A stretch of DNA of 52,597 nucleotides from Lachnospiraceae bacterium (GTDB lineage: Bacteria; Bacillota; Clostridia; Lachnospirales; Lachnospiraceae). Within the stretch, counting starts at the first letter, position 1. Every line of letters begins with the position of its first letter. Below, in pieces: positions 1-52,597 of the stretch. Both the position numbers and the translations under genes were made by a program. Below the pieces are notes generated by a model. The model was not told the origin of the DNA, ran no database searches, and saw only the letters and a program-made list of their open reading frames with translations. The stretch lies in contig JAGAQI010000059.1 in the NCBI GenBank assembly GCA_017622795.1, forward strand, positions 1-52,597, given 5' to 3'.

Positions 1-3000
1 AGCACGGTGGAATCCACAAACACAGTAACTTCCGAAAGTAACAGTGCATCCGACAGCACAGTGGAATCCACAAACACAGTAACTTCTGAAAGTAACAGTG
101 CGTCCGACAGCACAGTGGAATCCACAAACACAGTAACTTCTGAAAGTAACAGTGCGTCCGACAGCACGGTGGAATCCACAAATACAGTAACTTCCGAAAG
201 CAACAGTGCATCCGACAGTACAATGGAATCCACAAATACAGTAAATTCTGAAAGTAACAGTGCATCCGACAGTACGGTGGAATCCACAAATACAGTAACT
301 TCCGAAAGCAACAGTGCATCCGACAGCACAGTGGAATCCACAAATACAGTAACTTCTGAAAGTAACAGTGCATCCGACAGCATTGTGGAATCTGTAAGCA
401 TAGCAAATTCCGAAAGTAACAGTGTTGCTGCCAGCATCAGCGATTCTGCAAGTGAAGAAAAATCTGACAGTGAAAGTATTGCAACCAGTATCAGTGATTC
501 TACAAGTAAAATGCTATCTGACAGTATTGTGGCAAGTAAGACGGCATCTTTATCTGAAAGTGCTGTAGCATCCGAAAGTGAGTCGGTGGCTGCAAGTACA
601 TTGGCTTCTGAAAATGCAAAGGTGGAACAGAGTAAGTCTGCGTCTGCAAGTACTTTGGCTTCTGAAAAAGAGGAAGCAGTAAAGAGCGAATCAGTGGCTG
701 CAAGTGTATTGGCATCTGAAAATAAAGCTGTATCGGAAAGTATATTAGCGTCTGAATTGGCATCGGAAAGTACTTCTAAGATGGCATCGGAATCAGTGTC
801 CGTATCTTTAGTTTTATCAACGGAAGAGTCCACATTGGCATCCCAATCTGCAGTAGCAGTATCGACATCTGAGTCTTTATCCACATCTGCTGCGGATAGT
901 TATGCTACTTCTTTGAGCGAGTATACTTCTTATGCAGAGTCTATAGTTGCATCAGCGGAAGTGATTTATAATAGTGCTTCTATGACCTTTGATGAAAAAG
1001 GATTGTCAGATGAATTTTTGGAAGATTTAATTGTAAATATTCAAGCGGCACAGCAGGCGGTTCGTGATGAAATGGCCAAGGGCGGCAAGGCTCAAAAGAA
1101 TGGCTCAAATAATTACTACGGTGCGGCTGATGAGTTAGCAAACTTGTTGGTACAGTATAAGTTTTATCAGGAAGGTTATGTAGGCGAAATTGAATACGGT
1201 GAATGGTATTCAAATGATTATGAGCAGAATCGTGTTGAAGTGAAATATGACGTAACGGATAATAATGGAACCGGTGATGTTGCTTATGGTTATTTTGACT
1301 ATGTTACTGCTGATAAGAATGACGAAAAATTATCAACAGAAAAAGACGGCTGGTTGGACAGCATCGCTGATAATGATGATTTAAGCCTTATTGATCATAT
1401 TATTGTTGTAAAGAAAACTCCTGAATTTACAAATGGTAAAAAGACTTTAACCGTTGAAACTGATAGTAAAGGTAATGAAGTATATAAGGTTGATGGAAAG
1501 ACAGTAGATGATAGTAAGGTTACGAGAAAAATAGATGAGAACGGAACGGTAAGTTATACTTATAATGGTAAGGAATATAAATTGACCGGATTCGTTGACA
1601 AAGGAGAAAAATATTTCTCTGAGGCTGATTTTAATAAGGGTACAGATGAATATAGTAAAGTCCGGAAAGATCTTACGGACGCAGAGGCAAGTTTAAGTAT
1701 TGCTGAAAGTACCAGTATTTCTATGTTTAGCAGCTTAGAAGCGAAGAGTCAGAGTCAATCTACGGAAATTGAAAATAGTATGACTGCAAGTGCCGCGGCA
1801 AGTGATGCGGCCTCCACGGCACGTAAAGAATCTTTGGAAACAAGTACGGAAGCCAGTCAGAGCGTATCCACAGAGGCAAGTGAAGCTACAAGTACAAGTG
1901 AAGCGAATTCCAAGACTGCAAGCCAGTCTGTATCAGACAGCATAGCAACAAGTGAAGCGAATTCTAAGATAGCAAGCCAGTCCGTAGCAGACAGCATAGC
2001 AGCAAGTGAGGCGGCATCTACTAAGGAAAGCCAGTCTGTATCAGACAGCGTAGCGGCAAGTGAGGCGACATCCACTAAGGAAAGTCAGTCTGCGGCAAAC
2101 AGCGTATCCGAAAGTGAGCGTGCTTCTAAGGTAGCAAGTCAGTCTGTAGCAAACAGCGTATCCGAAAGTGAGCGCGCTTCCAAGATTGCAAGTCAGTCTG
2201 TAGCAAACAGCGTATCCGAAAGTGAGCGTGCTTCTAAGGTAGCAAGTCAGTCTGCAGCAAACAGTACATCCGAAAGTGAGCGTGCTTCTAAGGTAGCAAG
2301 CCAGTCTGCAGCAAACAGTACATCCGAAAGCGAACGTGATTCCAAGATAGCAAGCCAGTCTGCAGCAAACAGTACATCCGAAAGCGAACGTGATTCCAAG
2401 GTAGCAAGTCAGTCTGCAGCAAACAGTACATCCGAAAGCGAACGTGATTCCAAGATAGCAAGTCAGTCTGCAGCAAACAGCACATCCGAAAGCGAATGCA
2501 CTTCCAAGATAGCAAGTCAGTCCGCAGCAAACAGCACATCCGAGAGCGAGCGTGATTCCAAGGCAGCAAGTCAGTCTGCAGCAAACAGCACATCCGAAAG
2601 CGAACGCGCTTCCAAGGTAGCAAGTCAGTCCGCAGCAAACAGCACATCCGAAAGTGAGCGCGCTTCTAAGATAGCAAGCCAGTCTGCAGCAGACAGTACA
2701 TCCGAGAGCGAACGTGATTCCAAGATAGCAAGCCAGTCTGCAGCAGACAGTACATCCGAGAGTGAACGCGCTTCCAAGGTAGCAAGCCAGTCTGCAGCAA
2801 ACAGTACATCCGAGAGGGAACATGCTTCCAAGGTAGCAAGCCAGTCCGCGGCAGACAGTACATCCGAAAGCGAACGTGACTCCAAGGTAGCAAGCCAGTC
2901 CGCGGCAGACAGTACATCCGAGAGTGAACAGGCTTCCAAGGTAGCAAGCCAGTCTGCAGCAAACAGTACATCCGAGAGCGAACGTGACTCCAAGGTAGCA

Positions 3001-4767
3001 AGCCAGTCTGCAGTAAACAGTACATCCGAGAGCGAACGTGACTCCAAGGTAGCAAGCCAGTCCGCGGCAGACAGTACATCCGAAAGCGAACGCGCTTCCA
3101 AGGTAGCAAGCCAGTCCGCAGCAGACAGTACATCCGAAAGCGAACGTGATTCTAAGGTAGCAAGTCAGTCTGCAGCAGATAGTACATCCGAAAGCCAGAG
3201 TGATTCTACAGCTACAAGTAAAATAGCGAGTGATAGTATAAAGATAAGAAATAGTGAGATTGCAGAGGATAGTACTTCTGCGAAATCCAGTACAGAAGCA
3301 AGTGAAGCTAAGCGTGACAGTTTAAGTGAGTCTGCAAGTGATAGTAAGATTGCGAGCGAAAGTGAACGCAAGAGCTTGAGTGAATCTGCCAGAGAGAGTA
3401 CATCTGAAAGTATTGAAGCAAGTAATAGTGTAAGCACCAGCGTAAGTGACAGCGAATCTACAAGCGCCAGCACGAGTGTAAGTGATAGTGAGTCCACCAG
3501 CACCAGTGAGAGTGTAAGTGATAGCGAATCTACATCACTGAGTGAGAGTGTAAGTGATAGCGAATCTACATCACTGAGTGAGAGTGTAAGCGATAGCGAA
3601 TCTACATCACTGAGTGAGAGTGTAAGTGATAGCGAATCTACATCACTGAGTGAGAGTGTAAGTGATAGCGAATCCACCAGCACCAGCGAGAGTATAAGCG
3701 ATAGTGAGTCCACAAGCACCAGCACGAGTGAATCCACATCCGCAAGTGAGAGCGAAAGCACCAGCGTAAGCGACAGCGAGTCCACATCCACCAGCACCTC
3801 TGAGTCTGAGAGCGAAAGTGCATCTACCAGTGCATCTGAGTCTGAAAGCGCAAATGACGATGATGACGATAATGATAGCAGCTCTTCCGGAAACGGTGGC
3901 AATGGTGGCGGTTCTGCAGGTGGTGGTTCCACAGGTGGCGGAAATAGTGGTAGCTATGATGATTATGAAGAAGATGATGATACTTCTGAACGTGATTCCG
4001 CGAGTGAAAGTACAAGTTCTTCCGAATCCGCTGATGAAAGCACATCCGTAAGCGAAAGCACAAGTGTTTCTTCAAGTGAAAGCGAATCTACAAGTAACAG
4101 TATCTCCGTAAGTGACAGTGCGTCCGCAAGTGAGAGCATATCTGTAAATAATAGTACATCTGCAAGTGACAGTACCTTAGCAAGTGAAAGTGCTTCTGCA
4201 AACGAAAGTAATTCTGCAAGCGATAGCGTATTTGCAAGTCAGAGTACCTTAGAAAGTGAAGTTGCATCCGAAAGTGAAAGTGCTTCTGCAAGTGAAATTA
4301 CCAGCAACTCGGAATCCGAGAGCGCAAGTGAAAGCACTTCTACCGGCGAAGCAACCAGCCTGGTTGAAATTGAAGATGAAGACGTTCCTATGGGTTCCAT
4401 GAGCTCTGACGAAGACGATACCAATGACGGTAACGGCTCCGGCGCAGATACCTCTGAGAATACTACCGGTACAACAGAAACAGAAGGTCAGACCTTAACC
4501 GAAATCGAAGATGAGGATGTTCCTCTCGGTGTATTAGAGGATGAGGATTTAGTTGATTTGGAAGATGAGGATGTTCCGTTAGCAGCAGGTGTCAAGATGA
4601 ACGGCAGCGAAGACGGTCTCAATGTGAAGCCATGGTATTGGTGGATTTTGGCAGTTGTTGCAGCAATTACAGGTAAAACAGTCTACGATAAGAAGAAAAA
4701 GGCTATGGAAGCAGCAAAAGAAGCAGAAATCGTTACAGAAGAAGTTACTGAGGATGAAGAAAAGTAA
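1..4767 (+). CDS. Serine-rich repeat surface adhesin (SRRP), 5'-truncated by window edge
   Basis: Serine-rich repeat glycoprotein, the usual dedicated substrate of the accessory SecA2/SecY2 exporter encoded just downstream. The frame is open from base 1, so the signal peptide and any N-terminal binding domain lie outside; about 1588 residues are visible. Order: seven 18-residue Ser-rich repeats, a degenerate Ser/Ala/Glu stretch, one non-repetitive probably folded segment (about nt 955-1690, rich in Tyr/Gly/Asp and beta-prone), twenty 18-residue Ser/Ala repeats, six 12-residue Ser/Glu repeats, an Asp run with a Gly/Ser hinge (about nt 3850-3990), more Ser-rich sequence, three acidic EDEDVP[LM] boxes, one hydrophobic segment (WYWWILAVVAAITG) and a charged tail of about 30 residues. 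No LPXTG sorting motif precedes the membrane segment, unlike classical SRRPs, so attachment may be by the membrane segment itself or a non-canonical signal. Likely O-glycosylated by GtfA/GtfB. Family assignment is firm from composition and context; ligand unknown. Confidence 0.93.
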   Translation, partial: STVESTNTVTSESNSASDSTVESTNTVTSESNSASDSTVESTNTVTSESNSASDSTVESTNTVTSESNSASDSTMESTNTVNSESNSASDSTVESTNTVTSESNSASDSTVESTNTVTSESNSASDSIVESVSIANSESNSVAASISDSASEEKSDSESIATSISDSTSKMLSDSIVASKTASLSESAVASESESVAASTLASENAKVEQSKSASASTLASEKEEAVKSESVAASVLASENKAVSESILASELASESTSKMASESVSVSLVLSTEESTLASQSAVAVSTSESLSTSAADSYATSLSEYTSYAESIVASAEVIYNSASMTFDEKGLSDEFLEDLIVNIQAAQQAVRDEMAKGGKAQKNGSNNYYGAADELANLLVQYKFYQEGYVGEIEYGEWYSNDYEQNRVEVKYDVTDNNGTGDVAYGYFDYVTADKNDEKLSTEKDGWLDSIADNDDLSLIDHIIVVKKTPEFTNGKKTLTVETDSKGNEVYKVDGKTVDDSKVTRKIDENGTVSYTYNGKEYKLTGFVDKGEKYFSEADFNKGTDEYSKVRKDLTDAEASLSIAESTSISMFSSLEAKSQSQSTEIENSMTASAAASDAASTARKESLETSTEASQSVSTEASEATSTSEANSKTASQSVSDSIATSEANSKIASQSVADSIAASEAASTKESQSVSDSVAASEATSTKESQSAANSVSESERASKVASQSVANSVSESERASKIASQSVANSVSESERASKVASQSAANSTSESERASKVASQSAANSTSESERDSKIASQSAANSTSESERDSKVASQSAANSTSESERDSKIASQSAANSTSESECTSKIASQSAANSTSESERDSKAASQSAANSTSESERASKVASQSAANSTSESERASKIASQSAADSTSESERDSKIASQSAADSTSESERASKVASQSAANSTSEREHASKVASQSAADSTSESERDSKVASQSAADSTSESEQASKVASQSAANSTSESERDSKVASQSAVNSTSESERDSKVASQSAADSTSESERASKVASQSAADSTSESERDSKVASQSAADSTSESQSDSTATSKIASDSIKIRNSEIAEDSTSAKSSTEASEAKRDSLSESASDSKIASESERKSLSESARESTSESIEASNSVSTSVSDSESTSASTSVSDSESTSTSESVSDSESTSLSESVSDSESTSLSESVSDSESTSLSESVSDSESTSLSESVSDSESTSTSESISDSESTSTSTSESTSASESESTSVSDSESTSTSTSESESESASTSASESESANDDDDDNDSSSSGNGGNGGGSAGGGSTGGGNSGSYDDYEEDDDTSERDSASESTSSSESADESTSVSESTSVSSSESESTSNSISVSDSASASESISVNNSTSASDSTLASESASANESNSASDSVFASQSTLESEVASESESASASEITSNSESESASESTSTGEATSLVEIEDEDVPMGSMSSDEDDTNDGNGSGADTSENTTGTTETEGQTLTEIEDEDVPLGVLEDEDLVDLEDEDVPLAAGVKMNGSEDGLNVKPWYWWILAVVAAITGKTVYDKKKKAMEAAKEAEIVTEEVTEDEEK
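7..384 (+). repeat. Tandem 54-bp repeats (7 copies) in SRRP
   Basis: Seven consecutive in-frame 54-bp units encode variants of VESTNTVTSESNSASDST. The units are near identical (mostly synonymous C/T or G/A changes), and a degenerate eighth follows. The array reaches the window edge and probably continues upstream. Ser/Thr makes up more than half of each unit, consistent with a glycosylated stalk. Confidence 0.95.
2113..3192 (+). repeat. Tandem 54-bp repeats (20 copies) in SRRP
   Basis: Twenty uninterrupted 54-bp units encode variants of SERDSKVASQSAANSTSE. Position 4 alternates Ala/Asp and position 6 Val/Ile. Two units carry odd substitutions (SECTSKI and REHASKV). The Cys in the eighth unit is unusual for an exported Ser-rich stalk. 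The period equals that of the first array although the sequence differs. Confidence 0.95.
3481..3696 (+). repeat. Tandem 36-bp repeats (6 copies) in SRRP
   Basis: Six in-frame 36-bp units encode SDSESTSLSESV-type dodecapeptides. The four central copies are almost identical at the nucleotide level, suggesting recent amplification by slippage or recombination. Confidence 0.92.
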
Positions 4768-4804
4768 AAATCAGTAGACATTATAGTAATAATAATGGTA
4801 AAAT

Positions 4805-4839
4805 AATTAGTGACCACCGAGGTTTGGTGGTCACTAATT
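4805..4839 (+). terminator. Hairpin between SRRP gene and secY2
   Basis: A perfect 14-bp inverted repeat (AATTAGTGACCACC and its complement) with a 7-base loop lies between the SRRP stop and the secY2 ribosome site. Only a short T run follows, so it may be a partial terminator or attenuator. That would let the abundant adhesin be made in excess over its secretion machinery. The position supports this reading; termination strength is not proven. Confidence 0.65.
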
Positions 4840-4864
4840 TGCTATCAGGGGAAGGTAGAAGATT

Positions 4865-6073
4865 TTGGGGAAGAAACAAAAGAAAGAACATCTTGTTTTA
4901 TATAAATTACTCTTTACAATAGGAATATTGGTTGCATATTTTGTCGGAAAAAGTCTGCCGTTGCATGGGGTGGATGTTTCTGTCTATGCCGAACAGGGAA
5001 TCACTGCAGAAGCGTTGCTCCGGCAAACCATCAGCGGTGATATTTACCGGTGTTCCTTATTTGCTCTCGGTATTTCACCGTTTATGATTTCCTCCGTATT
5101 GGTGCAGATTTTATCTGCCTTCCGAGGCTCAGAAGCCAGATCCAGGGTTTCACCTAGAAAAATGAATAAGATTACCTTGGCGTTAACATTGCTATTTGCG
5201 ATTTTATTGGCAGTTGTTCAGGTTCAGAAACTAAGTTTTACAGTAAACGGAGCATATGAGTTGATGGCGGCAAGAATGATTGCTGTTGTGGAAATGGTTG
5301 CTGGTGCCATGATGATTATGTGGCTGTCTTCCCGTAATAAGAAATACGGTATTGGAGGACAATCTGCATTGATTTTGATTAATGTAGCAGATGGTATCAT
5401 CACTACAATAAAGGGACAAAGTTTTTCTGAACTGGCTATTCCGTTATTAGTTGCTTTTATGGCAATGACAGTAATGGCTATTTTAGAAAATACTGAAAAA
5501 CGCATTCCGGTGCAGCGTATTTCTATCCATAATATTTATGCGGATAAAAATTATCTTGCCATAAAGATGAATCCGATTGGTGTTATGCCGGCAATGTTTT
5601 CCATGGCGTTTTTTATGATTCCGCAGCTGGTGGTTTCCGTGATGCTTATGGTGTTGCCAAATCAGCCGGAGTTGTTGTGGCTTCAGGATAATTTTGCCGT
5701 AACAAAACCGGTGGGAATTATCGTGTACATTGTGATTTTATATTTATTAACAGTTGGTTTTTCTCGTGTATTTGTCAATCCGGGAGAACTTACTGATCAG
5801 TTTTTAAAAAGCGGCGACAGCATTCAAAACGTGCATGCTGGAAAAGAAACAAAAAAGTATTTATCCCGCACCATTACCGGTTTAGCGATGTTTAGCGCTA
5901 CCATGATGAGCATTTGTCTGGGATTTCCTCTTTTCCTGCAATTGACAGGAAATCTGGAGGGTTCTTTTGCAGCGCTTCCGACATCAGTTATGATGCTAAC
6001 CGGTCTTATTTGCAACTTAGGCAGAGAAATTATGGCAATCAAACATTTGGGGGCGTATAAGCCGTTTATTTAG
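4865..6073 (+). CDS. secY2: Accessory Sec translocase channel SecY2
   Basis: Membrane channel of the accessory Sec system that, with SecA2 and the Asp proteins, exports the glycosylated SRRP. At 402 residues it has the reduced length typical of SecY2, with about ten hydrophobic helices beginning near residues 14-30. The SecY-like segment SPFMISSVLVQILS sits early and a NPGELTDQFLKSG-type region near the C-terminus. A TTG start is chosen because an AGGGGAAGG ribosome site lies 9 bases upstream and no in-frame ATG is nearby. It is the first gene of the secY2-asp1-asp2-asp3-secA2-gtfA-gtfB run, so context strongly supports SecY2 over the housekeeping SecY. No separate asp4/asp5 (SecE/SecG-like) genes are seen in the cluster. 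Confidence 0.93.
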   Translation: MGKKQKKEHLVLYKLLFTIGILVAYFVGKSLPLHGVDVSVYAEQGITAEALLRQTISGDIYRCSLFALGISPFMISSVLVQILSAFRGSEARSRVSPRKMNKITLALTLLFAILLAVVQVQKLSFTVNGAYELMAARMIAVVEMVAGAMMIMWLSSRNKKYGIGGQSALILINVADGIITTIKGQSFSELAIPLLVAFMAMTVMAILENTEKRIPVQRISIHNIYADKNYLAIKMNPIGVMPAMFSMAFFMIPQLVVSVMLMVLPNQPELLWLQDNFAVTKPVGIIVYIVILYLLTVGFSRVFVNPGELTDQFLKSGDSIQNVHAGKETKKYLSRTITGLAMFSATMMSICLGFPLFLQLTGNLEGSFAALPTSVMMLTGLICNLGREIMAIKHLGAYKPFI

Positions 6074-6081
6074 GAGGAACT

Positions 6082-7722
6082 ATGTTATATTTTATACCGG
6101 CCTGGTATCAGCAAAATGAATGGCGGGAAAACGAACAATACTGGTATGCCAGACGTATGCATACAGAGTTCGATGATACAGTAAAGCATATTCAGTTATT
6201 TCACCGAAGCAAGGCACATCCGTTTAAAATTATGTTGTTAAGCTTTGCTCCTAATTTTCGGCATTTTTTACACCGGCAAAGTGTATTCCGTGCACCTTAC
6301 TGGTCTTGTTTTGATGCCATTCAGGAAGTGAAAAGAAAAAAAGTATCCATGTTCTCCCTTCATAATTTAAATTGGCCGGAGCACATTGAATTTATATATT
6401 CTCCGTTTGTACTGATTGCTCAGCTTCATGGTAAAAAGTATGCCCAGGTGGACTTTGGAGAAGACGGTAACCCGATTCAGGTAGATATTTATCAGGATGA
6501 GGTATTGCACCGCAGAAATATTTATGATGACCGTGGCTTTGTATCCAGTACCATTGTATACGAAAATGCACAGCCGCTTTACCAGGATTATCTTACGGAT
6601 ACCGGTGTTTGGAAAATCCGGCACTTCTTACGGGACGGCCATGTGGAAGTAAATCCAAAGAATCCCACCTTTTTGCTTTCTTATCAGGAGAGAGAATACC
6701 AAAAGGAATTTTCCAAAGCATCATACACTAATTTGCAGGAGATAATCCGGGAGGTTTTAACTGCATATTTGGAATTAACCGATGCGCAGGATATGTTTTG
6801 TGTGGCAGTGCATGATTTACATAAGGACATGCTTCGTGACGTATTAAAAAACAGAAAAATGATTCTTTCTTTCTTCGGAGAAAGATATGATATAAAAAAC
6901 CGCATGGAAGAAATCATTCATATGATTCAGGAAGCTCATTACATTATTACGGATTCCCAGGATAACTTAAAAAGAATCCAGCGAAGAGTGGAAAAAGAAT
7001 TAACTAACATTACGGATATTACTCCGTTTGATTCCCGCGTGGATTTAGGAATCAGCCAGCAGCTGAATGTACAAAAAATTCTGGTTCCGATTGATGGTAT
7101 GGAGGATGAACGGTTCGAAGAACTAATCTGCCATTTAGGTGAATATTTACCGGAAAATGAAAATGCCAGGATTCATTTATTCACCCGCGTTGCTGACTAT
7201 GGAAGACCAAAAGCGCTTTTGGAAAAGGTCAGAGGCTTCCTGAAAAATGCAGGAATGCCGGAAGAATGGGCAGTAGAAGAAAAAAAGGGTGTAGTAGCAG
7301 AAAATGCATTGGATGCGGAGGAAGCAGTTCAGGTTAAATTTTTTGCGGAACAGTGTGTGGATGAGCTTTCCGTAAGTAAGTGCATCCGCGAACAGCGTCT
7401 GATTCTGGATATGCGCAAGACAAGTGAATTATATCTCCGTATTACCGGTATCAGCATGGGAATTCCGCAGGTGGTATACCGCAATACAGAGTTTGTGGAA
7501 GATGGAAAAAATGGGTTGGTGTTAAAGGAGTTGGATGGCATTAAGGATGCGCTTTCCTTTTATCTTGACAACCTGACCAATTGGAATGAAGCTATGGTAT
7601 ATGCCTATGAATTGGGAAAGAAATATACCACAGCGGTTTTGATAGAAAAATGGAAAGAGGTTATTAACATTGTCGGAAACGATTCGGGTATTACAGCTGG
7701 GAACGGAAGATTGGAAAACTAA
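6082..7722 (+). CDS. asp1: Accessory Sec system protein Asp1
   Basis: Asp1 is a cytoplasmic, glycosyltransferase-fold protein without enzymatic activity in studied homologs. It forms a complex with Asp2 and Asp3 that couples SRRP to SecA2. The 546-residue product has the family N-terminus (MLYFIPAWYQQNEWRENEQY) and a GT-B-like C-terminal half (around residues 430-530, with GIPQVVYRNTEFVEDGKNG). A strong AGGAGG site precedes the ATG. Its last 53 bases overlap asp2 in another frame, implying translational coupling. Assignment rests on the recognisable N-terminal signature plus gene order. Confidence 0.93.
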   Translation: MLYFIPAWYQQNEWRENEQYWYARRMHTEFDDTVKHIQLFHRSKAHPFKIMLLSFAPNFRHFLHRQSVFRAPYWSCFDAIQEVKRKKVSMFSLHNLNWPEHIEFIYSPFVLIAQLHGKKYAQVDFGEDGNPIQVDIYQDEVLHRRNIYDDRGFVSSTIVYENAQPLYQDYLTDTGVWKIRHFLRDGHVEVNPKNPTFLLSYQEREYQKEFSKASYTNLQEIIREVLTAYLELTDAQDMFCVAVHDLHKDMLRDVLKNRKMILSFFGERYDIKNRMEEIIHMIQEAHYIITDSQDNLKRIQRRVEKELTNITDITPFDSRVDLGISQQLNVQKILVPIDGMEDERFEELICHLGEYLPENENARIHLFTRVADYGRPKALLEKVRGFLKNAGMPEEWAVEEKKGVVAENALDAEEAVQVKFFAEQCVDELSVSKCIREQRLILDMRKTSELYLRITGISMGIPQVVYRNTEFVEDGKNGLVLKELDGIKDALSFYLDNLTNWNEAMVYAYELGKKYTTAVLIEKWKEVINIVGNDSGITAGNGRLEN

Positions 7723-9178
7723 ATATCAGTTACCGGGTTATGTTCATTTGGAATATGCAGAAGTGTTCCGGAATGTGCCGAGATCTCCTTACGATATTGT
7801 TTTTATTGACAGGGAGTTGCTAGACGAAGAAATTCCAAGATTACATAAAGCGACCAAGGCCCATACCTTATTTGTCACAGATAAAGAGGTATGGACAGAT
7901 GGTATGCAGCATTACTATACCTGTAAAAAGGGACAACGTCTGCTTACGGAAAATATTCAGGATTTTTTACTTCATGAAGTGCGCAACTATTTTCCAAAGC
8001 CTTATGGTGAAAAATTCCGTCCGTCTTCTGTAGCAGTGGCACAGGGATTTACCGGAAGTGTTTTCTGGGATGGTAATTACAGCATAAATTTAGAAGGTAA
8101 TTACGGTGAGGAATTAAGCCAGATTGCTTATTGGAGAAATAATATCCCGGTTTTTGAAGGACAGGCAATAGAACTATGGCTGGAATATAAGAAAGATCCG
8201 GAAGTGGAAATCGCCCTTTCTGTTACTCAGTTTCGTAGCGGAGCCGTTTCTATGGAGCAGCAACGCTGGTATTTTACAGAGCAGGAATTGGAGGATGCGG
8301 TTGTAATCGATAATCAAATGGCTACCGGTCCGATTTTCATTTCTTTATTGGCAAAAGGCAGCGGCAAGCTGCAGATTATTGCCTTACATGACCGCTATTC
8401 CAGAAGAGGGCATGGTGCTTTTTTACCGGGCGGTAAACGGTATGTTACATCGGAACGGGAAGAAATATTTTATTACTTTGATCCGGGTGATTTGAAACCG
8501 CCGTTGAATGTTTATTTTTCAGGATATAAAACGCTGCAAGGTTTCGAAGGATACTATATGATGCGAAAAATGGGTTGTCCGTTTTTGCTTATTGCGGAAC
8601 CGAGATTAGAGGGTGGCAGCTTTTATATGGGATCCGAAGAGTTTGAAACCGCGTTAAAAGAAATTCTGGAAAAGCATATGCAGGAACTGGGATTTACTAG
8701 AGATCAGGTGATTTTGTCCGGTCTTTCCATGGGAACTTACGGTGCTTTGTACTATGGTTGCGATATCCGGCCTCATGCCATGATTTTAGGTAAGCCGCTG
8801 GCCAGTATCGGTGATGTGGCAGAAAATGAACGTCTGCACCGGCCAGGCGGGTTTCCGACTTCTTTAGATGTGTTGCACTATCTTACGGGTAATACGGACG
8901 CTAATGCGGTCGGAAAGCTAAATGACCGCTTTTGGAATAAATTTGAGAATACCGACTGGGGAAAATCTAAGTTTGTAGTTTCATATATGATCGAGGATGA
9001 CTATGACAGTACGGCTTACAATGAGTTGATTTCCCACTTAAAAACAGATGGTGTCCAGGTGTACGGAAAAGGTATCCACGGACGACACAATGACGCTACC
9101 GGGCCGATTGCCGGCTGGTTTAAAAGCCAGTATGATAAAATTTTAAGGGAAGACTTTGGAAGAGGAGTGAAAGGATAA
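7670..9178 (+). CDS. asp2: Accessory Sec system protein Asp2 (alpha/beta-hydrolase-fold acetyltransferase)
   Basis: Asp2 is bifunctional in studied streptococci: it is needed for SRRP export and it O-acetylates GlcNAc on the adhesin. The 502-residue protein shows the nucleophile elbow LSGLSMGTYGALYYG with Ser353, an acidic stretch (YMIEDDYDS, near residue 445) and a late His in HGRHNDATG (His470/His473), consistent with a Ser-Asp/Glu-His triad. The TTG start at 7670 lies inside asp1 and gives the family-like beginning MSETIRVLQLGTEDWK; no ATG alternative keeps this conserved N-terminus. The stop overlaps the asp3 ATG (TAATG). Confidence 0.93.
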   Translation: MSETIRVLQLGTEDWKTKYQLPGYVHLEYAEVFRNVPRSPYDIVFIDRELLDEEIPRLHKATKAHTLFVTDKEVWTDGMQHYYTCKKGQRLLTENIQDFLLHEVRNYFPKPYGEKFRPSSVAVAQGFTGSVFWDGNYSINLEGNYGEELSQIAYWRNNIPVFEGQAIELWLEYKKDPEVEIALSVTQFRSGAVSMEQQRWYFTEQELEDAVVIDNQMATGPIFISLLAKGSGKLQIIALHDRYSRRGHGAFLPGGKRYVTSEREEIFYYFDPGDLKPPLNVYFSGYKTLQGFEGYYMMRKMGCPFLLIAEPRLEGGSFYMGSEEFETALKEILEKHMQELGFTRDQVILSGLSMGTYGALYYGCDIRPHAMILGKPLASIGDVAENERLHRPGGFPTSLDVLHYLTGNTDANAVGKLNDRFWNKFENTDWGKSKFVVSYMIEDDYDSTAYNELISHLKTDGVQVYGKGIHGRHNDATGPIAGWFKSQYDKILREDFGRGVKG

Positions 9179-9672
9179 TGCTGGGTGAAAAGTGGACGGT
9201 ATATTGGAACGAATATGCATCCGATACGTATTTATACGGTTCTCAGGTAATCTTTCATAAAAAAGACGATGTGGAATTCAGGAATCTTTTGATGCCGCCG
9301 GGTACCATTATGAAGCAATGGTATTCCAAAACGAATTTCCAGCTGCAGAAAATCGAGCCGACCCTGCCGATTATCGATGGAGAAGGGGAATATATGATTA
9401 CGTTAAATATCGATACGCAGGAAGAGGAACAGTGTCTGGGCAGACTGGTTTATTATGACCGGTACGGCATGGAAGCGGGAAATCTTACGTTAAGAGATAA
9501 AGAGACCATATTCCGTTGCCCGCTGAAAACGTATAGTTACCGGCTTCAGCTGATTAATGGCGGAGTTACAAATTTTCATTTTCATTCCATTGTGATTCAG
9601 GAAGTAATTCATGAGACAGAAGAAAAAAATAAAAAAGCTAAAAAGAATATTAAAAAGAGTAAAAAGAAATAA
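9178..9672 (+). CDS. asp3: Accessory Sec system protein Asp3
   Basis: A small 164-residue beta-rich protein of the Asp1/2/3 complex, thought to bridge unfolded, glycosylated Ser-rich substrate and SecA2. It matches the family in size and in its beginning (MLGEKWTVYWNEYASDTYLYGS) and in the internal LMPPGTIMKQWYSKTNF segment. It ends with a Lys-rich tail (EKNKKAKKNIKKSKKK). The ATG overlaps the asp2 stop by one base. The last 62 bases overlap the secA2 start in a different frame. Confidence 0.9.
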   Translation: MLGEKWTVYWNEYASDTYLYGSQVIFHKKDDVEFRNLLMPPGTIMKQWYSKTNFQLQKIEPTLPIIDGEGEYMITLNIDTQEEEQCLGRLVYYDRYGMEAGNLTLRDKETIFRCPLKTYSYRLQLINGGVTNFHFHSIVIQEVIHETEEKNKKAKKNIKKSKKK

Positions 9673-11947
9673 GAATAGAATGCAGCAGCTGACGGATGAG
9701 CAGTTGCAGCAGCTGACGGTGGAGTTTAAAGAACGTTTGGCGTCCGGAGAAACATTGGATTCTATTTTACCCGAGGCGTATGCCGCTGTTTGTGAGGCGG
9801 ATTTTCGCGTACTGGGTAAATTTCCGTATGACGTACAGGTAATGGGTGCCATTGCCATGCATCAGGGGAAACTTATCGAAATGAATACCGGTGAAGGTAA
9901 AACACTGATGGCAACTATGCCGCTTTACTTAAATGCCCTGACGGGGAAGAGCACTATTTTACTTACCACGAATGAGTACCTTGCTCTTCGTGATGCTGAG
10001 GAAATGGGTGAAGTATACCGTTTTATGGGACTTACGGTAGCTGCCGGTGTACAGGCAAGGGCAGAAGATCACTTTACCAACGACGAAAAACGGGAAATAT
10101 ATGATTCGGATATTGTGTATACTACCCATGGCGTGTTTGGGTTTGACTATTTACTGAATAATCTGGTGACTACCGCATCGGACCGTTTTATGAGAGAACT
10201 GTACTATGTGATTATAGATGAAGCAGATTCCGTATTGTTAGACAGTTCCCAAACACCGTTGGTTATTTCCGGTTCGCCGAGAGTGCAATCCAATCTGTAT
10301 GAACTGGCCGACTTTTTTGTGACAACGCTGATGGAAGGCAGGGATTACGAAAAAGAAGAAACGAAGGTGTGGCTGACCGAAGAAGGAATACGATACGCGG
10401 AAAAGTTTTTCCGTATTGACAACTTTTTTGGTGAAAAATATTTTGAAATTAATCGCCATGTTACACTGGCATTACGTGCTCATGCAGTGTTTGAGATTGA
10501 AAAGGAATATATGATATCTAAGGACGGCGAGTTGAGGCTTTTGGATAACGGCTCCGGCCGTATGATGCCGGGAGTAAAGCTTCGAGGCGGACAACATCAG
10601 GCAATAGAAGTGAAGGAAGGTCTGGAAGTTTCCATGGAGAACCGCTCTGTGGCTTCCATTACCTATCAGAATCTGTTCCTGCTGTTTCCGAAAATGTCCG
10701 GCATGAGCGGAACTATATCTGATGCATCGGAAGAAATCCGTTCTGTATACGGAATTGATGTGATTGTAATTCCTCCGAGAGCAAAGCTCCGTCGTCGTGA
10801 CTTAAAGGATTATTATTATAAAAATGTGAAGCAACAGGTAGCGGCAGCTATGAAAACTATAGTAGAAACCCATAAAACAGGGCAACCGGTTTTAGTCGTG
10901 GTATCTACTATTGCAGAAACGGAATTAGTGTCCAAGTTGTTGATGGAAGAGCAGATTCCGCATAGTGTTTTAAATGCCAATAATGCTTTCTGGGAGGCGG
11001 AAATTATCAAAGAAGCCGGCCAAATGAATACAGTAACCGTAGCTACTGCTATGGCAGGCCGCGGAACGGATATCCGACTTGGCGAAGGCGTTAAGGAACT
11101 GGGCGGACTGGCAGTTATCGGTATCGGCCGGATGGCAAATATCCGTCAGGAGCGTCAGGCAAGAGGTCGTGCCGGAAGACAGGGTGACCCGGGATTCAGC
11201 CGTTTCTTTGTTTCCCTTCAAGACGAAGTAGTAAAACGAAGCGGAAGTATGAAAGCGGAAAAGTACGTGGAGAAAAAGCACTTTGTCCGCAGAGGCAAAC
11301 TGAAAAAAATCATTGATACGGCGCAAAAAACCGGTGAAGAATTTGCCGTAATGTCCAGAAGCAGGGCTATGGAATATGATCAGGTACTGCAACGACAGAG
11401 AAGCCTGATTTATGATACCAGAAACCAGTTGCTGGACGGTGAAGAGTTGGAATTAAAGAAAATATTGCAAATAGCGAAAAGCAATATCCGTGAATTTCTT
11501 GAGAGGAAAGAAAACCGGAATTTGCCGGCGGTGCGGCGGTATGTTTTAGATAATTTATCTTATCGCCTGGATGAAAACCTGACGGAGATTCCGGATTATG
11601 ATGACGAAGCGCTGATTAGATATTTAACTAATATTGTACTGGAAGGTTTGAAGAATCAGGAGGAGCGCCTTGGAAGCAAAGAAAAAATGAATGATTTCAT
11701 GCGGATTGCTACCTTACAGGCTGTAGACGATGCCTGGGTTGAACAGGTAGACTATTTACAGCAGTTACAGTATGCGGTATCCGGCCGTTCTTCTGCTCAG
11801 AGAAATCCGTTGTATGAGTATCAGCGTGACGCACTGGAATCCTTCCGGAAGATGGAGAAAACCATTCGGAGAAACATTATCCGAAATATTTTGCTTAGCG
11901 ATGTGCAAATAAACAAAGAACAAAAAATACAAATTCTTTTTCCATAG
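9611..11947 (+). CDS. secA2: Accessory Sec ATPase SecA2
   Basis: Motor ATPase dedicated to SRRP export. The 778 residues are shorter than housekeeping SecA and lack its C-terminal zinc-binding SEC-C tail, as expected for SecA2. Walker A is MNTGEGKT (from residue 91), Walker B is IIDEADSVLLDSS (about residue 200), and helicase motifs VATAMAGRGTDIRLG and RQARGRAGRQGDPG appear in the second nucleotide-binding domain. The annotated ATG gives a Lys/Arg-rich leader; a later ATG at 9680 (MQQLTDEQLQQL) is a possible alternative that would avoid most of the asp3 overlap. The gene is followed after 19 bases by gtfA. Confidence 0.95.
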   Translation: MRQKKKIKKLKRILKRVKRNKNRMQQLTDEQLQQLTVEFKERLASGETLDSILPEAYAAVCEADFRVLGKFPYDVQVMGAIAMHQGKLIEMNTGEGKTLMATMPLYLNALTGKSTILLTTNEYLALRDAEEMGEVYRFMGLTVAAGVQARAEDHFTNDEKREIYDSDIVYTTHGVFGFDYLLNNLVTTASDRFMRELYYVIIDEADSVLLDSSQTPLVISGSPRVQSNLYELADFFVTTLMEGRDYEKEETKVWLTEEGIRYAEKFFRIDNFFGEKYFEINRHVTLALRAHAVFEIEKEYMISKDGELRLLDNGSGRMMPGVKLRGGQHQAIEVKEGLEVSMENRSVASITYQNLFLLFPKMSGMSGTISDASEEIRSVYGIDVIVIPPRAKLRRRDLKDYYYKNVKQQVAAAMKTIVETHKTGQPVLVVVSTIAETELVSKLLMEEQIPHSVLNANNAFWEAEIIKEAGQMNTVTVATAMAGRGTDIRLGEGVKELGGLAVIGIGRMANIRQERQARGRAGRQGDPGFSRFFVSLQDEVVKRSGSMKAEKYVEKKHFVRRGKLKKIIDTAQKTGEEFAVMSRSRAMEYDQVLQRQRSLIYDTRNQLLDGEELELKKILQIAKSNIREFLERKENRNLPAVRRYVLDNLSYRLDENLTEIPDYDDEALIRYLTNIVLEGLKNQEERLGSKEKMNDFMRIATLQAVDDAWVEQVDYLQQLQYAVSGRSSAQRNPLYEYQRDALESFRKMEKTIRRNIIRNILLSDVQINKEQKIQILFP

Positions 11948-11966
11948 AGGACTACAGGAGGTTGAC

Positions 11967-13466
11967 ATGATTTACAACTTTAATTTAGGAATCGGCTGGG
12001 CCAGCAGTGGTGTAGAATATGCACAGTTGTATAGGGCCAGAATGTTCCGGAATATCGGGGAACCGGCAAAATTCGTTTTTACGGATATGTTTCCGCGGGA
12101 AAATATTGAGCATATGACAGAAAATATTGGCTTTCTTGATTCGGAAGTAGTATGGTTGTATACTTTTTTCACGGATACTAAAATATCTCCGGTTACTTAT
12201 ACCTTAAAGCAGTTGGAGGCAACCTTCGGAACTTCGGAATTTTCTTTTTCCAGAAACGGAAAGATAGTAAAGTATGTGTTTGAAGGAAATAATAATTTTT
12301 ATACCGCTTATATGGTGGATGAGACCAGTGATCGGGTACACCGGGTAGAATTGGTATCCGGAGGTTATTTAATCCGTAAAGACTATTTTACCTACTGCAG
12401 AATTTATTCGGAGTACTATGCACCGCTAAACAATCAGGCACATTTATATCAACGCCGGTTCTTTAACGAAGACGGTACGGTTGCCTATGAAGAAATAAAT
12501 GATGACGATGTGGTAATGTATCAGTTTCCGGACAAGCTGCTCTGCTCTAAAGAAGAGTTTGTGGGCTATATGGTGTCTAAGCTCAATTTAACGGCAGAGG
12601 ATGTGGTGATTATTGACAGAACCACCGGCATCGGTCAGGCAATTCTTAGAAATGTGGGTCCTGCTAAGGTGGGTATTGTAATCCATGCAGATCATTTCAG
12701 CGAAGGAAGCACCGACGAACATAATATTCTTTGGAACAATTATTATGAGTATGCGTTTTCGCAGCACAGACACATTGATTTTTTTGTAACTGCTACGGAT
12801 GACCAGAATCGTCTGGTAAGGGAGCAGTTTAAGAAATATAAAGGCGTGGAACCAAACGTGATTACGATTCCTGTAGGAAGCCTAAGGGAATTAAAAGTTC
12901 CGGGAACAACAAGAAAGAAGCATTCTTTGATTACCGCATCCAGACTGGCTACAGAAAAGCATGTAGACTGGCTGGTAGAAGCAGTAGCAAAAGCAAGAGA
13001 ATCTGTTCCGGATATTACCCTTGATATTTACGGCAAGGGACCGGAGGAGAAAAAAATTATGGAAACCGCAGAACGGCTGGGATGCACCGACTGTATTACA
13101 TTATGCGGACAGCAGAATTTGGACGAGGTATACCAAAACTACGAAGCCTATGCGGCAGGCTCCACAAGTGAAGGCTTTGGACTGACTTTGATGGAGGCAA
13201 TCGGAGCAGGTCTTCCGATTATCGGTTTTGATGTGCGTTACGGAAATAAGAATTTTATCGACCACGGAAAAAACGGTTACAAGATTCCGGTACATGACAC
13301 GATGGAAACAAAAGAACGTGTGGAAAAGCTGGCGGAGTGTATGGTTGAATTATTTACGGAAGCCGATTTGGATGCTTTTCATGGGCATTCCTATGAAAAA
13401 GCAAAGAACTATCTGACAACAGAGGTGGAAAAAAGATGGGCATTACTTTTGAAGCAGACAATATAG
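11967..13466 (+). CDS. gtfA: SRRP O-GlcNAc transferase catalytic subunit GtfA
   Basis: GT4-family GT-B glycosyltransferase that, in complex with GtfB, adds the first GlcNAc to Ser/Thr of the adhesin in the cytosol before export. The 499-residue protein begins with the diagnostic MIYNFNLGIGWASSGVEYAQ. It has a beta-rich add-on domain in the N-terminal half and a GT4 donor-binding region with EGFGLTLMEAIGAGLPIIGFD (about residues 395-415). An AGGAGG site precedes the ATG. The 3' end overlaps gtfB by 31 bases, fitting an obligate heteromer made in equal amounts. Confidence 0.95.
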   Translation: MIYNFNLGIGWASSGVEYAQLYRARMFRNIGEPAKFVFTDMFPRENIEHMTENIGFLDSEVVWLYTFFTDTKISPVTYTLKQLEATFGTSEFSFSRNGKIVKYVFEGNNNFYTAYMVDETSDRVHRVELVSGGYLIRKDYFTYCRIYSEYYAPLNNQAHLYQRRFFNEDGTVAYEEINDDDVVMYQFPDKLLCSKEEFVGYMVSKLNLTAEDVVIIDRTTGIGQAILRNVGPAKVGIVIHADHFSEGSTDEHNILWNNYYEYAFSQHRHIDFFVTATDDQNRLVREQFKKYKGVEPNVITIPVGSLRELKVPGTTRKKHSLITASRLATEKHVDWLVEAVAKARESVPDITLDIYGKGPEEKKIMETAERLGCTDCITLCGQQNLDEVYQNYEAYAAGSTSEGFGLTLMEAIGAGLPIIGFDVRYGNKNFIDHGKNGYKIPVHDTMETKERVEKLAECMVELFTEADLDAFHGHSYEKAKNYLTTEVEKRWALLLKQTI

Positions 13467-14788
13467 TATTACTTTTGGATAATTACGGGGAAGACAGTAA
13501 AAAACTGCATACCTCCTTTCTTCAGGCCGGAAAGAAGTATCCTGTGTTTGTCATTGAAGAGGATGGATTTTTACCGGAAGGAGTAACCTCGGTCTTCGGT
13601 TACTTTTTGGGTGCGTTTGCAACTTCAGAAAAGGTACCGGGAAAACCGAGATACTTTAATCAGATTACGGTGCCTGAATACTGGGAAATCAGTGCAAACA
13701 ACAATAGTGGTAAGGTTCATGAGTTAAACAAGGAACGGGCACGTATTTTTTATGCAGAGCCAAAACATAAACGTTTGGTAAAGGTGGTAGACTGGTATGA
13801 TGACAGAGGTGTGGTCCGTTCCAGCGATCATTACAACCGCTACGGTGCTTTATATGCAAGAACAATTTTCAATTCCAAGGGTCAGCGGGTAAATAAGTCT
13901 TATTTCAATGCTGAAGGAAAAGAAATATTGACAGAAAATTATGTAACCAGGGACATTATCTTAAATGATGGGGATGTAGTAAGAATTTTTAAGAATAAGC
14001 ATGAATTTACTACCTTTGTCTTGCAAAAAGCCGGTTATGCCGGACACAGGATATTTTTCAATACGTTGTCAACTTCTTTCTTTGTATCGGAACGGTTGCC
14101 GGAAAACGGAAATGGTGATGTTCTATTTTGGCAGGAACCGATTTCTGATGAAATTCCGGGCAATATGCGCTTGATTTTAAACGGAACCTCTAATCGTGCT
14201 GCTAAAATTATGGTACAGAGTGAGGAAGCATACCGCAAACTGTTAGCGCTCGGGGCTCCGGCGGAAAAGTTGAGAAGACTTGGATATATCTATCCGTTTG
14301 TAAAAGAAAATCTGGGAAAAAAAGAGGTGTTGATATGCACCAATTCCGACCGTATTGCAGAAGTGGAAAAAATTGTGGAGGCATTACCGGAACTGCATTT
14401 TTCCATTGCGGCAATTACGGAAATGTCTTCTAAGCTGATGAGCATGGAGAAGTACAGCAATGTCAGCCTGTATCCGGGAGTAAAGATGAAGGTGCTGGAT
14501 GAATTGTTTATGAAAGCTGATTTTTATTTGGATATTAATCATGAGTCAGAAATAGTATCTGCTGTAGAAAAAGCTTTCCTGCATAATCAGTTAATCTTTG
14601 CGTTTAAGGAAACCCTTCATAACGCATTCTACGTGGCCACAGAGCACATATATACAGTGGATAGGGTAAATGAACTGGTTTTGGATATAAAAGCTGTTAT
14701 GGGAAGTACAGCACTCTTAAAAGAATATTTGGAAAGACAGAAGAAAGCAGCAATGCAGGAATCTGCAGAAACTTATTTGGGGATTTAA
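13436..14788 (+). CDS. gtfB: SRRP glycosylation chaperone/co-transferase GtfB
   Basis: GtfB is the non-catalytic partner of GtfA that binds the Ser-rich acceptor and stabilises the enzyme. The 450-residue product keeps the GT-B-like layout and the family-like segments GFLPEGVTSVFGYFLG and KPRYFNQITVPEYWEISANN. The start at 13436 lies within gtfA. It is the last gene of the accessory Sec set here; no further adhesin-modifying glycosyltransferase (such as GtfC) follows, suggesting a short O-glycan unless other transferases act from elsewhere. Confidence 0.92.
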   Translation: MGITFEADNIVLLLDNYGEDSKKLHTSFLQAGKKYPVFVIEEDGFLPEGVTSVFGYFLGAFATSEKVPGKPRYFNQITVPEYWEISANNNSGKVHELNKERARIFYAEPKHKRLVKVVDWYDDRGVVRSSDHYNRYGALYARTIFNSKGQRVNKSYFNAEGKEILTENYVTRDIILNDGDVVRIFKNKHEFTTFVLQKAGYAGHRIFFNTLSTSFFVSERLPENGNGDVLFWQEPISDEIPGNMRLILNGTSNRAAKIMVQSEEAYRKLLALGAPAEKLRRLGYIYPFVKENLGKKEVLICTNSDRIAEVEKIVEALPELHFSIAAITEMSSKLMSMEKYSNVSLYPGVKMKVLDELFMKADFYLDINHESEIVSAVEKAFLHNQLIFAFKETLHNAFYVATEHIYTVDRVNELVLDIKAVMGSTALLKEYLERQKKAAMQESAETYLGI

Positions 14789-14807
14789 TTGAGATAAGGG
14801 GTTTACG

Positions 14808-16760
14808 ATGGATAATACGGAATTTCGCTATTTGGAACAGTTGTCAAAGCTTTATCCGACCATAGGAAAAGCATCGACAGAGATTATCAATTTGCAGTCA
14901 ATTTTAAACCTGCCAAAGGGAACAGAGCATTTTCTGTCAGACATTCACGGGGAATACGAAGCATTTTCTCATGTGCTTCATAACGGCTCCGGTGCGGTGC
15001 GCAAGAAAATCGACGATGTATTCGGCCATACCTTAAGTAATATGGATAAGTCTGCTCTGGCAACCCTGATTTACTATCCAAAGCAGAAAATCGAACTGGT
15101 AAAGCAGGCGGAACCGGACATCATCAACTGGTACAAGATTACGTTATACCGCCTGATTGAAGTATGTAAGGTGGTTTCCTCCAAATATACCAGAAGTAAG
15201 GTGCGCAAGGCTCTGCCGGAGGACTACGGTTATATCATCGAAGAATTGATTACGGAAAAATCCGAGGTGTTAAACAAAGAGGCTTATTATGAGTCTATTG
15301 TTAATACCATCGTGGAAATCGGTAATTCCGAGGAATTTATTATTGCCTTGGCAAAGGTTATCCAGCAGCTGGTAATTGACCGTTTGCATATCTTAGGTGA
15401 TATTTTTGACAGAGGTCCGGCGCCGCATCTGATTATGGACCGTATGTGCCGGTATCATTCCGTGGATTTCCAATGGGGTAATCACGATATTCTTTGGATG
15501 GGCGCCGCAGCAGGACATATGGCATGTATCGCCAATGTCATCCGCAACAGCGTCCAGTACGGGAATCTTGGCATTTTAGAGGATGGTTACGGTATCAATA
15601 TGCTTCCGCTTGCCACCTTTGCCCTGGATACCTACGCGGAGGATGACTGTAAGTGTTTTGAACTGAAAGAAAAGAATCAGGTGTCCGACCGGGAAAACGA
15701 GATGGTCATGAAGATGCACAAAGCCATTGTCATACTCAAGTTTAAACTGGAAGGCCAGATTGCCATGGCAAGGGCGGACTTTGGTCTGCAGGACCGCTGT
15801 TTGTTGCATTTGATTGATTATGAAAAAGGAACGATTGTGCTGGAAGGAAAGGAATATGAGCTGTTAGACAAAAACTTCCCGACCATTAATCCGGAGAATC
15901 CTTATACACTTACGGAGGAAGAAGCAGATGTGATGAAGCGTCTTCGTAACTCCTTCCTGCACTGTGAAAAGCTGCAGCGTCATGTGCAGTTGTTATTAAG
16001 CCGAGGCAGCCTGTATAAAATTTATAACAATAATCTGCTGTATCACGGCTGTGTGCCGATGAATGAGGATGGCAGCTTTACGGAAGTCACCTTGTTTGGC
16101 GAGACCCACAAGGGTAAGAAGCTTTACGATATGCTGGAAAGCTACGTGCGTAAGGCATTTTTTGCAGAGGATAAGGAAGAAAAAGAGAAGGGTGCCGATA
16201 TCATGTGGTATCTTTGGAATGCTCCGAATTCTCCGATTTACGGCCGTAGCAAAATGTCTACCTTTGAACGGTATTTTATTGATGATAAAGACCTTTACGT
16301 GGAAATCAAAAATCCGTATTACCGGTTAATTGAGCATACGGAAACTGCCATTCAGATTTTACAGGAATTCGGTCTTTCCGTAGACACGGCCCACATTATC
16401 AACGGACATGTCCCGGTGCACCGTATGGCGGGAGAAAGTCCGGTAAAATGCGGCGGCAAGGTGATTGTCATCGACGGTGGTTTTTCCAAGACCTACCGCA
16501 GGGAAACCGGCATTGCCGGCTACACGCTGGTTTACAATTCCTACGGACTTACCCTAACCGCCCACGAGCCGTTTGTGTCAAAGGAGCTGGCCATCAGCAA
16601 GGAAATCGATATTGTTTCCAGACAGGAAGCGGTAGAGCGTATGTATCACCGCATGCTGGTGGGCGACACCGACCAGGGCAAAATGATAAAAGAACGTATT
16701 GAGGATTTAAAGAAACTCATTGCGGCGTACCGTTGCGGTGAGATTGTGGAGAAGAGATAA
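14808..16760 (+). CDS. fbp: Class III fructose-1,6-bisphosphatase
   Basis: Gluconeogenic hydrolysis of fructose 1,6-bisphosphate to fructose 6-phosphate by the Firmicutes-type (FBPase_2) enzyme. At 650 residues it has the full family length. Calcineurin-like metallophosphoesterase motifs are visible: FLSDIHGEYEAF (about residue 42), GDIFDRGPAP (about 197), WGNHDILWMGAAAGH (about 223) and INGHVPVHRMAGESP (about 532). A ribosome site (AAGGGG) precedes the ATG by 8 bases. It follows gtfB by 19 bases on the same strand and may be read through from the adhesin operon, though a functional link is not evident. It converges with the minus-strand gene at 16767 with only 6 bases between stops. Confidence 0.95.
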   Translation: MDNTEFRYLEQLSKLYPTIGKASTEIINLQSILNLPKGTEHFLSDIHGEYEAFSHVLHNGSGAVRKKIDDVFGHTLSNMDKSALATLIYYPKQKIELVKQAEPDIINWYKITLYRLIEVCKVVSSKYTRSKVRKALPEDYGYIIEELITEKSEVLNKEAYYESIVNTIVEIGNSEEFIIALAKVIQQLVIDRLHILGDIFDRGPAPHLIMDRMCRYHSVDFQWGNHDILWMGAAAGHMACIANVIRNSVQYGNLGILEDGYGINMLPLATFALDTYAEDDCKCFELKEKNQVSDRENEMVMKMHKAIVILKFKLEGQIAMARADFGLQDRCLLHLIDYEKGTIVLEGKEYELLDKNFPTINPENPYTLTEEEADVMKRLRNSFLHCEKLQRHVQLLLSRGSLYKIYNNNLLYHGCVPMNEDGSFTEVTLFGETHKGKKLYDMLESYVRKAFFAEDKEEKEKGADIMWYLWNAPNSPIYGRSKMSTFERYFIDDKDLYVEIKNPYYRLIEHTETAIQILQEFGLSVDTAHIINGHVPVHRMAGESPVKCGGKVIVIDGGFSKTYRRETGIAGYTLVYNSYGLTLTAHEPFVSKELAISKEIDIVSRQEAVERMYHRMLVGDTDQGKMIKERIEDLKKLIAAYRCGEIVEKR

Positions 16761-16766
16761 AGCAGG

Positions 16767-17222
16767 TTATTTCTCCTCTTTAATTAAATTCACCTCATCC
16801 CCATCCTTTAAATTTTCATAACCCGATAAAATAATCATATCGCGGAAAAATGAGTCACTAATTGCATAATGGGTATCATTCTCCTTGGAACTGTCAACTT
16901 TCAAGGAGATTTTTTTTGCATAATAATAGGTCATTTCGTCGGTGACCTTGGTGGTAACGGTAAAAATCTGCCCGGAATCGTAAAGCTCCTTTGGAATGCC
17001 CGGCATCTGCTTGGTTGCAATGCGGGGCTCGCCGTTTTCCGGAGTGAAAAGGTAGGTAAAGCTTACATTACCAAGACGGCTGGCGGTAACTTGAGGCAGT
17101 CTTGCCAAATGGATGTCTTTTGCTGTTAAGGTAAGGAGCAACATGACACCATAAAAGAGTACAGAAAGCAACAGTAACGGCAGAAAATGTTTTTTGCCGC
17201 TGCTTTTTTTAGTTTGTTTCAT
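16767..17222 (-). CDS. Small membrane-anchored protein of the ABC permease operon, function unknown
   Basis: A 151-residue protein with a Lys-rich N-terminus, one membrane segment (about residues 12-34) and an extracytoplasmic domain of about 115 residues. It does not match a family I can name with confidence. The start overlaps the end of the upstream permease gene by 14 bases, so it is translationally coupled as the third gene of a permease operon. A role as accessory subunit of the transporter is the simplest inference. The outside domain ends with an ENLKDGDEVNLIKEEK segment, loosely like the barrel end of secretion accessory proteins, but this is weak. Confidence 0.7.
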   Translation of the reverse strand: MKQTKKSSGKKHFLPLLLLSVLFYGVMLLLTLTAKDIHLARLPQVTASRLGNVSFTYLFTPENGEPRIATKQMPGIPKELYDSGQIFTVTTKVTDEMTYYYAKKISLKVDSSKENDTHYAISDSFFRDMIILSGYENLKDGDEVNLIKEEK

Positions 17223-17970
17223 GCAGTGTCAGCCCCCTTTCCAGTTCCCGATGGAAGAACAGATAGAGAAGTAAAATTGGTATCATAAATACTACAGAAG
17301 CAGGATAGAGTACCTGGTCACTAACGTTTTTTGTGTCGCTGAAAAATACAGTGAGGGTCTTCAGATTTTCATCCTGTAACAGGAGCATCGGCTGTTCCAG
17401 CATGTTCCAGCATTCGGCAAAGACAAACAGACCCACCGCATAGAGGCAGACCTTTACCTGAGGAGCCACTGCATGAAGAAGAATACGCACCATGGAATTG
17501 GTTTCTAAGCGCATGGCTTCAATGACGGAGCCATCCATGCTTTTCATATACTGACGCAGAACCACCACGCCAAAAGGAGAAAAAATCATCGGAAGGATAA
17601 TTCCTGCACGGGTGTTTAAGATGCCCATATCCCGCAGACCGATATAATTTGGCAGAATCATAACCTGCAGCGGCATCATCATCAGGATGATATAAAAGAA
17701 AAACAGGGCCTCTTTTCCTTTAAAGCGGGCAAAGGAGAAGGCAAAGGCTGCCGGAAGGATAACCACCAGCTGCAGTGCGGTAATGACATAGGCATAAAGG
17801 ACGGAATTCCAAAACATGGTGTAAAAACGGAAACAGTCAAAAAACAGCTCGTCATAGCCGGAAAATCCAACCTGTCCGTCCGGATAAAAGGACAGCAGGA
17901 TGGTTGCCAGGGTTGGCAGGAAAAATACCGCTGCCAGTAAAAGCAGCAGAAAACGTAGTAGTTGTTTCAT
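17209..17970 (-). CDS. ABC transporter permease, carbohydrate type (MalG-like)
   Basis: Inner-membrane permease of the binding-protein-dependent (CUT1-like) ABC class, 253 residues with about six membrane helices. The EAA loop that contacts the ATPase is present in position but divergent: EAMRLETNSMVRILLHAVAPQVK lacks the usual Gly after the EAA box. The gene overlaps the MalF-like gene by four bases and the small membrane protein gene by 14. No ATPase is encoded nearby; a shared MsmK-type ATPase elsewhere is usual for this class. The apparent solute-binding partner is the lipoprotein at 23344, inferred from shared promoter motifs. Confidence 0.85.
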   Translation of the reverse strand: MKQLLRFLLLLLAAVFFLPTLATILLSFYPDGQVGFSGYDELFFDCFRFYTMFWNSVLYAYVITALQLVVILPAAFAFSFARFKGKEALFFFYIILMMMPLQVMILPNYIGLRDMGILNTRAGIILPMIFSPFGVVVLRQYMKSMDGSVIEAMRLETNSMVRILLHAVAPQVKVCLYAVGLFVFAECWNMLEQPMLLLQDENLKTLTVFFSDTKNVSDQVLYPASVVFMIPILLLYLFFHRELERGLTLHETN

Positions 17971-18776
17971 CTTTGGTACCTCCGTTCTGCCAGAAGAAAG
18001 GCGGATACGATGGCTGCCACCAGTAAGGAGGTAAGCACCGAGGAGGAGGCAAGGGCCTGATAGTCAAATTTTAAAAAGTTATTGTTCATGTAATATTGCA
18101 GGGTATAGCCGTAATCCGGCGGGTAGTTACTGCCATAATACAAATAGCTTTCACGGAAAATTTTAAAGGAATTGACAATGGCCATCAGGGTGGAAAAGGA
18201 GATGGTCGGTAAAATCAGCGGCAGGGTGATTTTTACGTGCAGGGAAAAGCCTCCCGCACCGTCGAGTTTTGCGGCCTCATATAGCTCATCTTCGATAGTG
18301 GTGAGGGCAGCGGTAAGTAAAATAATGCAAATGCCGATATTTTTCCAGATAAACAAAAGGTATAGCGGAAGCTCGTTTTCTACCTGCCCGAATACTGCCC
18401 GGAAAAACAGTACCACACTGGCAGTAGGAAGCAGCATTGGCAGAATAAAAGCTACCCGCACCAACCGCAGCTTTTTTAACAGAAAGGTGAGCCCCAAAGA
18501 GACTGCAATGGCAAGCAGAATCAGCACAGGCACACAAACAGTAATCAGCTTGATGCTGTTAAAAAAGGCAAGACGGAAGTACTCGTTCTGAATGGCATCT
18601 ATGTAATTTTTAAGACCTACAAAGTCCTTTTTAAACTGGTTGTTGATAAGGGAATAATACAGCACCCGCAGATATGGGATGATATAAAACAATAGTAATC
18701 CCAAAAGGCTTGGCACCAGGCACAGAAGGCACTTGGTATTCCAGCGGATGGATTTATGAGGTTTTACGGTAGCCAT
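17967..18776 (-). CDS. ABC transporter permease, carbohydrate type (MalF-like)
   Basis: Permease subunit partnering the MalG-like protein. The start is set at the ATG ending at 18776 (MATVKPHKSIRWN) because GGAGGTA lies just upstream; the longer frame to 18857 begins within the promoter and has no ribosome site. The 269-residue product has about six helices and a canonical EAA loop (EAAKLDGAGGFSLHVKITLPLILP region, split here for brevity). First gene of a three-gene minus-strand operon. Its promoter carries one of three TGACCCTTTAC motifs, suggesting control by the neighbouring regulator at 18938. Confidence 0.88.
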   Translation of the reverse strand: MATVKPHKSIRWNTKCLLCLVPSLLGLLLFYIIPYLRVLYYSLINNQFKKDFVGLKNYIDAIQNEYFRLAFFNSIKLITVCVPVLILLAIAVSLGLTFLLKKLRLVRVAFILPMLLPTASVVLFFRAVFGQVENELPLYLLFIWKNIGICIILLTAALTTIEDELYEAAKLDGAGGFSLHVKITLPLILPTISFSTLMAIVNSFKIFRESYLYYGSNYPPDYGYTLQYYMNNNFLKFDYQALASSSVLTSLLVAAIVSAFLLAERRYQR

Positions 18777-18811
18777 GTCGGTACCTCCAATCGAATAGTA
18801 TAGACAAGAAT

Positions 18812-18847
18812 ATTTTAGCAGAAAAAACAGGGGCATGTAAAGGGTCA
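18812..18847 (-). promoter_or_regulatory. Promoter of permease operon with TGACCCTTTAC motif (site A)
   Basis: On the minus strand TTTACA (18836-18841), an 18-base spacer and an extended -10 TGCTAAAAT (hexamer 18812-18817) form a good sigma-A promoter. The -35 sits inside TGACCCTTTAC (plus-strand GTAAAGGGTCA at 18837-18847), the same 11 bases found at two other promoters near 21.1 kb. Confidence 0.75.
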
Positions 18848-18866
18848 AAGTTGTCACATTTGGCTA

Positions 18867-18895
18867 TTTACAAAGAAATTTGTTCTATTTATAAT
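18867..18895 (+). promoter_or_regulatory. Promoter of regulator gene 1
   Basis: TTTACA (18867-18872), 17 bases, TATAAT (18890-18895). It is a near-consensus promoter divergent from site A. Site A lies about 20 bases upstream of this -35, so one bound protein could affect both directions. An AGGAGG ribosome site follows, 6 bases before the ATG. Confidence 0.75.
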
Positions 18896-18937
18896 AATTT
18901 TATATAGGAGATCAGTCATTTAGCTTTAGGAGGACGT

Positions 18938-20842
18938 ATGTCGTTAGAGTCTGTGCATTATGGGAATTTTCTTAAAAAACAAAGAGAATTGCGGAATATT
19001 GGAAGAGAAGTGCTCGGAGAAGGTATTTACCGGGACAATACCATGGGAAGAATAGAACGGGGAGAGCGTTATCCGAACAAGTTGACCAGAGATCGCCTGT
19101 TGGAGCGTCTTGGAGAATCCTGCTACGACTATGAGCATTATCTGACTCCGGAGGAATATGCAGAGTGGGAAATAAGAAGAAATATTCTGGATGCTTTAGA
19201 TAATGGAGATTTAGAAATTGCTGAGAAACTGTTAGTACAGTTTGAACAGGAACAGGATATGACAGACAGGGTAGTTCGACAATTTCTGTTGACCATGCGT
19301 GTTCAATGGATGGAATTGTGTGGTGTGCCGGAGGAACAATGCCTGCAGACCTTAGAAGAAGCAGTAAAGCTGACTGTTCCTGTAATGAATATAGAACAGA
19401 TATCACATCCGGTACTTGCTATTCAAGAGTTAAACCTGATGTTGGAATACAGCTTCCATAAAGAGACAGTAAATGCAGAGCAGTTTTATTCCAATCTGCT
19501 TCAGATAGTGGAACAGGGGTATTTTGATTCATTGAGCAAAGCAATGTTTGGTGCAAAGATTTCTTTGTTTTATTGCAGATATAGAAATAAAAATACGAAG
19601 TTACAAGGTCTACTGGAACAATGGGAATGGACGCAGAAAAGTTTGGAAATATGTTCTAAGGGAATTGAATGGCTTAGAAATCGTAATAAATGTTATTATG
19701 CACTGGAATTGCTAGAAATAAAAGAGCAGTATTTGAGGTGGTTATTGGAGCATAAAGCATTGGTTTCGGAAAATACATGGGTAGTTTACGAAGAAGAATT
19801 GAAACAGACACAGGAATTTTATACTCTGCTTGACGGTTTGTATGAAGAATATAAGGTGTTGAAGAAAACAAACTCCTATACCTGTTTTTACAGGGAATAT
19901 GAGGTATATTGTATTAACGATGTTATCCAGGCAAGAAGAAGTATGTTTGGTGTTTCAATAGAAACCCTGGAAGACGAATTGGTTTGCAGTAAAAGTACAA
20001 TGAAACGTTTGGAGGCCGGTAAAAATATACAGAGGGCAAATGCACAGCGCCTTTTTGAACGTTTTCATCTTTCGATGGAACAGACAAGGGCACAGTTAGT
20101 TACAGAAAATCAGGAGGTAATCCGCTGGGAGGAAGAATATAGAAGAGCATATGACCAGCGCGATTTTCAAAAAGCTGTAATTATTTTGAATAAGATAAAA
20201 AAATTACTTGATTTAAAAGACTTAATCAATCGGCAGTATATAGATTATAGTGAACTGAGTTTAAGATACTGTGAGAATGAGATTTCAAAGGAATATTTTA
20301 TTCAAACAGCAAAAAAAATTTTGGAATATACTGTTCCATATGAAGTGGCGATAGCCGAAATAAAGGATGTAAGATTACCAAACGGAAGAATACGAAAGGT
20401 AGAAAAATATTTGACTAATCAGGAAATGACTATTTTGTATAATATTATCTTATTGTATGGGACAAGCAAGGAAAACTCATTGTGGAATATAATGGAAGAG
20501 TATTTCGAAAGATTAGAAAAGAGATGTACACTTTCTCCAATCATTGGAATGTATGGATTAGTGATGTCTACAGTTGCAAGCTATAAAGGAAATATGATGC
20601 AGTTTAAAAAATCATGTGAAATTAATCGGAAGATTGTTTTGGAATTATTAAGAACAAGAAATATGAGTTATTTACATGGAAATATGTATGATTTATTATG
20701 GAATGATAGAAAGCAAAAAGGTCTTCCTATGGTAATAGAAGACCCTGAATGGAGAAATGGCTTATTACGCTGTTTATTAGTAGATAATTTTTGTAAGGAT
20801 GATTGGCGCGCATCCAAAATAAGAAAACGACTTGATTTATGA
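18938..20842 (+). CDS. Two-HTH, RRNPP-like transcriptional regulator (cassette 1)
   Basis: A 634-residue cytoplasmic regulator. Residues about 8-65 form an XRE-like HTH (GNFLKKQRELRNIGREVLGE, then MGRIERGERYPNKLTRDRLL). A helical region with TPR-like character follows. A second HTH-like segment appears around residues 325-385 (INDVIQARRSMFGVSIETLE, then STMKRLEAGKNIQRANAQRL). A second helical region contains EIKDVRLPNGRIRKVEKYLT. HTH plus tandem helical repeats resembles the RRNPP (Rgg/PlcR/PrgX) peptide receptors, but the two-HTH layout and length exceed the usual ~300 residues. A convergent gene for an exported small peptide ends 8 bases after its stop. The paralog at 25531 has the same arrangement. 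Peptide binding is inferred, not shown. Confidence 0.82.
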   Translation: MSLESVHYGNFLKKQRELRNIGREVLGEGIYRDNTMGRIERGERYPNKLTRDRLLERLGESCYDYEHYLTPEEYAEWEIRRNILDALDNGDLEIAEKLLVQFEQEQDMTDRVVRQFLLTMRVQWMELCGVPEEQCLQTLEEAVKLTVPVMNIEQISHPVLAIQELNLMLEYSFHKETVNAEQFYSNLLQIVEQGYFDSLSKAMFGAKISLFYCRYRNKNTKLQGLLEQWEWTQKSLEICSKGIEWLRNRNKCYYALELLEIKEQYLRWLLEHKALVSENTWVVYEEELKQTQEFYTLLDGLYEEYKVLKKTNSYTCFYREYEVYCINDVIQARRSMFGVSIETLEDELVCSKSTMKRLEAGKNIQRANAQRLFERFHLSMEQTRAQLVTENQEVIRWEEEYRRAYDQRDFQKAVIILNKIKKLLDLKDLINRQYIDYSELSLRYCENEISKEYFIQTAKKILEYTVPYEVAIAEIKDVRLPNGRIRKVEKYLTNQEMTILYNIILLYGTSKENSLWNIMEEYFERLEKRCTLSPIIGMYGLVMSTVASYKGNMMQFKKSCEINRKIVLELLRTRNMSYLHGNMYDLLWNDRKQKGLPMVIEDPEWRNGLLRCLLVDNFCKDDWRASKIRKRLDL

Positions 20843-20850
20843 TATGTGAT

Positions 20851-21057
20851 TTAAAGACTTTTTACAGTGTTTCCTTCATCTTCATCCTCTTTGTCTGACA
20901 TTGGCTGAACATCCGGTTTTTCCTGATTGTCTGGCTGTTCTTCATCAACGGTAACGGACGGAAGTGGAATCAAACCACCGAATGTATTTGCCGTGGTGAG
21001 GCAAAATAAAAATGCAGCAGTGATAATCAATGTCAGTTTTTTGAAGTGTTTCATCAT
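20851..21057 (-). CDS. Small exported acidic peptide precursor (cassette 1)
   Basis: A 68-residue precursor: basic start (MMKHFKK), hydrophobic signal core (LTLIITAAFLFCLTTA), then GGLIPLPSV and a strongly acidic Pro/Gln/Asp/Glu tail. No lipobox is evident. A GGAAGG ribosome site lies 6 bases before the first ATG; the second ATG is equally possible. It converges on regulator 1 with an 8-base gap. Peptide 2 (27424-27639) shares the layout, the PLP segment and a V(A)QP(M/T)SD element. The likely role is an exported signal or pro-signal for the neighbouring regulator; alternatives are an inhibitor or a surface peptide. The promoter has TGACCCTTTAC site B. Confidence 0.75.
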   Translation of the reverse strand: MMKHFKKLTLIITAAFLFCLTTANTFGGLIPLPSVTVDEEQPDNQEKPDVQPMSDKEDEDEGNTVKSL

Positions 21058-21090
21058 AAAGTACCTTCCTTTGCTTGGTTTTATGATTTA

Positions 21091-21126
21091 AGCATAGTGC
21101 AGAAAATGTAGTTTGGTAAAGGGTCA
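21091..21126 (-). promoter_or_regulatory. Promoter of peptide gene 1 with TGACCCTTTAC motif (site B)
   Basis: On the minus strand TTTACC (21115-21120), an 18-base spacer and TATGCT (21091-21096). The -35 lies inside TGACCCTTTAC (plus-strand GTAAAGGGTCA at 21116-21126). Together with site C it forms an inverted pair separated by 37 bases in the divergent promoter region. Confidence 0.72.
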
Positions 21127-21163
21127 GAAGTAGCATAAAAAAAGAAAAGATTTGTGCCGGTTT

Positions 21164-21198
21164 TGACCCTTTACAGGAATAATTTATTATGATAAAGT
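21164..21198 (+). promoter_or_regulatory. Promoter of secreted-protein/lipoprotein genes with TGACCCTTTAC motif (site C)
   Basis: TGACCCTTTAC (21164-21174) overlaps a -35 TTTACA (21170-21175). A 17-base spacer and TAAAGT (21193-21198) follow. The expected transcript starts near 21205, very close to the first possible ATG (21216). Confidence 0.75.
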
Positions 21199-21215
21199 GA
21201 AAGTGTCATAGTAGC

Positions 21216-21560
21216 ATGCGCATGATACAAATGATAAATTATCAAAAGGTAGTATTAGCGTTTTGTTTTACGATGACAAACCATATTAGTACAAAGGCTG
21301 CTGTTATTGGAGACGGTCAGATTCCGTTATGTGGACATGATAGTTTTATCTGTACCGTATCAGAACCGGTCTGTATTGATTGTGAGCCACACGATTATAC
21401 TTATTATACGGATGACAATAATAATGATATTCCGGAAGCCAATAATGGAAAGTGTAGCTGGTTTATTATGGAGCAGACTTTTCGTTATTCGTGTCCTTGC
21501 GGACAAGTGACTTATACGGAAACCATAAGAGAAGAATTCCATTCTAGCTGTGGTAAGTAG
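21216..21560 (+). CDS. Small secreted Cys-rich protein A
   Basis: A 114-residue protein, paralogous to the next gene. After a short hydrophobic stretch (KVVLAFCFTM) comes the shared AVIGDGQIPLCGH, then eight cysteines in all, ending with YSCPCGQVTYTETI and a final SSC. The start is uncertain: ATGs at 21216, 21222 and 21231 are in frame and none has a clear ribosome site; 21231 (MINYQKVV) aligns best with the paralog. Compared with the paralog, the hydrophobic core is about four residues shorter, so export may be weakened. No known family was recognised. Extracytoplasmic location is inferred from the paralog's good signal peptide. Confidence 0.68.
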   Translation: MRMIQMINYQKVVLAFCFTMTNHISTKAAVIGDGQIPLCGHDSFICTVSEPVCIDCEPHDYTYYTDDNNNDIPEANNGKCSWFIMEQTFRYSCPCGQVTYTETIREEFHSSCGK

Positions 21561-21578
21561 AAGGGAGATAAGTAAAAT

Positions 21579-21935
21579 ATGAAAACATTCAGAAAAGTAA
21601 TTGCAGTGGTAGTTGCTATGGTATGTTGCTTTACAATGATAAATCCGTTAAGTGTAAAGGCTACAGTTATTCCCGGCGGAGAAATCCCGCTTTGCAATCA
21701 TGAACTGACATCGGAAACGCTTTTGAATGAATATTCTTATGACTGTGAAATTACAACTCATGATTTTTACATGGACTATCATAACGGAGAAGAGTGGATT
21801 GAGGACGCATCTTTCGAGTGTGAGATTAAAAAAATTTATCAGGAGTATGAAAGAAGTTGTGCTTGCGGAGAAAGAACAGAGTATGTTACAAGAACAATGG
21901 TACAACATTTAAATCCGGATTGCCCAAATTACTAA
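21579..21935 (+). CDS. Small secreted Cys-rich protein B
   Basis: A 118-residue exported protein with a clear signal peptide (KVIAVVVAMVCCFTMINPLSVKA). The mature start is near TVIPGGEIPLCNH. Six cysteines follow in the mature part, including RSCACGERTEYVTRT and a C-terminal PDC. It aligns with protein A over its whole length. A GGGAGA ribosome site precedes the ATG. It is transcribed from site C with protein A. Its function is unknown. The G-x-I-P-L element right after the signal peptide also occurs in peptide 1, which hints at a common processing or recognition step. Confidence 0.8.
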   Translation: MKTFRKVIAVVVAMVCCFTMINPLSVKATVIPGGEIPLCNHELTSETLLNEYSYDCEITTHDFYMDYHNGEEWIEDASFECEIKKIYQEYERSCACGERTEYVTRTMVQHLNPDCPNY

Positions 21936-21942
21936 TTGTGTT

Positions 21943-21969
21943 CAGGAACCGATTTTAAATCGGTTCCTG
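21943..21969 (+). terminator. Hairpin between Cys-rich genes and lipoprotein genes
   Basis: A near-perfect inverted repeat with arms CAGGAACCGAT and its complement (11 bp or more) around a short AT loop. No T run follows, so it is more likely an attenuator or mRNA-stabilising stem than a full terminator. Confidence 0.5.
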
Positions 21970-22012
21970 AGAAATAAGCCCTGTTACAGGAAGTATCAAG
22001 AGGAGAATAGGA

Positions 22013-23335
22013 ATGAAAAAAGGAATACTTAGAGTTGGATTGTTTGTAGTTCTTTTTATGATGGGATGTGGACAGGCAGAACCAATAGAAAATCCTGCAA
22101 CACCGCAAAATGAAAATATATCTGACCTTTTTGAAATCGTTGAGGAACCGGTCATAGAAATTCCGGAGAATGGAGAAATGACGGGAAATCAGATTGTTAT
22201 TGAAAAAAAGGATGCCGGGGAGCTGGCAAAATATAATGCGTCAAATCGGTTAAGATGCACGGATACGAACGAAAATCAACAGTCCTTGTTTTGTATTGAC
22301 CCGGACACCGGAGTGGTTTACTTTGTCAATCAAAATAAGGATTGGTATATATATAGGTTACAGAACGATAAGATGGAATTGGCAGTGGAACTTCCGGCCA
22401 GAGAATTATATATGTGGGATGGAACGCTGTATTTTTTAGTGGAGGATTATGATAAGTATGATTTATCCGACATAAGTGAAAATTCAATTTATGCCTATAC
22501 TCCGGCAGAAGGCAAGGTAGAACTGTTTTACAGTGCAGAAAAAGAACTGGAAGTGGCAAATGAGAGTCATCTTGGAGTAGGGGCTGAGGGTGTATATCTA
22601 TTTTGGAGTGAACAGGGTGAGGAAGTAGTTCACAATGGTCGTAAGGGATATAGATTGAATAATTACTATTCTGTGATTCCTTTTGCAACCCGAGAACCGG
22701 TGGAAGACCCAAATTGTAATGCAATTGCCGGATGGAAAGAATATTATCACAGGGGAGGTTCAATGTTTTCCTCCAGAGAAACAGGGGAAAGCTTGGATGT
22801 AGGAGTTCCGGCGCAGCAAAGTTGTGTCATAGATGATATATTTTACTCTGTAGATACAGGTCAAATAGTATTTTATATGACGGATATGCTTACAGGAGAA
22901 GTAAAATGCTTTGACTGTAAGACGGTTTTAGAGGATGTGGTACTCGGAGGATTGGATAGGGGAATGGAAGGCATTCAATGGGTTCAGTCCTTTTCCGTAA
23001 CCAAAGAGTATATTTGGGTTGTGGTTCAAGGAAGTTATCTGGTACAAATTGAACCGGAGAGTGGTTCTATCGTATGTTACGATACAAGATTGAAAGAAGA
23101 AAAGCCGGAGGATGACGAACAGGAGGATACAAAAAAAGTAGTAATACCGTACTCTCATATTGATAAGCTTTATACGGATGGAGAAAACCTTTATGCCTTG
23201 TGCGCACTTAGAACCACCGGTGCACCGGAAGTTATTGTAAAAATAAATACGAATCAGAATATGGACTTGTTGTCAATTGATAAAGTGCCAATTTTGGCAA
23301 TTGAAGAACTGAAGGAATCGGAGAAAGGAAATTAA
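22013..23335 (+). CDS. Lipoprotein with predicted beta-propeller domain
   Basis: A 440-residue lipoprotein: signal peptide with a lipobox at FMMGC (Cys19), a low-complexity acidic linker, then repeated beta-strand segments (for example SLFCIDPDTGVVYFVNQNKDWYIY split by loops) that look like a PQQ/Kelch-type propeller from about residue 80 on. No catalytic motif was recognised. An AGAGGAGA ribosome site precedes the ATG. It is followed after 8 bases by the larger propeller/binding-protein lipoprotein, so the two are co-expressed and may work together on the outer membrane face. Naming a substrate is not possible from sequence. Confidence 0.75.
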   Translation: MKKGILRVGLFVVLFMMGCGQAEPIENPATPQNENISDLFEIVEEPVIEIPENGEMTGNQIVIEKKDAGELAKYNASNRLRCTDTNENQQSLFCIDPDTGVVYFVNQNKDWYIYRLQNDKMELAVELPARELYMWDGTLYFLVEDYDKYDLSDISENSIYAYTPAEGKVELFYSAEKELEVANESHLGVGAEGVYLFWSEQGEEVVHNGRKGYRLNNYYSVIPFATREPVEDPNCNAIAGWKEYYHRGGSMFSSRETGESLDVGVPAQQSCVIDDIFYSVDTGQIVFYMTDMLTGEVKCFDCKTVLEDVVLGGLDRGMEGIQWVQSFSVTKEYIWVVVQGSYLVQIEPESGSIVCYDTRLKEEKPEDDEQEDTKKVVIPYSHIDKLYTDGENLYALCALRTTGAPEVIVKINTNQNMDLLSIDKVPILAIEELKESEKGN

Positions 23336-23343
23336 CCGGCAGA

Positions 23344-25377
23344 ATGAAAAATTTACTAAAAATATCAATGCTTATTCTGTTGATTTGCATTTTTGCAGGA
23401 TGCAGCAGACAAGAAAAAACAAAAGAACTTTTACCGGTTTCGGGAGAAGATTTTGTATATACCGTTTCAGAACGAACGGCGGCATATACCGTGGATGAAG
23501 AAGGATTATTATATACAGTAGAAGGCAAAGCTGCAGAAAGGCATAAAACCGGGGAACCGATAAATCCAAAAGAAAGAGAATATACTACTCAGATATTCGA
23601 GATATATGATTTAGAAGGTAATTGTATTAATCATCAGGAACTGAAATTTGGTTACGGAGCAGTAACCATGATGACGATTGATGACGAAGTTCTATATTGT
23701 GTTGTGCCTGTAGATTTGGATAAATATGTGTATTTAGTGGATACAACTACCTGGCAGGCAGTGGAACTGACAAAGCTGATTGGTTATCAGTTTGTCGATA
23801 AAATGGTAGTATTGGATGAGTACCTTTATATTCTTGGGACTGGGGAGGAAGCGGCGACCAAAAGTTACATTTTACATCCGGAGGTATATGTATTTAGTTA
23901 CGACGGAGAACAAATATGCCGTTTTAATCTCACAGAACAAAAGCCAAAGCAGGAACGGATGAAGGTAGATTTTCCTATCGGAATGTATGCCACGGAGGAA
24001 GATACGCTGATGATATATCAGTATACGGAAGAGAATGCGTTTGGCTTTTTGGAGTTTAATCCAAGTGAACTGTCACTGACGGAAATGGAATGGCATCATG
24101 TGAATGCACCCAGAACAAATATTGGGGAATGCGGAGAAGGATATATTTACACAGACGAATATAAACTATACTATGGAACAACAGATGGAACAGAGGCTCA
24201 GATTTTACCTGATAAAGTAACTTTAACAGATCCTTCGGTATATCAAAAAGGTTTTTTGTTTCTGATGGACAGAGAAAACATGGGGAGGGTTAAACGAATT
24301 TGTGAAGATACCTATATCAAGAGCAATAGAGAGATACAGGTATTATCCAACCAGATTATGCGGGATGTACCGTTCGGCTGTGGATATCAAATGAATCTGT
24401 ATCCGGCTTCTAATGATGAATTTACCCTAAAGGCATTGGCACAGGACAAAGATTTTGATGTGTATCTGCTTAGTTCCAGAGAAGATTGTGCAAATAATCT
24501 CCAAAAAAACGGTGCCTTTTATGCTTTGAACGAAGTGGAAGGTGTGCAGGAATATCTGGATGCAAGCTTCCCTTATGTAAAGGAACTGGCAATTAATGAA
24601 GACGGTGATATCTGGATGGTTCCGGTGGCACTGGCAATTCCTGGAATTGTATATAATAAGGAATTATGTGAAAAAAATAAGGTGGATTATTCTCAGATGA
24701 GTCTTTTGGATTTCATGGAGCTGCTGAAAAAGATTGAAGCGGAGAATCCGGAACAGGCTTCCATGGCACTGATTATGTTGATAGAAGAGTTTCATATGCA
24801 GTATTTATCAAAATATGAATCTTTTGATACAGAATTGGCCAGAAACTATCTGCAAAAGCTTCGGAAAATATATGAAACCTGTGGTGAGTGGGGAGTAAAT
24901 GATGTATATGGACGTAGCCTGATAGAAAGAACGGTTGCTGAGTTTTACGTGGATTATAATGTATATTCTACCAGTCCGGTTTTAGATGCGATTAATGAGC
25001 TTTACGGAGATTTGAATGCCTATGGCTTTGCAGGAACACCAAAGCTTGAGAATGGGATAAGAAATGTCGGAACCGTTACTTTTCTTGCGGTCAATCCGAA
25101 ATCGGAAAATTTGGAAGATACCTTAAAATATATTTCAGAATTTTGTAAATACATGTTAACAAAGCAGAATTCTTTTATTCTTCAGGATGAAGCAATGTAT
25201 GAGGATACGCAATTTGTAAAGGAACAGTATCAACTATATGCAAACGGTGATATTAACTTTAGAATGGAGTATGAAATCTTCCTTGAAGATTTTGGTGCAT
25301 ACATACGTGGAGAGATTGGTTTGGAGGAAACAATCACAGAGGTAGAGAGAAAAAGAAAGTTATATGTAGGGGAGTAA
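23344..25377 (+). CDS. Lipoprotein: N-terminal propeller fused to solute-binding-protein (family 1-like) domain
   Basis: A 677-residue lipoprotein with lipobox IFAGC (Cys20). About the first 330 residues are beta-rich, propeller-like repeats similar in style to the preceding lipoprotein. From about residue 335 the sequence resembles extracellular sugar-binding proteins: FDVYLLSSREDCANNLQKNG, an ALNEVEGVQEYLDA segment, then IPGIVYNKELCEKNKVDY, the typical hinge phrase in which the bound state of such proteins reads YNKxLF. It is the only binding-protein candidate in the window and probably serves the orphan permeases at 16767-18776, whose promoter carries the same TGACCCTTTAC motif. The fusion may sense rather than transport. 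Confidence 0.72.
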   Translation: MKNLLKISMLILLICIFAGCSRQEKTKELLPVSGEDFVYTVSERTAAYTVDEEGLLYTVEGKAAERHKTGEPINPKEREYTTQIFEIYDLEGNCINHQELKFGYGAVTMMTIDDEVLYCVVPVDLDKYVYLVDTTTWQAVELTKLIGYQFVDKMVVLDEYLYILGTGEEAATKSYILHPEVYVFSYDGEQICRFNLTEQKPKQERMKVDFPIGMYATEEDTLMIYQYTEENAFGFLEFNPSELSLTEMEWHHVNAPRTNIGECGEGYIYTDEYKLYYGTTDGTEAQILPDKVTLTDPSVYQKGFLFLMDRENMGRVKRICEDTYIKSNREIQVLSNQIMRDVPFGCGYQMNLYPASNDEFTLKALAQDKDFDVYLLSSREDCANNLQKNGAFYALNEVEGVQEYLDASFPYVKELAINEDGDIWMVPVALAIPGIVYNKELCEKNKVDYSQMSLLDFMELLKKIEAENPEQASMALIMLIEEFHMQYLSKYESFDTELARNYLQKLRKIYETCGEWGVNDVYGRSLIERTVAEFYVDYNVYSTSPVLDAINELYGDLNAYGFAGTPKLENGIRNVGTVTFLAVNPKSENLEDTLKYISEFCKYMLTKQNSFILQDEAMYEDTQFVKEQYQLYANGDINFRMEYEIFLEDFGAYIRGEIGLEETITEVERKRKLYVGE

Positions 25378-25395
25378 GTTTATTAGAGGTATGAT

Positions 25396-25432
25396 ATAGG
25401 AGCTGTTGCACAAATTAGTGCACAGCTCCTAT
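25396..25432 (+). terminator. Hairpin after lipoprotein operon
   Basis: Arms ATAGGAGCTGT and ACAGCTCCTAT extend through GCAC/GTGC with one bulged base; the loop is AAATTA. This is a strong stem directly after the operon's last stop. No long T run follows. Confidence 0.6.
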
Positions 25433-25457
25433 TGAATTAATAAAGAAAAGACGGGTA

Positions 25458-25495
25458 TGACGAAAATTGACATAAATTACACCGAATGATATTAT
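25458..25495 (+). promoter_or_regulatory. Promoter of regulator gene 2 with TGACGAnnnTyGACA motif
   Basis: TTGACA (25467-25472), 17 bases, TATTAT (25490-25495). The -35 is the end of TGACGAAAATTGACA (25458-25472). A related 15-base element with 11 matching positions lies upstream of peptide gene 2. Confidence 0.7.
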
Positions 25496-25530
25496 ATGAA
25501 TAAAATAAGAGTAGTATAAACTGGGGATAT

Positions 25531-27432
25531 ATGATAGAATTTAACAATGAAGCAACCTTTTTTGGCAGATATTTAAAGGGGAGACGTAAAAGGTTTAAAG
25601 TATCGGCAGAGCAGCTAAGCAGTGGTCTCTTTGACGAAAGTCAAATTAGTAAAATAGAGCAGGGAGAACGGTATCCGTCGAAACTGTCAAGAGATCGTTT
25701 GCTTGGAAGACTGGGTGAAAACGGTTATGACTTTGAGTGTTATTTAAAGGACGAGGAGCATGAAAAATGGGTAGAACGATGCTGTATTGTCAGTCTGTTA
25801 GAGAGAGGACGGCTTGAGGAGGCGGAGCTTCGAATAAAAGCGTTTCAGGAGAGTGTGAAAGAAGAGCATAAACTGGAGAAGCAGTTTATGCTGGTAATGC
25901 AGGCGCAACTGTTAGAACTGCAAGGTGAGCCGGAGGAAGAGGTGTGGCCTTTGGTGGAAGAGGCAGTAAGCTTAACTGTGCCACAAATAGGTCAGGTTCC
26001 GGTGTCGGAACTGGTGTTGTCGGTGCAGGAATTGAATCTGGTATTAGAGTATTATTCTCGTGCGGAACAGGAGTGTATGGAGGAATACTGTCTGGATTTA
26101 TTACATTATATGGAACGGGAGTATTTCGACCCTGCAAGTAAAGCGATGTTATGCCCTAAAATTGCACTGTACTTCGGAAAATATGTACGGAAGCATTGGA
26201 AACGGTATAATGGTGCAGAACGGTATGAAAAAGCAAAAAAGGTATTAGAAGTATGTCACTTTGGATTGGAGTGCTTACGTGATCATAAAAAGATATACTT
26301 TGCAGTAGAATTATTGGAAATACAGAACTTTTTCCTGAATGAAGTATTAAAAAATGAACACGTAATAGAGCCAGGGGAATCGGATGGATGGAAAAAAGCG
26401 CAGGAGGAAACGACACGGTTTTTAAAAATGTTAAAGAATTTATACCGTGAATTTCAGGTTCCGCTACTTACGCCAGGATATCTGCATTTTTATAAAGAAC
26501 ATGAGCTGTACTCTTATGGAGAAGTAGTGCGGTCAAGACGGAAAATGCTGGGACTATCCAGAGAAAAGCTGACAGGTCTTGTGGATATCCGTACCTTGGA
26601 ACGTCTGGAAAATAAGGGAATTGGCAGTCAAAGAGGAACTGTCCGGCTGCTGTTTGAACATATGGGCTTGTCCACCATGCTGCACCGGGCGCAGGTGGTA
26701 ACGGAGAGTCAGGATGCAATTTTACTAGAAAAGAAGCTACGGCAGGTGCTGAATCAGAAACAATATGAAGAAGCGGAGGGATTGCTTGGACAGTTAAGGG
26801 AATGGTTACCTATGGAATTCCGGATTAATATGCAGTATATCAGTTATTGGAAAACATATATTTCTTATCAGTTGGAACGGTTATCAAAGGCGGAATATGT
26901 GGAACAGGCAATTCAATGTCTGGAAATGACAATTTCACTGAAAGCAGCAATGAAGGAAATTAAAGATGTGCAACTTCGAAACGGCTGTGTAAGACGTGGA
27001 GAAAAGTATTTAACCAATACGGAAGTTACTATTTTGATGCATTTGGCAATTACTCATGGAAAGAATATTACAAATGAGTATTATGATGCGCTACGGGAGT
27101 ATTATGAATGGATGGAAACGCGTCGTACAATTTCTGAACAGCTTGGAATGTATGGTTTTGTTATGTCCGGAGTTGCCAGCTATTTGGGAGATAGGGGAGA
27201 ATTTACGGATTCTAATAAAATCAGTAAAAATCTGGTGGAAGAATCCTTATATGCACGCAGTCTGGATTATGTGGAACGGAACTTGTACAGTATGATGTGG
27301 AATAAAAAAGAACAACAGGGTTTTGATGAACAAAACCCTGAGTGGAGAAATTGTTTAGAAACATGTATAGATATAAATCTTTATACAAAAGATGAGTTTA
27401 TGACAGAATGGCTGAGAAAAAAATTAGGATAA
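25531..27432 (+). CDS. Two-HTH, RRNPP-like transcriptional regulator (cassette 2)
   Basis: A 633-residue paralog of the regulator at 18938. The N-terminal HTH has FGRYLKGRRKRFKVSAEQLS then ISKIEQGERYPSKLSRDRLL; both regulators share GERYP[NS]KL[ST]RDRLL-RLGE--YD. A middle HTH-like segment (GEVVRSRRKMLGLSREKLTG, then RTLERLENKGIGSQRG) and the shared C-terminal EIKDVQLRNG...GEKYLTN element follow. The remainder is helical, TPR-like. The 3' end overlaps the convergent peptide gene 2 by nine bases. Same size, order and convergent small gene as cassette 1 indicate duplication of a functional unit. Peptide response is inferred from resemblance to RRNPP receptors. Confidence 0.82.
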   Translation: MIEFNNEATFFGRYLKGRRKRFKVSAEQLSSGLFDESQISKIEQGERYPSKLSRDRLLGRLGENGYDFECYLKDEEHEKWVERCCIVSLLERGRLEEAELRIKAFQESVKEEHKLEKQFMLVMQAQLLELQGEPEEEVWPLVEEAVSLTVPQIGQVPVSELVLSVQELNLVLEYYSRAEQECMEEYCLDLLHYMEREYFDPASKAMLCPKIALYFGKYVRKHWKRYNGAERYEKAKKVLEVCHFGLECLRDHKKIYFAVELLEIQNFFLNEVLKNEHVIEPGESDGWKKAQEETTRFLKMLKNLYREFQVPLLTPGYLHFYKEHELYSYGEVVRSRRKMLGLSREKLTGLVDIRTLERLENKGIGSQRGTVRLLFEHMGLSTMLHRAQVVTESQDAILLEKKLRQVLNQKQYEEAEGLLGQLREWLPMEFRINMQYISYWKTYISYQLERLSKAEYVEQAIQCLEMTISLKAAMKEIKDVQLRNGCVRRGEKYLTNTEVTILMHLAITHGKNITNEYYDALREYYEWMETRRTISEQLGMYGFVMSGVASYLGDRGEFTDSNKISKNLVEESLYARSLDYVERNLYSMMWNKKEQQGFDEQNPEWRNCLETCIDINLYTKDEFMTEWLRKKLG

Positions 27433-27639
27433 AGGTTCTTCTTTCGCATCACGAGGAGGCTGATCTGATGTAGGCTGAGCAACCGGTGTTTCCTCCGGTT
27501 CATCATCAAGGGTTAATTCGGTATCGATAATAATACCGGTTCCATCCTCCGGAAGAGGGAGTGTTACAGTGGATGTGCCTGCAAGAACAAGCAGAAATGC
27601 TGTGGCTGTAGTAAGTGTTGCTTTAAAAAATTTTCTCAT
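27424..27639 (-). CDS. Small exported acidic peptide precursor (cassette 2)
   Basis: A 71-residue precursor starting at the ATG ending at 27639 (MRKFFKATLTTATAFLLVLAG), chosen because AAAGGAAG lies just upstream, in nearly the same leader as peptide gene 1. After the signal core comes STVTLPLPEDG and an acidic Glu/Asp/Pro/Thr tail with VAQPTSD. No cysteine and no lipobox. It overlaps the end of regulator 2 by nine bases on the opposite strand, so the two transcripts are partly antisense. It is probably an exported signalling or pro-signalling peptide for regulator 2. Confidence 0.74.
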   Translation of the reverse strand: MRKFFKATLTTATAFLLVLAGTSTVTLPLPEDGTGIIIDTELTLDDEPEETPVAQPTSDQPPRDAKEEPLS

Positions 27640-27674
27640 AATAGTACTTCCTTTCATTGGTGTTATTGGTTACA

Positions 27675-27714
27675 AAATAACGGTAGCACAGAAAAAAATT
27701 GTCGAACATCGTCA
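27675..27714 (-). promoter_or_regulatory. Putative promoter of peptide gene 2 with TGACGAnnnTyGACA motif
   Basis: On the minus strand TGACGATGTTCGACA (27700-27714) ends in a -35-like TCGACA. A weak -10 (TTATTT, 27675-27680) lies 19 bases further on. Poor spacing and -10 suggest activator dependence. Confidence 0.5.
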
Positions 27715-27744
27715 GAGTTGTCTTGTAAAGAAACCGTTAAGAAG

Positions 27745-29040
27745 TTATTTTCTTCGATTTGCTTGCATCGAAAGCACCACCGCCTCCGCTACGGTAGTAA
27801 ATCCCTGACTTATCAGCAAAGTGGCAAAATACGCCGGCATACCATACCTTGGGACAAACAGCATCAGACAGCCGATTTTGATGCATAAGGAAAGCACGGA
27901 GATAATAAAGGTCTGGTATACCTTTCCAAGTCCGTTTAAAATGCTTCCCAGCGTAGAAGATAGGTACATAAACGGGCATAACCAGGCAAGAATACGGATA
28001 TAGGCTCCGGCCTGCGGTTCGTGGAATACCAGGTTTCCGAGGAAATCTCCGGTAAGCAGGAAAAAGAAGGTGCAGGCAAAGCCGAGGCCACCGCTAAATC
28101 CTAAGGATAGGCGGATGACTTTATGAAGATAGTCCGTATGTTCCTCCTTATTTGCTTTGGAAACCACCGGAAGCAGCAGTACGGCCAGGGAGCCGGTGAG
28201 GGCGGTAGGAAAGAAAATAAACGGAAATGCCATACCGTTTAAGATACCGTATTGACTCAGGGCCACAGCTTTGCTCATACCGGACTGTTGCAGGGTTAAC
28301 GGCACCAGGGTAGCTTCAAAGCTGTGGAGCAGGTTGATAATCAGACGGTGAAAGGTCAGGGGTAATGCCAACAGGGAAATCTCTGTTAATCCGCTCTTAT
28401 GTATTGCTTTCGCGGTCAGCTTTTTATGTTTGCATTCGGAGAAAATTAGGGAGTAGATGCTAATCATGGCGGAGGCAATTTCACCAATCACCAATACCAG
28501 TACCGCCAGCTCACAGGAGAAATTTAAACCATGAAAGGTAAATACAATAAAGTAAGCACAGGCAATGCGGATAACCTGTTCCGTCAGCTGGGACACGGCC
28601 GGTCCGCGGGAATTGCTTTTTCCGTAATTGTATCCGTTACAGCAGGCGGTAACAGCGCCGAAAGGAAACATAAAGCTTAAAATCTGCAGAGGTCGTATGG
28701 TACGCTCTTCAAACAGAAAATGTGTGGCAAGAAAAGGGGCACCTTCGTAAAGAAGGAAAGAGAGAACGAGGGACAAGAACAGGGAAATGCACAGCCCATG
28801 AAAAAATACAGAGACGGAGGCTTTCCGTTCCGCAGTGATTTTTGAAATGGCAGTTTGAATTCCGGACGCATAAATGGTATAGCAGACGCCGGAAATGGGA
28901 AAAATCATCTGGTAGATACCAAGCAGCTCGCTGCCTAAATGCTCGGAGAGCCAGATGCGGTAAAAAAAGCCTAAGATTCGGCTTAGAAAGCCTGCGGCAG
29001 TGAGAATAATGGTGCCTTTGGCAAGGGTACTCTTTAACAT
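27745..29040 (-). CDS. MurJ/SpoVB-like polysaccharide flippase (MVF/MATE-like)
   Basis: A 431-residue integral membrane protein of the MOP (MATE/MVF) superfamily. The beginning (MLKSTLAKGTIILTAAGFLSRILGFFYRIW) is typical of SpoVB/YtgP/MurJ-like lipid-linked saccharide flippases. About 12 membrane helices are visible, fewer than the usual 14, so it is slightly short. The ATG is preceded by GGAGG. It stands alone on the minus strand, divergent from the isc operon. A role in moving cell-wall or spore-cortex precursors is likely; the exact substrate cannot be given. Confidence 0.85.
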   Translation of the reverse strand: MLKSTLAKGTIILTAAGFLSRILGFFYRIWLSEHLGSELLGIYQMIFPISGVCYTIYASGIQTAISKITAERKASVSVFFHGLCISLFLSLVLSFLLYEGAPFLATHFLFEERTIRPLQILSFMFPFGAVTACCNGYNYGKSNSRGPAVSQLTEQVIRIACAYFIVFTFHGLNFSCELAVLVLVIGEIASAMISIYSLIFSECKHKKLTAKAIHKSGLTEISLLALPLTFHRLIINLLHSFEATLVPLTLQQSGMSKAVALSQYGILNGMAFPFIFFPTALTGSLAVLLLPVVSKANKEEHTDYLHKVIRLSLGFSGGLGFACTFFFLLTGDFLGNLVFHEPQAGAYIRILAWLCPFMYLSSTLGSILNGLGKVYQTFIISVLSLCIKIGCLMLFVPRYGMPAYFATLLISQGFTTVAEAVVLSMQANRRK

Positions 29041-29152
29041 AAAACCTCCGATTTTAGGACAGAAAAACTGCAGTTATCATATGGTATGAAGAGGATTGGA
29101 AAAGTAGAAGAAAAATAATTGATAAAAAATTAACAAACTGGCATCCATAGGG

Positions 29153-29181
29153 TTGACAGAATACGGAATCTGTTGTAGAAT
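29153..29181 (+). promoter_or_regulatory. Promoter of isc operon
   Basis: TTGACA (29153-29158), 17 bases, TAGAAT (29176-29181), just upstream of two direct repeats likely to be IscR sites. Confidence 0.8.
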
Positions 29182-29192
29182 TAAATCGCAGT

Positions 29193-29239
29193 AAATTACT
29201 AGGAAATAAAAGAGTCGGAATTAAATTACTCGGATATAA
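29193..29239 (+). promoter_or_regulatory. Direct repeats, putative IscR operator
   Basis: AAATTACTAGGAAATAA (29193-29209) and AAATTACTCGGATATAA (29223-29239) match at 14 of 17 positions and start 30 bases apart. They lie downstream of the -10, where binding would block the transcript; autoregulation by the Rrf2 protein is expected for this family. Confidence 0.65.
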
Positions 29240-29258
29240 TAAAGGAGGATTGATTCTT

Positions 29259-29717
29259 TTGAAACTTACAACCAAAGGACGTTACGGTCTGCGGGCGGTG
29301 ATTGATTTGGCCATGTATGCCAAAACGGAGCCGGTATCTTTAAGCGATGTAGCAGAGCGTCAAAATATTTCCATCAGCTATTTGGAGCAGTTAATTGCCA
29401 AGCTGAAAAAAGCAGGTATTGTGCAAAGTACCAGAGGCGCCCAGGGTGGTTATTCCCTGGCAAAAGAACCGGAAGAAGTCTCCGTAGGAGAAATTCTTCG
29501 TGTCTTGGAAGGCAGTTTAAGTCCGGTAGACTGTTCCGCCGTAGACGGCGAAGGAGAAACCGAGTGTTCCGCTTCCAACTTCTGCGTCACCAAATATGTG
29601 TGGAAGCGTATTAATGATAGTATCAATGATACGGTAAATAACATGTTTCTGTCCGAGCTTTTGGAAGAGAGCGAAAAAGTAAAAAGTGATGCAATCAAGG
29701 TAGAACCGGGTTGCTAG
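29259..29717 (+). CDS. iscR: Rrf2-family Fe-S cluster regulator IscR
   Basis: Rrf2-type winged-helix repressor of the downstream Fe-S genes, 152 residues. The TTG start (MKLTTKGRYGLRAVIDLA) matches the conserved family beginning and has AAAGGAGG ten bases upstream; the slightly longer frame has no better site. The DNA-binding part includes LEQLIAKLKKAGIVQSTRGAQGGY. Three cysteines (VDCSAVDG, TECSASNFC) provide Fe-S ligands, though the first gap is longer than in E. coli IscR. Its position directly before iscS-iscU supports sensing of cluster status. Confidence 0.9.
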   Translation: MKLTTKGRYGLRAVIDLAMYAKTEPVSLSDVAERQNISISYLEQLIAKLKKAGIVQSTRGAQGGYSLAKEPEEVSVGEILRVLEGSLSPVDCSAVDGEGETECSASNFCVTKYVWKRINDSINDTVNNMFLSELLEESEKVKSDAIKVEPGC

Positions 29718-29739
29718 ACATAAAGGGAGGTATAGAGTT

Positions 29740-30933
29740 ATGAATAAGAAGATTATCTATTTAGATAATGCGGCAACAACAAAAACGAAACCGGAAGTTG
29801 TAGAGGCAATGCTTCCGTATTTTACCGAGCAGTTCGGCAATCCATCCAGCGTGTACGGGTTTGCATCCCAAAATAAAGAAGCAGTAACGGTGGCCAGAGA
29901 GCAGATTGCCAAGGCATTAAATGCGCCGACCCAGGACATTTACTTTACTGCCGGCGGTTCCGAAGCGGACAACTGGGCATTAAAGGCAGCGGCAGAGGCT
30001 TACAGGGACAAGGGTAACCACATCATTACCACAAAGATTGAGCATCATGCTATTTTACACACCTGTGAGTACTTAGAAAAGAACGGCTGTGAAGTAACTT
30101 ATCTGGATGTGGATGAAAACGGTGTAGTAAATTTAGAGCAGTTGAAGAAGGCTATCAAACCAACTACCATCCTGATTTCAGTGATGTATGCCAACAACGA
30201 AATCGGTACCTTGCAGCCAATTAAGGAAATCGGACAGATTGCCAAGGAACACGGTGTGCTGTTCCATACCGATGCCGTACAGGCATTCGGTCAGCTGCCA
30301 ATCGACGTTGCGGCAGAAAATATTGACATGTTAAGTGCCAGCGGCCATAAGTTAAACGGTCCGAAGGGTATCGGCTTCTTATATATCAAAAAGGGATTAA
30401 AGCTTCGTTCTTTAATCCATGGCGGCGGACAGGAAAGAAAGCGCCGTGCCGGTACTGAAAATGTTCCGGGTATTGTAGGCTTCGGAAAGGCGGTAGAGCT
30501 GGCAGTAGCAGGTATGGACGAAAAAATCAAAAAGGAAACAGAACTTCGTGATTATCTGATTGACCGCGTGTTGGCAGAAATTCCTTATGTGCGCTTAAAC
30601 GGACACAGAACCCTTCGTCTGCCGAACAATGCAAACTTCAGCTTCCAGTTTATTGAGGGTGAATCCTTACTGATTATGCTTGATATGAAGGGCATTTGTG
30701 CATCCAGCGGTTCCGCATGTACTTCCGGTTCCTTAGACCCGTCCCATGTACTGCTTGCCATCGGACTTCCTCACGAAATTGCCCATGGTTCCCTTCGTCT
30801 TACCTTATCCGAGGAAACCACCAAGGAAGAAATCGATTTCACCATCGACCAGTTAAAGGCAATCGTACAGAATTTAAGAAATATGTCTCCTCTTTACGAA
30901 GATTTTGTAAAGAAGATGAACAAGAATAAATAA
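29740..30933 (+). CDS. iscS: Cysteine desulfurase IscS/NifS
   Basis: PLP-dependent enzyme that removes sulfur from cysteine as a protein persulfide for Fe-S assembly and tRNA thiolation. At 397 residues it has the normal length. PLP lysine is Lys204 in SASGHKLNGPKG; the active-site cysteine is Cys327 in SSGSACTSGS; the IEHHAILHT motif is present. An AGGGAGG site precedes the ATG. It forms an operon with iscU (24 bases later) and mnmA, the latter a known user of its sulfur. Confidence 0.96.
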   Translation: MNKKIIYLDNAATTKTKPEVVEAMLPYFTEQFGNPSSVYGFASQNKEAVTVAREQIAKALNAPTQDIYFTAGGSEADNWALKAAAEAYRDKGNHIITTKIEHHAILHTCEYLEKNGCEVTYLDVDENGVVNLEQLKKAIKPTTILISVMYANNEIGTLQPIKEIGQIAKEHGVLFHTDAVQAFGQLPIDVAAENIDMLSASGHKLNGPKGIGFLYIKKGLKLRSLIHGGGQERKRRAGTENVPGIVGFGKAVELAVAGMDEKIKKETELRDYLIDRVLAEIPYVRLNGHRTLRLPNNANFSFQFIEGESLLIMLDMKGICASSGSACTSGSLDPSHVLLAIGLPHEIAHGSLRLTLSEETTKEEIDFTIDQLKAIVQNLRNMSPLYEDFVKKMNKNK

Positions 30934-30957
30934 ACCATTAGAAGGAGAAAGAACACG

Positions 30958-31401
30958 ATGTATACAGAAAAGGTAATGGATCATTTTACAAATCCAAGAA
31001 ATGTAGGCGAAATTGAAAATGCCAGCGGTGTAGGTACTGTTGGTAACGCTAAGTGCGGCGATATTATGAGAATTTATCTGGATATCGATGACAATCAGAT
31101 TATTCAGGATGTTAAGTTTAAGACCTTTGGCTGCGGTGCGGCTGTGGCAACCAGCAGTATGGCAACCGAGCTTGTTAAGGGCAAGTCTATTTATGAGGCA
31201 TTGCAGGTAACCAACAAGGCAGTTATGGAGGCCCTTGACGGTTTGCCACCGGTAAAGGTACACTGCTCCCTGCTTGCGGAAGAGGCTATTCATGCAGCTC
31301 TTTGGGACTATGCAGAAAAGCATGGCATTAAAATCGAAGGTTTGGAAAAGCCAAAGAGTGATATCCACGAGGATGAAGAGGAAGAAGCAGAAGAGTATTA
31401 G
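30958..31401 (+). CDS. iscU: Fe-S cluster scaffold IscU (NifU-like N-terminal type)
   Basis: Scaffold on which [2Fe-2S] clusters are built, 147 residues. The three ligand cysteines are visible in NAKCGDIM, FGCGAAVA and KVHCSLLAEE, and the Asp after the first Cys is kept. A short acidic tail (HEDEEEEAEEY) follows the fold. GAAGGAGA precedes the ATG. Its place between iscS and mnmA is the usual clostridial order. Confidence 0.95.
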   Translation: MYTEKVMDHFTNPRNVGEIENASGVGTVGNAKCGDIMRIYLDIDDNQIIQDVKFKTFGCGAAVATSSMATELVKGKSIYEALQVTNKAVMEALDGLPPVKVHCSLLAEEAIHAALWDYAEKHGIKIEGLEKPKSDIHEDEEEEAEEY

Positions 31402-31441
31402 TAGACTGTGAGAAGTCGACAGATAGAAAGGACAAGCTGTT

Positions 31442-32521
31442 ATGGCTAAAATTGTAGTCGGACTTTCCGGCGGTGTGGATTCTTCCGTGGCGGCATATCT
31501 TTTAAAAGAGGCCGGTCACGAGGTGATTGGCGTAACCATGCAAATCTGGCAGGAAGAGGATAATGAAACCCAGGAAGAAAACGGCGGCTGCTGCGGACTT
31601 TCTGCGGTGGAGGACGCCAGACGTGTAGCACAAATGCTGGATATCCCTTACTATGTAATGAACTTCCGCTCGGAGTTTAAGACTGCGGTTATTGATTATT
31701 TTGTAAAAGAGTATGAAGCGGGCAGAACGCCGAACCCTTGTATTGCCTGCAACCGTTATGTGAAGTGGGAATCTCTGTATCACCGGGCAAGGGAAATTGG
31801 CGCAGACGGCATTGCCACCGGGCATTATTCCAGAATTGTGGAGCTTCCGAACGGGCGCTTTGCATTGCAAAAATCCATTACGGATGCAAAGGACCAGACC
31901 TATGCCCTGTATAATTTAACACAGGAACAGTTAAAACATACCATGATGCCGGTAGGGGCTTATTCCAAGGATGAAATCCGTGCTATTGCGGAGAAAATCG
32001 GTCTTTTGGTAGCTAACAAGCCGGACAGCATGGAAATCTGCTTTGTGCCGGATGATGATTATGCCGGATTTATAGAAGACTACACTGGTAGAACGTTCCC
32101 GAAGGGTAACTTTGTAAACACTGCCGGTGAAATTCTGGGACCGCATCAGGGCATCATCCATTATACAGTGGGTCAGCGAAAGGGTCTTGGTATTGCCCTT
32201 GGCTCCCGCATGTTTGTAAAGGAAATCCGGCCGGAAACAAACGAAGTAGTATTAGCGTCCAATGAAGAGCTGTTTTCCAAGGTGCTGTATGCAGACCGGT
32301 TAAATTTTATGTCCATCGAAACTATTACAGAACCGATGGAAGTGCTTGCAAAAATCCGCTATAACCATAAAGGAGCAAAAGCAGTCATTGAATTGGTTGG
32401 CGAAGATAGAATGAAGGTTACCTTTGAGGAGCCGCAGCGGGCCATTACACCGGGACAGGCCGTCGTGCTGTACGATGGCGACATTGTAGTTGGCGGCGGA
32501 ACCATCCTTGGGGCAGAATAG
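31442..32521 (+). CDS. mnmA: tRNA-specific 2-thiouridylase MnmA
   Basis: Catalyses 2-thiolation of the wobble uridine in tRNAs for Lys, Glu and Gln. The 359-residue enzyme has the PP-loop [15 protein letters not shown] (from residue 7), catalytic cysteines in NPCIACN (about residue 99-101) and MEICFVPD (about residue 200), and the [10 protein letters not shown] segment. It takes sulfur from IscS, directly or through carriers, which fits the operon. An AAAGGA site lies before the ATG. Confidence 0.96.
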
Positions 32522-32530
32522 GAGAAAATT

Positions 32531-33649
32531 ATGTATGATTATTTAGTTGTCGGTGCCGGTTTATTCGGTGCCGTATTCGCCCATGAGGCACATAAGGCAG
32601 GCAAGAAGGTGCTGGTGATTGACAAGCGCCCTCAAATTGCCGGAAATATTTATACGGAGGAAGTGGACGGCATTAATGTGCATAAGTACGGCGCCCACAT
32701 TTTCCATACCTCCAACAAAAAGGTATGGGAGTATGTGCAACAGTTTGCAGAGTTCAACCGCTACACCAATTCTCCGGTGGCACGGTACAAAGATGAGCTT
32801 TATAACCTGCCGTTTAACATGAACACCTTCAGCAAGATGTGGCCGGAAGTAAAGACTCCTGCCCAGGCAAAGGAGAAGATTGAAGCACAGAAAAAAGAGG
32901 CAGGCATCACCGAACCAAAGAATCTGGAAGAGCAGGGCATCAGCTTAGTTGGCCGTGACATTTACGAGAAGCTGGTGAAGGGCTATACGGAGAAGCAGTG
33001 GGGCAGAAGAGCCACCGAACTACCGAGCTTTATTATTAAGCGTCTGCCGGTTCGCTTTGTCTATGATAACAATTATTTTAATGATTTATATCAGGGAATT
33101 CCGGTGGGCGGCTACACAAAGCTGATTTCCAACATGCTGGAAGGCGTGGAAGTGCGCTTAAATACGGATTTCTTTGCAAGTAAAGAGGAACTGCTTGCCC
33201 AGGCAGAAAAAGTGGTTTTCACCGGTATGATTGATGAATATTTTGATTACTGCTTCGGGGAACTGGAATACCGCAGCCTCCGCTTTGAAACAGAGGAGCT
33301 GGACGAAGAAAATTACCAGGGTAATGCAGTAGTTAACTATACCGAATATGAGGTACCGTATACCAGAATTATCGAGCATAAGCACTTTGAGTTTGGCTGC
33401 CAGAACGGCAACTATAATCCAAAGACCGTGATTACCCGTGAATATCCGGCAACCTGGAAGAAGGGTGATGAGCCTTACTACCCAATGAACGACGAAAAGA
33501 ACAACGCTCTGTTTGCCAAGTATAAAGAACTGGCAGAGAAACAGGATAAAGTGATTTTCGGTGGAAGACTTGGAATGTATAAGTACTTTGACATGCACCA
33601 GGTGATTGAAGTGGCACTGGAGTGCGTGGAGAAAGAATTAAATAATTAG
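32531..33649 (+). CDS. glf: UDP-galactopyranose mutase
   Basis: Flavoenzyme converting UDP-galactopyranose to UDP-galactofuranose. The 372 residues begin with an FAD-binding VVGAGLFGAVFAHEA and include the GYTEKQWGR segment and the late RLGMYKYFDMHQVI, all typical of Glf. AGGAG lies before the ATG, 9 bases after mnmA, so it is read with the isc genes although it belongs by function with the glycan locus starting at 35781. It implies galactofuranose in a surface polymer. Confidence 0.95.
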   Translation: MYDYLVVGAGLFGAVFAHEAHKAGKKVLVIDKRPQIAGNIYTEEVDGINVHKYGAHIFHTSNKKVWEYVQQFAEFNRYTNSPVARYKDELYNLPFNMNTFSKMWPEVKTPAQAKEKIEAQKKEAGITEPKNLEEQGISLVGRDIYEKLVKGYTEKQWGRRATELPSFIIKRLPVRFVYDNNYFNDLYQGIPVGGYTKLISNMLEGVEVRLNTDFFASKEELLAQAEKVVFTGMIDEYFDYCFGELEYRSLRFETEELDEENYQGNAVVNYTEYEVPYTRIIEHKHFEFGCQNGNYNPKTVITREYPATWKKGDEPYYPMNDEKNNALFAKYKELAEKQDKVIFGGRLGMYKYFDMHQVIEVALECVEKELNN

Positions 33650-33666
33650 TGTTTAACATAAAAAGA

Positions 33667-33713
33667 GAGTATTTCTGAAACAGTTTAAAGTATAAATTGT
33701 TTCAGAAATACTC
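33667..33713. terminator. Bidirectional terminator between glf and XRE gene
   Basis: A perfect 16-bp stem (arms GAGTATTTCTGAAACA at 33667-33682 and its complement at 33698-33713) with a 15-base loop. A T run follows on the plus strand, and an A-rich stretch before it serves the convergent XRE gene. Confidence 0.9.
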
Positions 33714-33718
33714 CTTTT

Positions 33719-34117
33719 TTATTTTCCTTCCATATCTTGTGAAGTGGCTTCTATAAATAGCTCCAGCATTCGTAAGACATAAGTTATTTGGCGGGACTCG
33801 CATTGATCTAGAAGCCGGTTTATTTCTGTACGTTCCAGAGATAAAACAGGTTCTGGGAATTCTTTTATCTTTATTTCACCACAATCCGGTTCTATACCGT
33901 ACATCATATAATCAAGACTCATCTTAAGATATTCTGCAAAAGCAAGCATGGTTTCCACAGACATACCGCATATTCCTCGTTCAATATCCGAGCAATATTT
34001 CGTTGCACGGTCTATTTTTTCAGCAAGCGCTTCTTGAGAAATACCAAGGCTTTGTCGTTGTTTTTGAATGCGTTCCCCAACGGCATAACGGTCATAAGTT
34101 TCCTTTTTTCGATTCAT
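33719..34117 (-). CDS. XRE-family transcriptional regulator
   Basis: A 132-residue DNA-binding protein with an XRE HTH (about residues 12-68: GERIQKQRQSLGISQEALAE, then YCSDIERGICGMSVETMLA) and a short C-terminal helical part. AAGGAG precedes the ATG. It is divergent from the TnpB-like gene; the shared 205-base region holds a perfect dyad next to a strong promoter, so this protein is the obvious candidate repressor of itself and of the TnpB-like gene. Such regulators are common and no ligand is predictable. Confidence 0.88.
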   Translation of the reverse strand: MNRKKETYDRYAVGERIQKQRQSLGISQEALAEKIDRATKYCSDIERGICGMSVETMLAFAEYLKMSLDYMMYGIEPDCGEIKIKEFPEPVLSLERTEINRLLDQCESRQITYVLRMLELFIEATSQDMEGK

Positions 34118-34203
34118 ACTGATTCTCCTTATTATAATCTGTGTGGTTTATAAGATAAATATTCCACGCTTTACTATAAAAAGTATCTGTGTTAGGAAAA
34201 ACA

Positions 34204-34221
34204 TTTTAAACACGTTTAAAA
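34204..34221. promoter_or_regulatory. Perfect dyad, putative XRE operator
   Basis: TTTTAAACACGTTTAAAA is an 8-2-8 perfect inverted repeat ending one base before the -35 of the TnpB-like gene. The GTTTAAA element recurs in the hairpin downstream. Confidence 0.65.
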
Positions 34222-34222
34222 C

Positions 34223-34251
34223 TTGACACCGTCCTTGAAATGTAATATGAT
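34223..34251 (+). promoter_or_regulatory. Promoter of TnpB-like gene
   Basis: TTGACA (34223-34228), exactly 17 bases, TATGAT (34246-34251): a near-consensus sigma-A promoter. Lone transposon tnpB genes seldom carry such a dedicated strong promoter, which suggests a host-regulated gene. Confidence 0.82.
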
Positions 34252-34254
34252 TAT

Positions 34255-34288
34255 CCTGTTTAGAACACGACTACGAGTTTTAAACAGG
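34255..34288 (+). promoter_or_regulatory. Hairpin/operator at start of TnpB-like transcript
   Basis: Arms CCTGTTTAGAAC and GTTTTAAACAGG form a 12-bp stem with one G-U pair (a mismatch in DNA) around a 10-base loop. It lies at or just after the expected transcript start, so it may act as an RNA leader stem or a second operator. Confidence 0.6.
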
Positions 34289-34322
34289 AATAGATGAGTT
34301 GTAAATAAAGGTTTTGGTATGT

Positions 34323-35576
34323 ATGAGTGACGAAAACAAAAGACAAACAGGTCATTCCATTTTAAGGTATCGGGTACGTTTATATGACAGGCATTTTGCA
34401 TGGTTGAAAGAAACAAGAGAACTGTATACAAAGGTGGTAGGGCATTTCTTCCAGGTGCTTAAGAAGGAATCTGAATTACTGGAACAGTCTGATTTTCTCC
34501 TGCTTCGTGTATTGGAGACAAAATGTATCGGGACGAAGGAGATGAAAGCCAAAGGACAATTGCCGGAATTTCCTTTGACCGGATTTCCGAAAATTCCTTT
34601 GTATTTCCGGCGCTCAGCAATCAACGCTGCCATTGACCTTGTCAGGAAAGATGCAGGTAGTATGGAGCCTAACATGGTGCTTTATAAGGGCATGTACCAA
34701 AACTTTACAGACCACACTATCGATTTAAAGCTTTTTAATGGTGAAAAGTGGGTATGGGTTACCTATCCTTTTACCGGCAGAGAATTTCCAACGGAAGCAA
34801 TCAGATTGTCACCACTGCTGGTGATAGAAAAAAAGAATGCCTGGCTGGAGGTGCCGTTATCCTTTGAAGTGACGGATGTACGCACGGTAAAGGAGAGGAT
34901 GAAGACGGAAGAACGTATTTGTGCAGTATCCTTTCCGGATAATGATGTTTTGGCGGTAGCGGTTATTCTTTCCGAAGACGGAAAAGAAGAACAGCACAGG
35001 TTCTTCCGCGGAGGAAAAGCACGAGAACATCGTCGCAGAATCCTTATGGAACGACTTCGTGTCAGTGAAGAAAGCAGAGGACTGGCAGCCGGAAAAGCGG
35101 AACAGAAGGCAGAGGCACAGTTTCGGAATGAAAAAGAGGATGCGGCAACCTATCGGGCGCTTCGCGACTTAAATCACCATTATGCTCACAGCATCAGCCG
35201 ACAGATACTTAACTTTTGCCTGGAGCAGAACATTAAGGTTATCGTGGTGCCTAATTACGAAACCAGCATCGATTTCCGGGATAAAAAGTACTTAAAAACC
35301 GATGCCTACCGATGGCTGGGGCGGTCCATTATCAGCAATTTAAAGTATAAGGCTTTTGGACAGGGAATTGTGGTAACTTCGGTGCGGCCGTACCACATCA
35401 CCGACTGCTGCAGTGAATGCGGGGCAAAAATCCGCAGATATAACGAAGGCCATTCAGCGGGGCAAAACTATTACGGTGGCAAACTGTTTCTGTGCCCAAA
35501 CGGACATAGCGGTAACGTGGCACGGAACACGGCAATCAATGTAGGAAAGAGTTTTCTGACCTATTATCAAAAATAA
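34323..35576 (+). CDS. TnpB-family protein with inactivated RuvC site (candidate TldR-like RNA-guided repressor)
   Basis: A 417-residue TnpB/OrfB relative. The start is the ATG at 34323 (AAAGG about 11 bases upstream). The N-terminal part has the usual RYRVRLYDRHFAWLKE opening and a FPKIPLYFRRSAINAAIDL motif; the RuvC half keeps the RWLGRSIISNLKYKAFGQGI bridge-like segment and a zinc ribbon (Cys363, Cys366, Cys391, His395). All three catalytic acids are replaced: RuvC-I GID becomes AVS (Ser203), RuvC-II VIVxE becomes VIVVP (Pro310; a Glu lies three residues later), and RuvC-III DxNAA becomes ARNTA (Ala400). No tnpA or element ends were found. Known nuclease-dead TnpBs (TldRs) are RNA-guided repressors; that role here is inferred. 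A passive, decaying relic is unlikely given the intact frame and strong promoter. Confidence 0.87.
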   Translation: MSDENKRQTGHSILRYRVRLYDRHFAWLKETRELYTKVVGHFFQVLKKESELLEQSDFLLLRVLETKCIGTKEMKAKGQLPEFPLTGFPKIPLYFRRSAINAAIDLVRKDAGSMEPNMVLYKGMYQNFTDHTIDLKLFNGEKWVWVTYPFTGREFPTEAIRLSPLLVIEKKNAWLEVPLSFEVTDVRTVKERMKTEERICAVSFPDNDVLAVAVILSEDGKEEQHRFFRGGKAREHRRRILMERLRVSEESRGLAAGKAEQKAEAQFRNEKEDAATYRALRDLNHHYAHSISRQILNFCLEQNIKVIVVPNYETSIDFRDKKYLKTDAYRWLGRSIISNLKYKAFGQGIVVTSVRPYHITDCCSECGAKIRRYNEGHSAGQNYYGGKLFLCPNGHSGNVARNTAINVGKSFLTYYQK

Positions 35577-35760
35577 GGTAGTTAGACAGGGCTTACGGCA
35601 CTGTTAACACATAAACGTGTGGCAACGCACAAAATGAGTTGGTTTCCGCAAGGAAAAAAGCTTATTCGGTACATCACCGCCGGTTTATAGCATTTGCTAT
35701 GGACGAAGAAAAGCCTCAGAGGCTTAGTTGTGATGAGAGTTGTATTTATACAAGTCGAAA
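35577..35760 (+). ncRNA. Putative guide/omega-like RNA downstream of TnpB-like gene
   Basis: The 204 bases between the TnpB-like stop and the next gene contain successive small stems: GTGTG-GCAA-CGCAC (35617-35630), TTTCC-GCAA-GGAAA (35643-35656), ATAGC-ATTT-GCTAT (35687-35700), AAGCCT-CAG-AGGCTT (35711-35725) and TTGTAT-TT-ATACAA (about 35740-35753). Two have GCAA (GNRA) loops. TnpB omega RNAs arise from exactly this place, 3' of the gene, and end in a stem followed by the guide. A guide would begin somewhere after 35725. Boundaries and guide are not determined, and no match to the candidate guide was found in this window. Confidence 0.5.
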
Positions 35761-35780
35761 AAAATGAAAGAAATAATGAG

Positions 35781-36950
35781 ATGAAAAAAGCACTTATTGT
35801 CACTCATGTCAGTGGCTTTGTACCACAATTTGAATTAAATAATGTCCGAATTTTACAGGAGCTGGGATACGAGGTACATTATGCCTCGAACTTCCATAAT
35901 ATCAGTTACGGAACGGACAACCACCGTTTGGAGGGTACGGGTATTGTGTGCCATCAGGTGGACTTTGCACGGTCGCCCTTTGATTTTAAAACAAATTCTA
36001 GAGCATACCGACAGTTAAAGCAAGTAATGAAGGAGCAGCACTTTAAGTTGGTGCACTGTCATACACCGGTGGGAGCCGTTTACGCCAGATTGGCGGCAAG
36101 AAAACATCGAAAGAAGGGAATCCGGGTGATTTATACCGCCCACGGTTTTCATTTTTATAAGGGGGCACCATTGAAATTTTGGCTGGTGTCTTATCCGATG
36201 GAATGGCTGCTGGCACATATGACAGATGTGCTGATTACCATCAATGAAGAAGACCTGCAAAATGCAAAAAAGCTTCCGTTGGCAAAACGTAACGGAGTGG
36301 CCGGGAGAGTATACAAAATTGATAGTGTAGGTATTGATTTAAAGAAGTACCAAAAAGATGAGTTGTATATTTCAAGTCGTATGAAATTGCGACAGGAGTT
36401 TGGCATCCCGGAAAACGCTTTTGTAGTAGTTTCAGTTGGTGAGCTGAACTGGAATAAAAATCATGCGGTTGTAGTGGAGGCTCTTGGAAAGCTAAAGGAG
36501 CTGAAACTTCACTATATTATCTGCGGCGAGGGAATCGAGAAGGTTCCGCTGGCAGAACGGGCAGAGCGTCTGGGAATAGAAGCCAGAGTACATCTTCTCG
36601 GTTTTAGGGAGGATATTCCGGATATCTTAAAGGCGTCAGATGCCATGGTGTTTCCTTCGTTAAGAGAAGGTCTGGGATTGGTGGCAGTGGAAGCGATGGC
36701 TTCCGGCCTGCCGGTCATTGCTTCTGATAACCGGGGCACCAGAGAATACATGCAGGACGGCGTTAACGGTTATGTTGTTTGGAAAAATGATGTAGATGGT
36801 ACGGCAGAGTCAATTAAGAAGTTGTATCACATGTGGACCAAAGATAAAGCAAGCTATCATCAGATGCAGCAAAACTGCCTAAAGACAGCAGAACGCTTTA
36901 GCAGTGAAAATGTCAGTAGAACAATGAGACAAATTTATGAAGAACAATAA
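35781..36950 (+). CDS. Glycosyltransferase family 4 (EpsD/capsular type)
   Basis: A 389-residue GT-B enzyme, first gene of the glycan operon. The start is the ATG at 35781 (MKKALIVTHVSGFVPQFELN); a longer TTG frame from 35694 would run through the putative RNA stems. The N-terminal acceptor domain has HCHTPVGAVYARLAAR and YTAHGFHFYKGAPL, typical of EpsD-like transferases. The donor site has VFPSLREGLGLVAVEAMASG (about residue 290 onward). It probably adds an early sugar to a lipid-linked repeat. The 3' end overlaps the next gene by 14 bases. Confidence 0.9.
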   Translation: MKKALIVTHVSGFVPQFELNNVRILQELGYEVHYASNFHNISYGTDNHRLEGTGIVCHQVDFARSPFDFKTNSRAYRQLKQVMKEQHFKLVHCHTPVGAVYARLAARKHRKKGIRVIYTAHGFHFYKGAPLKFWLVSYPMEWLLAHMTDVLITINEEDLQNAKKLPLAKRNGVAGRVYKIDSVGIDLKKYQKDELYISSRMKLRQEFGIPENAFVVVSVGELNWNKNHAVVVEALGKLKELKLHYIICGEGIEKVPLAERAERLGIEARVHLLGFREDIPDILKASDAMVFPSLREGLGLVAVEAMASGLPVIASDNRGTREYMQDGVNGYVVWKNDVDGTAESIKKLYHMWTKDKASYHQMQQNCLKTAERFSSENVSRTMRQIYEEQ

Positions 36951-37752
36951 CAGTAGCAAAACCAAACTTTCCGTCATTATGGGCATCTATAATCAGAAGG
37001 ACAAAGTTGCACTGGAACAAGCGGTGGACTCGGTGTTAAACCAAACCTTCCGGAAATTTGAATTCCTGATTTATGATGACGGATCTTGCGCAGAAGATGC
37101 GGAATTTCTGAAACAGCTGGCGGCAAAGGATAACAGAATCCTTTTACTGCGTGGTGAAATCAATCTTGGTTTGGCCCACGCCTTAAACGAATGCCTTAAG
37201 GTGGCAAAGGGTGAGTATATTGCCCGCATGGACGGAGATGACATTTCCGCACCGGAGCGGTTTTGGAACCAGTTAGATTTTTTGGAAAAACATGCGGAAT
37301 GTGCCTTTGTGGGTTGTTCAGCAGAGTTGTTTGATCGTGATGGAGTGTGGGGCTACCGTCAAATGGCAGCACAGCCGGGAGAAAAAGAATTTCTGAAGTT
37401 TTCGCCCTATGTGCATCCGTCGGTGATGTTTCGCCGGAGTGTGTTAAAGAATGCCGGGGGCTATTTAGAAACCAAGGATACCCGTCGCTGTGAAGACTAT
37501 GAGTTGTTCATGCGCTTATATTGCATGGAATATCATGGACAGAATCTGGGTGGCAGGCTGTTTTGCTACCGGGAAGACAGGGAATGGTACGATAAACGAA
37601 CCTTTTCCCAAAGAATTGCAGAAATGAAAATACGGTACCGTGGCTTTAAAGCTATGGGAATTTTGAGCATACGAAACTTAATTTATGTGGGTAAACCGGT
37701 GGTGATGGTGGTTCTGCCAAGGTCACTGCGAAGGATACTCCGGAGGAAATGA
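36937..37752 (+). CDS. Glycosyltransferase family 2
   Basis: A 271-residue GT-A enzyme with the opening KLSVIMGIYNQKDKVALEQA, the nucleotide-sugar motif IYDDGS, and ARMDGDDISAPERF, whose DGDD holds the metal-binding acids (about residue 98). RCEDYELFMRLY provides the probable catalytic base region. It is short, cytosolic or membrane-associated, without clear membrane spans. It overlaps both neighbours, so it is translated with them. The sugar donor is not predictable. Confidence 0.9.
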   Translation: MKNNNSSKTKLSVIMGIYNQKDKVALEQAVDSVLNQTFRKFEFLIYDDGSCAEDAEFLKQLAAKDNRILLLRGEINLGLAHALNECLKVAKGEYIARMDGDDISAPERFWNQLDFLEKHAECAFVGCSAELFDRDGVWGYRQMAAQPGEKEFLKFSPYVHPSVMFRRSVLKNAGGYLETKDTRRCEDYELFMRLYCMEYHGQNLGGRLFCYREDREWYDKRTFSQRIAEMKIRYRGFKAMGILSIRNLIYVGKPVVMVVLPRSLRRILRRK

Positions 37753-39038
37753 AGCAAGGAAGAGAAACTGTGACACAAAAGCGTATAGGGCAGAAAATAG
37801 CTGCTCGGGAAATCTATAATAACATATTTGCGCCGGCACTGCTTGGTTTTGTGGAGTGGGTATTACAAGAAGCCAAGCAGCGGGGTATAAAGCGCTTGTA
37901 CTTTTTGGCAAGAGATGGATATCAGATGTATCTGGCTGCGGACTTTCTTTGTAAAAAACGTGACCTTGCCATAGACTGCCGCTATTTATACGGTTCCCGT
38001 TATGCCTGGAGACTGCCACAGTTTGCCCTTATGGGAAAAGATTGTCTCGACATGATTTGCCGCGGCGGCATCGATGTAACCTTTGAAAAGGTGATGAAGC
38101 GCGGCGGACTAACCAACGAAGAAGCCAAAGCTGTGGCAGAGGAGTTGGGCTATGCAAATGACTACAAAAGAATCCTTTCCTACAGCGAGGTGGTGCAGCT
38201 AAAGAAACCACTGGCAGAAAGCAACAGGTTCCTGCCTTTTGTGTACGCACATTCCAAGGGTACCTATGAAACTACCATAGAATATTTGTGCCGGGAAGGC
38301 TTGTTTGATGATGTAAAGTACGCATTAGTGGACAGCGGATGGACGGGCTCTTTGCAACAAACACTGACGCAATTGTTACACTATGCCGGCTATGAAAAAA
38401 AGTTAGAAGGCTTCTACTTTGGCTTGTATGAATTACCGGTCGGTATCAATGAAGAAAGCTACCACACCTATTATTTTGGCCCGAATTACGGACTGAAACG
38501 AAAGGTCTATTTTAGCAACTGCCTTTATGAGGCGGTGTATAGCGCGCCACATGGAATGACGGTGGGATATGAGGCAGGTTGCCCGGTGTTTTTCAACGAG
38601 CACAACTTAAATCAGACACGCATGGAGCAGGAAGCAGAGTGGCTTAAAGAGTATTTGGAAAGCTATTCTTTGAATGGCTTGCAAAATAAGCGAGTTGATG
38701 CAGACCAAACTTATCAGCTTCTGAAACGATTCATGGGGAACCCAACACCAGAAGAAGCAGAAATTTACGGAAGTCTGTTGTTCTCGGATGATGTAACCGA
38801 AGAGCATACCCAACGGGTAGCAGCCGGATTAACAAAAACAGAAATTAAGAGCCAGTATGTATGGAACCGAATCCTCATCATGCTGGGCAAGAAAAAACAG
38901 GTGCTTAAGGACAGCGCCTGGATAGAAGGAAGTGTCGCCCTGACAGAGGGCAGGCACGCATGGCAGATGGTAAATGTGAGATGGTACAAGTACCTGATTT
39001 ACCTGAGAAAGTGGTTAAAGAGAGGAAAAAAACGTTGA
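37749..39038 (+). CDS. HAD-like protein of surface-polysaccharide loci
   Basis: A 429-residue protein starting in an ATGA overlap with the GT2 gene. Early on it has KRLYFLARDGYQMYLAADFL and later YALVDSGWTGSLQQTLTQLL, a pair of phrases seen in uncharacterised HAD-superfamily-like proteins in capsule and O-antigen clusters, sometimes fused to glycosyltransferases. The Asp in LARDG and in VDSGW could be the HAD-type acids, but the canonical DxDGT motif is absent, so activity is uncertain. The N-terminal region (IYNNIFAPALLGFVEWVLQEA) is helical. Its position between glycosyltransferases and the exporter suggests a step on the lipid-linked glycan. Confidence 0.65.
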   Translation: MKQGRETVTQKRIGQKIAAREIYNNIFAPALLGFVEWVLQEAKQRGIKRLYFLARDGYQMYLAADFLCKKRDLAIDCRYLYGSRYAWRLPQFALMGKDCLDMICRGGIDVTFEKVMKRGGLTNEEAKAVAEELGYANDYKRILSYSEVVQLKKPLAESNRFLPFVYAHSKGTYETTIEYLCREGLFDDVKYALVDSGWTGSLQQTLTQLLHYAGYEKKLEGFYFGLYELPVGINEESYHTYYFGPNYGLKRKVYFSNCLYEAVYSAPHGMTVGYEAGCPVFFNEHNLNQTRMEQEAEWLKEYLESYSLNGLQNKRVDADQTYQLLKRFMGNPTPEEAEIYGSLLFSDDVTEEHTQRVAAGLTKTEIKSQYVWNRILIMLGKKKQVLKDSAWIEGSVALTEGRHAWQMVNVRWYKYLIYLRKWLKRGKKR

Positions 39039-39805
39039 AAAAGGAACAGTTAAAACAGTATTGGTTTGTGATAAAGGAACTGACGGGAAGGGAACTGAAA
39101 AGAAAGTATTCCAGATCGTATTTGGGCGTGCTTTGGAGTGTGCTAAATCCATTGCTTTCCATGGCGGTAATGTCGGCGATATTCTCGATGATGTTTCAGC
39201 GGAGTATTGAGAACTTCCCGATTTATTATCTTACGGGAAGCATTATTTGGTCTTTGTTTACCGGAGCTACCAACGCGGCAATGACCTCACTGGTAGATAA
39301 TAAGCAGCTGTTGATTAAGGTGAAATTACCAATGCAGGTATTTACTTTATCAAGAGTTTATACCTCACTTGCGAATTTCGGCTATTCTTTTGTGGCGTAT
39401 GTCGTATTTTTATTTATTTTTAAAATTCCGTTGAACTGGACCATGCTGGTATTAATTCCGATAGTGGCACTGACCTTATTATTCGCAACAGGACTCAGTT
39501 TGTTTTTAGCTTCTGCTTACGTATTTTTTGGAGATATTAAGCATTTATACGGTATTCTTCTGACTCTTTGGATGTATATATCAGCTTTGTTTTACCCAGT
39601 CACTGCCTTGTCTGAAACAATGCAGGCAGTAGTGCGCGAAAACCCAATGTATTGCTACATTGCTGCAGCAAGAGAATGCATGATGTATGGAAAACTGCCG
39701 GACGCTGGACTTTGGATAAGAATGATTGTTTGGGCTGTTGTTATATTTACATTTGGACAACTTTTTTTTCAAAGCAAGAAAAATAATATTATGCAGAAGG
39801 TCTGA
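39035..39805 (+). CDS. ABC-2 polysaccharide exporter permease (Wzm/TagG-like)
   Basis: A 256-residue permease with about six helices and the family opening (KEQLKQYWFVIKELTGRELKRKY, then SYLGVLWSVLNPLLSMAV). The TTG start at 39035 overlaps the previous stop and has AGAGAGG just upstream; an ATG at 38960 would add 25 residues inside the previous gene and cannot be excluded. With the ATPase that follows it forms an O-antigen/teichoic-type exporter, meaning the polymer is completed inside before export. Confidence 0.88.
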   Translation: MKKEQLKQYWFVIKELTGRELKRKYSRSYLGVLWSVLNPLLSMAVMSAIFSMMFQRSIENFPIYYLTGSIIWSLFTGATNAAMTSLVDNKQLLIKVKLPMQVFTLSRVYTSLANFGYSFVAYVVFLFIFKIPLNWTMLVLIPIVALTLLFATGLSLFLASAYVFFGDIKHLYGILLTLWMYISALFYPVTALSETMQAVVRENPMYCYIAAARECMMYGKLPDAGLWIRMIVWAVVIFTFGQLFFQSKKNNIMQKV

Positions 39806-39826
39806 TAGACAGAGAGGTATAGGACA

Positions 39827-40606
39827 ATGAGTACGGGACAAAATATTGAGAATACGGTAGTGCAACAGACAGAACCGGTGATTTCCATAAAAAACGTGAC
39901 AATGAAATTTAAGATTGCTACCGGTAATGTTTCCAGTTTAAAGGAATATATCATCGGCAGAATAAAAAAGCAAATTACCCACCGTGAATTGGTGGCTCTA
40001 AATGACATTACCTTTGATGTCATGAAAGGCGAAGTAGTTGGAATTATTGGTACCAATGGCTCCGGTAAGAGTACGCTGTTAAAGATTGTTTCCGGTGCAT
40101 TAAAGCCTACCAGTGGAACGGTCAAAGTAGATAGAAATAAAGTACAGCTGTTAACTCTTGGAACCGGTTTTGATTATGAATTAACGGCAAAAGAGAATGT
40201 ATATCTGAATGGAGCAATTATTGGTTTTACCAAGGAATATATTGATGAAAAATATGAGGATATTGTAAAGTTTGCGGAATTAGAAGGTTTCATGGAAGAG
40301 AAGATGAAGAATTTTTCTTCCGGTATGGTATCCCGTTTGGGATTTGCCATAGCAACTATGCGAGAAACCCCGGAGATTTTAATTCTGGATGAAGTATTGA
40401 GTGTTGGCGATGAGTTTTTTAGAAAAAAGAGTATGGAGAGAATTCAGCAGATGATTCATGGCGGTTCTACCGTGCTGATTGTGTCTCACTCTATTAGTAC
40501 AATTCAGCAGAATTGCACCAAAGCTGTATGGATTGAAAAGGGAATTCAAAGGATGACAGGCGAACCGAAGGCAGTGTGTGAAGCATACCAGAATATGCGG
40601 AACTAA
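39827..40606 (+). CDS. ABC polysaccharide exporter ATPase (Wzt/TagH-like)
   Basis: A 259-residue ATPase. Walker A is GTNGSGKST (about residue 76), the signature is FSSGMVSRLGFA and Walker B is ILILDEVLSVGD. It ends soon after the nucleotide-binding fold, so it lacks the C-terminal carbohydrate-binding domain of some Wzt proteins. That favours a TagH-like or chain-terminator-independent exporter. It follows the permease by 21 bases and powers export of the glycan built by neighbouring transferases. Confidence 0.93.
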   Translation: MSTGQNIENTVVQQTEPVISIKNVTMKFKIATGNVSSLKEYIIGRIKKQITHRELVALNDITFDVMKGEVVGIIGTNGSGKSTLLKIVSGALKPTSGTVKVDRNKVQLLTLGTGFDYELTAKENVYLNGAIIGFTKEYIDEKYEDIVKFAELEGFMEEKMKNFSSGMVSRLGFAIATMRETPEILILDEVLSVGDEFFRKKSMERIQQMIHGGSTVLIVSHSISTIQQNCTKAVWIEKGIQRMTGEPKAVCEAYQNMRN

Positions 40607-40624
40607 AGGGAGAAAGCATAGGTT

Positions 40625-43600
40625 ATGAAAAAGAAAATATTGCTGGCTTCTCATGAAATGACATATACCGGAGCACCGCAAAGTTTGCTGCGGATTACGG
40701 ATGTACTGCTGAATAATGGTTACGAAGTGGATGTATGGGCGCTTTGTGATGGACCGTTAAAAAAAGAATATATAAGCAAAGGTGTAAAGGTAACAGTAGT
40801 AGCATTTCCGGAGAAACAAGAACAGTATATTTCCAAAATAAAAGAATATGACCTGGTGATAGCAAATACGCTTTTTTGCGCAAAATTTGCTTGGTTTGCA
40901 CAGCAACACGTGCGCACAGTGCTTTATATCAGAGAAGCTCAAAATATACCATGGCTGATGGAGAAAAATGCTATTGACCCAAACTGGTTGGTGGATGCAA
41001 AAAATATCGTCTGTGTCAGTGAGTATGCCAAGGAGTTTATAGAAGTAACCTATGGACTTCAGAATATTACGGTGATTCACAATTTCATAGATGATTATTC
41101 TGCCCAAGAGGCTGCTAGTTCAGACGATATCATCGATTTCATTGTTTCAGGAACCATTGAGCCGAGAAAAGGGCAGGATGTCGCAATAAAAGCATTTTTA
41201 TGTCTACCGGAGGAACTGAGAAAAAAAGCAAAACTGCATATTGTAGGAAATATGCCAGTCTGGGCGGAGGATTATCATAAAAGGTTACAACTGGGTACAC
41301 ATGAAAGCGTAATCTATCACGGAGAATACAGGGACCGTGAAAAATTATATGAACTGTATCGCAATATGGATGTCTTTATGGTTACATCCACAGACGAGTC
41401 CTGTTCTTTGGTGGCACTGGAAGCAGCGATGCTTGGTAAGCCACTGTTGGTAACGGAAAATACCGGGGCAAAGTATATGGTTCCGGAAGAATGTGTTCTG
41501 CCTACCGGCGATGAGAAAACACTAAGCAGTAGTATGGAGGATTGCATCAGACATCCGGAAAAATGGAGTAAATTTGGAAAAGGAAACAGAGAGCGATATT
41601 TGCTTTATGCCAATAGAAAATCTTATGAAAAGGCACTACTTTCCTATATAGGTGAGGTTATGGAAAAAGAAGAAATAATTTCGGAAAACAAAATAAAGGT
41701 TTCTGTTGTGGTACCGGTCTATAACGTGGAGCAGTATCTGGTGCAGTGCATGGAAAGCCTGGTGAACCAAACGCTACAAGAAATAGAAATTATCTGCGTT
41801 AATGATGGTTCAAAAGACGGCAGTTTGGATATTCTTCGGGAATATGAGCAGAAGGATCACAGAGTGCGGGTCATTAGTGGAGAAAATCATGGTTATGGAC
41901 ATGCCATGAATACCGGTATTGATGCAGCAAAAGGTGAGTTCCTTGGTATTGTGGAACCGGATGATTATGCGGATTTACATATGTTCGAAACCCTGTATCA
42001 AAGAGCAACAGCTACTGGGGTAGATATTGTAAAAGCGGATTTCTATCGTTTCTTTGGTGAAGGTGACGAACAGCGAAATGTTTACAATAGCACGGCGCGT
42101 GTGCCGGAAAATTATAATCATATAATAAATCCAAAGAAGGACAAAGAATGCTTTCGGTTTATTATGAATACCTGGTCCGGAATCTATCGGATGGATTTCT
42201 TAAACCAATATCGCATTCGACATAACGAAACACCGGGAGCATCTTTTCAGGATAATGGCTTTTGGTTTCAGGGCTTTTGCCGAACGGAGAAAATCACGTT
42301 TATAAACAAGCCGTTGTTATATAACCGCAGAGATAACCCAAACTCTTCGGTAAATAACCGGGAAAAAATATACTGCGCCAATGAGGAATATGCATATATA
42401 CGACAGTTCCTTAGAGATAATCCGGAATTGGAAAAAGACTTTTTACCGCAATTTTTGATGAAAAAGTACCATACCTACATGTTTACGCTGAATCGTGTGG
42501 GCTGGCAATATAAGCAGGAATTTTTGCAAAGATTTGCAGAGGAATTTAAACAGGCAGAGGAGCAGGGAGAACTTTGCAAAGCGGCGTTTACTCCTCAGGA
42601 ATGGACGAACCTTCACTGGATTATGAACAATCCGGAAGAGTATTACGAGAAGGTTGTAAAAAAGGAAATCGAAATATCGGTAATCATACCGGTTTACAAC
42701 ACAGAGAAGTACCTTCGGCAGTGTTTGGAAAGTCTGGAAACACAGAGCTTTACACGATTTGAAGTTATTTGTGTTGATGATGGCTCAACAGATGGTTCCA
42801 AGCAGATTATAGAGGGTCTGATGAATCGGGATAAACGTTTTTCGTTAGTTACCCAGCAGAATCAGGGCGCAGGTGCGGCCAGAAATAGAGGGATGGAACT
42901 GGCAAAGGGCGAGTACCTTCTGTTTCTGGATGCGGATGACTATTTTGCTCCGGATATGCTGTTGCATGCGTGGCAGAAAATCAGGGAGACGGAAGCGGAC
43001 ATTTGTGTGATGAATTCCTGGCAGCATGATGAAGAAACGGGAATGATTCAGCCGTGTAATTATGCACTGCGAATCGATGCTTATCCGGGCTGGCGACCGT
43101 TTAGAGTGCAGGATATGGGAAAAAATCCATTCCGCAATTTTATGGGCTGGGCATGGGACAAGCTGTATCTGAAACGGTTTATTATGAACAACAATTTGAA
43201 GTTTCAGGAGCAACGGACCTCTAATGATATGTACTTTACCTACATGTCACTGTTTAAAGCGGATAGGATTACAACACTGGATGAAAGGCTCATTTACCAG
43301 AGGAGAAATATTCCGGGCTCCTTGTCTAAAACCAGAGAAAAGTCTTGGGAGTGCTTTTACAATGCCTTAATGGCTATGAAGCAGGAACTGGTGGATATGG
43401 GGCTTTATGAGCGCAACAGTATATACTTTGTCAATTATGCATTGCACAGCTGTTTGTGGAATTTAAAAACACTACCGGAAGAAACAGCCCAAAAGCTTTG
43501 GGTAAAGATTGAGGACGAATGGGCAGATTCGCTTAGAATTCGACGAATGAAAGAATCCGAGGCAGAATTTTCTGCGGAATATGAGGACTATCAACTGATT

Positions 43601-43852
43601 GTACAAAAGGGTAATAAGGGACTGAAAGCAGTTCGTGAGAAGTACCGGACAGAGCAGGAACAGGCAAAAAAGAATGCCAAGAAGCAAAGCTTTTCTCCGC
43701 CGGAAGCGGTTTCTGCCAATGAAGCGGCGGAGTATCAGGTTTACGTGAATAAAATCAGAAATTCCAAGCTGTTTCAGGTGGCATTAAAAGTGTTTAAGTG
43801 GCTGATTAAGGTACGAAGAAAAATAAAAGGAATGTGGAGAAACGGAAAATGA
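40625..43852 (+). CDS. Trimodular glycosyltransferase (GT4-GT2-GT2)
   Basis: A 1075-residue protein with three catalytic modules. Residues 1 to about 345 form a GT4-type GT-B domain ([16 protein letters not shown], then [16 protein letters not shown] and [20 protein letters not shown]). Around 356-650 is a first GT2 ([37 protein letters not shown]). Around 681-960 is a second GT2 ([35 protein letters not shown]). A basic C-terminal tail may bind the membrane. Such proteins can add successive sugars in one pass. It overlaps ugd by four bases. Confidence 0.9.
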
Positions 43853-45015
43853 AGATAGCAGTAGCGGGAATAGGATACGTGGGTTTGTCCAACGCCATTT
43901 TACTGGCGCAGCACAACGAAGTGACAGCGGTGGACATCTCAGAAGAGCGAGTGGAGATGATTAACAACAGAATCTCTCCGCTGGTAGATAAGGAAATTCA
44001 AGAATTTCTTTCGGAAAAGGAATTACATTTGACAGCGATAACAGATGGTGCTGCAGCTTACAAAGATGCAGAGTATATTATTATTGCCACACCAACCAAT
44101 TATGACCCGGATAAGGACTTTTTTGATACCAGCTCCATTGAAACGGTGTTAGCCATTATCAAAGAAGTAAATTCTAATGCGGTAGTTGTGATTAAGTCCA
44201 CGATTCCGGTGGGTTATACAAAGAAGACCAGAGAAAAGTTTGGAATGGACAATATTATTTTCTCACCGGAGTTTTTGCGGGAAGGCCGGGCATTATATGA
44301 TAACTTGTATCCTTCCAGGATTATTGTGGGAGAAAAGTCGGAGCGGGCAGAAGTATTTGCAAGCTTGCTAAAGCAGGGGGCCATCAAAGAGGATATTCCA
44401 ACGCTGTTTACTGATTCCACCGAGGCAGAGGCAGTAAAACTGTTTGCAAACACCTATCTTGCTCTGCGAGTAGCATACTTTAATGAATTAGATACCTTTG
44501 CGGAAATGAAGGGTCTAAATACAAAGCAGATTATTGAGGGTGTGTGTCTTGACCCGAGAATTGGCAATCACTATAATAACCCGTCCTTTGGATATGGCGG
44601 TTATTGTCTGCCAAAGGATACCAAGCAGCTGCGTGCCAATTATCAGGATGTGCCGGAAAATCTGATTTCCGCCATTGTGGAATCAAACCGGACCCGAAAG
44701 GACCATGTAACACAGGCGATTCTTGATAGAAAGCCGAAGTGTGTTGGTATTTACCGCCTGACTATGAAGATGAACTCGGACAACTTCCGGCAGTCCGCTA
44801 TTCAGGGCATTATGAAACGCTTAAAGGGTGAGGACATTGAGGTGGTTATCTATGAACCGACACTGAAGGAAGAAAACTTTAATAAGTTCCGTGTAATACA
44901 TAATTTTGATGAATTTAAAACGATGGCAGATGTTATTGTTGCAAACCGGTTGGCAGATGAGTTGATGGATGTGAGTGAAAAGGTTTATACGAGAGATTTG
45001 TACGGTAGGGATTAA
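43849..45015 (+). CDS. ugd: UDP-glucose 6-dehydrogenase
   Basis: Oxidises UDP-glucose to UDP-glucuronate with two NAD+. The 388-residue length equals E. coli Ugd, and long stretches look closely similar. NAD-binding opening is [14 protein letters not shown], substrate region [18 protein letters not shown], and the catalytic Cys253 in [14 protein letters not shown]. The start is the ATG at 43849 (MKIAVAG) in an ATGA overlap with the previous gene; a slightly longer frame adds five residues. It points to glucuronic acid, or a sugar derived from it, in the glycan. Confidence 0.95.
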
Positions 45016-45033
45016 GGGAGCGAAAGTACAGTA

Positions 45034-47193
45034 ATGGCAAAGAAGAAAATAAAAAAAGAAGTATTAGTAAGTGTTATCATTCCGGTTTATAACGTAGAGA
45101 AGTATATAGAGCAATGTTTGGATAGCGTATTGAATCAAAAAATGAAAAATATTGAAGTAATCTGTATTGATGATTGTTCTACAGATAATTCATTCGCTAT
45201 TTTAAAAAAGTATGAAGAAAGAGATAGTCGAGTAAAAGTTATAAGAAACTCAATTAATAGAAGTGCCGGTGCGTCAAGAAACACCGGTATTGAAATGGCA
45301 TCTGGAAAATATATTCATTTTCTTGATTCAGATGACTGGGTGGAAGAGGAAATTTATCAGAAGGCATATGGATGTATTGAGGAATCCGGTGCGGATGTAT
45401 GTATCTTTTTGTGCAATAAATATGATAATGTGTCAGACGAATTAGCTTCTCCTGTGTGGTTCCCTTATATGACAGGGACAACGATGAAATTTGAGGAAAA
45501 TTACAGACATTTTTTTAATACAGCTGTTGTTCCATGGAATAAATTATTTAGAGCTGAGTTTATAAAACAAAAAAACATTAGATTCGATGAAATTACTTGT
45601 GCAAATGATAGAACATTTTATTTTTCCTCGATAACTCAGGCAGAGAAAATTACTTTTTTGAAAGAGCATTTAATTAATTACAGAGTAAATAATGCAGAAT
45701 CATTAGTTGGTCAAGCAAGAAGGAAGCATTATGATTGTCATTTTGAATCCTTCTATAATTCACGTTCTTTATTCAATGACGTTGCACCTGAAATTAAGAA
45801 CATGTTCTTAAACATTAGTGCAATTGATATCTTATCATTTTATCACAAAATTGATTTGGATGAAAAAGTAAGAAAAGATGTCAGTGAATTTGTATGTCAG
45901 ATTTGTAATGGAATAGAATCAAATGGAGGAAATCTAGCACAGTATGCATGGAGCGCCGAAGCAGAGATATTAAGAATAACTTATGAGAAAGATTTAGAAA
46001 AAGTTGTTCCTATTGTATTTGCTACAAACAATAATTATGCGCCATACATGGCGGTTGCCATTGATTCGTTAATAGAGAATATAAAAGAAGCAGACAAGGA
46101 ATATTGCATATTTGTTTTGTATTCAGAACTTGAAGACAGATATATTAGTACAATCAGTAAAATAGCTCGGGATAATGCTAAAATTTATTTTGTCAATGTT
46201 GATGCAAAGATTGACTCTGAAACAAAATCTTTGTATTCCAGAGCGCATTATTCTAAGGAAATGTATTACAGAATATTGATTCCTGATTTGTTTCGAATGT
46301 TTAAAACGGTACTCTATTTAGACTGCGATATTATTTTAAAAGAAGATGCCTATAGATTATACAAAATGGAAATTGGCGACAATATTTTGGGTGGTGTTGT
46401 AAATGCATCATCAGAAAAAATGGGTAGATATATTCAGAATCAGTTACATATTCCGGTTGAACAATATATTAACTCAGGTATTTTGTTGTTCAATTGTGAA
46501 GAATTTAGAAACCAGTATATAAAGGAAAGATGCTTTGGACTTGTTAATGGTAAGAAGGATTACGTTTGTCCTGATCAGGATATATTAAATATCGCATGTA
46601 AAGGTAATATTTATTATCTCAGCCCAGCATGGAATTTCCAATGGTATAAAAGTATTTTAATGAGTGGCAGAGATGAAATGATTGAATTGGTTCCGGAAGT
46701 TGTTCAGGAGTATGAAGCGGCAGAAAAAACACATTATATTTTGCATTTCACCAGCGGAATAAAAGCATGGAATAGCCCGGATAGAAAAAATGCGTATTTA
46801 TTCTGGGAATACGCAGAGAGAAGTTCGTTCTATACTGAAATAAAGTGTAAAAACTTTTCTAAGTTACTTAATAATGCTATGGATTCCAAAGCAATTGGAG
46901 ACCTTAGAAAAAAGAACAGAGAACTGGAAGATAAACTGCGGTGGAATCGTGACGAAAGAGAAAGATTAGCGGAGGAAAATAAGAGCTTATTAGTGCTACT
47001 TTCATCAAAATTAAATCAAAATGAGCAAGAGAATAAAAAAATATCTGGTGGCGAAAGAAAAAGACTGATAGATGAAATTGAGGATTATAAATATCAGATT
47101 GAGGAGATACGGAAGTCTTGGTCATTTAAGTTGGGAAGGTTTTTTACTTTTATTCCGAGAAAAATTAGAGGTCTTATGGGAGGTGCTGTTTGA
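45034..47193 (+). CDS. Bimodular glycosyltransferase (GT2-GT8) with C-terminal coiled coil
   Basis: A 719-residue protein. A GT2 domain fills about residues 10-300 ([35 protein letters not shown]). A GT8 domain fills about 323-590 (PIVFATNNNYAPYMAVAIDS, the metal motif YLDCDIIL near residue 428, CPDQDILNIACKG and HFTSGIKAW). Residues about 625-690 form a charged coiled coil, followed by a basic patch (FIPRKIRGLMGG) that may dock to the membrane. The two folds would transfer two different sugars. The stop overlaps the next ATG (TGATG). Confidence 0.9.
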   Translation: MAKKKIKKEVLVSVIIPVYNVEKYIEQCLDSVLNQKMKNIEVICIDDCSTDNSFAILKKYEERDSRVKVIRNSINRSAGASRNTGIEMASGKYIHFLDSDDWVEEEIYQKAYGCIEESGADVCIFLCNKYDNVSDELASPVWFPYMTGTTMKFEENYRHFFNTAVVPWNKLFRAEFIKQKNIRFDEITCANDRTFYFSSITQAEKITFLKEHLINYRVNNAESLVGQARRKHYDCHFESFYNSRSLFNDVAPEIKNMFLNISAIDILSFYHKIDLDEKVRKDVSEFVCQICNGIESNGGNLAQYAWSAEAEILRITYEKDLEKVVPIVFATNNNYAPYMAVAIDSLIENIKEADKEYCIFVLYSELEDRYISTISKIARDNAKIYFVNVDAKIDSETKSLYSRAHYSKEMYYRILIPDLFRMFKTVLYLDCDIILKEDAYRLYKMEIGDNILGGVVNASSEKMGRYIQNQLHIPVEQYINSGILLFNCEEFRNQYIKERCFGLVNGKKDYVCPDQDILNIACKGNIYYLSPAWNFQWYKSILMSGRDEMIELVPEVVQEYEAAEKTHYILHFTSGIKAWNSPDRKNAYLFWEYAERSSFYTEIKCKNFSKLLNNAMDSKAIGDLRKKNRELEDKLRWNRDERERLAEENKSLLVLLSSKLNQNEQENKKISGGERKRLIDEIEDYKYQIEEIRKSWSFKLGRFFTFIPRKIRGLMGGAV

Positions 47194-49637
47194 TGCACAA
47201 AATAGATGCATACACTCATTTGAGTGATGTAAAATATGAAAACTATGAGAAGTATATTTCAGAGATTGATAAAATAAGAGAAACATATTTTGAAGGCGAC
47301 AGCAATCTTTTAAAAGATAATGGTATAAAGATTAACATGGATGAGATTACTGAGTTGCCTAATGGAAGATTTTCTATTCTGCATCCTAAAGTTGAATTTG
47401 AATGTATGTATCACTATAAAGCATCAGAGAAATTATACGTTATTCTAAATGGGGCAAGAGACCATTTACAAAGTAGATTACCTATATTTAAACGTTGGTC
47501 ATTTTACAAGCATTTTGATGGTACAGTGTTAAATATTGCAGATCCAATGTATAGAAAATATGCTGATTTAGCAATTGGTTGGTACTATGGAACTGCAGAA
47601 GAAAATTATTTGGAATATTTGATTGATGTGGTTAGAAGAGTAGCTTTAAGCCAGAATATTTTACCACATAATATTATATTTTATTCTAGTTCTGCGGGGG
47701 GGTATGCAGCTTTATATTGTGCTACACGCATAAAGGGTAGCACTGCAATCGCAATCAATCCGCAAATTAAACTGAATCTTTGGCCATGGACAAAAAATTT
47801 TCAGGAAGTTATTGGAGTGGATTTTTCTGAAGATGATTTATATGGACGCAATAATCTTCCGGAATTGATTCGACAAGCAAAGGAATCTAAATTTGTTATT
47901 TGTATTAATTGCAGAAGTCAAGAAGATATGAAGCAATTGCACAATTTATGTAATACAGTGGGTTCAGATATTGCTTATGGAATTTGCAAATTACAAAGCA
48001 ATATTATTACGTGGGTGTATGATGCAGAAGGAGAACATCCACATAATATGTGTGAATATCCGGCATTAGTAAATTCTATTTTACAATTATGTGATGAAAA
48101 AACAGATATTGAGAAAGAGGTATCATACTTCCAAACGATACAAGAGCATTGGCACGAAAGGTTTGAGGTGTTCTATCAAATGGAATTAGTAAAAGAAAAA
48201 AATAAAAGAGAGATAATTGAGGTCTTATATGGAGAGAACGCTGAGGAACAGAAAAAGGAAACTATAGTACGATTGAAGGAATTTTTAGTTGAAGCAAAAG
48301 ACTATATATGGAATCATGCTGTCATTTGTAGAAGTTTAGAAGCAAATACATTATATGAATTCGAATGTGAATCATCTAGTCTTTTAAGTGGAAATTGTGA
48401 TGGATTTACAATATTAGTACGTGATACAAAACTTAATTTTATTGCATATAAAAGATATTGTAAATTTAATAAAAAGATTATTTTGCAAATAAAAACATCT
48501 CAAGATGCATCGGATTTAGAGTTGAGGATTTATCCAGGCAATGCGGGAGAATCTGCGAATATATCTATACGTTTAGAGTATGTAAAACTTAATAAATATG
48601 TATCAAGACAAAATGAAATAACAATTCCAAAAACTGTATTTGGTGAGAAAGTACAAGACGTTGTTAATGGATACAATATTGCGAATGCAGTTTGTAATGA
48701 ACCGGATGTTTCGTATGTAATTATTAATAGGCATATAGGAGACGCAGCAAGGAATTTGACGATTATACGTCCATTTAAATTATACTATTCAGAGAAAGAA
48801 AAGTATCATTTTATGAATAGTAATCAGGATGGAATTAATTGTTATGCGTTCCCTAAAAAAATGGTAGTAAAAAAAGTTTGTGTATTAACTACAAGGGTAC
48901 TGAGCGGAGTAGTAAAGCTTTGTCAAGAAGTTGATGATATTGTGGTTCTTGGAAAGAAAGAATTAGATGAACTTGAATTGTATGTTAATTCAGCAATGTG
49001 TTTACATAAAAACATTTTTCCAGATGAAGATTCAGCGGCAAATATGTTGAAGTGGAACTTATATAAAACTGGAACATTTGCATATCGAATGAATTTGCCT
49101 AAAGAATTTGTAGCACAAGAGGCAGGGAAACTTAATATTACTGAAAAGATTTTAACAGAATCGAAAAAATATATTCTTAGTAATTCTATGGATGCTTCCA
49201 AATCTATAATTCTTTGTCCTGTTGCGCAATCAAATAGTTTATTAAGCAAGACGTTTTGGGACAAAGTAATTCAAAATCTAAGGGATAAAGGGTATGTTGT
49301 TTATACGAATGTTGGTACTAATGAACAGCCGTTAGAAGGTACAAATCCTCTTTGCGTTTCAATTGATGTGCTATGTGGATTAGTATCATATGGATGCAGA
49401 GTAATAGGGGTACAGTCTGGCTTGCTGGATTTGCTCATATGGTTAAAACAGGATTTTTCTATCACTGTATTATCTGTAATAAAAACAGAACGTGATTTAC
49501 AGTTTGCAAAAAATAGGGGTTTGGTTGATGAAGTAACAAAGAGAGAAAAAGTAACATATATCAAAATTGATAACATAGAAGAGAAGGATTATGTTGCTTT
49601 GATAATGGAGGCAACGGAGAACGATGAATCAAAATAA
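47193..49637 (+). CDS. Alpha/beta-hydrolase-like (Asp2-like) domain fused to GT9-like domain
   Basis: An 814-residue protein. The N-terminal part has a nucleophile-elbow-like IIFYSSSAGGYAALYCATRI (about residue 160-180) reminiscent of Asp2 and related hydrolases or acyltransferases. A middle beta-rich segment (about 370-480) may bind sugar. The C-terminal part (about 500-814) resembles GT9/heptosyltransferase-type GT-B enzymes, with IILCPVAQSN, GYVVYTNVGTNEQP and CRVIGVQSGLLDLLIWL. The ATG at 47193 is used (GGGAGG upstream) rather than the preceding TTG. The function could be glycosyl transfer coupled to acylation; this is inference. Confidence 0.62.
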   Translation: MHKIDAYTHLSDVKYENYEKYISEIDKIRETYFEGDSNLLKDNGIKINMDEITELPNGRFSILHPKVEFECMYHYKASEKLYVILNGARDHLQSRLPIFKRWSFYKHFDGTVLNIADPMYRKYADLAIGWYYGTAEENYLEYLIDVVRRVALSQNILPHNIIFYSSSAGGYAALYCATRIKGSTAIAINPQIKLNLWPWTKNFQEVIGVDFSEDDLYGRNNLPELIRQAKESKFVICINCRSQEDMKQLHNLCNTVGSDIAYGICKLQSNIITWVYDAEGEHPHNMCEYPALVNSILQLCDEKTDIEKEVSYFQTIQEHWHERFEVFYQMELVKEKNKREIIEVLYGENAEEQKKETIVRLKEFLVEAKDYIWNHAVICRSLEANTLYEFECESSSLLSGNCDGFTILVRDTKLNFIAYKRYCKFNKKIILQIKTSQDASDLELRIYPGNAGESANISIRLEYVKLNKYVSRQNEITIPKTVFGEKVQDVVNGYNIANAVCNEPDVSYVIINRHIGDAARNLTIIRPFKLYYSEKEKYHFMNSNQDGINCYAFPKKMVVKKVCVLTTRVLSGVVKLCQEVDDIVVLGKKELDELELYVNSAMCLHKNIFPDEDSAANMLKWNLYKTGTFAYRMNLPKEFVAQEAGKLNITEKILTESKKYILSNSMDASKSIILCPVAQSNSLLSKTFWDKVIQNLRDKGYVVYTNVGTNEQPLEGTNPLCVSIDVLCGLVSYGCRVIGVQSGLLDLLIWLKQDFSITVLSVIKTERDLQFAKNRGLVDEVTKREKVTYIKIDNIEEKDYVALIMEATENDESK

Positions 49638-51150
49638 AAATCAGATGAACTTCAATACGGTTATAGTACAAGCAGGGGGAAAAGGTACCCGTATGCAGCA
49701 TTTAACTAAAAATAAGCCGAAAGCCCTTGTGCCAATCAATAATTTGCCAATGATTTTTCATTTGTTTAGAAAATATCCGAACAAAAAGTTTGTTGTTATC
49801 GGAGATTACAAATGTGACGTTTTGGAACGATATTTGGCGGCATTTGCAGAAGTTGACTATTGCGTAGTAAATGCAGGCGGAAAAGTTGGAACATGCGGAG
49901 GACTTAATAAAGCATTAGAATGTATAAAAGAAAATGAATCATTCATGCTGATTTGGTCCGATTTAATTTTGAATGAGGATTTGGATTTGTCCGATATTCC
50001 TGCTGGAAATTATGTGGGTTGTTCCTTAGGTTTCGAATGCCGCTGGAAGTATGAAAACGGTTTGTTTGAAGAAGAACGTTCTTCTACTTGCGGTGTTGCC
50101 GGCATGTTTCTTTTTGAAAACAAGGGTGTACTTGCAGAAGTGCCGGAAGAGGGGGAGTTTGTTAGATGGCTTTCTTCGAAAAATATTGATTTTGGAACTG
50201 TTACTTTGGACAGAACTAAGGAATATGGTTTACTTTCTGAATACAACAAACTTCAAGCACAGAAGTGCCGCCCTTTTAATCGTATAACAGTGGAAGACGA
50301 TTGCATTGTGAAAGAAGGTATTGATGCACAGGGCAGGCAATTGGCTAAGAGAGAGGTTGCCTGGTACGAAAAAGTGAAGGAGCTTGGCTTTAAAAATCTT
50401 CCGGTAATTCATGAGCTGGAGCCGTTAAAGTTGGAAAAGATAGATGGAAAGAACATCTATGAGTATGCAGAACTGCCATGCGAAAAGAAAAAGGATATCC
50501 TTATTCAATTGGTAGATTGTTTGAATGGTTTACATAAACTGGGAGAAGTGCCGTTTGATGCAGCAAGCTACGATGATGCGTACCTTGGAAAAACTTTTGC
50601 AAGATTGGAAAAGGTAAAAGAGTTAGTGCCGTTTGCAAAGGATGAGTTTGTTATTGTAAATGGCAAAAGGTGCAGAAATGTATTCGGGTATGAAGAAAAA
50701 TTACGTGAAATGTTTGAAAAATATAAACCGGACAAGTTTGTATTTTTACATGGTGACTGTACCTTCTCGAATCTGATGTTACGTCACGATTTGGAACCTG
50801 TACTGATTGATCCAAGAGGGTATTTCGGTAAAACAGAATTGTATGGGGATGCAGCATATGACTGGGCAAAGCTATATTACTCTATCGTAGGAAATTATGA
50901 TCAGTTCAATTTAAAACGTTTCTCACTTGAAATTGGTGAAAATGAGGTGACAATTAACACGGAGTCTTCTGGATGGGAAGAGTTAAAAGAATTCTTTTTT
51001 GAATTATTAAAGGACGAAATTGTACCGGAACAAATTAAACTGATTCATGCCATTATATGGTTATCATTAACTACTTATGCTTGGGAGGATTATGATTCCA
51101 TTTGCGGTGCATTTTACTTAGGATTGTTTTATTTGGAGGATGTACTATGA
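49624..51150 (+). CDS. Sugar nucleotidyltransferase fused to APH/choline-kinase-like kinase
   Basis: A 508-residue bifunctional enzyme. The N-terminal nucleotidyltransferase (about residues 12-235) has VQAGGKGTRM with the later KPKALVPI; the C-terminal kinase (about 250-500) has the Brenner motif HGDCTFSNLML (about residue 376) and the metal motif LIDPRGYFG (about residue 397). It could phosphorylate and then nucleotide-activate a sugar or small alcohol, as in LicA/LicC or heptose routes. It overlaps the previous gene by 14 bases and is followed by an SIS isomerase and an HAD phosphatase, completing a likely precursor pathway. Confidence 0.82.
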   Translation: MNQNKNQMNFNTVIVQAGGKGTRMQHLTKNKPKALVPINNLPMIFHLFRKYPNKKFVVIGDYKCDVLERYLAAFAEVDYCVVNAGGKVGTCGGLNKALECIKENESFMLIWSDLILNEDLDLSDIPAGNYVGCSLGFECRWKYENGLFEEERSSTCGVAGMFLFENKGVLAEVPEEGEFVRWLSSKNIDFGTVTLDRTKEYGLLSEYNKLQAQKCRPFNRITVEDDCIVKEGIDAQGRQLAKREVAWYEKVKELGFKNLPVIHELEPLKLEKIDGKNIYEYAELPCEKKKDILIQLVDCLNGLHKLGEVPFDAASYDDAYLGKTFARLEKVKELVPFAKDEFVIVNGKRCRNVFGYEEKLREMFEKYKPDKFVFLHGDCTFSNLMLRHDLEPVLIDPRGYFGKTELYGDAAYDWAKLYYSIVGNYDQFNLKRFSLEIGENEVTINTESSGWEELKEFFFELLKDEIVPEQIKLIHAIIWLSLTTYAWEDYDSICGAFYLGLFYLEDVL

Positions 51151-51731
51151 AAGAAGATATGAAAAACTTAATTCGGGTACTGAATGACTCTCTGATGTCA
51201 ATTGACGAAACCGTGTTTGAAGAATTGGTAGAGGATAGTGCTGGTGTATTACATAATGGTTCAAAAATAATTGTTTCCGGCTTGGGTAAGAATGTTCCTG
51301 TATGTGAAAAATTTGTTGGAACTATGAATTCTCTTGGACTAGAAGCTTATTACATGAACACCAATAATGCAGTGCATGGAGATATTGGTCTTGTTCAAAA
51401 GGGTGACTTGGTTATTATTTTGACGAAGAGTGGTGAAACAGTAGAGTCGGTATATTTGAATTCATTGTTAAAGAATAGAGAGTGTATTGTATGGCTTTTG
51501 ACTTTTGAGAAAGAGAGTACATTGACGAGAGAAATTCCTAAATCACTTGTAATCAGCTTGGAGCATGAGGGTGATGCATGGAATATCGTTCCGAATAATT
51601 CCACAACGCTTAATTTAATTGTTCTTCAGCGGCTTGCTATGAGACTCTGCCAGGAAATGAATATTTCTCTAGAGCAGTTTAAGAAAAACCATCCTGGTGG
51701 ACATATCGGAGAGGTGTTGAAAAATGTCTAA
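51147..51731 (+). CDS. SIS-domain sugar-phosphate isomerase (KdsD/GutQ-like)
   Basis: A 194-residue SIS protein without CBS domains. The start is the ATG at 51147 (MKEDMKNLIRVLNDSLMS) with GGAGGA upstream in an ATGA overlap. Typical phosphosugar-binding elements are IIVSGLGKNVPV, ILTKSGETVESV and KNHPGGHIGEVL. Members of this group convert ketose to aldose phosphates such as ribulose 5-phosphate to arabinose 5-phosphate; GmhA-like heptose isomerases are more distant. Its place between the nucleotidyltransferase-kinase and the phosphatase suggests it makes the starting sugar phosphate for the activated glycan precursor. Confidence 0.85.
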   Translation: MKEDMKNLIRVLNDSLMSIDETVFEELVEDSAGVLHNGSKIIVSGLGKNVPVCEKFVGTMNSLGLEAYYMNTNNAVHGDIGLVQKGDLVIILTKSGETVESVYLNSLLKNRECIVWLLTFEKESTLTREIPKSLVISLEHEGDAWNIVPNNSTTLNLIVLQRLAMRLCQEMNISLEQFKKNHPGGHIGEVLKNV

Positions 51732-52104
51732 GGATAAGTACATTGTATCACCATTAGGAAAAACCTGGATATTGGATATTGATGGAACTATTGTAAAACA
51801 TAACGGCTATAAACTGGACGGTAAAGATACTTTTTTAATCGGAGCAAAGGAATTTTTGTTAAATATTCCGGAAACCGATAAAATTGTTTTTATAACTTCC
51901 AGAACAGAAGAGTGTCGAGAGCAAACAGAGCGTTTCTTTACGGAAAATGGTATTACATATCATGCGATTGTTTACGGTGTACCATATGGAGAACGCATAT
52001 TAGTGAACGATAAGAAGCCTTCTGGATTGAAAATGTCAATTGCGGTTAACACTACCCGGGATATTTTTATGAATGCAGAATTTGAAGTGAATGAAAAACT
52101 ATAG
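51724..52104 (+). CDS. HAD-family phosphatase
   Basis: A small 126-residue capless HAD enzyme. The DxD nucleophile motif is WILDIDGTIV (Asp18, Asp20); motif II is VFITSRTEECREQ; motif III is probably the Lys in VNDKKPSG. It resembles KdsC- or GmhB-size phosphatases without matching either exactly. It overlaps the SIS gene by eight bases and is the last gene of the glycan operon. It likely removes a phosphate from an intermediate made by the isomerase and kinase. Confidence 0.85.
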   Translation: MSKDKYIVSPLGKTWILDIDGTIVKHNGYKLDGKDTFLIGAKEFLLNIPETDKIVFITSRTEECREQTERFFTENGITYHAIVYGVPYGERILVNDKKPSGLKMSIAVNTTRDIFMNAEFEVNEKL

Positions 52105-52112
52105 GAAAAGTA

Positions 52113-52138
52113 AGAGCTGGTTCCAAGGAACCAGCTCT
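52113..52138 (+). terminator. Hairpin after glycan operon
   Basis: A perfect stem with arms AGAGCTGGTTCC and its complement around two bases (in practice an 11-bp stem with loop CAAG), nine bases after the HAD stop. Only a weak T signal follows on the plus strand. Confidence 0.7.
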
Positions 52139-52190
52139 GTTAAAAACTCTTACCGTAAAACCTAATTCTCCTCAACAGAGATACCAGGTT

Positions 52191-52287
52191 CAGCAAATAG
52201 CTTTTAATAATATGCTAATTGCTTTGTCCTGCTCTGTGCCGAGAGCGATACGGAATAAGTTTAGCACACAACTGCTGTATTCTATCA
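52191..52287 (-). pseudogene. Possible coding remnant downstream of Rpn-like gene
   Basis: On the minus strand a frame shifted from the Rpn-like gene reads LIEYSSCVLNLFRIALG, continues TEQDKAISILLKAIC and ends at a TGA (52191-52193). The composition looks coding-like, suggesting either an ancient frameshifted extension or a fragment of another gene. Short, so uncertain. Confidence 0.25.
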
Positions 52288-52289
52288 GG

Positions 52290-52597
52290 TTAGTTTGCTT
52301 TATTTTTTAGTGCAGCAATTTCAGCGCGAAGGAGGTTGATTTCTGCGTTTTGTTCAGAAAGCTTTTGCTCTTGCGCAATAATAGTATCGGCCTGCTCATT
52401 GATAGTGTCGGCCTGCTCATTAATAGTGTCGGCCTGCTCATTGATAATATTATCTCTTTTCTGCAGTTCCCGCTTGCGGTCAGCCTCGCGGATTCTTTCC
52501 CAGTAGGCGTAGTCTTCACGGGCCTGGCATTGCTGACGGATTTTTTCTTCCTCTGTTAGTTGCTGGACACCGGAAACAACCTCTTGAAGATATATAT
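52290..52597 (-). CDS. Rpn/PD-(D/E)XK nuclease-family protein, C-terminal end (cut by window edge)
   Basis: Read on the minus strand, the frame is open to the window edge and ends at the TAA complementary to 52290-52292. About 102 residues are visible: YLQEVVSGVQQLTEEEKIR, then QQCQAREDYAYWERIREADR, typical of the C-terminus of Rpn-family recombination-promoting nucleases (often labelled transposase), followed by a coiled coil with three NEQADTI repeats and a final helical EINLLRAEIAALKNKAN. The nuclease domain would be outside. It converges with the glycan operon. Confidence 0.7.
   Translation of the reverse strand, partial: IYLQEVVSGVQQLTEEEKIRQQCQAREDYAYWERIREADRKRELQKRDNIINEQADTINEQADTINEQADTIIAQEQKLSEQNAEINLLRAEIAALKNKAN
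52383..52445 (-). repeat. Three 21-bp tandem repeats encoding a heptad coiled coil
   Basis: Three units of the type AGTGTCGGCCTGCTCATTGA plus one base (plus strand) encode NEQADTI heptads. The units differ at two positions only. Repeat number is likely variable between strains. Confidence 0.9.

What the first reader, a model, noticed from the sequence alone, without database searches (positions are those of the whole stretch)
34323..35576. Intact TnpB-family gene with all three RuvC catalytic residues replaced
Seen: the fold landmarks and zinc ribbon of TnpB are kept, but the aligned catalytic positions are Ser203, Pro310 and Ala400, and the gene has a consensus promoter and an open 417-residue frame. 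Known: nuclease-dead TnpBs (TldRs) have been exapted as RNA-guided transcriptional repressors, described mainly beside flagellin and oppF-type genes. Inference: this is a TldR-like regulator in a new context, between an XRE gene and a surface-glycan operon.
Basis: partly seen in the sequence, partly recalled or inferred. Interest (0 to 1): 0.92.

Follow-up and report, generated by a model that had tools for sequence, protein, structure and literature searches.

The report
Dead TnpB heading surface-sugar operons
A gene that once encoded an RNA-guided DNA cutter has lost its cutting residues and, with a conserved knotted RNA beside it, sits at the head of surface-sugar operons, many of them behind flippable promoters, so it is probably a new regulator of which coat a gut bacterium wears.

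Summary
The 417-residue ORF at 34323-35576 is TnpB/Cas12f-like, and profile alignment puts Ser203, Pro310 and Ala400 at the three catalytic positions. It belongs to a nuclease-dead clade: 23 near-full-length members, the window's included, all with Pro at the Glu position. Copies in one single-contig genome show purifying selection (dN/dS 0.16-0.20).

(1) A structured RNA lies directly 3' of the gene (window 35665-35743), with a covarying pseudoknot in 27 loci (97.9% of 240 pair cells); significant model hits lie only beside dead tnpB. (2) The next gene is a sugar or glycan gene in 17 of 23 loci. (3) In many relatives the promoter region lies between inverted recombination sites; in G793 one of four such segments is reversed. 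The window has an XRE gene and GTTTWRAAC repeats instead.

Most likely it is a TldR-like ribonucleoprotein controlling glycan operons that are often phase-variable. RNA-guided targeting is not shown: no guide match beat chance. No structure model could be run.

The parts
34323..35576 (+). nuclease-dead TnpB-like protein (S203, P310, A400 at the catalytic D/E/D positions)
35665..35743 (+). structured RNA (omega-RNA-like scaffold): hairpin H1 35667-35669/35680-35682; pseudoknot 35672-35677 (CATCAC) with 35730-35735 (GTGATG); inner hairpin 35711-35725; ends in AGTTGT 35738-35743
   Evidence: covariation in 27 loci; own-genome covariance-model hit E 2.6e-12, (W was one of the rows the model was built from); letters checked
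35744..35759 (+). candidate guide (non-conserved sequence just after the scaffold); targets not found
   Evidence: conservation stops after AGTTRT; no target excess
34223..34251 (+). promoter-like TTGACA-17-TATGAT
34214..34285 (.). three GTTTWRAAC operator-like repeats (34214-34222, 34258-34266, 34277-34285), the last two within an imperfect inverted repeat 34254-34289
   Evidence: same repeats upstream of L057
34291..34303 (+). TAGATG|AGTTGTA, a recurrent motif before the dead gene's start that repeats the RNA's 3' end; candidate TAM plus seed target, unproven
   Evidence: strict form not found at the G793 dead genes
33719..34117 (-). divergent XRE-family (HTH_3) regulator; control of this promoter is inferred
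35781..36950 (+). first glycan gene: GT1-type glycosyltransferase
36937..37752 (+). GT2-type glycosyltransferase
37749..39038 (+). operon gene without Pfam match
38960..40606 (+). ABC transporter pair (ABC2_membrane 38960-39805, ABC_tran 39827-40606), Wzm/Wzt type (name recalled)
40625..43852 (+). 1075-aa protein with glycosyltransferase-like stretches (read by eye, no family search)
32531..33649 (+). UDP-galactopyranose mutase (GLF), lying between mnmA and the XRE gene; absent at this place in the same-genus locus L060

Best explanation
This is a domesticated, nuclease-dead TnpB that forms a ribonucleoprotein with the RNA encoded right behind it and regulates surface-polysaccharide operons. 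Shown by sequence: the cutting residues are gone in the whole clade while the protein is conserved; the pseudoknot RNA is conserved and its significant hits lie beside it; the pair usually heads a glycan operon; in many relatives the promoter region of the unit lies in an invertible-looking segment, and one single-contig genome has four units with one segment opposite to three. Inferred: the operon that is switched on makes dead TnpB plus RNA together with its glycan enzymes; the RNP binds DNA through a short seed after the scaffold, as TldRs do, and represses competing glycan loci or its own leader so that one coat is made at a time. In the window itself the switch is not an inverton but probably an XRE regulator on a fixed promoter. 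Confidence: regulatory RNP of glycan operons about 0.8; RNA-guided DNA-binding repressor about 0.5; cross-repression between loci about 0.35.
For: All three catalytic residues lost in the 23 near-full-length members, Pro at the Glu position in 19 of 19 and in the 4 G793 copies by eye; none has Asp or Glu at the other two. Dead and intact forms separate at 100/99 support. dN/dS 0.16-0.20 between G793 copies. RNA: 97.9% of 240 cells paired against 77.5% in shuffles, covariation 0.646 against 0.221 (0 of 500), all six pseudoknot pairs with two-sided changes. RNA model hits 9 of 397 family genomes, exactly the 9 with a dead tnpB among the 12 protein hits. First co-directional downstream gene is a sugar/glycan family in 17 of 23 loci; no terminator-like site (perfect stem, my own scan) before it in 20 of 20. 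Inverted-pair scan: 11 of 21 upstream windows score 17 or more, against 2 of 314 other windows. G793: segment of L098 opposite to L095-L097; best promoter toward the dead gene in L098, away in L097. A published parallel: csrA-TldR loci, four in one Oscillibacter genome, with hin invertases upstream of most and predicted cross-targeting (PMC13418256, section 11); a 6-nt seed suffices for a TldR there (passage).
Against: No guide-target pair stood out from shuffles: 23 loci tested, best 4 of 60 (L055), then 5 of 60 (W). The own-genome guide search gave one other hit, with 2 mismatches (reversed control none; I estimate 1.7 expected by chance). The G793 search gave 80 hits, 3 of them RNA ends themselves, against 73 for the reversed control. 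The strict TTAGAY-AGTTRT leader motif did not recur at the G793 dead genes. Of 23 RNA loci, 4 have no co-directional gene of this kind (L061, L040, L047, L051). The own genome holds a single copy (86.6% complete), so cross-repression between paralogues cannot act in it unless copies are missing. In L040 the dead gene lies inside the inverted-site pair and is not clearly driven by the switching promoter. The promoter counts are not above shuffles. The covariance model missed 2 of the 23 RNAs (L058, L061) and scored G793 weakly. No RNA-binding, DNA-binding or expression data exist, and no structure model was obtained.
Confidence: 0.5

Rival explanations
1. Cis-acting RNA regulator: the dead TnpB binds its pseudoknot RNA in the nascent operon transcript and acts there, as an antiterminator, RNA-processing factor or translation regulator of the first glycan gene, without any DNA guide.
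For: The RNA lies just 3' of the dead gene and, in 17 of 23 loci, before a sugar/glycan gene; in 9 of the 20 loci with a gene in range the gap from RNA end to that gene's start is 14-47 nt, so scaffold end and ribosome-binding site nearly touch. No guide target found. No orphan RNA among significant hits. No terminator between dead gene and operon.
Against: An RNA directly 3' of tnpB is the ancestral omega-RNA arrangement (recalled), so position alone is not evidence. L061, L051, L047 and L040 keep the RNA without a co-directional glycan operon. No terminator was found in the leaders for an antiterminator to bypass.
Confidence: 0.22
2. Switch controller: the RNP acts on the recombination sites or promoters of the invertons, biasing or locking DNA inversion rather than transcription.
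For: Inverted sites with locus-specific cores lie next to the dead gene in many relatives; in L040 the dead gene is inside the site pair; a Phage_integrase gene sits inside the G003 pair.
Against: W, L057 and L038 show no inverton at the threshold used but keep dead TnpB and RNA; no guide match to the promoter regions tested; 9 of 13 genomes lack a close copy of that recombinase.
Confidence: 0.12
3. Hitchhiking relic: a decaying TnpB with no function that happens to sit in variable glycan loci.
For: Some copies are broken (G125:C28, locus L050, has an in-frame stop; L048 is a fragment).
Against: dN/dS 0.16-0.20, an open frame kept at 32-73% identity to the window protein, an RNA with compensatory changes, a similar genomic slot in 10 of 12 genomes.
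Confidence: 0.06
4. Still a nuclease using non-canonical residues (for example Glu313).
For: Family profile match and zinc cysteines are kept.
Against: Glu313 aligns to a non-catalytic position and is not conserved; none of the three positions has Asp or Glu in any near-full-length member.
Confidence: 0.02

Closest known systems
TldR (TnpB-like nuclease-dead repressors; fliC- and csrA-associated in the paper read, oppF-associated recalled)
   Same: TnpB descendant with a dead RuvC, RNA scaffold directly 3', beside non-transposon genes for a variable surface structure; the csrA-TldR loci of gut bacteria are also multi-copy and lie beside invertible promoters (PMC13418256, section 11 read)
   Different: glycan operons instead of flagellin; palindromic sites of tyrosine-recombinase type (inferred) instead of hin; heads the operon it would regulate; no guide target identified; relation to the TldR clades not tested
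TnpB / IS200-IS605 RNA-guided nucleases
   Same: profile match, zinc cysteines, structured RNA after the ORF
   Different: no catalytic residue left in the clade; no tnpA recognised by eye beside W
dCas12f with sigma factor (nuclease-deactivated Cas12f, PDB 9n9c; function recalled)
   Same: dead RuvC of the same superfamily; weak sequence match
   Different: no sigma factor gene recognised by eye beside W; RNA adjacent to the gene, no CRISPR-like array in 33000-37000
Bacteroides capsule switching (invertible promoters, UpxY/UpxZ; recalled)
   Same: several glycan loci, invertible promoters, a regulator gene at the head of each operon
   Different: regulator is a dead TnpB plus RNA, in Clostridia

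Membership tests
TldR | TnpB-derived protein with inactivated RuvC | tested here: met
TldR | guide RNA scaffold encoded next to the gene | tested here: met
   conserved pseudoknot RNA in 27 loci; binding by the protein not tested
TldR | guide complementary to a genomic target beside a TAM | tested here: inconclusive
   no hit above chance; candidate leader motif only
TldR | represses transcription of the target | not testable with these tools
   needs an experiment
TldR | stable association with non-transposon genes | tested here: met
   17 of 23 loci followed by a sugar/glycan gene
TldR | groups with known TldR clades in a tree | not tested
TnpB nuclease | Asp/Glu/Asp RuvC triad | tested here: not met
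   S203/P310/A400
Cas12f (type V-F CRISPR) | CRISPR array beside the gene | tested here: not met
   only two-copy repeats in window 33000-37000; farther away not tested
Cas12f (type V-F CRISPR) | score above the curated Cas12f2 model cut-off | tested here: not met
   51.5 bits against a cut-off of 450

The most novel reading that the evidence does not exclude
A dead TnpB that has become the built-in regulator of phase-variable surface-polysaccharide operons in Clostridia, acting on its own nascent leader RNA instead of, or as well as, on DNA: a TnpB descendant working as an RNA-bound operon-head regulator that lets only the switched-on coat locus be expressed.
Probability: 0.2. Interest if true: 0.95.

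Novelty: new variant of a known kind. Interest (0 to 1): 0.82.

Why it matters
If right, TnpB exaptation into RNA-based regulators extends from flagellin to surface polysaccharides, a major interface of gut bacteria with host and phage, and is coupled in many relatives to DNA inversion. It would be a natural CRISPRi-like layer on capsule choice, and a new RNA family that covariation already defines and that can be tested directly by pull-down and ChIP-seq.

Tried and rejected
Guide targets: sequence after the scaffold end against loci of the same genome and, with 60 shuffles per locus, against dead-gene promoters and leaders, 23 loci, none convincing; own-genome pattern search; G793 pattern search equal to its reversed control. 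Not rejected as a mechanism, only not shown.

The TTAGAY|AGTTRT motif as target: 15 hits in 385 kb, 9 of them at dead genes, but it was shaped on 5 of those 9, and in G793 the strict form had one hit, not at a dead gene; a laxer form had one hit 18 nt after the L096 stop. Kept as a lead only.

Known RNA family: no Rfam match in the window at gathering threshold; relaxed searches gave only chance-level names in the window and a pan motif in L100. Viral contigs: 48 stretches matched a pattern, none a relative. Phage and plasmid records: 2 and 11 records, all distant TnpB-like matches at 21-28% identity. G512: at E <= 1 one weak RNA hit (E 0.15) on another contig than its broken protein fragment; not followed.

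Rows dropped and choices made: L064, L060 and L048 were left out of the RNA set before counting; L064 and L060 end at a contig edge, L048 is a fragment where I saw no RNA. L059 and L060 are contig ends that share sequence and look like one locus. The RNA rows were cut with a pattern that fixes the GG and CC of the first hairpin and with ends placed at AGTTRT by eye, so those invariant columns are by construction; the pseudoknot bases were left free or nearly free in the pattern, though I had first seen them by eye in these loci. The inverton score threshold of 17 was set. In one search the L054 score comes from an internal repeat rather than a site pair, so clear site pairs are 10 of 21; L040's pair spans the gene. 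The second L096 site and the L043 partner were seen by eye only. The L056 glycosyltransferase was named by hand; the script's first gene there was a later one.

Papers: PMC13418256 outline, sections 3, 11 and 12 and passages seen; the rest not read. Wiegand 2024 and the 2023 TnpB/Cas12 survey were not held and are recalled. 'No report found' rests on searches (listings only) and listings 20, 35 and 42, in an open-licence library.

Full report
OBSERVATION. The ORF 34323-35576 is real and open. It matches TnpB-family models below their curated cut-offs and the Cas12f1-like TNB domain above it. Three kinds of alignment agree that the triad is gone: a family alignment with intact TnpB outgroups, a profile search of solved structures for the second and third positions, and a profile-profile alignment for all three. 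The residues are S203, P310 and A400. The own genome holds one copy.

A DEAD CLADE. A search of 61 genomes (own and relatives) found 5 with a match; one of them, G012, is a weak hit to an intact-looking TnpB (by eye). A search of 397 Lachnospiraceae genomes found 12 at E <= 1e-15: 9 carry dead copies and 3 (G104, G119, G202) have intact D/E/D. A search of 391 genomes of the class added G793, a single-contig genome of another family with 4 dead copies; G485 is intact by eye, and G512 is broken and was not classed. With G001 and G003, dead copies occur in 12 genomes. The Glu position is Pro in 19 of 19 aligned members and in the 4 G793 copies; the first Asp position is S, A, Y, I, Q, R or V and the third A, Y, G, S or F. 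Of 27 proteins, 23 dead (window included) and 4 intact split at 100/99; the intact ones are distant, so closer active relatives may exist. dN/dS between G793 copies is 0.16-0.20; for L043/L044 it is 0.125 at dS 2.1; the window's own pairs are saturated.

THE RNA. Between the dead gene and the next gene lies a conserved element. A short hairpin holds six loop bases that pair with six bases two nucleotides before a terminal AGTTRT-like sequence. In 23 loci 98.0% of 204 cells pair. With four G793 RNAs found afterwards, 97.9% of 240 pair, with a covariation score of 0.646 against 0.221 in shuffles; sliding the partner by 1-3 columns gives 27-56%. Two of the three hairpin pairs are invariant partly because the rows were cut on those letters. 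A covariance model finds one copy in the own genome. In 11 related genomes it gives 20 hits in 9 genomes, all beside dead genes, and misses the RNAs of L058 and L061. It hits 9 of 397 family genomes, exactly those with dead copies. Only part of the candidates per genome was scored (150, or 10). In G793 the model finds 1 of the 4 RNAs, weakly (E 0.12), and G512 has one weak hit (E 0.15). No Rfam family matches. Homology between copies stops at or just after AGTTRT in the W/L057/L059 and L051/L052 comparisons, as expected of a scaffold/guide border.

THE OPERON. The first co-directional gene after the RNA belongs to a sugar or glycan family in 17 of 23 loci. L057 and L045 have no Pfam hit there, but glycan genes follow by eye. 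L061, L040 and L047 have no co-directional gene in range, and L051's has no Pfam match; in L061 and L040 a glycan operon lies next door on the other strand. All four G793 units precede polysaccharide genes by eye. No terminator-like site separates dead gene and next gene in 20 of 20 loci checked. The window operon starts with GT1 and GT2 glycosyltransferases and an ABC transporter pair.

THE SWITCH. Inverted pairs of palindromic sites flank the upstream region in many relatives. Eleven of 21 windows score 17 or more, against 2 of 314 other windows, 2 of 31 other intergenic windows and 0 of 210 shuffles; one of the 11, L054, is an internal repeat, and the threshold was set. In G019, G269 and G793 the arms are shared between loci while the cores are locus-specific and match as reverse complements. 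In G003 the segment contains a Phage_integrase gene. In L040 the segment contains the dead gene and its RNA, and the operon is divergent. In G793 the segment of L098 is reversed relative to L095, L096 and L097, and the best promoter points to the dead gene in L098 and away in L097, although promoter counts there are no higher than in shuffles. Over 14 segments the best promoter points away in 11, toward in 2 (L098; L039 weakly) and ties in 1 (L095); against 100 shuffles each, 9 of the 11 are at 5 or fewer, L098 at 7, and L039, L095, L053 and L064 are not distinct. Consensus promoters are weak evidence; the relative orientation in G793 is the firm part. That the segments invert is inferred, not observed.

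THE WINDOW ITSELF. W shows no inverton, and its genome has only a distant (27%) relative of the recombinase. It has a divergent XRE gene and three GTTTWRAAC repeats around the promoter (8 matches in the whole window, 5 of 100 shuffles as many), as does L057 (9 matches, 0 of 200 shuffles). The matching locus of the same-genus genome G003 has the recombinase segment in place of glf and XRE. So the window looks like an XRE-controlled version of a unit that is phase-variable elsewhere.

MECHANISM. Supported by sequence: dead clade, structured RNA, operon-head position, invertible-looking promoters in relatives. Inferred: RNP formation, DNA targeting, repression. TldR guides as short as 6 nt suffice (PMC13418256, passage), too short for a sequence search to find or exclude. 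The csrA-TldR loci described there lie next to invertases and, in one Oscillibacter strain, four loci are predicted to cross-target (section 11), which is the same logic on another surface structure. Guide searches here were negative. I therefore hold RNA-guided repression at about 0.5 and keep a cis-RNA mechanism as the main rival.

NOVELTY. A search of an open-licence library for TnpB with invertible and polysaccharide gave no paper; related searches listed nothing that joins them by title or abstract start. Works like a TldR: likely. Is a TldR: three defining features met, one inconclusive, one untested and one untestable here. I call it a new variant of a known kind.

Noticed in passing
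L045 about 3.86-5.39 kb (upstream of its dead gene): A TnpA-like (134 aa) and a TnpB-like (369 aa) gene pair lies just upstream of the dead tnpB, apparently a separate IS200/IS605 element (read by eye).
   Followed up: no
L053, L054 and L064 upstream regions (G019): A long imperfect inverted repeat beginning CAAAGAAGTATTCC lies between or beside the inverted sites and recurs elsewhere in the same loci; MITE-like or a structured leader.
   Followed up: no
L050 (G125:C28): The dead gene has an in-frame stop but its RNA keeps the pseudoknot, so the RNA might serve another copy's protein.
   Followed up: no
L050, L051 and L052 (G125): L050 and L051 are alike from the first inverted site on, and L051 and L052 up to the RNA end and not beyond, like a cassette with sharp borders.
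   Followed up: partly
L041 and L039 (G269): One contig ends exactly at an inverted site and another begins about 25 bases from one, as expected if the sites invert in the sampled population.
   Followed up: no
window 36353-36370: A second copy of the leader motif (AAAAGATGAGTTGTATAT) lies inside the first glycosyltransferase gene.
   Followed up: no
L043 and L044, between RNA and first glycan gene: Unusually long leaders (826 and 535 nt) with conserved stretches before the epimerase gene; no Rfam match there.
   Followed up: partly
window 37749-39038: A 429-aa operon gene without a Pfam match, with a similar gene at the same place in L059.
   Followed up: no
G512:C38:103-197: A weak RNA-model hit (E 0.15) in a genome that also has a broken homologue on another contig.
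   Followed up: no
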